From positions 1-32,987 of the forward strand of contig JAGTQA010000011.1 of assembly GCA_018396975.1 (NCBI GenBank): a DNA stretch of 32,987 nucleotides, read 5' to 3'. The stretch's first letter is position 1. Each line of letters starts with the position of its first letter. Positions 1 through 32,987 of this stretch are shown here, one piece after another. Source of the stretch: Candidatus Bathyarchaeota archaeon (GTDB lineage Archaea; Thermoproteota; Bathyarchaeia; Bathyarchaeales; DTEX01). The notes beneath the pieces are model-generated. The model saw nothing but the letters and a program-made list of their open reading frames with translations, did no database searches and was not told where the DNA came from. The position numbers and the translations under genes are program-made.

Positions 1-775
1 TACCAATCTTGAGGCCAAACTTTATTGCTTTTGTAATGAATTCCTTGGCGTGCTCAACAGCTGAAGGTATATTCTCTCCCCTAGCTAGGAAAGCCGCTAT
101 GGCCGCTGAGAAGCTACATCCGGTTCCATGGGTTGTCTCGGCATCCAGTCTCCTCGCCCTAAAAATCCTATGCTCACCCCTATAGTAGAGTATATCGACA
201 GCCTCCCCGCCGATTTCTAGATGCCCACCCTTAACCACAACCGCCTCTGGGCCCATTGAGCATATCTCTTCAGCGGCCTTTTTTGCGTCTTCTAGGCTCC
301 CAATCCTCTTATTAATGAGCCTCTCAGCCTCAAATCTATTTGGGGTTACGACTGCCGCTAGGGGTAGTAGGTGCCTCTTTAGTGCCTCCTCAGCCTCCGG
401 CTTTAGCAATAGCGCACCTGACTTCGCAACCATGACTGGGTCAACAACCAGAGGAAAGCCATATTTCGACACCTCCTCGGAGACGGCTCTAATAATCTCC
501 TCCGTATATAACATTCCGGTCTTTCCAGCATCTATCCCCATATCTTCAGCCACCTGCCTAATTTGCTCCCTAACAATCTCCGGTTTAACGCATTCTATTG
601 CTGTCACAGAGTAGGTGTTTTGGGCGGTTACACATGTTATCGCTGTTGTGCCATGAACCCCTAGAGCCGCGAAGGTCTTTAGATCGGCTTGTATCCCGGC
701 GCCCCCACCGGAGTCGCTACCGGCAATAGTGATCGCAACGGGAATTTTTCCATCTTCTCCAATAAATTTGAACAT
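1..775 (-). CDS. thiD: Hydroxymethylpyrimidine/phosphomethylpyrimidine kinase ThiD (3' end outside window)
   Basis: Translation from ATG at 775 reads [20 protein letters not shown], then [19 protein letters not shown], the nucleotide- and HMP-binding start of the ThiD ribokinase fold. Further on are [12 protein letters not shown] and, near the window edge, the anion-hole and catalytic motif [15 protein letters not shown]. The family phosphorylates HMP and then HMP-phosphate with ATP in the pyrimidine branch of thiamine synthesis. About 258 codons are visible and the frame is open at base 2. Many archaeal ThiD proteins carry a C-terminal ThiN domain, so the missing part could be a short ThiD tail or a ThiDN fusion. 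An in-frame stop sits directly before the ATG, and AGGGG lies 9 nt upstream, so the start is firm. thiC lies upstream on the same strand. Confidence 0.95.
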
Positions 776-824
776 TTAATTTAGCCCCTAAACTGCGGAT
801 GGACATTAATTAGATGGGAGGGAG

Positions 825-834
825 AAATATTTAG
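825..834 (-). promoter_or_regulatory. TATA-like promoter upstream of thiD
   Basis: On the minus strand this reads CTAAATATTT, an archaeal TATA-like element. A transcription start about 26 nt downstream would fall near 803, giving a leader of about 28 nt that contains the AGGGG ribosome-binding site of thiD. thiD may therefore be transcribed on its own as well as by read-through from thiC. This is inferred from spacing only. Confidence 0.4.
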
Positions 835-864
835 GCTATTCGTCAGCGCAGATCCGGTGGCCCA

Positions 865-2160
865 CTATAGGCAGTGAGACTTTAGGGAATCCCTCAATAT
901 TTTTATGGCGCAGTATTCTGAGCACATGGAGCATGTCTCAGGACTCTTAAGCTTTATCCTTCCACGGATGCTTTTCGCTCTCTCCGGATCTATCGCGTTC
1001 TCTATCTGGCGCCTCCAGTCTAGGCTTGCCCTAGCCCTCGCCATCTCAAGATCTTTCGCTGCGGCTTTATCACCTAACCTCACGATATCGGCTGCGTGGG
1101 CCGCTATTCTAGCGGCTATAACACCTTCTCTAACATCATCAAGCGATGGAAGCCCAAGATGCTCCGCTGGAGTTACATAGCAGAGGAAGTCTGCGCCGGC
1201 CAGTCCGGCTAGTGCGCCGCCTATCGCGCCTACTATATGATCGTATCCTGGGGCTATGTCGGTCACTATCGGCCCTAGAACATAGAATGGTGCATCTTTA
1301 CAGATTGCCTTTGCAAGCCTAACGTTCGCCTCAACATGGTTTAGTGGTATATGTCCGGGCCCTTCAACCATCGCCTGCACTCCATATTCTCTTGCCCTCT
1401 CAACGAGCCTACCTATCACCAGTAGCTCCTGAACTTGATAGTAGTCTGTTGAGTCAAATATGCATCCGGGCCTTAATCCATCGCCTAGGCTTAGGGCGAA
1501 ATCATATTTTGCAGCCATCTCGAGCAGATAATCATAGTTTTTGTATAGGGGGTTCTCCTCACCGTTATGAAGTATCCATGCTGCTAGGAACGTTCCACCC
1601 CTACTAACTATGCCCATTAGGCGTGGTCTCCTCGCGAGGTTATTCACAATCTCCTTCGTAACTCCACAGTGAATCGTCATAAAGTCCACACCATCTTTAG
1701 CATGCTTCTCTATAATGTTGAATATATCGTCTTCAGTCATATGGACTATTGAACCCCTCTTCCTAGCAGCCTCTATAGCGGCCTGATAGATTGGAACAGT
1801 TCCAACCGGAACATTAATTGCCTTAATTATTGCCCTCCTAACCTCATCTAGGTCTCCGCCCGTGCTTAGATCCATTACTGTATCGGCACCATATTTAACG
1901 GCCACCCTAGCCTTCTCAACCTCAAGATTTACATCACATATATCAATGCTCGTCCCAACGTTCGCGTTAACCTTTATCCTTAACCCCTTCCCAATCCCAA
2001 GCGGACGGATGTTCTCGCGTAGAATATTTCTGGCTATTATAACCGTTCCCTCAGCAACCCGTCTGCGTATATTCTGTGGCGACTCACCCTCATCCATTGC
2101 GACTATCCGCATCTCATCAGTCTCTCGCCCTTCCCTAGCAGCTCTCATCTGAGTGGACAT
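865..2160 (-). CDS. thiC: Phosphomethylpyrimidine synthase ThiC (radical SAM)
   Basis: The product (431 residues from ATG 2160) is a full-length ThiC, which converts aminoimidazole ribotide to HMP-phosphate using SAM and a [4Fe-4S] cluster. Visible signatures are the N-terminal block STQMRAAREG, GTVIIARNI, the barrel motifs MDLSTGGDLDEVRRAI, FMTIHCGVT, LSLGDGLRPG and MVEGPGHIPLNHV, and the C-terminal cluster motif CSMCSEYC. The cysteine spacing is C-x2-C-x3-C, one residue shorter than the C-x2-C-x4-C of bacterial and plant enzymes. I chose ATG 2160 because ThiC proteins typically begin with MTQM-like sequence. An in-frame ATG at 2193 would add 11 residues and would be nearly leaderless relative to a TATA box at 2213-2221. 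It is followed on the same strand by thiD, which supplies the next step. Confidence 0.96.
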   Translation of the reverse strand: MSTQMRAAREGRETDEMRIVAMDEGESPQNIRRRVAEGTVIIARNILRENIRPLGIGKGLRIKVNANVGTSIDICDVNLEVEKARVAVKYGADTVMDLSTGGDLDEVRRAIIKAINVPVGTVPIYQAAIEAARKRGSIVHMTEDDIFNIIEKHAKDGVDFMTIHCGVTKEIVNNLARRPRLMGIVSRGGTFLAAWILHNGEENPLYKNYDYLLEMAAKYDFALSLGDGLRPGCIFDSTDYYQVQELLVIGRLVERAREYGVQAMVEGPGHIPLNHVEANVRLAKAICKDAPFYVLGPIVTDIAPGYDHIVGAIGGALAGLAGADFLCYVTPAEHLGLPSLDDVREGVIAARIAAHAADIVRLGDKAAAKDLEMARARASLDWRRQIENAIDPERAKSIRGRIKLKSPETCSMCSEYCAIKILRDSLKSHCL

Positions 2161-2200
2161 ATATGCTGCACGCACCAACCCAGAAATAATCATAAGCCAT

Positions 2201-2221
2201 AATATTTATCTTCCTATAAAT
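2201..2221 (-). promoter_or_regulatory. thiC promoter, two TATA-like elements
   Basis: On the minus strand there are two AT-rich elements, ATTTATAGG (2213-2221) and ATAAATATT (2201-2209). The first predicts a transcript start near 2191, the second one near 2179. The second gives a leader of about 19 nt before ATG 2160. Which is used cannot be decided from the sequence. Confidence 0.35.
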
Positions 2222-2381
2222 CAGCCACGCTGAGAGATTATTTAAGCGAATTTTAACGTAAAGTTCTTATTTCCGTCCAGCCTATTATCGTAAAATCCCT
2301 TAACTCTAAATGGGTTGAAGGGGATTGCCAGTAAAATTCATTAAAATTGAAGATGGAAAATCATTCCTCTTGGAACGGATA

Positions 2382-3209
2382 ATGTATACTAGGCGTTACA
2401 CCTTATCGCTTAATAGGGAACTTTGCGTGGGCTGCGAACTTTGTAGGGCAGCGTGCCCGAAGGAGGCAATAAAAGTCGTTAAGCCCTCTGATCTTGCAGA
2501 TCTTGAGGAGCCGCCTAAAAGAATCACTGTTACCGTTTTGGAAGACAAGTGTAACTTCTGCGGTATATGTAGTGAGATATGCGTCTTCGGAGCATTCAAG
2601 CAGAGCATAAATGATGAGGAAAATATACCAGTCTTAGCCAGCGAGAGCTTCCCAAAAATAATTCATGAGGTTAAGATTGACGAGAGCAAATGCCCACCAA
2701 ACTGTAAAGTATGTGAGGAGGTGTGCCCACTCCACCTAATAAAGGTTAATTTTGAAGGTGGCAAGGTTAGGGTTGATGTTGATAGGGAGCGCTGCCCCGG
2801 ATGTCGGATCTGCGAGGTTAAATGTCCCTATGATGCGATACATACGAGGAAAATCATTTCTGGATTGATAAAGATTAATAGTGAGTTGTGTCCAGAGGGC
2901 TGCAGTGAATGTGTTAAAGCATGCCCAATACCCAATGTTCTCTCAATCTCCAGCGATGGTAAAGTTAATGTTAACGACTTATTCTGCATTTATTGTGGTG
3001 CATGTAGGAACGCATGCCCGGTGGAGGGGGCCCTTGAGATTAGGAGGACAGCCATATATCATGCTCCGGTTAAGTCTGGGGCATGGAATAAAGCCCTAGA
3101 GAGACTTACCTCCACCGAGGATATGGCGAAGGAACTCCGCAGCAAATTGGCATCTAGAGCCTATGATTCCGTTAGGAGACTTCAGATGGGGGGTCGTGTT
3201 AGGAGATGA
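2382..3209 (+). CDS. Polyferredoxin with six [4Fe-4S] motifs
   Basis: The protein has six C-x2/3-C-x2-C-x3-C motifs. Counted from an in-frame TTG at 2325 they begin at residues 34, 76, 123, 157, 189 and 221; subtract 19 for the ATG at 2382 used here. Two (CPPNCKVCEEVC and CPEGCSECVKAC) have the three-residue first gap. All 24 cysteines are present, so up to six clusters can form a low-potential electron wire. There is no membrane segment or signal peptide, so it should be cytoplasmic. The gene overlaps the HdrA-MvhD fusion by ATGA, so translation is probably coupled and the two likely form one complex. The ATG at 2382 is preferred; TTG 2325 has GAAGGGG only one base upstream, too close to be a good ribosome site. 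The electron donor and acceptor cannot be read from sequence. Confidence 0.9.
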   Translation: MYTRRYTLSLNRELCVGCELCRAACPKEAIKVVKPSDLADLEEPPKRITVTVLEDKCNFCGICSEICVFGAFKQSINDEENIPVLASESFPKIIHEVKIDESKCPPNCKVCEEVCPLHLIKVNFEGGKVRVDVDRERCPGCRICEVKCPYDAIHTRKIISGLIKINSELCPEGCSECVKACPIPNVLSISSDGKVNVNDLFCIYCGACRNACPVEGALEIRRTAIYHAPVKSGAWNKALERLTSTEDMAKELRSKLASRAYDSVRRLQMGGRVRR

Positions 3210-5632
3210 GTGAACCGAAACCTGAAGATATAAGAATAGGCGTATTCGTCTGCCACTGCGGTAAGAATATAGCTGGTGTAGTGGATGTTAAAGATGTTGT
3301 TGAATATGCCCGCACATTACCAAACGTTGTCTTCGCAATAGACAATAGGTATACCTGCTCAGACCCCGGCCAAGAGGAGATTAAGAGGGCAATAAAGGAT
3401 TATAATCTTAACCGCGTTGTTGTTGCAGCCTGCTCGCCTAGAATGCATGAGTTTACGTTTAGGAGATGTGTTGCTGAGGCTGGGTTAAACCCATACTTAT
3501 TCGAGATGGCAAATATTAGAGAGCACTGCTCATGGGCTCACCCAAGCCATCCTAAGGAGGCAACCGAGAAGGCTAAGGAATTGGTTAAGATGGCTGTTGC
3601 TAAGGCTAGGCTTCTAGCACCACTAGAGCCAATAAAGGTTCCGGTGACACCAACAGCCCTAGTGATAGGCGGGGGAATAGCCGGTATAAATGCGGCCCTA
3701 GACTTGGCTGAGATGGGCTTCAAAGTCTACTTGCTGGAGAAGAAGGAGAGTATAGGCGGGCACATGGCCCAACTGGACAAGACATTTCCAACGCTCGACT
3801 GCTCAATCTGTATTGAAGGTCCAAAGATGGTTGATGTTGCCCGCCACCCAAATATTGAAATAATCTCCTTCGCAGACCTAGTGAAGGTTGAGGGTTATAT
3901 TGGTAACTTTAGGGTTGTTATTAGGAAGAATCCACGGTATGTTCTGGAGGATAAGTGTACTGGTTGCGGCGAGTGCTCACCGGTATGCCCAATAGAGTAT
4001 CCTAACGATTGGGACATGAACTTAGGTGTTAGGAAGGCTATATCCGTTCCGTTTCCACAGGCTGTTCCACTCGTCTACAGGATAAACCGGGATTACTGTA
4101 TTGAATGCTATAAGTGTGTTGATGCTTGTGGTCCACGCCAAGCAATAGACTTCGACCAGAAGCCTGAGGAGATAGAGCTTAAGGTCGGCGCAATAATTGT
4201 TGCAACCGGATACGATATTTACTTGCCTGAGGAGGGAAACCTCTACGGCTATGGTAAATATAGTAATGTTATAACGAGCTTGGAGTTTGAGAGGCTTATA
4301 TTGGCAGCCGGTCCAACTGGCGGACATGTCGTTAGGGCTTCTGATGGCAAGAGACCTAGGGTTGTTGCATTCATCCAGTGCGTCGGCTCAAGGGATGTGA
4401 ATAAGTATCCCTATTGCTCAAACTTCTGCTGCATGTATACACTTAAGCATACTATTCAGCTTAAGGAGCATTATGGAGACGATGTTGATGTTTACGTCTT
4501 CTACATGGATTTGCGTAGCCACTTTAAGGGGTATGAGGAGTTCTATCAGAGAGCCAGGGAGATGGGTGTGAATTTCATTAGGGGAAGGGTCTCGAAGATT
4601 GAGGAGGACCCGAAGACAAAGAACCTGATAATACACGCCGAGGACACTCTTCTAGGGGAGCCAATAGAGCTTGAAGCCGAGATGGTTGTTCTGGCAACAG
4701 CCGCTATACCAGCTAAGGGCTCCGAGGAGCTCGCTAGAATCCTAAACATAACTAGGGGCACGGATGGATTCTTCATGGAGAGCCACCCGAAACTTAAGCC
4801 GCTAGACACGCCGGTTGATGGAATATTCTTGGCTGGTGCATGTCAGGGGCCGAAGGACATACCATACAGCGTCGCTCAAGGCTGTGGAGCTGCTGCAAGA
4901 GCAGCGACAATACTTTCTAAGCCATCAGTAACTATTGAGCCTATAGTGTCCGTGGTTGATCCAGAGAAGTGCAGGAATACTAAGGTTAAGTGCGGCATAT
5001 GTGCAATGAAGTGTCCATATGGTGCGATAAGAGCCGAGCCCGGCAAGCCAGCTCAGGTCATGGCGGCCATGTGCCACGGATGTGGAACATGCGTCGCCGA
5101 ATGTCCGGTTGATGCTATAACCCAGATGCACTTTACGGATGCGCAGATACTGGCGCAGATAGATGCTGCCCTAGAGAATAATCCCGAGGATAAGATTTTG
5201 GGGATATGCTGTAACTGGTGTGCCTATGCTGGGGCGGATCTGGCTGGAACTAGCCGATTCGAGTATCCGCCTAACGTAAGGATTGTTAAGGTCATGTGCT
5301 CCGGACGTGTTGACAGGGACTTTATCCTCTATGCCTTCAAGAAGGGCGCCGGCATGGTGCTTGTTGGGGCATGCCACCCATACGACTGCCACTATATTGA
5401 TGGAAATCTCAAGATGAAGGTGAGGATGGATGCTCTTGCAAGGGCCCTAGAGAAGTTCGGTTTAACACCCGACAGATTCAGGGTCGAGTATGTGTCGGCG
5501 GCTGAGGGCGTGAAGTTCGCCAACATAATCCGTGAGATGGCGGCTAAACTCAGGGAGATAGGGCGCGATAGGATAAGGGCTGAGAATGAGAAGCTGCGAC
5601 CCCACATAGAGCGAATGCTGAAGGGGAAGTGA
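3206..5632 (+). CDS. hdrA: HdrA-like FAD/iron-sulfur protein fused to an MvhD domain
   Basis: This is an 808-residue heterodisulfide reductase A-type protein. In order: an N-terminal FVCHCGKNIAG region; FAD-binding LVIGGGIAGINAALDLAEMG near residues 151-170, followed by GGHMAQLDKTFPTLDCSICI; two ferredoxin-like motifs CTGCGECSPVC and CIECYKCVDAC; the second half of the flavoprotein; and two more motifs, CGICAMKC and CHGCGTCVAEC. From about residue 665 there is an MvhD/FlpD-type [2Fe-2S] domain with GICCNWCAYAGADL, VMCSGRVD and ACHPYDCHY. HdrA carries the bifurcating flavin in methanogen Hdr complexes, and MvhD passes electrons from a hydrogenase or dehydrogenase to it; here they are one polypeptide. 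No hdrB, hdrC or hydrogenase gene is adjacent. It overlaps the upstream polyferredoxin by 4 bp, so the two are probably one complex. The substrate is unknown. Confidence 0.93.
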   Translation: MSEPKPEDIRIGVFVCHCGKNIAGVVDVKDVVEYARTLPNVVFAIDNRYTCSDPGQEEIKRAIKDYNLNRVVVAACSPRMHEFTFRRCVAEAGLNPYLFEMANIREHCSWAHPSHPKEATEKAKELVKMAVAKARLLAPLEPIKVPVTPTALVIGGGIAGINAALDLAEMGFKVYLLEKKESIGGHMAQLDKTFPTLDCSICIEGPKMVDVARHPNIEIISFADLVKVEGYIGNFRVVIRKNPRYVLEDKCTGCGECSPVCPIEYPNDWDMNLGVRKAISVPFPQAVPLVYRINRDYCIECYKCVDACGPRQAIDFDQKPEEIELKVGAIIVATGYDIYLPEEGNLYGYGKYSNVITSLEFERLILAAGPTGGHVVRASDGKRPRVVAFIQCVGSRDVNKYPYCSNFCCMYTLKHTIQLKEHYGDDVDVYVFYMDLRSHFKGYEEFYQRAREMGVNFIRGRVSKIEEDPKTKNLIIHAEDTLLGEPIELEAEMVVLATAAIPAKGSEELARILNITRGTDGFFMESHPKLKPLDTPVDGIFLAGACQGPKDIPYSVAQGCGAAARAATILSKPSVTIEPIVSVVDPEKCRNTKVKCGICAMKCPYGAIRAEPGKPAQVMAAMCHGCGTCVAECPVDAITQMHFTDAQILAQIDAALENNPEDKILGICCNWCAYAGADLAGTSRFEYPPNVRIVKVMCSGRVDRDFILYAFKKGAGMVLVGACHPYDCHYIDGNLKMKVRMDALARALEKFGLTPDRFRVEYVSAAEGVKFANIIREMAAKLREIGRDRIRAENEKLRPHIERMLKGK

Positions 5633-5940
5633 GATGTTGATGCTTTTGTATCCAATCGCGAAGAACTCGATCATGGACGAACTCTATGACCATTGACCGA
5701 AAAGGCCAATTGGCGCAGAGAAAACTCGCCAAAATTTGGGGCAGATTCACTATCCAAAAAGCGTTAGGGAATGATGCGCACAGCTACTGAGGCGCCGAAG
5801 CCGCCAACCAGAAGTTAGGAGACTTCGTGGGATCTGTAGTTTCTATTAGAGGGATGGTAAATTTGTCCCAAAAAATAATCTACTTGTAACTGGGCGTGGT
5901 GACCGTCTCTTCGCGCCATTATATTAGCAGTGGCATAATA
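5633..5940 (+). other. 308-bp intergenic gap with no supported gene
   Basis: The region lies between the HdrA-MvhD stop and a convergent minus-strand gene. The longest plausible reading is a 34-codon frame at 5686-5790 (MTIDRKGQLAQRKLAKIWG...) without a ribosome site. A 5-bp hairpin, GAAGT/ACTTC, lies near 5812-5827. Codon use and composition differ from the flanking genes, so decayed coding sequence or an unrecognised small RNA is possible, but neither is shown. Confidence 0.3.
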
Positions 5941-6318
5941 TTATGTTTGCTCCTTAAGCTCGCCTTCTACGCTCTTCGCCTCTTCTTTCCGTGGTGCCAG
6001 CGGCCTAGTTCTGTACATTTGTATCCCCTGCGCCGTTATTTTTGAGGCTATATATCCCAGAACAAATATTATGAGTATTGGAATGATGTAGGCAATTATA
6101 CGTGTCGCTATTACCGCAATTCCTTGGATTAATGGATTTTCCTCCCCTCTAAATTCTGGCACTGGGATGAGCTCAGCGAATGCTGCCAGCTTACTTGGAT
6201 CATAGAGGTACATGATGCCTGCATAGAATGTGAATGCCAGCAGAATTATACCAATCAAGAATACAGAGATTCCCATGAGTGGGCCAACTTTATCAACAAG
6301 GTTTCCTGAACTGCTCAT
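5941..6318 (-). CDS. Small two-helix membrane protein of unknown function
   Basis: The 125-residue product is not recognised. Two strongly hydrophobic segments are visible: residues about 15-39 (ISVFLIGIILLAFTFYAGIM) and about 66-90 (IAVIATRIIAYIIPILIIFVLG). They are joined by a polar loop rich in Pro and Glu. The charged C-terminal tail (RPLAPRKEEAKSVEGELKEQ) suggests a small integral membrane protein with a cytoplasmic tail. GGTGG lies about 9 nt upstream of ATG 6318, a good archaeal ribosome site, which supports a real gene. It stands alone, with a transaldolase gene about 120 bp upstream on the same strand. No function can be assigned. Confidence 0.7.
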   Translation of the reverse strand: MSSSGNLVDKVGPLMGISVFLIGIILLAFTFYAGIMYLYDPSKLAAFAELIPVPEFRGEENPLIQGIAVIATRIIAYIIPILIIFVLGYIASKITAQGIQMYRTRPLAPRKEEAKSVEGELKEQT

Positions 6319-6436
6319 GTTAGGCTGCCACCAACATTTCTAGCTTAGATTAGAATAGAGTATTTTTCGGTTGTTTTGGATTATAAGCTTTTCCAGTCTG
6401 CTGAATGAAAGTTGAGTTTTGCGTCAGATTAGCCAT

Positions 6437-7336
6437 CTATTCCCGCCTAAATATCTCCTCATATTGTGGCACGACGTCAGCCATGAAGTCTCGCATCCCC
6501 TCCATGGTCTTATAGTGCCTAACCATCTCTAATATTACCTCGAAGGGTAGTGTGGCTATGTCAGCACCAACCTCAGCAACCTCCCTAACCTGCCTAGCAT
6601 TTCTTATGCTTGAGGCTATAACCTTAGTCTTATATCCATAGTTCCTGTAGATTCTAACTATTTTTGCAACTAGATCTACTCCGCTCAATATACCATTATC
6701 CTGCGTTGCATTGATTATGGCCCCTATGTCTTGGCTCTTATATACCTCGGCAGCAGAGCCATACCTCGTTAGAATCTCATCTACTTTCGCCTCCCTCACT
6801 TTGCTGAGTAGGTTGTGGTCGAAGTAGTCTCCCTTCTTGAAGTCGATCCCGATCCTCATGCCCATCTTAGCCCGTATATAATCATCAACCCTGCCAGCGA
6901 AGGGACTCACGTATGTTGCTCCGGCCTTAGCTGCGAGGATCGCTTGCTCGGGGCTCATGACCAATGTGCAATTTACCGGTATTCCCTCCCTACTCAGCGC
7001 CCTTATGGCCTTTAGGCCATCAAAGTCTAAGCCATCGTTTCCTAGGCTTGGGTTAACCGGTATCTTGATTACAACCTCGCCATATGGGCTGAACTTCCTA
7101 TATAGTAGCCTAGCCTGATTAACCATCTCCTCGGCTTTTAGGGCGATAACCTCTAGGCTAACCGGTCCCGGAACCATTTTCAGAATCTCCTTGATATAGT
7201 CTTCCATGGTTATCTTTCCATTTCTCCTATCAACGGCCTTTTTGATCAGCGATGGATTTGTTGTTGCACCATCAATAATGCCCCACTCACATGCCTGCTT
7301 AATCTCCTCTATCTCAGCCGAATCAATAAATATCAT
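6437..7336 (-). CDS. Transaldolase / fructose-6-phosphate aldolase family protein
   Basis: The sequence starts MIFIDSAEIEEIKQACEWG and continues IDGATTNPSLIKKA, the characteristic beta-strand and loop of the transaldolase/FSA barrel. The Schiff-base lysine lies in VVIKIPVN, followed by GIPVNCTLVMSPEQAILAAKAGATYVSPFAGRVDDY and a late VIASSIRNARQV strand. It therefore likely performs dihydroxyacetone transfer in the non-oxidative pentose phosphate pathway or aldol cleavage of fructose 6-phosphate. At 299 residues it is clearly longer than TalC/FSA proteins (about 215-220). The extra length is partly an insertion after the DDY motif (MGMRIGIDFKKGDYFDHNLL). GGAGGTG lies 10 nt upstream of ATG 7336; a TTG just before it (7339) is an alternative. 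Which reaction it prefers cannot be settled from sequence. Confidence 0.88.
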   Translation of the reverse strand: MIFIDSAEIEEIKQACEWGIIDGATTNPSLIKKAVDRRNGKITMEDYIKEILKMVPGPVSLEVIALKAEEMVNQARLLYRKFSPYGEVVIKIPVNPSLGNDGLDFDGLKAIRALSREGIPVNCTLVMSPEQAILAAKAGATYVSPFAGRVDDYIRAKMGMRIGIDFKKGDYFDHNLLSKVREAKVDEILTRYGSAAEVYKSQDIGAIINATQDNGILSGVDLVAKIVRIYRNYGYKTKVIASSIRNARQVREVAEVGADIATLPFEVILEMVRHYKTMEGMRDFMADVVPQYEEIFRRE

Positions 7337-7381
7337 CAAGATAAACCACCTCCAATAAAATGTAATGGATTAAGCTAAATA

Positions 7382-8389
7382 TTATTGTTTTAGGGCTGGT
7401 ATACCTATCTGCCTCATGATCTCCATAAGCTCATTTGGGGTTGGCTTCCTAGGATAATTATATATCGGCCCCCTAGGATCCTCATTATAGTATGGCCTGT
7501 TGCAGCCCGGGCACCCTGAGGTTAGGAATGGTTCACCCGACATAATTATTCTCTCTAGGCTCTCCCTTTGGAGTCCAAAGCCTACTAGCCGCCCACCCTT
7601 AAATTCCATATCCTCATAGCGCTTTATTCCGCGTGTTATTAGGTAATGGGCTAGCTGAGCCCTTCTATAATAGTCTATTGGGGGCCTTGATTTATCAGCC
7701 ATTTTAGTTCCGGGTATCGGGGTGAATGCGAAGAGCGCTGGGAAGACACCTAAATCCATGCACCTCTGTATTGTGGCTACTAGATCCTCTTCGCTCTCAC
7801 CCAGCCCAACTATTAGGTGTGTTGTGACGTTTCCCCGCCCGAAGACCTCAACCGCTATTCTTAGTGCATTGATGTGGGTGCTCCATCTGTATGGGCCGCC
7901 CACTAGCTCACCCTTAACCCTAGAAAAGATATCTTCCGTCGCGGCGTCTAGGGCTATGCTAACCCTCTCAACGCCAACCATATATAGCTCGGTCATATCT
8001 TCACGGTTAAGGGGTTGGCATGAGACCGATATTGGAACATCCGCCGTGGAGCGGATTCTGCTGGCTAAATAGGCTACATTCCTATGAACACCCGGATAAT
8101 TTAGCGCTTGGATGCACACGCGCTTAATCCTGCCATCCCCAAATGCCCTTTTTATACAACTTAAAACATCCTCTAGCTTGAAGTCCGGCCATATAACTCT
8201 TGAGAGCATATCGGTTCTTGCAGTGCTCTCTCTGGCCTGCGGGCAGAAAGCACAGTTGGCTGAGCAACGTCCCTCCCTATATGTAAGCAGATATATAGTT
8301 GTTGGTTCAGCGCTAACCACGCCCCTAACTAAGCCTAAAACTATGGCTGAGCCTATTGAGACCCTAACCTTCTCGGGGCCGCTCTCCAA
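7382..8389 (-). CDS. Radical SAM protein, BioB-like; candidate half of a LipS1/LipS2 lipoyl synthase
   Basis: A radical SAM barrel is shown by GRCSANCAFC (C-x3-C-x2-C, about residues 42-50), VSIALDAATEDIFSRVKG and HLIVGLGESEEDL. A C-terminal cysteine patch, SGCPGCNRPYYNEDPRGPIYNYP, could bind an auxiliary or sacrificial cluster. Proteins with this organisation are usually annotated as biotin synthase. Two such proteins together, LipS1 and LipS2, are the lipoyl synthase of Thermococcus kodakarensis. A second unrelated-looking BioB-like protein lies at 10339, and no bioA/D/F genes are nearby, so a lipoyl role is the better guess. The TTG at 8389 is the only reasonable start; no ATG or GTG is available in frame nearby. 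It is divergent from the deacetylase gene across an 84-bp promoter region. The radical SAM call is firm; the substrate is inference. Confidence 0.82.
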   Translation of the reverse strand: MESGPEKVRVSIGSAIVLGLVRGVVSAEPTTIYLLTYREGRCSANCAFCPQARESTARTDMLSRVIWPDFKLEDVLSCIKRAFGDGRIKRVCIQALNYPGVHRNVAYLASRIRSTADVPISVSCQPLNREDMTELYMVGVERVSIALDAATEDIFSRVKGELVGGPYRWSTHINALRIAVEVFGRGNVTTHLIVGLGESEEDLVATIQRCMDLGVFPALFAFTPIPGTKMADKSRPPIDYYRRAQLAHYLITRGIKRYEDMEFKGGRLVGFGLQRESLERIIMSGEPFLTSGCPGCNRPYYNEDPRGPIYNYPRKPTPNELMEIMRQIGIPALKQ

Positions 8390-8473
8390 TGGCGCCGGTC
8401 TCCCTCTATTGCCGCTAGACCCGCAAAAATTATCTTTTGTATGGATTAAATTTAATTTTCGGGAAGTGATCGC

Positions 8474-9349
8474 ATGTATATTGTTTTCTCAGAGAAGTGC
8501 CTAGAATATTGGATGCCGGGCCATCCCGAGTCCCCAGATAGGATTTACAGGGCATATAAGCTACTTAGGGATGCAGGCTTCCCATTCCTTGAGGCCGAGC
8601 CGTGCGGTGAGGAGGATCTGCTGCTAGCCCATAGCAAAGAGTTTGTTGAGATGATAAGGAGCGAACTCTTTTATGACTTAGACACGCCTAGTCTCCCAAA
8701 CATATACGAATATGCTAGGCTAGCGGCCGGATCGGCGATAAAGAGTATGGAGATCGCATTGGAGGGTGAGAAGGCCTTCTCACTTATGAGGCCACCTGGG
8801 CATCATGTCGGCATCAATGGTAGGGCCCTCGGAGCCCCAACACTTGGATTCTGCTACTTCAATAATATTGCCATAGCATGTAAGAAGGCCCTTAATACAA
8901 AGAGCGTTAATAGGGTGGCTATACTTGATGTGGACTGCCATCATGGGAATGGAACGCAGGAAATATTTTTTGGGGACTCAAGGGTTCTCTTTGTCTCACT
9001 CCATAGGTATGGTGGAGTCTATCCGGGGACTGGTGAGAAGTCTGCTGGGAACTGCCTAAACTATCCATTCACACGTCCGGTTGGCGACGAGAAGTATTTG
9101 GAGGTTCTGGGCTCAGCCCTAAATGAGGTTAGGAGGTTTAATCCGGATCTGGTGGCTGTCTCCGCAGGCTTCGACACGTATAAGTATGATCCCGTCTGCA
9201 GCCTAGGCCTAAGCCTAGAATCATATAGGGTTATGGGGCAGATGATCGCCAGCCTGAATAAGAGGGTATTCGCGGTTCTGGAGGGTGGATATGGGGAGGA
9301 CCTCCCAAAGTGCATCCTTAATTTCTTAAGGGGTCTCGGAGAGGGATAA
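8474..9349 (+). CDS. Histone-deacetylase-fold zinc amidohydrolase
   Basis: The 291-residue protein has all catalytic landmarks of the HDAC/AcuC/acetylpolyamine amidohydrolase superfamily. These are the RPPGHH histidine pair (H110, H111), GFCYFNN, the zinc-binding DVDCHHGNGTQ (D154, H156), the third zinc ligand in SAGFD (D234) and the C-terminal EGGYG tyrosine. It is a single-domain cytoplasmic enzyme expected to remove an acyl group from a lysine or amine. It is followed 35 bp downstream by deoxyhypusine synthase, probably in one transcript, which raises the possibility of a polyamine or modified-protein substrate. The start ATG follows GGGAAGTGATCGC, a weak ribosome site. The enzyme class is clear; the substrate is not. 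Confidence 0.92.
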   Translation: MYIVFSEKCLEYWMPGHPESPDRIYRAYKLLRDAGFPFLEAEPCGEEDLLLAHSKEFVEMIRSELFYDLDTPSLPNIYEYARLAAGSAIKSMEIALEGEKAFSLMRPPGHHVGINGRALGAPTLGFCYFNNIAIACKKALNTKSVNRVAILDVDCHHGNGTQEIFFGDSRVLFVSLHRYGGVYPGTGEKSAGNCLNYPFTRPVGDEKYLEVLGSALNEVRRFNPDLVAVSAGFDTYKYDPVCSLGLSLESYRVMGQMIASLNKRVFAVLEGGYGEDLPKCILNFLRGLGEG

Positions 9350-9384
9350 ATGTGGCGCCTTCAAATGTTAGGTGAGGAGTAAGA

Positions 9385-10329
9385 ATGATAATTGATAAGC
9401 GCCGTGTTGTTAGGGATTACGTGCTCCATGAGAACATGAGCATTAGGGATCTTATAGCCCAGATGAGGGATTCATGGGGCTTCACTGCTGAGAAAATCGC
9501 TACTGGAATAGATATTTTGAAGGGAATGATGGCGGATGATGAATGCTTAAAGTTTCTCTCTTTCCCAGCTTGTATTGTGGCGACGGGGACTAGGGGCGTC
9601 ATAAGGGAGATGGTTAAGCGCCGCCTAATAGACATAATAATAACGACCTGTGGAACCCTAGACCATGATTTGGCGAGGTGCTGGAGAGACTATTATCATG
9701 GATCCTTCGACCTAGACGATAGGAAACTTCACAGGATGGGCATAAATAGGCTGGGGAATGTGCTCATCCCAAATGAGAGCTATGGTCTAATAATTGAGGG
9801 GAAGATGCAGGAGCTCCTAACGGAGCTTTGGAATGAGGGTGTTAGGGAGATCTCGACTCGGGAGCTGAGCCGTGAGATAGGCTTGAGACTATGTAATGAG
9901 AGTTCAATTCTATATTGGGCTGCAAAGAACAATATACCCGTCTATGTGCCGGGCATAACTGACGGGGCCGTCGGCTACCAAATATGGCTATTCTCACAAG
10001 ACCATAAATTGAAGATTGATGTGCTCAAGGATGAGCAGGAAATTAACGACCTAATATTTGATGCTAAGCGCACCGGAGCCCTAATAATTGGCGGCGGAAT
10101 CTCAAAGCATCATGTCATATGGTGGAATCAGTTTAGGGGAGGCTTAGACTACGCAGTCTACATAACGACGGCAGTTGAGTGGGATGGCAGCTTATCCGGC
10201 GCAAGGGTTCGCGAGGCAATATCATGGGGGAAGGTTAAGGAGACCGCTAAGCACGTAACAATTGAGGGCGATGCAACAGTGATATTGCCCCTTATGATAG
10301 CTGCATTAATCTCTGAGCTAAAAGCCTAG
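9385..10329 (+). CDS. dys: Deoxyhypusine synthase
   Basis: The product transfers the aminobutyl group of spermidine (or an equivalent step with agmatine, as reported for some archaea) to a lysine of aIF5A. Signatures are VATGTRGVIREM, IIITTCGTLDHDLARC, YVPGITDGAVGYQ, the catalytic lysine in GGGISKHH (K241), and GLDYAVYITTAVEWDGSLSGARVREAISWGK (shown here in parts of the NAD/spermidine site). At 314 residues the length is normal for archaeal enzymes. GGTGAGGAG lies just upstream of ATG 9385, a strong ribosome site. The next gene, a radical SAM protein, starts 9 bp after the stop, so the genes at 8474, 9385 and 10339 look like one operon. aIF5A itself is not in the window. Confidence 0.95.
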   Translation: MIIDKRRVVRDYVLHENMSIRDLIAQMRDSWGFTAEKIATGIDILKGMMADDECLKFLSFPACIVATGTRGVIREMVKRRLIDIIITTCGTLDHDLARCWRDYYHGSFDLDDRKLHRMGINRLGNVLIPNESYGLIIEGKMQELLTELWNEGVREISTRELSREIGLRLCNESSILYWAAKNNIPVYVPGITDGAVGYQIWLFSQDHKLKIDVLKDEQEINDLIFDAKRTGALIIGGGISKHHVIWWNQFRGGLDYAVYITTAVEWDGSLSGARVREAISWGKVKETAKHVTIEGDATVILPLMIAALISELKA

Positions 10330-10338
10330 TCCCTAGAG

Positions 10339-11346
10339 ATGAGATTATTGAGCGAGATCGGAGAGAACACTTTACCAGAGGAATTTATTGAGGAGATTCT
10401 TAGGGCGCGTGATGCTAGCTGGAGCAGGTTCGGTAGAAGAATCCACTTCTATATACCGGGCTTCACGTATTACAACAACAGATACTTCAAGTCCTCATCA
10501 TCGAGTTTTCCATCAATATCCATTACTGGAGCATACTGCTCCCTAAACTGCGACCACTGCGGTGGAAAGATTCTTAGGACAATGATCCCGGCTACGACGC
10601 CAAGGAGGCTGGTGGAGGTCTGCGCGGAATTAAAGGAGAAGGGCGCATTAGGCTGCCTTATAAGCGGCGGCTGCCTGCCGAATGGCTCCGTTCCAATAGC
10701 CAAGTTTTTAGATGCCATATTAGAGGTTAAGAGGCGATTCAATCTTACAATCGTAGTTCACACGGGCCTAGTGGACTTTGATGTTGCTAGGGGGCTTAGG
10801 GATGCTGGGGTTGATGCTGTCTCAATCGATATAATCGGTTCAGACGAAACGATTAGGAAAATATATCACCTTAATGCCTCTGTGGATAAGTATGCTGAGT
10901 CTCTTGAGGCACTTAAGGCCGCTGGGGTAGCCTTCACACCCCATGTTCTTGTAGGCCTACACTATGGTGGCTTGAGGGGTGAGATCGAGGCGCTTAAATT
11001 GATCTCCAAATATGATCCGCCAGCCCTAATAATAATAGTCTTCTTCCCAATAAAGGGGACGAGAATGGAGTCCATTAAACCCCCGCCACCTAAGACCGTG
11101 ATAGACGTGCTCTTGAAGGCACGCTGGCTAATGCCAAACACACCTATAGCCCTTGGATGCGCGAGACCGAAAGGCCCTCACAGAATCATAACTGATGTCT
11201 TGGCGGTTGAAGCCGGAGTTAACGCCATAGCGTTCCCAAGTGTCGAGGCGATAGAGAAGGCGAGGAGTATGGGTTTAGAGATGGTCTTTTCACAGGTCTG
11301 CTGCTCGCAAATTTATAGGGATATAAGCAGACTGGTTGAGAAATAG
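10339..11346 (+). CDS. Radical SAM protein, BioB-homologue type; candidate second half of LipS1/LipS2
   Basis: The radical SAM cluster motif is YCSLNCDHC (C-x3-C-x2-C) at about residues 67-75 within ITGAYCSLNCDHCGGKIL. It is followed by LISGGCLPNG, VSIDIIGSDETIRKIY and HVLVGLHYGG. The C-terminal part has ALGCARPKG, AIAFPSVEAIEKA and a terminal SQVCCSQIYRD with a Cys pair that might bind another cluster. This architecture corresponds to the uncharacterised biotin-synthase homologues to which archaeal LipS2-type proteins appear to belong. Together with the protein at 7382-8389 it could insert the two sulfurs into octanoyl groups. It starts 9 bp after deoxyhypusine synthase and is likely co-transcribed. 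A maturation role unrelated to lipoate cannot be excluded. Confidence 0.8.
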   Translation: MRLLSEIGENTLPEEFIEEILRARDASWSRFGRRIHFYIPGFTYYNNRYFKSSSSSFPSISITGAYCSLNCDHCGGKILRTMIPATTPRRLVEVCAELKEKGALGCLISGGCLPNGSVPIAKFLDAILEVKRRFNLTIVVHTGLVDFDVARGLRDAGVDAVSIDIIGSDETIRKIYHLNASVDKYAESLEALKAAGVAFTPHVLVGLHYGGLRGEIEALKLISKYDPPALIIIVFFPIKGTRMESIKPPPPKTVIDVLLKARWLMPNTPIALGCARPKGPHRIITDVLAVEAGVNAIAFPSVEAIEKARSMGLEMVFSQVCCSQIYRDISRLVEK

Positions 11347-11363
11347 GCGGGATTAGTTTCTCC

Positions 11364-11645
11364 TCATTTTTGGCTCTGCATGTTTAGTGCTTCCCGTTTA
11401 TTCTTGCCCTTATATTCCTGTGCAACTATCATTGTGGACGTTAAGATGACGCTTGGCATGCTCCTAACCTTGTCCAGAAACTCATTTAGCTGGGTAAGCT
11501 CTGACACCGCGACTCTAGCAATTATATCATATTCCCCATAAATTATACTGGCGTCTAAGACATTATCTAGGTCGGAAACTTTCTTACAGACGTCCTTTTC
11601 TGTTCCAGAATTCACCTTGAAGAGCACATAGGCCTTGATCACCAT
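11364..11645 (-). CDS. Stand-alone Lrp/AsnC-type effector-binding (RAM) domain protein
   Basis: The 93-residue product MVIKAYVLFKVNSGTEKDV... has the beta-alpha-beta-beta-alpha-beta pattern of the AsnC C-terminal domain, including DNVLDASIIYGEYDIIARV and LDKVRSMPSVILTSTMIV. The N-terminal DNA-binding helix-turn-helix of Lrp proteins is absent. Such single-domain proteins bind amino acids or similar effectors and usually act by joining a full-length Lrp oligomer. GAGGTG 9 nt upstream supports ATG 11645 over an upstream in-frame start at 11678. It is convergent with the radical SAM gene and lies just downstream of the GH3 gene on the same strand, so it might be read with it. Ligand unknown. Confidence 0.82.
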   Translation of the reverse strand: MVIKAYVLFKVNSGTEKDVCKKVSDLDNVLDASIIYGEYDIIARVAVSELTQLNEFLDKVRSMPSVILTSTMIVAQEYKGKNKREALNMQSQK

Positions 11646-11729
11646 ATTAATCTGCACCTCGACAGCCCAATCAAGCACTGAAGAAAAATATTGGAGAGGA
11701 TGTTTAATTGCTTTTCTATATTTACAGCG

Positions 11730-13910
11730 TTACATAAGCGGAAACTCCACATAATCCTTCACGGTGAAACTCCCAGTCAAACGTATATCCTCCGATGATG
11801 AACCAACCATAACCCTAAACTCTCCAGGCTCAACAACGCGCTTCATCTCACTATTCAGGAATGATAGATCCTCAAGCATTAGGGTGAATTCAATAGTCTT
11901 CTCCTCTCCGGGTTTGAGGGTTACCCGCTTAAATCCTTTAAGCTCCTTAACCGGCCTAGTTACGCTGGCAACAGGATCCCTTATATACAGCTGCGCAACC
12001 TCATCACCCTCCCTATCGCCAACATTCCTCACCCTAAACCTAACCTTCACAGTATCGTTGGCTCCAACCTCAACTGGGCTTATCTCTAGGCCGCTATACT
12101 CAAACCTAGTGTAGCTTAGTCCATGCCCGAATGGAAAGAGCGGCGTATATGGAATATCTAAATACTTAGATGTCCACTTAACGTCCGGTAGAGGAGGTCT
12201 ACCAGTATTCTTATGATTGTAGTATATTGGCACCTGCCCAACGGTACGTGGAAATGTTACTGGAAGCTTTCCGCCCGGATTATAATCCCCGAAGATCACG
12301 TCGGCTATCGCGTATCCCGCCTGAACCCCTAGGAACCATGCCTCTATGATGGCTGGTATATTTTCAGCCGCCCAAGATATTGATAGTGGTCTACCGTTCA
12401 TTAGAACCATAACAATTGGGGTGCCGGTCGCATGTAAAGCCTTCAAGAGATCCTCCTGAACGCCCGGCAGATCTAAATATGCCCGGCAGGCAGCCTCACC
12501 ACTCATGTCCCTGCTCTCGCCAACAACAGCTATAACCACCTCACTCTCCCTAGCCGCCCTCAGGGCCTCGTCGAAGCCCTCTTTAGACGATCCCTCAATA
12601 TCACAGCCCTTAGCATATAGAACTTTAGTCTTTGGAGAAACTTTGCTCTTAATTCCCTCTAAGACCGTTACCACATCCTTTGGATCTCCTAGACATGACC
12701 ATGGACCGAGCGGTGCCTCATGATCATCGGCTAATGGGCCGATAACAGCTATCGACCCTAAATCCCTACTTAGCGGTAGAAGGTTTCCATCGTTCTTCAG
12801 AAGCACTATCGATTTTCTGGCTATTTCTAGGGCTGCCTCGAGATGCTCCCTACACTTAATTATCTTCTTCGCCCTCTCCGGATCAACATACGGCCTATCA
12901 AACAGTCCAAGCATAAACTTAATCTTTAGTATTCGCCTAACAGCATCATCTATAAGTCCCTCCGGGATCCTCCCCTCCCTAACCAGCTGGACTAGGGCCC
13001 TCCTATACACATCGCCCTGCATATCCATGTCTACGCCGGCCTTAAGGGCCTTCTCAGCCGCCTCATATATATTGCCAGCTATCCCATGCGTGATAAGCTC
13101 GCCTATAGCGTTCCAGTCGCTCACAACAAAGCCCTCAAAACCCCACTCCCCGCGGAGGATTGTTCTTAGTGTGTGGGGGTTTGCCGAGGCTGGTATGCCA
13201 TTTAAGTCATTAAATGCGCTCATAAGTGTTCCAGCGCCAGCCTTAACCGCTGCCCTAAATGGTGGAAGATATATTTCCCTAAGAGTCCTCTCGGAAATAT
13301 CAACCGTATTATAGTCTCTTCCGCCCTCAGCACCGCCGTAGGCAACATAATGTTTAGGACATGCAACAATAGTGTCTGGGTCAGATAGGCTCTTACCCTG
13401 ATAGCCCTCCACATATGCCCTAGCCATAGCAGATCCCAAATATGGATCTTCACCAGCGCCCTCAGCAATCCTACCCCATCTAGGGTCACGTGCAATATCA
13501 ACCATAGGTGCAAATGTCCAGTGGACTCCGTCGGCTGCAGCCTCTGCCGCAGCTATGGAGGCAGCCCTCCTAACGATATCCGGGTCCCATGTGCTCGCCA
13601 GTCCGAGTGGTATTGGAAATATTGTCTTATATCCATGGAGGACATCTAGGCCGAAAATTAATGGTATGCCGAGCCTAGACTCCTCAACGGCTATCCTCTG
13701 GATCCTATTGGTCTCATCGGCTCCGAAAACATTTAGTAGAGAGCCAATTCTCCCCTCCCTAATCATACGCTCATACTCCATCGTTATGCCACTATACTGG
13801 CACATCTGCCCAACCTTCTCCTCAAGGGTCATTCTCGCCAGTAAATCCTCAACCCTCCTATCGATCGGCTGGCTCGGATCCAAATATAATGGTTTATCAC
13901 CACCGCGCAA
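11730..13910 (-). CDS. Glycoside hydrolase family 3 beta-glucosidase-type enzyme
   Basis: The protein has the full GH3 layout. The N-terminal TIM barrel has FAPMVDIARDPRWGRIAEG, the substrate-binding CPKHYVAYG, and the nucleophile aspartate in GFVVSDWNA (about residue 265). Then come the alpha/beta sandwich (SIVLLKNDGNLLPLSRDL, VVIAVVGESRDMSGE, PVTFPRTVGQ) and a C-terminal fibronectin-like domain (TVKVRFRVRNVGDREGDEVAQLYI). It is expected to release glucose or another sugar from beta-linked oligosaccharides. No signal peptide or membrane segment is seen, so it should act inside the cell on imported sugars. I place the start at TTG 13910 because GGGAGGGGTG precedes it by 6 nt and a TATA box at 13948-13957 predicts a transcript start near 13926. 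An in-frame TTG at 13931 would lie upstream of that start. Confidence 0.93.
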   Translation of the reverse strand: MRGGDKPLYLDPSQPIDRRVEDLLARMTLEEKVGQMCQYSGITMEYERMIREGRIGSLLNVFGADETNRIQRIAVEESRLGIPLIFGLDVLHGYKTIFPIPLGLASTWDPDIVRRAASIAAAEAAADGVHWTFAPMVDIARDPRWGRIAEGAGEDPYLGSAMARAYVEGYQGKSLSDPDTIVACPKHYVAYGGAEGGRDYNTVDISERTLREIYLPPFRAAVKAGAGTLMSAFNDLNGIPASANPHTLRTILRGEWGFEGFVVSDWNAIGELITHGIAGNIYEAAEKALKAGVDMDMQGDVYRRALVQLVREGRIPEGLIDDAVRRILKIKFMLGLFDRPYVDPERAKKIIKCREHLEAALEIARKSIVLLKNDGNLLPLSRDLGSIAVIGPLADDHEAPLGPWSCLGDPKDVVTVLEGIKSKVSPKTKVLYAKGCDIEGSSKEGFDEALRAARESEVVIAVVGESRDMSGEAACRAYLDLPGVQEDLLKALHATGTPIVMVLMNGRPLSISWAAENIPAIIEAWFLGVQAGYAIADVIFGDYNPGGKLPVTFPRTVGQVPIYYNHKNTGRPPLPDVKWTSKYLDIPYTPLFPFGHGLSYTRFEYSGLEISPVEVGANDTVKVRFRVRNVGDREGDEVAQLYIRDPVASVTRPVKELKGFKRVTLKPGEEKTIEFTLMLEDLSFLNSEMKRVVEPGEFRVMVGSSSEDIRLTGSFTVKDYVEFPLM

Positions 13911-13947
13911 TCCCAACACCCCTCCCAACAATATCTCTAGAACATAA

Positions 13948-13957
13948 CCATATATTG
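13948..13957 (-). promoter_or_regulatory. TATA box of the GH3 gene
   Basis: The minus strand reads CAATATATGG. A start 26-27 nt downstream falls at about 13926, just ahead of the GGGAGGGGTG ribosome site, which helps to choose TTG 13910 as the start codon. Confidence 0.45.
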
Positions 13958-14040
13958 TTTGCCAGCACCGATAGGAATCAACCTAGAGGGAGAGGCTATT
14001 CAGAAAGATAGGGAGGTATCATCCATAAGCAGGCCAAGAA

Positions 14041-14050
14041 AATTTTATAC
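14041..14050 (+). promoter_or_regulatory. TATA box of the DJ-1/PfpI gene
   Basis: AATTTTATAC lies about 26 nt before position 14072, so the transcript would begin only a few bases ahead of the GTG (14077) and TTG (14086) start candidates. Confidence 0.45.
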
Positions 14051-14085
14051 GCAGACCCAAATTAAGAGTACTTTGGGTGGGAGAA

Positions 14086-14637
14086 TTGCCGAAAGTTCTA
14101 ATCGTCGCAGGGGATGGTGTTGAAGCCCAGGAGATCTTCTACCCCTTCTGGAGGCTTAAGGAGGAGGGCATAGATGTTACTGTAGCCGCACCCTCAAAAA
14201 AGACCCTATTCACAGTCGTTCACGATTTTGAGCCGGGATGGGAAACATATAGCGAGAAGCCCGGCTACAGATTTGGTTGGGTTGATCTATCCTTTAAGGA
14301 TGTTAGACCTGAAGAGTTTGATGGCCTAATAATACCGGGTGGAAGGGCTCCAGAATACATTAGAACTAACCCAGAGTTAGAGCCCATCATAAGACACTTC
14401 TTTGAGAAGAATAAGCCTGTTGCGGCAATATGCCATGGGCCGCTCGTAATCGCCGGATACGGACTGGCTAAGGGTAGAAGGATGACATGCTACATGGCCG
14501 TTGCACCAGACATAAGGCAGGCTGGAGCCGAATATTTAGACCAGGAGGTTGTCGTCGACGGCAACCTAGTTACAAGTAGGGCTTGGCCAGACCTACCAGC
14601 ATTCATGAGGGAATTCCTAAAGATCTTGGTGAAGTGA
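14086..14637 (+). CDS. DJ-1/PfpI family protein (intracellular protease or deglycase type)
   Basis: The class I glutamine amidotransferase-like fold is shown by PKVLIVAGDGVEAQEIFYPF, with the conserved glutamate in the first loop, by DGLIIPGGRAPEYIR, and by the nucleophile elbow AAICHGP containing the catalytic cysteine. The C-terminal strand has VVVDGNLVTSRAWPDLPAFMREF. Family members act on damaged proteins or on glyoxal adducts; the exact activity is not predictable. TTG 14086 is preceded by GGGTGG at 5 nt and gives the usual MPKVLI start; GTG 14077 is an alternative that adds three residues. The gene is divergent from GH3 and appears monocistronic. Confidence 0.9.
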   Translation: MPKVLIVAGDGVEAQEIFYPFWRLKEEGIDVTVAAPSKKTLFTVVHDFEPGWETYSEKPGYRFGWVDLSFKDVRPEEFDGLIIPGGRAPEYIRTNPELEPIIRHFFEKNKPVAAICHGPLVIAGYGLAKGRRMTCYMAVAPDIRQAGAEYLDQEVVVDGNLVTSRAWPDLPAFMREFLKILVK

Positions 14638-14683
14638 GACTGCTAAAGAGTGGACACCCATATAATCCATTCACCTTCCCCTA

Positions 14684-14689
14684 TTTTTT
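14684..14689 (+). terminator. Possible T-tract terminator after the DJ-1/PfpI gene
   Basis: A run of six T in a pyrimidine-rich stretch follows the stop codon by about 47 bp, consistent with archaeal oligo-T termination. The tract lies just before the convergent MscS gene. Confidence 0.3.
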
Positions 14690-14701
14690 CTTCGTCCAAG
14701 T

Positions 14702-15424
14702 TTATCCCGCGGTCTCGGTCATCCTCCTTATAGACTCTACCTCCTCCGAGTGTATTGGTGTAGCCTCAATAATCCTCTTCTTCAGAATTATTTGTGTAAA
14801 GATCATCCCATTCGGTATAAGTATCTCTGTCGAGCCATCTTTAGTCTCAAGCGTAATATGCATAATCCTCATCTCCTTAACTATCCCGGTCTGCCCAGCC
14901 ACAGTGATCACATCACCGAACTTAAATGGTCGGGTTAAAATGATGAATATGCCAGCAACGAAGTGTGATAACACGCTCTGAGTTGCAAACCCAACCACCA
15001 AACCGCCAAATGAGCCGACTGTTAGGGCAGTCCATGGGCCAGCGCTAAGTATCGATGTTACAACCACCAGTAGGATTGTTATGCCGGATATCCAGACAAC
15101 GGTCTTTATAGTTGCCGCCGTTGAATGATCTGTTAACCTCCGCATGTAAGCATAAACGGCATTACTGAGGGAGTTAACTATGAGATAGCCTAATGCCATG
15201 ACGAGCGCCGCCTGAATATAAATTATATACGGGTTAACAGCCAATATCATCTCGCTGTAGGGCTGCAGTATCTGCGGAATAGCATCCCTAGAAGACCAAC
15301 CGAAAAGGAAGTTCACTATAGATAATAGAGAGGCGAGAAGGATTATGTAGGATATTGTTCTTAAGCCCCTAGCCCTAAAACTGGAAATTTTTACCGTATT
15401 CTTCTTGGAGTTCAAAGGTGCCAC
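14702..15424 (-). CDS. MscS-family mechanosensitive ion channel
   Basis: The 240-residue protein has three to four transmembrane segments (about residues 22-43, 62-86, 105-128, and the pore helix). The MscS pore-lining TM3 pattern reads GSFGGLVVGFATQSVLSHFVAGIFIILTRPFKFGD when the consecutive parts are joined. The beta-domain follows (VITVAGQTGIVKEMRIMHITL, then STEILIPNGMIF). It would open under membrane tension and release solutes after osmotic downshock. It is near the minimal size for the family and lacks the long C-terminal vestibule domain. The annotated GTG start is weakly supported; a TTG nine bases further in is possible. It is divergent from the homocysteine operon across 263 bp. 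Confidence 0.9.
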   Translation of the reverse strand: MAPLNSKKNTVKISSFRARGLRTISYIILLASLLSIVNFLFGWSSRDAIPQILQPYSEMILAVNPYIIYIQAALVMALGYLIVNSLSNAVYAYMRRLTDHSTAATIKTVVWISGITILLVVVTSILSAGPWTALTVGSFGGLVVGFATQSVLSHFVAGIFIILTRPFKFGDVITVAGQTGIVKEMRIMHITLETKDGSTEILIPNGMIFTQIILKKRIIEATPIHSEEVESIRRMTETAG

Positions 15425-15513
15425 GCACCAGCCAATTAAACAGTAATATTAGAGATAGCTCTGTTAAAAGTATTTTTGCAGAGAAACAGTTTTTCGAGGT
15501 TCGCTGTAGGCGG

Positions 15514-15658
15514 CTAAAGCTCTCGTAGAAAAATATATATGATGGTGAATAAATATTCTGCAGAAATATGTAAAAGAATGCATGGAGGAATAAAATCTCT
15601 ATCCATATCCATCTACAAATATTATGCGCTCCCAATTCACGATAGAAGAGAGCTTTAG
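15514..15658. repeat. Perfect 11-bp inverted repeat in the DUF39 operon upstream region
   Basis: CTAAAGCTCTC at 15514-15524 is matched exactly by its reverse complement GAGAGCTTTAG at 15648-15658, 123 bp apart. The region also holds three AT-rich TATA-like elements: AAAAATATATATG (about 15527-15541), AATAAATATT (about 15548-15557) and ACAAATATTATG (about 15614-15625). If the last is used, the second arm sits at about the transcription start, where a repressor could bind. Confidence 0.45.
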
Positions 15659-15687
15659 ATGCTGTAAATCTTCTGGAGGCTGGGATA

Positions 15688-17217
15688 TTGACCGAAAAGA
15701 TTGAGGAGCTACGCACAATAGATGAGATAAATGAGAAGATAAAGCGTGGAGATGCCGTCGTATTAACGGCTGAGGAGATGATTAAGCTCGTCGAGAGCAG
15801 CGGTCTAGAGGTCGCCGCAAAGGAAGTTGATATAGTTACGACTGGAACATTTGGGGCGATGTGTAGTTCAGGGGTCTTCCTAAATTTTGGGCACTCCGAT
15901 CCACCGATAAAGATGGCTAGGTGCTGGCTTAATGATGTCCCAGTCTATAAGGGACTTGCGGCCGTAGATGGCTATTTGGGAGCAACTGCCATGAGTGAGA
16001 CTAGGGGGTTCGAGTATGGCGGAGGCCACGTTATAGAAGACCTAGTGTCGGGTAAGGAGGTTGTTTTAAGGGCTGAATCCTATGGGACAGACTGCTATCC
16101 AAGGCGGCATATAGAAACAACCATAACGCTTGAGGACTTAAATCAGGCAATACTCGTCAATCCAAGAAACTGCTATCAGAGGTATGATGCGGCCACAAAC
16201 AGCTCTGACAGGGTCCTATATACCTATATGGGGACGCTTCTACCAAATTATGGGAACATAACATTCTCCGGGGCTGGGCAGCTAAACCCCCTATGCAAAG
16301 ACCCGAACTATGAGACAATCGGCTTAGGAACCAGAATTTTCCTAGGCGGTGGAATAGGCTACATAATCGGTGAGGGAACCCAGCATAGTCCCGGAGCCGG
16401 ATTCGGAACCCTTATGGTTAAGGGAGACCTAAAGCAGATGAATAGCAGATACTTGCGTGGGGCCACATTCCACCGTTATGGAACAACACTCTATGTTGGC
16501 ATAGGCATACCCATACCAATAATAAATATGAGGGTTGCTAAAACCGCCGCCACAAGGGATGAAGAAATAACTGTCAATATACGCGATTACGCCGTGCCAA
16601 CCAGACCGGACCTAAGACCAGTCGTTAAGAAGACGACCTACGCTGAGCTCAGGTCTGGGAAGGTCTCCCTGAACGATAGGGATGTCCCCTCATCATCCCT
16701 ATCAAGCTATAAGATGGCTAGGGAGATAGCCGAAACCCTCAAAAAATGGATTCTTGAGGGAACATTCTTCCTAACGAAGCCCATTGAGCCGCTCCCAAGG
16801 CAGAGGGAGGTTAAGCCTCTTAGGGTTAGGGGGCGGGAGATCAGGGTTGGCGATGTAATGAGTCGGAACGTTGTAACGGCAAGGCCAAGCGAGGATATAA
16901 AGACTGTCGCATCCAAGCTGGTGGAGAAGGGTATAGACCATCTCCCAGTTGTTGATGATGAGGGGAGGTTAATTGGCATAGTAACTTCATGGGATCTGGC
17001 TAAGGCCATAGCCCACGACAAGAGGAGACTTGAGGAAATAATGACTAGGAGGGTTATAACGGCATTCGAGAATGAGTCCATAGATGTTGTCGTGCACAGA
17101 ATGGCCCAATACAATATATCCGGGGTTCCAGTCGTCGATAGACTAAACCATGTTATTGGAATCTTGACAACCGACGATATATCGAGGAAGGTTGTTGGTG
17201 GTGGGAGAGCCGTATGA
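15688..17217 (+). CDS. L-aspartate semialdehyde sulfurtransferase (DUF39 with two CBS domains)
   Basis: The product is the archaeal homocysteine-biosynthesis protein (MA1821 type), which makes homocysteine from aspartate semialdehyde and sulfide. The DUF39 part (residues about 1-360) has TTGTFGAMCSSGVFLNFGHS with C59, then GYLGATAMSETRGFEYGGGH, SYGTDCYPRR with C136 and NPRNCYQRYDAATNSSD with C162; C59 and C136 are candidates for the persulfide cysteines. Two CBS motifs follow (VGDVMSRNVVTARPSEDIKT and LEEIMTRRVITAFENESIDV), which usually bind adenosyl ligands and may provide feedback control. TTG 15688 is preceded by GGAGG with 8-nt spacing. The stop overlaps the next gene by ATGA. Members without CBS domains exist, so regulation is inferred. 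Confidence 0.93.
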   Translation: MTEKIEELRTIDEINEKIKRGDAVVLTAEEMIKLVESSGLEVAAKEVDIVTTGTFGAMCSSGVFLNFGHSDPPIKMARCWLNDVPVYKGLAAVDGYLGATAMSETRGFEYGGGHVIEDLVSGKEVVLRAESYGTDCYPRRHIETTITLEDLNQAILVNPRNCYQRYDAATNSSDRVLYTYMGTLLPNYGNITFSGAGQLNPLCKDPNYETIGLGTRIFLGGGIGYIIGEGTQHSPGAGFGTLMVKGDLKQMNSRYLRGATFHRYGTTLYVGIGIPIPIINMRVAKTAATRDEEITVNIRDYAVPTRPDLRPVVKKTTYAELRSGKVSLNDRDVPSSSLSSYKMAREIAETLKKWILEGTFFLTKPIEPLPRQREVKPLRVRGREIRVGDVMSRNVVTARPSEDIKTVASKLVEKGIDHLPVVDDEGRLIGIVTSWDLAKAIAHDKRRLEEIMTRRVITAFENESIDVVVHRMAQYNISGVPVVDRLNHVIGILTTDDISRKVVGGGRAV

Positions 17218-17603
17218 GAGCCAAGCTAATTTACTCGCACGGCGTTGTTGAGAAACCCATCCTAGCCAGCGTGGTTCTGAGGACAGGTGTGCCAATCAAT
17301 ATTCTTGAGGCTAGGGTGAACGCGCAGAAGGGCGAGCTAATAGTCTCGATACCTGCCACCGGAGAAAAACTCAGGGAGGTTCTTAACCTATTTAGAGAGG
17401 CAGGCGTACAGGTTCAAGAATTCGCTGAAACACTGAGAATAGATTGGGGCAAATGTATGGCTTGCGGAGCCTGCATATCGCCATGCCCAACAAAGGCCCT
17501 AAGGTTTAGGGAGGACTGGTCCCTGGAGTTTGATGAGGAGAGGTGTGTGGCGTGCAAGATATGCGTCACCGCATGCCCAGTTAAGGCAATAACCATGCCG
17601 TGA
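17214..17603 (+). CDS. NIL-domain ferredoxin of the homocysteine pathway
   Basis: The 129-residue protein has an N-terminal NIL domain (about residues 1-75; LIYSHGVVEKPILASVVLRT, then PINILEARVNAQKGELIVSI) and two C-terminal [4Fe-4S] motifs, CMACGACISPC and CVACKICVTAC. This matches the MA1822-type protein that Methanosarcina needs together with the DUF39 enzyme for homocysteine synthesis, probably as electron donor. The start overlaps the DUF39 stop by 4 bp, so translation is coupled. NIL domains are also found in methionine transporter ATPases, where they sense methionine; a similar regulatory binding here is only a possibility. Confidence 0.93.
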   Translation: MRAKLIYSHGVVEKPILASVVLRTGVPINILEARVNAQKGELIVSIPATGEKLREVLNLFREAGVQVQEFAETLRIDWGKCMACGACISPCPTKALRFREDWSLEFDEERCVACKICVTACPVKAITMP

Positions 17604-17609
17604 TCAAGT

Positions 17610-18356
17610 ATGATCCATGAATACGGCTTACTAATCGGCAACTCAAAAATACATATTAAAAGCGATAATTTAGGGGCCCTCTTAGAGGCTGTCAAAGAAA
17701 TAGAGCGCCATATAAAGGATCTCATGAACTATATTAGGAGTAGGCCGCATTTCCAGTATTCCCTTAAGCCTATAAGCCCAGATCCCAAATCACCCCCAAT
17801 CGTTCAGAGGATGATTGAGGCGTCTAAGGCCGCTGATGTCGGGCCCATGGCGGCCGTTGCCGGGGCAATCGCGGACCTTGGGCTTGAGACTCTGATTAGA
17901 ATGGGGTCTAGAGTAGCTGTTGTTGAGGATGGTGGGGAGATAGCCGCATATACGGAGGGCGAGGGCATCCCAATCTCAATCCTAACCAGCGAACCAAACC
18001 TCTCCGGAAAGCTGGGCTTCTTAATTACTAGGGATGATTCACCATTGGGCATAGCAACAAGTACCGGAAGGTCCCAGCGGACAATAAGCTTCGGTGAGGC
18101 CGACTCGGTAACAGTTGTCGCTGAGAGCGCAGCCCTAGCGGACGCCGCAGCAACATCAATATGCAACTCTGTCGTGGGCCAGAACATTAGGGAGGCTATT
18201 TCCAGAGGGTTGAGGAGGGCTAGGGAGATAAGTGGTGTTAGGGGAGCAATAATTATATGGGAGGGGCATGTGGGCCTAGTGGGCAAACTGCCAAAGATGA
18301 TCAGCATTAGAGACTCCCAGCGACAAAATCCTTTAGTGCAACGATCCAGCATTTAA
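17610..18356 (+). CDS. UPF0280 family protein of sulfide assimilation (ApbE-like fold)
   Basis: The 248-residue protein matches COG2122/UPF0280, with DVGPMAAVAGAIADLG, VVEDGGEIAAYTEGEG, LGIATSTGRSQRTISFGEAD and AALADAAATSICN. These resemble the flavin-transferase ApbE fold. Its Methanosarcina homologue, MA1715, is known to make sulfide assimilation into homocysteine efficient, though its reaction is not established. Gene order DUF39, NIL-ferredoxin, UPF0280 brings all three known components together. It starts 7 bp after the ferredoxin stop and ends 6 bp before a tRNA gene. The ATG at 17610 is the only good start near the ferredoxin stop. No membrane segments are seen. Confidence 0.92.
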   Translation: MIHEYGLLIGNSKIHIKSDNLGALLEAVKEIERHIKDLMNYIRSRPHFQYSLKPISPDPKSPPIVQRMIEASKAADVGPMAAVAGAIADLGLETLIRMGSRVAVVEDGGEIAAYTEGEGIPISILTSEPNLSGKLGFLITRDDSPLGIATSTGRSQRTISFGEADSVTVVAESAALADAAATSICNSVVGQNIREAISRGLRRAREISGVRGAIIIWEGHVGLVGKLPKMISIRDSQRQNPLVQRSSI

Positions 18357-18393
18357 TTTAATGGGCCCGTGGCCTAGCATGGATAGGGCGCAG

Positions 18394-18417
18394 ACAGAGG
18401 CAAAATAATGGGCGTAG
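18394..18417 (+). other. Intron 1 of tRNA-Arg, 24 nt, non-canonical position 29/30
   Basis: The 5' side GCGC (tRNA positions 24-27, 18388-18391) pairs with intron GCGT (18412-18415), including one G-U pair. Three-base bulges follow on both sides, A28-G29|A and A-G|G30, each cut after its second base. The exon C31-C32-T33 can also pair with A21-G22-G23 as the outer helix. Alternative junctions at 27/28 or 28/29 give the same mature tRNA but no 4-bp central helix. Confidence 0.85.
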
Positions 18418-18425
18418 GCCTTCGG

Positions 18426-18440
18426 AAGCAGCGTGGAGAA
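18426..18440 (+). other. Intron 2 of tRNA-Arg, 15 nt, canonical position 37/38
   Basis: CTTC (positions 32-35, 18420-18423) pairs with intron GGAG (18435-18438), with one G-U pair. Three-base bulges are G36-G37|A and A-A|A38, cut after the second base. Position 37/38 is the classical archaeal site. The intron is at the short end of the usual size range and its inner helix is weak. Confidence 0.88.
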
Positions 18441-18504
18441 AGCCTGAGGTCGGGGGTTCAACTCCCCCCGGGCCCGCTAACCCTCACCATAATGTTGGTG
18501 GCGT

Positions 18505-19122
18505 ATGCTCTTGATCTTCGTGATTGAGCATCTGGAGCCTGAGATTGGCAAGTGGCTTTACATCGAGTATGCGCATGCCTCCTCAATAGTTGGCAGAGAC
18601 AAAATAATATTCACGAATATTAGGGATCAGAGAAGCCTAGAAATTCTCTCAAACCTCGGATCAGTTAGGAGGGAGAGTTTTGCTGAGATCTTCAGCCCGA
18701 AGGAAATAATTATTCTCGATCCAAAGGCCCCTGAGAGACTAGAGCCAGAAGATCTTCTCGGAAAGACCGCTATTATAGTTGGTGGGATACTTGGAGATAA
18801 CCCACCGAGGGGCAGAACTTATAAGCTAATAACGTCTAGGATGCCCGAGGCTCTTGCAAGGAATATTGGTAGGGGTCAATTCTCTATCGATGGTGCAGTT
18901 TATGTCGCTAAATTGGTGAGCGAGGGCATTAGACTTGAGAATATACCAGTTAGGAGGGGGCTGCGCATTAGGCTCAATAATAAGGCCGAAATATACCTGC
19001 CATACTGGTATCCTATTAGGGATGGAAAACCAGTGGTGAGCGAAGACCTCATCAAATATCTAAAGTCAGACGAGATAATTGAGGATGAAGAGAGGATTTT
19101 AAGGGGTGAGGGTGAGACTTAA
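18505..19122 (+). CDS. Sfm1-like SPOUT methyltransferase (DUF431/SFM1 family)
   Basis: The sequence opens with FVIEHLEPEIGKWLYIEYAH and has the knot-forming SAM-binding region AIIVGGILGDNPPRGRTYKL, close to yeast Sfm1 (VFGGILGDHPPRDRTKEL). Then come QFSIDGAVYVAKLVSEG and EIYLPYWYPIRDGKPVVSEDL. Yeast Sfm1 methylates an arginine of ribosomal protein Rps3. Archaeal members are often labelled predicted RNA methyltransferases, so the target here (uS3 or RNA) is undecided. The gene starts 28 bp after the tRNA, too close for an independent promoter of usual design, so it probably shares the tRNA or operon transcript. GGTGG precedes ATG 18505 by 3 nt and TTG 18511 by 9 nt, so the start is uncertain by two codons. 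Confidence 0.88.
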   Translation: MLLIFVIEHLEPEIGKWLYIEYAHASSIVGRDKIIFTNIRDQRSLEILSNLGSVRRESFAEIFSPKEIIILDPKAPERLEPEDLLGKTAIIVGGILGDNPPRGRTYKLITSRMPEALARNIGRGQFSIDGAVYVAKLVSEGIRLENIPVRRGLRIRLNNKAEIYLPYWYPIRDGKPVVSEDLIKYLKSDEIIEDEERILRGEGET

Positions 19123-19130
19123 AGAGAATT

Positions 19131-19868
19131 TTAGGGCTGGAATCGGGGCTCATTCGGCTCTACTTCCACAGTCTTCGGCGGTTGAAAGGTCGATTTAAGT
19201 GTAAATACTTTCACGCCCCTAAATATCGCCTCCCTGAGTAGCGCTGCAAATTCCGGATCGACATAATCATTTGGCTTAACTAAATAGGCATCCGGCCTCT
19301 GAACAGAGAAGATTATTCCAGCGCCGAAACCATGTGTTAGGAGCCGCATCAGCTGCCTCAAATGCAGCCTACCCCTTAGGGTTGGTGCATCCGGAAATAA
19401 TGCAATACCATCAACAACATGCGTGACACTCTTCACCTCAACAAAGAATTTGTTTGAGCTCCTTTCAAGCATGAAGTCCAGCCTAGAGCCAATACCCTCA
19501 CCAACTCTAAAATTCTCCTTAGCAACAATATAGCCATCTAGGCCGCTGAGCAGCCCCAACTCAATTAGCCTCCTAGCCAGAAGGTTTGAGAACTGTGCAT
19601 CGACAATTATCATTATACCACCATGCTGGATGGCAAATACGCTATAGATGCTCTTCCTTCCCAAGCGGCTCCCACACCTCTTAAGGTAGGCTGAATCCCC
19701 CGGATAAAATGCTGTTAGCAATCTGCCCGAGTTTGGCAGATGCGCATAAACTTCTCCACCATTAACTTCAGCTAGAGCCATGAATCGATTTAGTCTCTGA
19801 ACAAGCCTACCCGGCACCAAATCAAAGTCGACGGTTATTGAGAAAACTGGTCTCGCATCGGTAGACAT
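19131..19868 (-). CDS. sfsA: SfsA family protein (sugar fermentation stimulation homologue)
   Basis: SfsA hallmarks are VPGRLVQRLNRFMALAEVNG, AHLPNSGRLLTAFYPG, MLERSSNKFFVEVKSVTHVV and ALFPDAPTLRGRLHLRQLMRL. The block with E and K in VEVKSVT resembles a PD-(D/E)XK-like nuclease core. In E. coli SfsA was described as affecting maltose metabolism and binding DNA; its archaeal role is not known. ATG 19868 with GGTGG 8 nt upstream is preferred over GTG 19880. It is convergent with the Sfm1-like gene and about 30 bp downstream of the ZIP transporter, possibly in one transcript with it. Confidence 0.93.
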   Translation of the reverse strand: MSTDARPVFSITVDFDLVPGRLVQRLNRFMALAEVNGGEVYAHLPNSGRLLTAFYPGDSAYLKRCGSRLGRKSIYSVFAIQHGGIMIIVDAQFSNLLARRLIELGLLSGLDGYIVAKENFRVGEGIGSRLDFMLERSSNKFFVEVKSVTHVVDGIALFPDAPTLRGRLHLRQLMRLLTHGFGAGIIFSVQRPDAYLVKPNDYVDPEFAALLREAIFRGVKVFTLKSTFQPPKTVEVEPNEPRFQP

Positions 19869-19898
19869 GATGCTAACCACCAGTCTCCAAAAGCCATA

Positions 19899-20651
19899 TT
19901 ACTCTAAGAACTTGAGGAGCCACATTAACGCTAAACCCAATAGTATGGCGGATAGCTGAAGGAATGAGCCTCTCAGATCCTTTTTCTTGTGTAATTCTGG
20001 CATTAGATCTGTTGCCGCAATATATATGAAGCCGCCGGCGGCGAATGGTAGAAGGATCGTTGCCGACTGATGTATGAGGTTAAATGCTTGGTAGAGTAGG
20101 TATGTGGATATAGCTCCGGCAAAGGCTGTAGTTGCCGAGACAAAATTATATGCTAGAGCCTTTCTCTTATCGAATCCAGCATATATGAGAACCCCAAAGT
20201 CACCTATCTCCTGCGGTATCTCATGGAGTATTGTGGCGGTTGTCGCTGCTAAGCCAAGCGAGATGTTTGTTAGGAAGCTAGCTGCAATAATCATGCCATC
20301 AACAAAGTTATGTATCCCATCACCCACTAAGTTTAGGTAGGCGAATGCGTGGACCGGACATTCCCCATCATGGCAGTGACGCCAGTAAAGAAATTTCTCC
20401 ATGAAGAAGAAGGTGATTATTCCAGATATAACCCACCATGAGACTATGTCTTGGCCTAAATCCTCAAGGGAATGGGGAATTAAATGTAGAAAGGCGCCCC
20501 CAAGTAGGCTTCCAGAAGCGAAGCTCACAAGTAACACCAGCACCTTTTTGAGTAGATCCTCATTAAATCCTAGGAAGAGAATGCCGATAAATGAGATTAG
20601 GCTTACGAGGAGAACTGAGAGTAATATCATTATGATCATATGCTCAACCAC
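19899..20651 (-). CDS. ZIP family divalent metal transporter
   Basis: The 250-residue polytopic membrane protein has about eight helices. The metal-binding TM4 motif is NLVGDGIHNFVDGMIIAASF and the TM5 motif is ATILHEIPQEIGDFGVLIYA, the binuclear metal centre of ZIP proteins. GSLLGGAFLHLIPHSLEDL is typical of TM2. A His/Cys-containing loop (WRHCHDGECPVH) lies between TM3 and TM4 and may sense metal. The family imports zinc, iron or manganese into the cytoplasm. The start could be GTG 20651 or ATG 20639. Selectivity cannot be read from sequence. Confidence 0.93.
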   Translation of the reverse strand: MVEHMIIMILLSVLLVSLISFIGILFLGFNEDLLKKVLVLLVSFASGSLLGGAFLHLIPHSLEDLGQDIVSWWVISGIITFFFMEKFLYWRHCHDGECPVHAFAYLNLVGDGIHNFVDGMIIAASFLTNISLGLAATTATILHEIPQEIGDFGVLIYAGFDKRKALAYNFVSATTAFAGAISTYLLYQAFNLIHQSATILLPFAAGGFIYIAATDLMPELHKKKDLRGSFLQLSAILLGLALMWLLKFLE

Positions 20652-20707
20652 AATAGATATTAGCAGTCGATTATAAAAATAGTTCCCAAGACCTTATTCA
20701 AGCATCC

Positions 20708-21127
20708 CTAACGCGCTCTTCTCTCACGCCTATATTTTCTATATTCTTCAAGGACTTGTCTAATCTGACTATATATGAAGTCTGTGACACTCAAGTATGG
20801 TGCGTTCATCTCCTTTAGGGCGTCCTTAAGCTCATCAAACTCGCTTTTTGGGATCTCAATAGTCTCATACTCACCACTTAAAGTTCTAAGTCTCCACCTT
20901 ACAGCATCGCGTATAAACTCTTCCTTAGTCGTGTAGCCGAGATGTCTATTCCTAGATATGAAGTTTTCAACTTCATTTAATAGTTCGGGTGGCAATATAA
21001 CCGACTGGTTGAGCATGGCCTCTATTGCATCCTGATAAGTTTGCATCTTACTCGTTTGGGCAACCAACTCACCTAAAAGCGCCGTAAGCTTCTGATGGAC
21101 ATCATCCGATATTCTGAGGGTCTTCAT
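20708..21127 (-). CDS. Protein with three ribbon-helix-helix-like units
   Basis: The 139-residue protein appears to contain three successive strand-helix-helix units. Unit 1 (1-40) is KTLRISDDVHQKL plus TYQDAIEAML, similar to archaeal antitoxins of the RHH type. Unit 2 (43-82) is SVILPPELLNEVENFI plus TKEEFIRDAVRWRL, the clearest RHH. Unit 3 (88-130) is ETIEIPKSEFDELKDAL plus VTDFIYSQIRQVL. The C-terminus is basic (RKYRRERRAR). RHH proteins bind DNA as dimers through the strand. Neither neighbour looks like a toxin, so a transcription regulator is more likely than an antitoxin. GGATGTGG precedes the ATG, and a TATA-like AAAATATAATGG lies near 21170. The three-unit reading is mine; only the second unit is unambiguous. 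Confidence 0.75.
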   Translation of the reverse strand: MKTLRISDDVHQKLTALLGELVAQTSKMQTYQDAIEAMLNQSVILPPELLNEVENFISRNRHLGYTTKEEFIRDAVRWRLRTLSGEYETIEIPKSEFDELKDALKEMNAPYLSVTDFIYSQIRQVLEEYRKYRRERRAR

Positions 21128-21327
21128 AATGCCACATCCTATACCTTGAATATTTATGTATCACCATTATATTTTGTATACTCCGCTTTTAAACCTTACC
21201 AAATAGTTAGGGTTCCAAGAATTCGCCGCATTGTAGGAAAACCTTAAAATTTGTGATAAGATATATGTCAATCGGCCTATATGGCGTCATATACTGATGG
21301 TGAGCCCGAGCATACTGAGGTTTCCTC

Positions 21328-22407
21328 ATGAAGATTTTGGATAGAGATTTTAAGCATGGAAGCATTAAGGTTGTTCCCGAATTTTTAGATGATCTCTGGA
21401 CGCTAAACAATATAATCCAGAGGAATGATATTGTTTATGCTAGAACGACCCGAGAGGTTAGGTTTGGCGAGCGTTATGAGAGGCCGGAGAAAGGGAGGCG
21501 CATATCAGTCACCATAGGCGTTAGGGTTGAAAGAGTCTTCTGGGATAGGAGCCTAAATAGGCTGAGGGTTCATGGGATAATCTGCGACGCCCCAGAGGAT
21601 ATTGGGGCAATGGGCTCGCATCATACCCTCAACATAACCCTAAACACGCCATTAACCATTATTAAGGAGCACTGGTTAGACTACCAGATTGAGCAGCTGG
21701 AGAAAGCCGCCTTAAGGAGGGCCACACCAATAATAGTCATGTCCATCGATGATGAGGGTTATTGTGTGGCGGCTCTTAGGGGCTTCGGCCTAGATATAAT
21801 TGCCGAGGAGCGGGTAAGTCTGCCTGGAAAGCATCTTGAAGGTGAGCGGACGAGGGCGCTAAATGAAATGTTTAAGTCAGCCTTAAGGGCCCTTGAGGAT
21901 GCTACCAAATCAGCCGATGGTTCAATAGTTGTTTTAGGCTTAGGCTTCGTTAAGGACGACTTCCTAAGTTTTCTTAGTGAGAGAAAGCCAGACCTACGCG
22001 AGAAAATAATTGATGTGAAAAGTGTGAATAGTCCTGGTAAGGCCGGGATATATGAGGCTATACGCTCCGGCGTTCTAGCCAAAGCCCTCAAGCATGCACG
22101 CATAATTGAGGAGAGCGAGGCAGTTGAGGAGGTTCTAAAGCGTTTAGGTGGGGGGCGAAAGGATGCCACATATGGCCTAGAAGAGGTTATGAGGGCTATT
22201 TCCTTAGGAGCCGTCGAGGAGTTTCTCGTGACCGATGAGGTGATTAGGGAGTCAGCTGAAGAGGATCTGGCCGTCCTAGGGAGAATTATGCGTGAGGTTG
22301 AGGAGAGGGGTGGAAGGGTTAGGATAATAAGTGTTGAGCATGAGGCTGGGGCGAAGCTTAAGTCGCTTGGCGGAGTGGCTGCACTATTACGCTTCCCAAT
22401 AAATTAG
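21328..22407 (+). CDS. pelA: Pelota (Dom34) mRNA surveillance factor
   Basis: The three eRF1-like domains are in order. The N-terminal Sm-like domain has MKILDRDFKHGSIKVVPEF, LDDLWTLNNIIQRNDIV and ISVTIGVRVERVFWD. The central domain contains AIVMSIDDEGYCVAALRG-like sequence. The C-terminal domain has ATYGLEEVMRAISLGAVEEFLVTDEV and GGVAALLRFPIN. As expected for Pelota there is no GGQ motif. It recognises stalled ribosomes with aEF1A or ABCE1 and separates the subunits. At 359 residues the length is normal. GAGGT precedes ATG 21328 by 6 nt. It is divergent from the RHH gene over 200 bp and convergent with the phosphomannomutase gene. Confidence 0.96.
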   Translation: MKILDRDFKHGSIKVVPEFLDDLWTLNNIIQRNDIVYARTTREVRFGERYERPEKGRRISVTIGVRVERVFWDRSLNRLRVHGIICDAPEDIGAMGSHHTLNITLNTPLTIIKEHWLDYQIEQLEKAALRRATPIIVMSIDDEGYCVAALRGFGLDIIAEERVSLPGKHLEGERTRALNEMFKSALRALEDATKSADGSIVVLGLGFVKDDFLSFLSERKPDLREKIIDVKSVNSPGKAGIYEAIRSGVLAKALKHARIIEESEAVEEVLKRLGGGRKDATYGLEEVMRAISLGAVEEFLVTDEVIRESAEEDLAVLGRIMREVEERGGRVRIISVEHEAGAKLKSLGGVAALLRFPIN

Positions 22408-22431
22408 GGGGAAAGATCATTGTTGGGCTTG

Positions 22432-23796
22432 CTAGATCTTACAGGTCCTCCTAATCTCCTCAGTTATGGCCTTCTCAGCGTATGATGCTATCTCCCTAAG
22501 CCTTTCTTCGCTTCTAGCCTCGGCCGTCAGCCTTATCAGCGGCTGAGTATTTGACGGCCTTATAAGGAACCATCCATCCTCCATAATGACCTTTACGCCG
22601 TCAATCGTTACAGTCTCGTATCCCAGAGCCTTAAATTCCTCAGCCAATCTCTCAACAACCCTAAACTTCTCTTCGTCTGGGCAATCAAAGTTTTTGGCGG
22701 GTATCTGGGGATATGTGGGCATTGAATCAACTATCTCCGAGAGTCTTCTTCCGTCCTCGGATACTGCCTCAGCAACCTTTAGGCTAGCATATGTCGCATC
22801 ATCAAATCCGTAAATGTCTTGGAAGTAAAAGTGCCCGCTTGTCTCACCGCCCAATATGGCGTTCTCCTTAATCATCTTGTCATAGATATATGTATGCCCA
22901 ACCCGACTTAGAATCGGCCTTCCGCCAAAAGCCTTAATAGTCTCCTCAACGATCATGGAGCAGCTAACCTCATAAACAATGGCCGCACCACTACATCTCC
23001 TCAGATAATGTTTGGAAAGCAGCGCTAGGATCACATTATTTGGAACCACTCTACCAGCATCATCTATGAAGAGGGCTCTGTCACCATCACCATCGAATGC
23101 AACGCCGAAACTCGCTTTCTCCTCTAAGACCACTCTCCTAAGCTCATTCAGCGTCTCTTCGTTAGGCTCTGGCGGATGCCTCCTAAATGAGCCGTCCGGT
23201 TCACCATATATCACCGAGACTTTTATGCCAACATCCTCATAAACGCTTGGCATAAGTACTGTGCATGAGCCCCCACCTGGGTCGGCTACGATTCTGAAAT
23301 CGCCCTTAATATCCACTCTCTTCGAGATGTATTCCCTGTAGTCTCTTATGGCGTTCGGATTCGATTTAATGGTTCCACGCGCAACCTCACTGAAGACTCC
23401 TTTTAAGGCTATTTCGCGGAGATCTTCCATCCCCATTCCCATACATAGGAAGCCCCTATCAAGGAGTATCTTGAAGCCGTTCCATTCGGGTGGATTGTGG
23501 GATGCTGAGACCATAACACCGCCGTCCACACCATAATATTTTGTTGCAAAGTATAGTAGTGGGGTTGTTACGGTGCCTACGTCTATAATATTTAATCCGC
23601 CGGAGACCATGCCATCTATTAGGGCATCTCCTAGGGGGCCACTACTCAACCGCACATCCCTACCAACGATGAAAGTCTTTCCGCCGCCAACGTATTCAGC
23701 TAGAGCCCTACCTACTAAGTGGGCAACCTCAACATTCAGGTCCACGCCGTAAATGCCGCGTATATCATAGGCCCTAAAAATATTCTCAGAGATCAT
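22432..23796 (-). CDS. Phosphomannomutase/phosphoglucomutase family enzyme
   Basis: All four alpha-D-phosphohexomutase loops are present. These are the phosphoserine loop VSASHNPPEWNGFKILL, the metal loop FGVAFDGDGDRALFIDDAG, the sugar loop ILGGETSGHFYFQD and the phosphate-binding loop FLIRPSNTQPLIRLTAEAR. The N-terminus IFRAYDIRGIYG is typical of PMM/PGM enzymes. It interconverts the 1- and 6-phosphates of mannose or glucose, supplying nucleotide sugars for glycosylation. A glucosamine-phosphate activity is also found in archaeal relatives and cannot be excluded. At 454 residues it is complete. Confidence 0.94.
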   Translation of the reverse strand: MISENIFRAYDIRGIYGVDLNVEVAHLVGRALAEYVGGGKTFIVGRDVRLSSGPLGDALIDGMVSGGLNIIDVGTVTTPLLYFATKYYGVDGGVMVSASHNPPEWNGFKILLDRGFLCMGMGMEDLREIALKGVFSEVARGTIKSNPNAIRDYREYISKRVDIKGDFRIVADPGGGSCTVLMPSVYEDVGIKVSVIYGEPDGSFRRHPPEPNEETLNELRRVVLEEKASFGVAFDGDGDRALFIDDAGRVVPNNVILALLSKHYLRRCSGAAIVYEVSCSMIVEETIKAFGGRPILSRVGHTYIYDKMIKENAILGGETSGHFYFQDIYGFDDATYASLKVAEAVSEDGRRLSEIVDSMPTYPQIPAKNFDCPDEEKFRVVERLAEEFKALGYETVTIDGVKVIMEDGWFLIRPSNTQPLIRLTAEARSEERLREIASYAEKAITEEIRRTCKI

Positions 23797-23870
23797 AATC
23801 TATCCAATTAAGTTATGACATGGAAAATTATTAATTTTCCGCATTTCATATCAGGATTCAGCGGCCCTAG

Positions 23871-24311
23871 GTGGATTCTTCCTTGGATGAGGCTATTGAG
23901 GAGATAAGGGCGTTTGGTCATAGCCTAGTAAGAGCTACCCATAAGACAACATTTGAGGTGACGCGTGAGGATCATTTAACTGAGAGAGGTGATTGCATAA
24001 TAGCTGTCAAAGCCGATAAGGCTGCGAGGGATCTAAGCGAAAGGTTCAGAGATATTGCCAGAAGACCGAATGCCGAGATAATAATAATCATTGAGGCTAA
24101 TGGGGAGAGGGATGTTGTTAGAGCCTACGGGAGCCCAAGATTAACGCTGACCCATTCGATGGACATAGTTGTTAGGAAGAGCAGCTATGTATGCGCTAGG
24201 ACCGTGGCTATAGGGGCTGATAAGGCCGCATGCAACCTCTCAAGGAAGCTTATAGAGAAACTTAGGAATCCCCATCAAGAGGTGCGAATAATACTCTCAG
24301 CTAGAGCATGA
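23871..24311 (+). CDS. DUF371 domain protein, archaea-specific
   Basis: The 146-residue product matches archaeal DUF371: EAIEEIRAFGHSLVRATHKTT, FEVTREDHLTERGDCIIAVKADKAA, DIVVRKSSYVCARTVAIGADKAA and a basic C-terminus. The repeated ADKAAxxLS blocks (residues about 48-56 and 122-130) suggest an internally duplicated fold. The strand-rich pattern gives no catalytic motif that I recognise. Translation begins at GTG 23871. It is divergent from the phosphohexomutase, and a ThuA-like gene follows 57 bp downstream with its own TATA-like element. Function is unknown. Confidence 0.85.
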   Translation: MDSSLDEAIEEIRAFGHSLVRATHKTTFEVTREDHLTERGDCIIAVKADKAARDLSERFRDIARRPNAEIIIIIEANGERDVVRAYGSPRLTLTHSMDIVVRKSSYVCARTVAIGADKAACNLSRKLIEKLRNPHQEVRIILSARA

Positions 24312-24368
24312 AAATTACTAGAAAATTTTATTTCCCAAGGAAAAACCTACTCCTATATGTGATGAAAA

Positions 24369-25094
24369 ATGAGTATTAAGATAAATGTAACGGTCTGGAA
24401 CGAGTTCATTCATGAGAGGGAGGATCCGAAGGTTGCCAAGATATATCCGGAGGGAATGCATGCGGTCATAGCCAGATACTTATCTAGCCAAGGCTTTAAT
24501 GTTCGAGCTGCCATATTCGATGAGCATGAGCATGGATTAACCGAGGAGGTTCTCAATAATACCGATGTGCTGATATGGTGGGGTCACGTTGCACATGAGA
24601 GGGTCAGTGATGCAGTTGTTGATCGAGTGTATAGGCGTGTAACTCGGGATGGTATGGGCCTAATAGTCCTACACTCCGGGCATCTCTCAAAGATTTTTAG
24701 GCGTCTGCTTGGGACATCATGTGAGCTTAAGTGGAGGGAGGCTGGGGAGAAGGAGCGTGTATGGGTTGTTGCAGGCGGCCATCCGATCACTGAAGGTCTA
24801 GGAGATTATTTTGAGATTGAGCGGGAGGAGATGTATGGGGAGCCCTTTGATATTCCACCCCCTGACGAGCTGATATTTATAAGCTGGTTTAAGGGTGGTG
24901 AGGTCTTTAGGAGCGGATGCTGCTTCTATAGGGGGCTTGGCAAAATATTCTATTTCCGGCCGGGGCACGAGAGCTACCCAACATACTATAATCCAGATGT
25001 CCTCAGAGTCATCAGTAACGCTGTTAGATGGTGTGCGCCAGTTAAGAGACCTAGGCCAGTAATGGGTAATGTGAAGCCTCTCGAGCCTCTTTAG
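24369..25094 (+). CDS. ThuA-like domain protein
   Basis: The flavodoxin/amidotransferase-like ThuA fold is shown by [34 protein letters not shown] (in consecutive parts), [57 protein letters not shown] and [21 protein letters not shown]. ThuA was named for trehalose utilisation in rhizobia and is thought to act on keto-disaccharides. Here it might act with the GH3 enzyme in sugar metabolism, but the two genes are 10 kb apart. A TATA-like AAATTTTATTT near 24330 and GTGATG before the ATG support an independent start. The reaction is uncertain. Confidence 0.88.
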
Positions 25095-25112
25095 CGATCA
25101 AGCACGCAACCC

Positions 25113-25125
25113 TATTATATTTATA
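25113..25125 (+). promoter_or_regulatory. TATA box of the orc1/cdc6-like gene
   Basis: TATTATATTTATA is centred near 25119, predicting transcription from about 25145. This is downstream of the first in-frame TTG (25129) and so favours TTG 25159 as the start. Confidence 0.5.
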
Positions 25126-25158
25126 GGTTTGTATCCCAATATATTTTGGGTTAGAATC

Positions 25159-26340
25159 TTGCCCGAATCCCTAATCTTTAAGGATAGGAATAAGCTCTCA
25201 CCATACTACATTCCTAAGCGCCTACCCCATAGGGACCAGCAGATAAATACACTACTATCGATTTATGGTCCCCTTTTAAAGGATATCTGGAGATCTTATC
25301 CGCGCTTCATTCAGATAGTTGGCCCAACTGGGACGGGCAAGACTTGCACAACAATTAGGTTCGGTGAATTGATCGCTGAGAGGGCGCGGAAGGAGGGCAT
25401 CAACCTACAATTTGTCTACATGAACTGTAAGGTTGATGGAACCACGCGGTATGTCCTCTATAGTAACTTGGTTAGGAAGATTACGCCTAAACTATCGGTT
25501 AGGAGCTTAAGCCCTGAAGAGATGATTAGGCAGCTCATCGAATACTTGAGGTTTGAGGAGATATTTCTTATAGTGGCATTCGACGAGATAGACTATTTTG
25601 TTCAGATGAGCCCAAAGGAGCATATAATATATGATCTGACACGCATACCGGAATTCCATCCGGGTGAAACAACACCGGTCATCGGCGAAATATTTATTGC
25701 TAGATCTCTTAAGTGGCATGATCTACTCGAGTCCGGTGAGAGATCCACCCTTGGAGCTGGCATAATAGAGTTTCCAAGATATACGAGCGGGCAGATTAGG
25801 GATATTCTTGAGGATAGGGTTGGGGAGGCTTTCCAACCCCACGCAGTCCCAGATGAGACTCTTGACCTAATAAGTGATATAACAGCTGGACCGCCAGTTA
25901 ATGGTGATGTTAGGGTTGGGCTTGAACTCCTATATTACTCTGGCATTTTAGCCGAGAACATGGGGTCAAGAAAGGTTTTGCCTGAACATGTTAGGAAGGT
26001 TTATAGTGGCATAAATCCAACCATAACAGCCGAGGATATAATAAGCCTAAGCAACGATGGTAGGCTCATACTCTTAGCCCTAGTTAGAGGCTTAAGGGCG
26101 AGCGGCTCGGCTTATATAAGCCTAAGGGAGCTACGGAAATTCTACCATATTGTATGTGAGGAATATGGTGTCAAACCCGTGGAGGATTTTGAGGCTCAAG
26201 TCCAAGATTTGATCTACCGCGGAATAATCGACATGAAATCCTTAATGGAGATTGGGATCTCTGGAGCCGCGGCAATAGACCTAGAGAAATTCCTAAATAA
26301 TCTTTTAGGTCAGCTTGAGCGTAGAGAGCGGGGGATATGA
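25159..26340 (+). CDS. Orc1/Cdc6-type AAA+ ATPase, divergent
   Basis: The N-terminus ESLIFKDRNKLSPYYIPKRL plus PHRDQQI is the standard archaeal Orc1/Cdc6 entry motif. Walker A is GPTGTGKT, Walker B is LIVAFDEIDYF, the arginine-finger region is GERSTLGAG, and sensor 2 is GDVRVGLELL. A C-terminal winged-helix region follows (about residue 300 to the end). The sensor-1 segment is unusual: family members typically read ISNDLKF, while here the aligned segment is IARSLKW, without the polar Asn. The winged-helix wing also lacks the usual basic hairpin. It may therefore be a regulatory paralogue rather than the main initiator. It overlaps the next gene by ATGA. TTG 25129 would add 10 residues. No clear origin repeats lie directly upstream, where only 64 bp are free. 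Confidence 0.88.
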   Translation: MPESLIFKDRNKLSPYYIPKRLPHRDQQINTLLSIYGPLLKDIWRSYPRFIQIVGPTGTGKTCTTIRFGELIAERARKEGINLQFVYMNCKVDGTTRYVLYSNLVRKITPKLSVRSLSPEEMIRQLIEYLRFEEIFLIVAFDEIDYFVQMSPKEHIIYDLTRIPEFHPGETTPVIGEIFIARSLKWHDLLESGERSTLGAGIIEFPRYTSGQIRDILEDRVGEAFQPHAVPDETLDLISDITAGPPVNGDVRVGLELLYYSGILAENMGSRKVLPEHVRKVYSGINPTITAEDIISLSNDGRLILLALVRGLRASGSAYISLRELRKFYHIVCEEYGVKPVEDFEAQVQDLIYRGIIDMKSLMEIGISGAAAIDLEKFLNNLLGQLERRERGI

Positions 26341-26651
26341 GGAGCAGAGAGTTAAAAGAGCGAACTATATGGGAGGAACTTGAAGTCGGATTAGGTGGGG
26401 GCAAAAAGTTTAGGGTTCTAGCACACTTGCTTCTAAATCCTGATAAAGCCTTCACCAAATACTCTCTGGTTAAGGCCACAGGCTTAAGGACCCCCTCGGT
26501 AGATAGGAGACTTAAGGTTTTGGTAGAATTGGGATGGGTTAGGGAGAATCAGTTTAAGCCCAAAACATACCAGATTAACTCTGAGAATGAAATAGTAAAG
26601 CTCCTCATAGAACTCTTTCAGAAGCTGCGCAAGTATAAGTGTCTAGGCTGA
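26337..26651 (+). CDS. Small winged-helix protein paired with the Orc1/Cdc6-like gene
   Basis: The 104-residue protein has a winged-helix pattern: KKFRVLAHLLLNPDKAFTKY, SLVKATGLRTPSVDRRLKVL as helix-turn-helix, and ELGWVRENQFKPKTYQI as the wing. A C-terminal amphipathic helix (VKLLIELFQKLRKYK) could dimerise. It overlaps the Orc1/Cdc6-like gene by 4 bp, so the two are translated together and probably act together, for example as DNA-binding partner. The class is clear; the target is unknown. A hairpin and C-rich tract follow directly after its stop. Confidence 0.82.
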   Translation: MRSRELKERTIWEELEVGLGGGKKFRVLAHLLLNPDKAFTKYSLVKATGLRTPSVDRRLKVLVELGWVRENQFKPKTYQINSENEIVKLLIELFQKLRKYKCLG

Positions 26652-26690
26652 GAGGGCTGACCCCCCTCCCCCCACCTAATCTTTCACAGA
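26652..26690. other. GC hairpin and C-rich tract after the winged-helix gene
   Basis: GAGGG (26652-26656) can pair with CCCTC (26664-26668), leading into CCTCCCCCCACC. Read on the minus strand the segment is TCTGTGAAAG, a short spacer, then a G-rich run. This weakly resembles the layout of archaeal origin recognition boxes (a TGGAAA-like core followed by a G string). It could equally be a terminator hairpin. Only one copy is visible. Confidence 0.25.
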
Positions 26691-26736
26691 CATCTTAAAT
26701 ATCACCTACTCCAGAGAGTATTTTGGCGCTTAGGAA

Positions 26737-26952
26737 ATGGTTAAGTCGAGAAGAGAGCACATACCCAAAATTAACACCAATGCATTCCTTAGTGGGGACT
26801 CCACAGTTGAGCACTGCTTAAACCCATGGAATGGTGAGTGCAGAAGCACTGATATAGCCATCTATATTATGTATAAGGGTGAGAGAATCCCCCTATGCTG
26901 GAAGTGTTGGAGGGAGATCTCGAGAAAAAATATTGTTTGGGAGGTATGGTAA
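26737..26952 (+). CDS. Small zinc-binding protein upstream of radA
   Basis: The 71-residue protein contains four cysteines in two pairs, CLNPWNGEC (27, 35) and CWKC (54, 57), which suits one structural zinc ion in a treble-clef-like or ribbon fold. The segment between them (STDIAIYIMYKGERIPLCW) predicts two strands. I recall similar small proteins in other archaea, but no function is known to me. It ends one base before the radA start, so it is probably co-transcribed and may serve RadA or DNA repair. A TATA-like CTTAAATATC near 26699 gives a short leader. Confidence 0.82.
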   Translation: MVKSRREHIPKINTNAFLSGDSTVEHCLNPWNGECRSTDIAIYIMYKGERIPLCWKCWREISRKNIVWEVW

Positions 26953-26953
26953 C

Positions 26954-27901
26954 ATGGATGATTTAGAGGCTTTGGAGGGTGTTGGAGCAGCCATAGCATC
27001 AAAGCTTAGGGCCGCGGGTTACACGACGATTGAGGCTATAGCGGTTACCCCACCGCTCGAGATAATGGAGAAGACGAATTTAGGCTTTAACACTATACTT
27101 AAGATTCAAGAGGCAGCTCGTAGGATGCTCTCAGCGGACTTCAAGACGGCCCAAGAATATTATGAAGTTAGGAGGAATATGAGGCGCTGCACTACTGGGT
27201 GCAAGAGTCTCGATGATATTCTTGGCGGTGGAATAGAGACCCAAGCCATAACTGAGCTTATAGGTGAGTATGGCTCTGGAAAGACGCAAATATGTATGAT
27301 GCTCTCTGTGACCGCGCAGTTACCTTCCGAAAGGGGTGGACTTGACGGCAGGGTCGCTTTCATAGATACTGAGGGAACATTTATGCCCGAGCGGGTATAT
27401 CAGATAGCGTCTGGTTTAGGGCTTAATCCAAAGGAGATTGCAAATAACATTCTCGTTGCGAGGGCTTATAATAGTAGCCACCAATGCCTACTCATAGATA
27501 GGCTATTTACGCTGTGTCCTGAGAATAACATAAAACTGGTTGTTGTTGATAGCATGATAAGCCACTTTAGGGGCGAATATATTGGGCGGGAGACCCTATC
27601 AGATAGGCAGCAGAAGCTGAACCAGTATCTGCATAAGCTGCTTAGGCTCGCGGAAGCCTACAACCTAGCCGTGGTTATAACAAACCAGATTCAGGCGAAT
27701 CCGACACCATTTACTGGCGAGCCCATGAGGCCGGCTGGCGGAAACATTATGGCCCATGCATGCACACATAGGATTTTCCTGAGGAGGGGCTCGAAGGGGA
27801 TTAGGATTGCTAAGGTTATTGATAGTCCATATCTACCCGAGAGAGAAGCCTACTTCATGATAACCGAGAAGGGCATTGTTGACGCTGAGGAGGAGAAGTA
27901 G
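26954..27901 (+). CDS. radA: RadA recombinase
   Basis: The product has the N-terminal helix-hairpin-helix domain (EALEGVGAAIASKLRAAGYT), the polymerisation and linker region, and the RecA core. Walker A is GEYGSGKT (residues 104-111), Walker B is KLVVVDSM, and the DNA-binding loops lie in HFRGEYIGRETLSDRQQKLN and TNQIQANPTPFTGEPMRPAG. It forms filaments on single-stranded DNA and performs strand exchange. ATG 26954 is chosen because GGGAGGT precedes it by 8 nt and because the upstream extension from 26879 overlaps the zinc protein without RadA similarity. At 315 residues it is slightly short but complete. It is convergent with sua5, only 5 bp between stops. Confidence 0.96.
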   Translation: MDDLEALEGVGAAIASKLRAAGYTTIEAIAVTPPLEIMEKTNLGFNTILKIQEAARRMLSADFKTAQEYYEVRRNMRRCTTGCKSLDDILGGGIETQAITELIGEYGSGKTQICMMLSVTAQLPSERGGLDGRVAFIDTEGTFMPERVYQIASGLGLNPKEIANNILVARAYNSSHQCLLIDRLFTLCPENNIKLVVVDSMISHFRGEYIGRETLSDRQQKLNQYLHKLLRLAEAYNLAVVITNQIQANPTPFTGEPMRPAGGNIMAHACTHRIFLRRGSKGIRIAKVIDSPYLPEREAYFMITEKGIVDAEEEK

Positions 27902-27906
27902 GGGCC

Positions 27907-28983
27907 CTATTCGGCCTTAATGATATTGTAGCCCGCGGCCCTCCTAAGCCTATTCATTATTGCTAGGCCTAGACCTTCCTCTGGAACTCCCTCAGCAATT
28001 ATTACGTCAACCCCCTCCTCATCAAACTCCCTAAGTAGCCTAAATAAGTTTCTGGCCGCAATTGCTAGGTTACTGCGGCTTCCAAGAGACTTTACGATTC
28101 CAGAGCTGTATTTTTGCATGCTCTCGTCGGTGGCCAATATGCCAACCTTCCTACCAGCCCTAGTATATTGCTCGGCCAGATCCCTAACCTTTCTTATTAT
28201 GGTCTCTAAATCACCCTCAACAACAACCATCTCTGCCCTTGGCGCATAATGCTTATGCTTCATTCCAGGAGATCTGGCATATCTAATATGGATCTCACTT
28301 ATGGATGCGGCGGCTGGATGAATGGATACTCTACCTAAGACATCCCTTAAATCCTCATATGTTACCCCACCGGGCCTTAGGATCTGCGGTGGATCCTGCG
28401 TAAGGTCTAGGACTGTTGACTCAACACCTATATTTGTTGGTCCAGCATCGATTATGGCATCTATTCTACCGTAGAGGTCTCGTATTACATGCTCGGCTAG
28501 GGTTGGGCTTGGTCTACCGGCAAGGTTGGCGCTGGGCGCGGCGATAGGTCTCTCAGACACCCTTATTAGGGCTAGGGCAACCTTATGCCTAGGCATCCTT
28601 ATAGCGACTGTATCAAGACCCCCAGTTGTTATCCTAGGGACTATATTTGAGGCCTTAAGGACTAGGGTTAGGGGGCCGGGCCAGAATGTCTCCATTAGCT
28701 TCTCAGCGGCCCTTGGAACCTCAGCAGCGAGCCTATAAACATCCTCTCTATTGGCAACATGAACTATTATCGGGTTGTCTAGGGGCCTCATCTTCGCCAG
28801 ATAAATTCCTTTGACTGCATTGGGGTTTAGGGCGTCGGCTCCTAAACCATAAACTGTCTCGGTTGGAAACGCCACTAAACCTCCCTTACGAATTATCTCG
28901 GCCGCTACGCTAATCTTCTCGCTTTCCGGATTCTCGCCATCAACCCTAAGTATAATGGTTCTTCTAGCCAAACTATCGGCCAT
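27907..28983 (-). CDS. sua5: L-threonylcarbamoyladenylate synthase Sua5
   Basis: The YrdC domain is shown by GGLVAFPTETVYGLGADALN, YLAKMRPLDNPIIVHVANRE and IAAPSANLAGRPSPTLAEHV. The C-terminal Sua5 domain (residues about 245-358) has MKHKHYAPRAEMVVVEGDLE and a Rossmann-like pattern. It makes threonylcarbamoyl-AMP from threonine, bicarbonate and ATP for the t6A modification at A37 of ANN-decoding tRNAs. The ATG at 28983 is about 27 nt from a TATA element at 29008-29013 and has no ribosome site, suggesting a leaderless mRNA. A TTG one codon upstream is ignored. Confidence 0.95.
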   Translation of the reverse strand: MADSLARRTIILRVDGENPESEKISVAAEIIRKGGLVAFPTETVYGLGADALNPNAVKGIYLAKMRPLDNPIIVHVANREDVYRLAAEVPRAAEKLMETFWPGPLTLVLKASNIVPRITTGGLDTVAIRMPRHKVALALIRVSERPIAAPSANLAGRPSPTLAEHVIRDLYGRIDAIIDAGPTNIGVESTVLDLTQDPPQILRPGGVTYEDLRDVLGRVSIHPAAASISEIHIRYARSPGMKHKHYAPRAEMVVVEGDLETIIRKVRDLAEQYTRAGRKVGILATDESMQKYSSGIVKSLGSRSNLAIAARNLFRLLREFDEEGVDVIIAEGVPEEGLGLAIMNRLRRAAGYNIIKAE

Positions 28984-29005
28984 CAATAGAAATATAGTTG
29001 GAAGA

Positions 29006-29018
29006 GTAATATTTTAAG
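29006..29018. promoter_or_regulatory. Shared TATA element between sua5 and the RNase III-like gene
   Basis: The core AATATTTTAA (29008-29017) reads as a TATA box in both directions. From its AATATT centre at 29010.5 the A of ATG 29036 is 25.5 bp away on the plus strand and the A of ATG 28983 is 27.5 bp away on the minus strand. A purine-rich GAAGAG lies on the plus-strand upstream side, a fair TFB element. Confidence 0.5.
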
Positions 29019-29035
29019 TGTGACCCGGTGATTAA

Positions 29036-29449
29036 ATGGTTGAAACGGAAACGGATATTAGGGCTCCACTTCAGCACCTGATCAAGGACAAATACTCAAG
29101 CATCATCGAGATTTTAAACGACCGTGAACTCGCTTCTCTAGGCGATGCATTCATCAACTTCATTTACTCCTTAGCTCTTTCTAAGGTTGCTGGTAGGCCT
29201 ATTGGGCGGAAACTTGATAGCCGCCTACTCTCATCAGCCCTAAAGAAGGCTGGAATTAGAAATCTTCTACCCCATAGAGTTGATAGGCATAGGCAGGCCG
29301 ATGCCGCAGAGGCCTTAATAGTCTACGGCTGGCTCTCCGGCGCTATATCCATTCAAGAGACTTTAGATGTGCTGGCACGGAATGGGGAAACTTCAGATAA
29401 TATATGCGCTCTCCTAAAAATTATTCTAGAGAGGAGCGGCATGCATTAG
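29036..29449 (+). CDS. RNase III-fold small protein
   Basis: The 137-residue protein has LASLGDAFINFIYSLALS, resembling the RNase III signature with the GDA catalytic block, and RQADAAEALIVYGWLSG, resembling the second metal-binding helix of RNase III or Mini-III. There is no double-stranded RNA-binding domain. Classical RNase III is uncommon in archaea, but stand-alone RNase III-fold proteins exist in some lineages. It could process rRNA or other structured RNA. Whether all four metal ligands are present cannot be confirmed by eye. The gene is probably leaderless (see the shared promoter), although GGTGAT lies 3 nt ahead of the ATG. Confidence 0.78.
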   Translation: MVETETDIRAPLQHLIKDKYSSIIEILNDRELASLGDAFINFIYSLALSKVAGRPIGRKLDSRLLSSALKKAGIRNLLPHRVDRHRQADAAEALIVYGWLSGAISIQETLDVLARNGETSDNICALLKIILERSGMH

Positions 29450-29457
29450 GGTAGGGA

Positions 29458-29748
29458 CTATCTTCCTCCGGCCTTAAACGCCTTCTCAAACTCCTCCCTC
29501 ATCTCCCTTCCCATCTGAAGTATTTTATTGACCGCCTCCCTCAAAGCATCCTCTGGGCTCTTATTCCCCCTTGTTCTCACAGTTATTACCGGTTTTGCCA
29601 CCAGCGGATGCGAAATATTGTAGCTGGCGAACTCGACATCCTTATCCTCAAGTAAAACAGACTCTAGAAGGTTACATAGCGTGTGTCCTTCACCATCAAC
29701 CTCAATTACGAGCTCATTCGCCCTCCTATTCAATATTCTCAGTTGCAT
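29458..29748 (-). CDS. rpoL: DNA-directed RNA polymerase subunit Rpo11 (RpoL)
   Basis: The 96-residue protein has ELVIEVDGEGHTLCNLLESV, VEFASYNISHPLVAKPVITV and EDALREAVNKILQMGREM, the alpha-like fold of the Rpb11/AC19/Rpo11 family that dimerises with Rpo3 in polymerase assembly. Its length is standard. It starts 10 bp after the csl4 stop, so the two are one operon, an arrangement I recognise from other TACK archaea. It is convergent with the RNase III-like gene. Confidence 0.96.
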   Translation of the reverse strand: MQLRILNRRANELVIEVDGEGHTLCNLLESVLLEDKDVEFASYNISHPLVAKPVITVRTRGNKSPEDALREAVNKILQMGREMREEFEKAFKAGGR

Positions 29749-29758
29749 AGTTTACACC

Positions 29759-30340
29759 TCATATGCTCCCGGAACCATAGTCAGATGCTATCTTCCTCGT
29801 CTCAGTATTTCCACACACACTACAATATAATCCTTTACTCCTCTTAGACTTCAGAATTAGAGTCCCGCCGCATTTGGAGCATAAAGCCAATATCACACCT
29901 AACTTCTCGCCCTTCGTGGTTAAATGAAACATTCTATTAACATCACTTATCACCTTTGCGCGGACTAGGTCGCCAACTTTAAGCGCACTGTAAATGTCCT
30001 TAGTATATTTCACATCAACATCGGAGACATGCAGAACGCCAGTGAAGAATCCTGAAAGAAATTTCTTTCCAACCTTCACTATACGTATGAATGCCATAGA
30101 GCTTTGAATGCTGAATACGTGTCCAATAACTATGCTGCCAACCCGCGGAACACATAGTCCACGTGCAAGCGGATAGACTGAAATCTTCCTGTTAACTGAG
30201 TCCACTAGGATATACCCAACATTCTTCGAGTATATTACGCCATTCTCAACGTATGTTCCGGAGTCTGGTATGAACTCCTCTATCACACCAATCCTCTCGC
30301 CTGGGACAACGAACTGACCGCTTCTCCTAGTTTCCGACAT
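29759..30340 (-). CDS. csl4: Exosome complex RNA-binding subunit Csl4
   Basis: The product begins MSETRRSGQFVVPGERIGVI, the N-terminal Csl4 domain. An S1 domain follows (CVPRVGSIVIGHVFSIQSSM to LTTKGEKLGVIL), then a C-terminal zinc ribbon CSKCGG...CSVCGN. It caps the archaeal exosome and helps to recruit substrate RNA. ATG 30340 is preferred; an in-frame TTG lies six bases upstream. A TATA-like TTTTTAAA at 30358-30365 would start transcription almost at the ATG, so the mRNA may be leaderless. It is followed by rpoL. Confidence 0.95.
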   Translation of the reverse strand: MSETRRSGQFVVPGERIGVIEEFIPDSGTYVENGVIYSKNVGYILVDSVNRKISVYPLARGLCVPRVGSIVIGHVFSIQSSMAFIRIVKVGKKFLSGFFTGVLHVSDVDVKYTKDIYSALKVGDLVRAKVISDVNRMFHLTTKGEKLGVILALCSKCGGTLILKSKRSKGLYCSVCGNTETRKIASDYGSGSI

Positions 30341-30435
30341 ATCCAAACGTTCCTGCCTTTAAAAATCTACAGAAAACAATGATATTAGCTTTGCCCTTTC
30401 ATGCGCTTTCGGTTTTTCGGAGAGGGGAGGGCTAG

Positions 30436-30441
30436 AAAAAA
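30436..30441 (-). terminator. Oligo-T terminator after the METTL5-type gene
   Basis: The minus strand has TTTTTT about 27 nt after the methyltransferase stop, followed by a pyrimidine-rich stretch. It separates the dph2-methyltransferase unit from the csl4 promoter. Confidence 0.4.
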
Positions 30442-30467
30442 CTATATCTCCCTATCCACTTTAGGCC

Positions 30468-31091
30468 CTACTCCCCAGACCTTAACACACGATAGAGGTC
30501 GGCTTTAACAGTGTATCGCCGCTTCCTATGAAACTCATATGTTCGACCTATAACTATGTCTATTTCGTAAACGCGGTCTATTACGCCGCCTAGACTAGGT
30601 ATGTGCTCCCTAAGAAACTCCCTAACGGGCTGACTTCTCTTATGCAGCGAATATACGACATCAGATATTTCGAGGGCCTTCCTTAGGAATCTTATGTCGG
30701 CACCCTTATGCCAGCTCCCGAAAGGCGGGTTCATCAGAGTTGTATCAAAATGCCCGCCAATGCACTCAATATCACCGATTACGAAGTCAACCCTTGCATC
30801 CACCCTCCTAGCATTCTCAATAGCAACCATAACCGCTTCCCTATCTATGTCAACACCAACAACCCGCTCAGCGCCAAGAAGTGACGCAGCAATCGCCAGA
30901 ATCCCAGAGCCGCATCCTAAATCAACAACACTTTTTCCGCTTATATCCCTATGAATCCAGGCCGCAATATAGACGATGCTAGCGGCGCTCTCGGCGTCAA
31001 GCATATAGCTCTCCCACTCAAGCCTTGGATGCGGAATGGGAGAGAGCTGCGATAGCAGAAGGGCGAGGTGCTTCCTCCTCGGCAGCTCCAA
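30468..31091 (-). CDS. METTL5-type rRNA adenine methyltransferase
   Basis: The SAM-binding motif is [20 protein letters not shown], then [19 protein letters not shown], and the N6-adenine catalytic motif is [16 protein letters not shown]. The N-terminal [20 protein letters not shown] and [20 protein letters not shown], and the C-terminal [13 protein letters not shown] and [18 protein letters not shown], match human METTL5 closely in layout. METTL5 makes m6A in 18S rRNA; a 16S rRNA target is likely here. TTG 31091 follows GGGGAGGAG closely and gives the family's usual start. TTG 31112 would add seven residues. It lies just downstream of dph2 and is probably in its operon. Confidence 0.92.
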
Positions 31092-31134
31092 TTCTTCTCC
31101 TCCCCTAACCAACTCAGCATACAGTATGACAGGC

Positions 31135-32154
31135 CTACAGCATACCCAGCCTTAAATAATCCTCCCAGCGCATCTTTCCGAGCGCAACATACACTTCACG
31201 CGGAGTTAGAAGGGGTCTAGGAAACTTCCTCGACTCATATAAGGAGATCCTTGGGCATGCAGTGTTCACATAAGCCTCTATCGATGGAAACTCCATTAAT
31301 GCCTCCGGAGTAACCTCCCTCATGGCTAATAGAACAACCTCTTTCTCGGCAGCCTCTAAGTCGCCCTTAATCCTCAATGAAGACTCAAGGTTTGTCTGTC
31401 CAGTTTTAAGCCCCGTTATTACGCCCCATCTCCTCGCCCCCATAGCCTCAGAGATATCCATCCAACGCCTATTAATCACCCGATTAGCCTCATCATCAAC
31501 CCTACGGGCCTTACCCTCAAAAGGATCAGCTACGATGGTAGGCTTCATGGTCGCCAAGAAAAGACCTAGAGCGTGAAATAGTCCGCCACCGATAAGTAAA
31601 AAAGCCTCAACCAAGTCCGAAATGGCCTTAGCGTTCCTGTAATCGCATCCTAAAACCTGACCATGATACTTTAGGCCAGCCACATGCCCAACATAAACTC
31701 TCTTACCAGCCCCCTCAAGAATCTCTCTGGCCTCATTAAGTGCGTGAACGTGCTGAACCGTTGCTGCCAAACCTATATTGTCCCATGGCTCAAGATGCTT
31801 CAGTGCATCTTCAACCGCATCCCTAACGCTAACATTCGCCCTAGCCTCAACATATAGTATTGGCACACCTATCTCCAGCCCCGGCATTCCAGAGTGCCCG
31901 TAATGTATTATTAGGTCGGCCGATAAGATCTCAGCCTCATGAACCGCTAGGTCGCATGCACCATAACATGGATCAGCGGATATTATCGCTAGCGCTCCAG
32001 CCTCCTCAATAACAGACGCTATTCTGGGAGCAGCAGGCTTAAGCCCCTCAGGCAACTGAACAAAAACCCTTCGAGCACCAAGCCTAGCAATCTCAGCCTT
32101 CACCCTATCCTCTTCCAAATCAAACAATTCGATTGCTCTAGACAATTTAATCAA
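31135..32154 (-). CDS. dph2: Diphthamide biosynthesis enzyme Dph2
   Basis: The 339-residue protein has the three-domain Dph2 arrangement with cluster cysteines in [10 protein letters not shown] (C63, C67), VLGCDYRNA (C170) and [10 protein letters not shown] (C300), closely matching the spacing of the Pyrococcus enzyme. It uses a [4Fe-4S] cluster and SAM to put a 3-amino-3-carboxypropyl group on a histidine of aEF2, the first diphthamide step. Other motifs are [20 protein letters not shown] and IHYGHSGMP. The start is TTG 32154; no ATG is available, and a TATA-like GTTAATATC about 26 nt upstream suggests a leaderless or nearly leaderless transcript. The METTL5-type gene follows. Confidence 0.95.
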
Positions 32155-32218
32155 GAAAAATAGGGGATTTGAGAGATATTAACTATTCTAAAAACAAACG
32201 ATTGACTGTGAAGTCTTT

Positions 32219-32987
32219 CTAATCATTGAGTGGTATGTCTAGGTCTGGGTCCTCGCGGATTCCTCTGCCAGTTGCCTTCTCAATCATTATGCGCTGCTCA
32301 ATGGATGCCACAAGCTTTCTAGTCTGAACAACAACGTCTGGATTAACAGATATACTGTCTATTCCACTCCTAACTAAGAACTCTGTGAACTCTGGATAGA
32401 CACTTGGAGCCTGCCCACATATACTCACAGTTTTACCGTCACGGTGAGCCAACTTAATGAGCAGCCTAATAGCACGCTTGACCGCCAAGTCCCTCTCATC
32501 AAACAAGTGCGCAACAGTCTCATTATCCCTATCACATCCGAGAATAGTCATCGTCAAATCATTGCTGCCAATGCTATAGCCATCAATATACTTATTGAAT
32601 TTGTCGGCTAGTAGACAGTTGCTCGGTATCTCAGCCATGAGCCAAACCTTGAAGTCCGGCCCCCTCCGCAGACCCTCCTCCTCCATTATTTTAATGATCT
32701 TCTCAAGCTCGTCTACGCGCCTACAGAACGGTATCATAACCCAGAGATTCTTGAGCCCATACTCCTCCCTAACCTTCTTGACGGCTCTGACCTCAAGCCT
32801 GAAAGCCTCAATATACTTCGGATCATAGTATCTTGATGCACCCCTCCAGCCCAATAGCGCCGATGGCTCAACTGGCTCATACTTCTCTCCGCCCTTAAGC
32901 TCCCTATATTCTGAAGACTTAAAGTCGCTGAAGCGCATCACAACTGGTCTAGGATAGAATGCTGCGCATATTCTGCGGAATGCCTCA
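32219..32987 (-). CDS. ppsA: Phosphoenolpyruvate synthase, C-terminal part (5' end outside window)
   Basis: The visible 255 residues are the PEP/pyruvate-binding barrel of Pps[21 protein letters not shown], then [56 protein letters not shown] and the catalytic cysteine in [27 protein letters not shown] closes the barrel. The frame is open through base 32987, so the start shown by a GTG at 32941 is internal; the ATP-grasp and phosphohistidine domains should lie beyond the window. It makes PEP from pyruvate and ATP for gluconeogenesis. A T-rich stretch (T5 near 32192) follows the stop. Confidence 0.96.

Follow-up and report, generated by a model that had tools for sequence, protein, structure and literature searches.

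Results

A tRNA-Arg(UCG) gene interrupted by two introns

The window analysed here, a 32,987-nt stretch of DNA from a Bathyarchaeota MAG (1.10 Mb, 75 contigs, 92.8% complete), carries a tRNA-Arg(UCG) gene on its forward strand at positions 18363–18476. The assignment to Bathyarchaeota comes from the window's Pelota protein, which is 67–72% identical to five named loci, four of them labelled Candidatus Bathyarchaeota. The tRNA gene contains two introns (18394–18417 and 18426–18440), which divide it as follows:

18363–18393, forward strand: exon 1, tRNA positions 1–29 (5' strand of the acceptor stem, D arm and C27-A28-G29)
18394–18417, forward strand: intron 1, 24 nt, at the non-canonical position 29/30; same position in 12 orthologues and in the single-intron genes of family f6
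18418–18425, forward strand: exon 2, 8 nt, positions 30–37, GCC-UUCG-G with the anticodon UCG inside; invariant in 13/13 double-intron genes
18426–18440, forward strand: intron 2, 15 nt, at the canonical position 37/38
18441–18476, forward strand: exon 3, positions 38–73, ending in G73 (3' strand of the anticodon stem, variable loop, T arm, 3' strand of the acceptor stem)

Upstream, an ORF on the same strand (17610–18356), with matches to NCBIfam hypothetical PRK04334 models that fall below cut-off, has its stop codon 6 nt before the tRNA start. An SFM1-like ORF (PF04252; 18505–19122, forward strand) lies 28 nt 3' of the tRNA gene. SFM1-like genes are patchily distributed in the order (10/61 genomes), and no tRNA-Arg was seen beside the relatives' copies in the flanks examined, so that synteny is uninformative.

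Excision of both introns yields a 75-nt canonical tRNA, as is expected of archaeal BHB-type introns. The acceptor and T stems are fully paired, all five pairs of the anticodon stem form (CAGGC/GCCTG) and the D stem contains a single wobble pair (T13.G22); the CCA end is not encoded. In a blind enumeration of BHB-consistent excisions, this double excision ranked first. Neither ARAGORN nor an Rfam gathering scan of the window gave a match at the gene, whose score lies below the Rfam gathering threshold. When introns were allowed, ARAGORN returned a tRNA-Pro(CGG) with one intron, i.e. a different tRNA carrying one longer insertion. That structure lacks the Arg cloverleaf restored by the double excision and is contradicted by the relatives, in which the Arg(UCG) exon body is conserved even in intron-free genes (G021, G045 and G057); we find it barely credible. 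The cloverleaf obtained after excision and the 12 orthologues described below thus bear out an earlier note on this DNA, which had proposed a tRNA-Arg(UCG) with these two introns, these two junctions and the 29/30 position.

Excision register and splice motifs

An imperfect 8-nt direct repeat, GGGCGCAG (18386–18393, forward strand) and GGGCGTAG (18410–18417), occurs at the first intron, the second copy forming the intron's 3' end. Because of this repeat, the register of intron 1 is ambiguous from the tRNA alone: nine 24-nt excision registers are tRNA-compatible and three of them give an identical product. Of the nine, the one given above alone allows all 4 bp of the central helix to pair. Where the intron 1 of a relative terminates in TAA or CAA, the anticodon stem dictates the same register. 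The elements of the two predicted splice sites are:

18385–18387, forward strand: site 1 outer helix, AGG (positions 21–23), pairing with CCU at 18419–18421 (positions 31–33)
18388–18391, forward strand: site 1 central helix, exon strand, GCGC (positions 24–27), pairing with GCGU at 18412–18415
18412–18415, forward strand: site 1 central helix, intron strand, GCGU; cut 2 nt further on, between 18417 and 18418
18420–18423, forward strand: site 2 central helix, exon strand, CUUC (positions 32–35), pairing with GGAG at 18435–18438
18435–18438, forward strand: site 2 central helix, intron strand, GGAG; cut 2 nt further on, between 18440 and 18441

Both sites therefore have a 4-bp central helix and predicted cuts between nucleotides 2 and 3 of 3-nt bulges. 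The intron-side helices are a different matter, consisting of C-G, a mismatch and G.U at site 1 and of a single A-U pair at site 2, so that neither site attains the optional strict hBHBh' form with at least two Watson–Crick pairs on both flanking helices. The earlier description of both junctions as bulge-helix-bulges with two 3-nt bulges accordingly holds on the exon side but not on the intron side, where the helices that would close the inner bulge are weak. Since these helices are nearly absent, both sites are, judged from their predicted pairing, of the relaxed bulge-helix-loop (BHL) type and not full BHBs. A full inner helix is present in the tRNA-Arg(UCG) of some relatives. Some archaeal endonucleases are known to act on relaxed and BHL sites (PMC12397907; PMC4033280).

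Conservation of the two-intron structure

Twelve orthologues, drawn from three genera of the same family, carry both introns: seven in the same genus (G001, G002, G003, G005, G006, G007 and G010), two in genus g4 (G013 and G015) and three in genus g5 (G018, G019 and G020). Intron positions are the same in all of these genes, while the intron bodies have diverged and range from 11 to 32 nt (intron 1) and from 15 to 26 nt (intron 2). Three very short 29/30 introns, of 12 nt in G018 (L140) and G019 (L141) and 11 nt in G020 (L247), have almost no intron-side structure.

Across the window gene and its 12 orthologues, central helix 1 is paired at 51/52 positions (complete in 12/13 genes) and central helix 2 at 50/52 (complete in 11/13). 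Sliding the intron strand by 1–3 nt as a control gave 0–36/52 for helix 1 and 23–39/52 for helix 2. Because the 12 orthologues keep both intron positions with diverged bodies, and because the helices exceed the slid controls, the two-intron structure is, on this comparison of sequences, more than chance. The exons hardly vary, and what the helices show is consequently for the most part a conserved intron strand, with little covariation on both sides. Among exon changes, that of G007 stands out most clearly: position 24 has changed from G to A and still pairs with an intron U; position 11 has changed from C to T, and the D stem is kept too.

Outside this family, the genes of family f6 (G032, G038, G041 and G053, of which G032 and G041 are identical in sequence) have only the 29/30 intron, with a strong inner helix formed by GUCACC and GGUGAC or near variants. 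Uninterrupted tRNA-Arg(UCG) genes occur in G021 (f2) and in G045 and G057 (f7). A tree of the alpha subunit of the splicing endonuclease (see below) does not resolve the deeper forks and breaks up the family, so that intron gain and intron loss cannot be polarised.

Alternatively, the locus could be a decaying or silent copy, with mature tRNA-Arg(UCG) supplied from elsewhere; the MAG is 92.8% complete and a second gene could be missing from it. However, the exons are intact, the stems are perfect and the two-intron structure is kept in 12 relatives. In addition, no intact copy was found in the source assembly: none of its eight other RGCCTTCGGA sites lies in a recognisable tRNA, and RF00005 and T-arm searches revealed no second tRNA-Arg(UCG) among the T-arm sites examined (the last listed ones in part). 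The intact tRNA-Arg(UCG) elsewhere that the earlier note had named as counter-evidence was thus not encountered at those eight sites, and we consider a silent copy very improbable.

Splicing endonuclease and ligase genes

Two PF01974 paralogues, alpha and beta, recur across 40 relatives. Alpha has the residues Tyr/His/Lys and a loop, KPLGIPKPK, and among PDB entries it matches 3P1Z, 2CV8 and 3AJV best. In the relatives, the motifs GFYGKPLGIPKPKSPDF, DFAVY, EHAPY and VRKRF provide the catalytic triad together with a Lys-Pro-(Lys/Arg) loop. The crenarchaea-specific loop (CSL) has been characterised as a lysine that precedes a proline or valine and, after that, a basic residue (PMC12397907), and KPLGIPKPK fits that description. 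Beta (about 190–210 aa, including an N-terminal region) has SKDSADY or a similar sequence where alpha has EHAPY; it keeps the Tyr and Lys of the catalytic positions, its His is replaced and the loop is absent, i.e. it is a subunit without the full triad. Since the relatives carry two paralogues, of which alpha has a crenarchaea-type loop, a heteromeric, broad-specificity endonuclease is supported at the level of the lineage by these gene sequences, in agreement with the heteromeric or crenarchaeal-type enzyme predicted previously.

In the source MAG, beta is the only one of the two paralogues found (C1:7564–7818; L030 1474–2091, minus strand). The proposed check for two subunit types was therefore positive in relatives, while the source MAG itself, an incomplete assembly, gave beta only. 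RtcB was not found in this MAG, nor was the ribosomal protein eS6, the latter in a search that had no positive control in this genome and is supportive only. Alpha is listed for 10/10 genus-mates, and RtcB is present in 18/20 relatives and 8/10 genus-mates. Because eS6 adjoins alpha (the neighbour seen in G006) and RtcB lies 18–34 kb from alpha on the same contig in G004, G006 and G007, the simplest explanation for the joint absence of the three genes from the MAG would be an assembly or binning gap.

Overlap of the two sites and order of splicing

Site 1 requires positions 21–27 and 31–33, and site 2 requires 30–35 and 39–40. The overlap on exon bases that had been noted earlier is thus real and comprises bases 31–33; the site 1 outer helix contests both the D stem and site 2. 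As a result of these overlapping needs, the D stem and both motifs in full cannot all form at once, which makes a sequential removal of the introns plausible.

It had further been concluded that the overlap implies ordered splicing. An obligatory order, in which one intron must leave before the other site can form, draws on the use of 31–33 by the outer helix of site 1 and of 30–35 by site 2, and on the tRNAscan-SE 2.0 paper, which describes genes whose introns lie so close that one has to come out for the second BHB to form (PMC8450103). However, a relaxed motif can do without the outer helix for which site 1 competes. Moreover, constrained energies at 60°C, in which the site-1 structure of G019 was not scored, are inconsistent between species: they favour site 2 for the window and for G018, but site 1 for several other relatives. 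The 3' UAG of a retained intron 1 can replace positions 27–29 in the window and G006, but the other relatives have UAA or CAA there, with a mismatch. The stronger conclusion is thus not supported as it was put, and we regard an obligatory order as somewhat unlikely; ordered excision of the two introns is possible.

Two further ideas about order were considered. Mimicry of the exon CAG by the 3' UAG of intron 1, such that intron 2 leaves first, is not general, the UAG being confined to the window and G006. It is improbable, in our estimation, that the mutual overlap of the motifs, together with their overlap with the D stem, is a built-in checkpoint that enforces one order and has been selected family-wide since the 37/38 intron joined an older 29/30 intron. 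When the RNA was folded without constraints, at 37 and 65°C, not even the mature cloverleaf was obtained, and such folding hence cannot order the splicing steps.

Other tRNA genes with predicted introns

Several other loci appear to be interrupted. For the source assembly, these are computed fits from the same solver, made within that assembly alone. L021 (G000:C8:3180–3342, minus strand) fits best as a tRNA-Lys(CUU) with introns of 34, 19 and 36 nt, with alternative placements of the third intron scoring equally; ARAGORN reports tRNA-Ala(GGC). L028 (G000:C39, about 830) fits as tRNA-Tyr(GUA) with two introns, 36 nt long near 29/30 and 47 nt long near 37/38 (tRNA-Phe in ARAGORN), and L024 (G000:C1:12413) as tRNA-Arg(CCG) with one 27-nt intron at 29/30, miscalled tRNA-Leu by ARAGORN. 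The solver also fitted two introns to a tRNA-Val(GAC) and one to a tRNA-Thr(GGU). No solution was obtained for L025 (G000:C70:1567–1650, minus strand), a 194-nt tRNA-like precursor in which GACCGTTAGG occurs twice and which, by eye, may hold three introns, one of them in the D loop. In a relative, L227 (G025:C4:72060–72340) resembles tRNA-Arg(CCU) and has apparent insertions near the junction of acceptor stem and D arm and at about 29/30. A comparison for intron transposition between tRNAs of the genome found 0/55 pairs of resolved intron bodies passing Bonferroni correction.

Discussion

We conclude that the tRNA-Arg(UCG) is a genuine, conserved multi-intron archaeal tRNA, ordinary in kind. 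Our preferred reading, to which we assign a probability of about 0.94, is that of a functional bathyarchaeote tRNA-Arg(UCG) made from a two-intron precursor by (alpha-beta)2-type cleavage at both sites and joining by RtcB. The gene's transcript would be a precursor containing two introns of the endonuclease type. An (alpha-beta)2-type endonuclease, its alpha subunits bearing the crenarchaea-type loop, would then cut both sites by way of the 4-bp central helix between the bulges, the intron-side ends of both sites presumably being open loops as in a relaxed motif, and RtcB ligase would join the exon ends. In this scheme the subunits would assemble in the organism itself, which would possess alpha and RtcB as most of its relatives do.

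The closest likeness is to the multi-intron tRNAs of Thermoproteales (Pyrobaculum and others; PMC4033280, PMC8450103), which likewise have two to three short BHB-type introns at canonical and non-canonical positions, set so close together that the two motifs cannot both fold completely at the same time; tRNAs with such close-set introns have thus been described already (PMC8450103). A broad-specificity (alpha-beta)2 endonuclease with the CSL would be shared as well, being predicted for the bathyarchaeotes from the genes of relatives. Unlike in Thermoproteales, where intron transposition has been reported, no intron sharing between tRNAs is detectable here among the resolved intron bodies, and the host is a member of the Bathyarchaeota, not of the Thermoproteales. 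Another archaeon outside Thermoproteales, Caldiarchaeum subterraneum, has a tRNA-Thr(GGU) with two introns (PMC3293823), but there the population is variable in intron content and a putative mobile element is found close by, whereas both introns of the present gene are kept across three genera. The endonuclease itself resembles the crenarchaeal (alpha-beta)2 enzymes of Aeropyrum pernix (3P1Z/3AJV) and Sulfolobus tokodaii (2CV8) in the alpha triad with its Lys-Pro-Lys/Arg loop and in a second paralogue without the full triad. The bathyarchaeote beta is longer than that of Pyrobaculum (2ZYZ chain A), a short chain of 116 aa.

A partial literature search, confined to papers, found no earlier description of multi-intron tRNAs in Bathyarchaeota. 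On a practical level, ARAGORN misses or miscalls the gene and the Rfam gathering score is not reached. As a single order contains orthologues with zero, one and two introns, it offers a setting in which the step-by-step gain or loss of introns could be followed. The finding is consistent with the proposal that (alpha-beta)2 endonucleases bearing the loop co-evolved with non-canonical tRNA introns, and it places Bathyarchaeota among the lineages whose tRNAs are multiply interrupted, extending a known pattern to a little-studied group.

Follow-up and report, generated by a model that had tools for sequence, protein, structure and literature searches.

The question raised by this locus is what an Orc1/Cdc6-type AAA+ ATPase does without the basic wing of its winged-helix domain, and why its gene is joined to that of a separate, small winged-helix (wHTH) protein. 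Both genes lie in the window, the whole stretch of 32,987 nucleotides of Candidatus Bathyarchaeota DNA that was analysed. The ATPase gene (25159–26340) starts with TTG and encodes 393 amino acids, and a separate open reading frame for a partner of 104 amino acids runs from the ATG at 26337 to 26651, giving the ATGA overlap claimed in the preliminary description of this DNA. Downstream are the genes for a Cys-rich protein of 71 amino acids (26737–26952) and a RadA paralogue (26954–27901); these four genes and the motifs given below are all on the forward strand. A DUF371 gene (23871–24311) and a ThuA-domain gene (24369–25094) precede the pair. The pair is a conserved, non-canonical Orc1/Cdc6–wHTH unit, and the role that we infer for it would lie away from ORB origins.

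The ATPase and its missing wing

The window ATPase is a member of the orc1/cdc6 subfamily TIGR02928 (224.4 bits, cut-off 181.3), falls below the cut-off of the ORC1-type equivalog NF001623 (234.2 bits, cut-off 311), and contains Cdc6_lid and Cdc6_C domains that both score above their Pfam cut-offs. The top structural match of its AF2 model (pLDDT 89.3) is the P. aerophilum Cdc6 (1fnn; VIA Z 37.6, rmsd 3.0 over 370), which likewise has no Asn in the sensor-1 column, but which has a basic wing segment of 23 residues and groups in the tree with the winged paralogues described below. Canonical Orc1/Cdc6 proteins (2qby_A, 2v1u) share with the window ATPase the AAA+ core, the lid, Walker A and B, the sensor-2 Arg and the overall fold, whereas they differ from it in having Asn at sensor 1, a box VII of the DPRV type and a basic wing. 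A second, canonical orc1/cdc6, for which the preliminary description recommended a search, is present on another contig of the same genome and encodes ISNDLKF and a basic wing; the two proteins are 29% identical. Alignment with this copy bears out the reported divergence of sensor 1, which reads IARSLKW (25696–25716) in the window ATPase, with Arg replacing the canonical Asn.

By alignment, these proteins fall into three classes. Canonical copies combine an Asn sensor 1 with a basic wing, winged paralogues have Arg or Lys at sensor 1 and mostly a basic wing, and the third class is that of the wingless paralogues, to which the window ATPase belongs. One of the 12 canonical copies is a haloarchaeal plasmid gene (L304), and the 81 wingless open reading frames are distinct by their last 250 residues, with a few fragments or repeats (L245 equals L023) and many close kin among them. 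Every one of the 76 wingless rows with the sensor-1 column has Arg or Lys there (71 Arg, 5 Lys; five rows are without it), as do the winged paralogues (44 Arg, 4 Lys, one without the column), while two solved relatives carry His (1fnn) and Ser (1w5s). In this alignment, a basic sensor 1 is a trait of the whole non-canonical paralogue class rather than a peculiarity of the window protein, and a tie between the sensor-1 Arg and wing loss was rejected because the winged paralogues share it.

The further claim that four other ATPase motifs are kept holds in the alignment for Walker A (GPTGTGKT, residues 55–62, 25321–25344), Walker B (FDEID, residues 141–145, 25579–25593) and the GDxR Arg of sensor 2 (GDVR, 25903–25914), but not for the arginine finger. 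The canonical box-VII Arg of DPRVxSTL is Gly in the ESGERSTLG of the window protein (25729–25755). Two residues past this Gly stands an Arg, at the site of an Arg in many winged paralogues; some members of the window's family have Lys in this column, and the rest of the wingless clade mostly Leu. Given Arg at sensor 1 and the loss of the box-VII Arg, the ATPase may hydrolyse ATP weakly or not at all.

The absence of the basic hairpin, also noted in the preliminary description, was confirmed. The truncated wing, RGIIDMKSLMEIG (26218–26256), has 13 residues, eight fewer than the 21 of the canonical copies and most winged ones, and is modelled by AF2 as strands 358–361 and 364–366 with a two-residue turn between them. 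Across the aligned wingless copies, from the order of the window genome and beyond, the segment is 12–13 residues long. The recognition helix and wing read TQRR-type and GRYG(K/R) in canonical copies and mostly HTQ-type and RG(K/R)T in winged paralogues; among 35 wingless representatives neither combination was found, and the recognition helix is often acidic. The median net charge falls from +3 in canonical copies to +1 in winged and −3 in wingless paralogues for the winged-helix domain, and from +5 to +3 and 0 for the wing. The region of the initiator-specific motif is nevertheless retained in the alignment, and the AAA+ domain may thus have kept some ability to bind DNA. Two loci (L043 and L045) represent a rarer Orc1/Cdc6 type with a wing segment of 16 residues and an ISRS sensor 1, one of them with a weak match to the wHTH profile 76 bases downstream.

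A quick tree built on 89 rows puts the canonical copies in a single group (support 97) and 32 of the 35 wingless rows in one clade (SH-aLRT 100), the other three falling elsewhere with unsure placement. On these alignments and this tree, the wingless paralogues mark a narrower, well-supported clade, characterised by a hairpin shorter by eight residues, no basic wing and a changed recognition helix. A single wing-loss event was not accepted, as up to three changes of the wingless label are needed and the three stray rows are poorly placed. The nearest named relatives of the window ATPase are Candidatus Bathyarchaeota MAGs. When species genomes were scanned with the family alignment, 64 loci were found, including many from Nitrososphaerales and others from Methylarchaceae, Brockarchaeota, Culexmicrobium, Caldarchaeum and Thermofilaceae; the wingless clade occurs in all of these groups and in Bathyarchaeota. 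Among 299 sampled genomes of the phylum, 19 match the wingless alignment at 340 bits or more, and all 19 loci are wingless. At least two Orc1/Cdc6 matches were found in 15 of the 17 searched genomes that bear a wingless or related copy. One contig (G003, C1) carries two wingless pairs, L006 and L032, about 15 kb apart.

The winged-helix partner and the gene neighbourhood

The window partner matches MarR_2 marginally, at 27.1 bits (Pfam cut-off 27), with TrmB and others below their cut-offs, and Pfam matches among partners are to MarR_2, TrmB and HVO_A0261_N. Its AF2 model (pLDDT 88.7) predicts a wHTH whose C-terminal helix is long, and DSSP places a predicted recognition helix at residues 52–65 (26490–26531) of this model; structural matches are to regulators of the ArsR and MarR types, to Sso10a and to a centromere-binding plasmid protein. 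Partners are basic (median net charge +6, and +2 for residues 50–65), and positions 26 and 46 are Lys or Arg in all 49 compared.

Conservation of the gene pair, suggested earlier as a check, is extensive. A match to the partner profile lies downstream of 76 of the 81 wingless loci, mostly at −14 to +14 nt (range −53 to +166), and of 38 of 48 winged paralogues, a count that omits partner-less loci with less than 300 bases of downstream room (one of 49 winged), and of none of the 12 canonical copies. Five wingless loci are partner-less by profile, among them L219, where a different small open reading frame, HTH-like by eye only and with zero Pfam and NCBIfam matches, lies between the ATPase and RadA genes. 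The ten winged loci without a match include L042 and L097, one gene seen twice, in which the wHTH sits within a longer overlapping open reading frame. Two partners of winged paralogues scanned with Pfam are ArsR-like, and since the profile built on wingless partners also detects those of winged paralogues, the two sets are probably related. The presence of the partner beside wingless and winged copies and beside no canonical copy indicates that pairing with a wHTH is probably older than wing loss. It also argues that the partner is not simply a replacement for the wing, as the winged paralogues have a winged helix of their own that looks intact. Both the pairing and the Arg sensor 1 extend more widely than wing loss, and so neither results from it.

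Both genes are under purifying selection, with dN below dS for ATPase and partner alike in all 15 close pairs tried. Distances of ATPase and partner correlate across 45 loci (Mantel r 0.91), a correlation that shared ancestry alone leads one to expect.

The 71-residue protein between the pair and RadA is conserved, with orthologues in the equivalent cassettes of the window's family; it gave zero matches in Pfam and NCBIfam scans and is probably zinc-binding, judging from its CxNPWxxxC and PLCxxCW motifs. The window RadA belongs to the RadA model TIGR02236 (406.8 bits, cut-off 361.15). There are two full-length RadA genes in the 1.1-Mb window genome, sharing 50% identity and both above this cut-off, the second on contig C63 of G000 (L223). 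A RadA gene is found no more than 1.4 kb from 31 of the 81 wingless loci and within the examined flanks of 33, compared with none of 49 winged and none of 12 canonical loci; the count covers these flanks only, which vary in length (median about 1.5 kb for wingless and winged loci alike). Winged pairs of family f6 have RadA about 2.5 kb away, and winged pairs in G032, G038, G041 and G047 have a close RadA paralogue at about that distance; linkage to RadA is thus not confined to wingless copies. Across the window genome and 60 relatives, a RadA at least 64% identical to that of the window occurs in 30 of the 61 genomes. By our reading, a wingless copy is present in 24, of which 22 fall within those 30; the other two are G024 and G002, and in G002 the contig breaks off within the cassette. 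A single origin of the linkage was rejected on tree topology, as the RadA genes linked to wingless copies belong to at least three separate RadA groups. The neighbourhood is accordingly recurrent or has been repeatedly replaced, rather than being one inherited block.

Other neighbours vary by lineage. In Nitrososphaerales, the pair lies between trp genes and pyrG in all four loci read (the genes were named by model only in L132), with RadA about 5 kb off in two loci. In Methylarchaceae, a Hef-like helicase gene is directly upstream of the pair (L115, 1687–3780; 585 bits, below the cut-off of 610). The gene after the pair in L022/L113 is only remotely RadA-like (86 bits), and a different contig of that genome encodes a closer RadA paralogue. 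In Thermococcales, oriC is close to radA and cdc6 (PMC11005403), and proximity to RadA alone is therefore no proof of a role in recombination.

Origins, rival readings and proposed role

Upstream regions (700 bases) were scanned for mini-ORB-like sites, allowing up to two mismatches to a 13-base core that we take to be that of the mini-ORB. At least one such site was found upstream of 10 of the 12 canonical copies, including that of the window genome itself, compared with one of 81 wingless copies and none of 49 winged paralogues. One canonical locus has four matches against 0.10 expected, while the whole window has one (at 15835) against 0.71 expected, which is chance level. No ORB-type sites were found beside the window ATPase gene, and an origin near the pair was rejected, as repeats in 24300–27000 amount only to short two-copy families. 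Canonical copies of these genomes therefore differ from the wingless ones in having ORB-like sites beside the gene in most cases and no wHTH partner. By these sequence tests, the wingless Orc1/Cdc6–wHTH unit is not an ORB initiator. The earlier suggestion that DNA recognition has moved to the partner agrees with the lost wing and helix motifs of the ATPase and with a basic, conserved partner, but the accompanying idea of an origin binder was unsupported, the ORB-like sites being beside the canonical copy.

The reading that we prefer, and which is quite possibly correct though still tentative, is that the pair works as a split AAA+/wHTH module that does not depend on ORB and has MCM or initiation as its target, perhaps together with recombination. 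The ATPase, without the ORB contacts of its winged helix, and the small basic wHTH from the overlapping gene would make up a two-gene unit whose proteins act together. The wHTH, probably as a dimer, would form a complex with the ATPase and carry it to DNA, and at sites other than ORB origins the ATP-bound ATPase would then act on its presumed client, MCM, or on canonical Orc1/Cdc6.

Small wHTH genes within operons are frequently autoregulators. It is conceivable, if rather unlikely, that the partner is an ordinary ArsR/MarR-type regulator of its own operon and that the ATPase, as a paralogue, regulates canonical Orc1/Cdc6 by pairing with it or holding it back. The fold matches to ArsR and MarR repressors, the usual presence of a canonical client (at least two Orc1/Cdc6 matches in most genomes searched) and the lost DNA contacts and box-VII Arg would all suit such a regulator, but an autoregulator would not be expected to be the same across several archaeal classes while its neighbours change (RadA, trp/pyrG, moaC). 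The pair is unlikely to be the initiator of a second, non-ORB origin, at which the wHTH would read another origin sequence and the ATPase load MCM. An archaeal genome can have several initiators with distinct origins, with WhiP as a precedent (PMC4010727), and Walker A, Walker B and sensor 2 are retained; against this, the spacer 5′ of the window ATPase gene is only 64 bp, spacers 5′ of wingless genes are mostly short (some exceed 700 bp), and no conserved upstream repeat array was found in the window.

Descent from an integrated element is very improbable. Integrated elements of thaumarchaea can carry Orc1/Cdc6 (PMC6563490), but the viral contigs searched held no relative, the 15 plasmid matches listed of 392 are haloarchaeal at less than 29% identity, and three phage records are below 27%; a mobile origin was rejected on these searches. 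The position between trp genes and pyrG in the four Nitrososphaerales loci read and the selection on both genes also speak against it. That the ATPase is a decaying pseudo-initiator is scarcely credible, since for all its lost wing, Arg sensor 1 and missing box-VII Arg, the frames are open, the Walker motifs are intact and dN is below dS.

Two known systems offer partial parallels to the preferred split module, both compared here by published description. Makarova and colleagues (2014), who linked arORC2 to PolB2 and an inactivated RadA, proposed that initiation might proceed in another way (PMC4104785). There as here, a RadA-family gene is near an additional Orc/Cdc6; the differences are that the window RadA passes the model for active RadA, and that a wHTH gene takes the place of arCOG07300. 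WhiP, a winged-helix protein of Sulfolobus, initiates without ORB (PMC4010727), acting at oriC3 instead of Orc1/Cdc6, and is described as Cdt1-related (PMC4010727; PMC5333045). WhiP and the module proposed here would share a winged-helix protein tied to ORB-free initiation, but the partner here has about 100 residues and an ArsR/MarR-like fold, whereas WhiP is Cdt1-related and replaces Orc1/Cdc6 at oriC3. An Orc1/Cdc6–wHTH pair is not described in the literature titles and abstract openings searched, although an earlier account in print is possible.

That many uncultured archaea have a second, wingless initiator copy with a wHTH partner, frequently next to a gene for recombination, suggests that replication may be started or restarted without the standard origin. 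In a more specific form, which we consider distinctly improbable, wingless Orc1/Cdc6, wHTH and RadA would constitute a dedicated module for recombination-dependent replication. Strand invasion by the RadA paralogue would form a D-loop that the wHTH helps to hold, and the origin-blind ATPase would load MCM there, in the manner of bacterial restart loaders that act without origin recognition. Recombination-dependent replication has been described in some euryarchaea, in passages that do not address helicase loading (PMC11005403; PMC11880632).

The analysis provides a sequence rule, based on wing length and the sensor-1 residue, that separates origin initiators from paralogues placed under one family model. 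Furthermore, a conserved Orc1/Cdc6 that has shed its wing, has a wHTH partner and no ORB-like sites, and is often found beside RadA is a concrete candidate for helicase loading linked to recombination. If the recombination module were real, these archaeal classes would maintain separate Orc1/Cdc6 systems for ORB origins and for recombination-primed forks.
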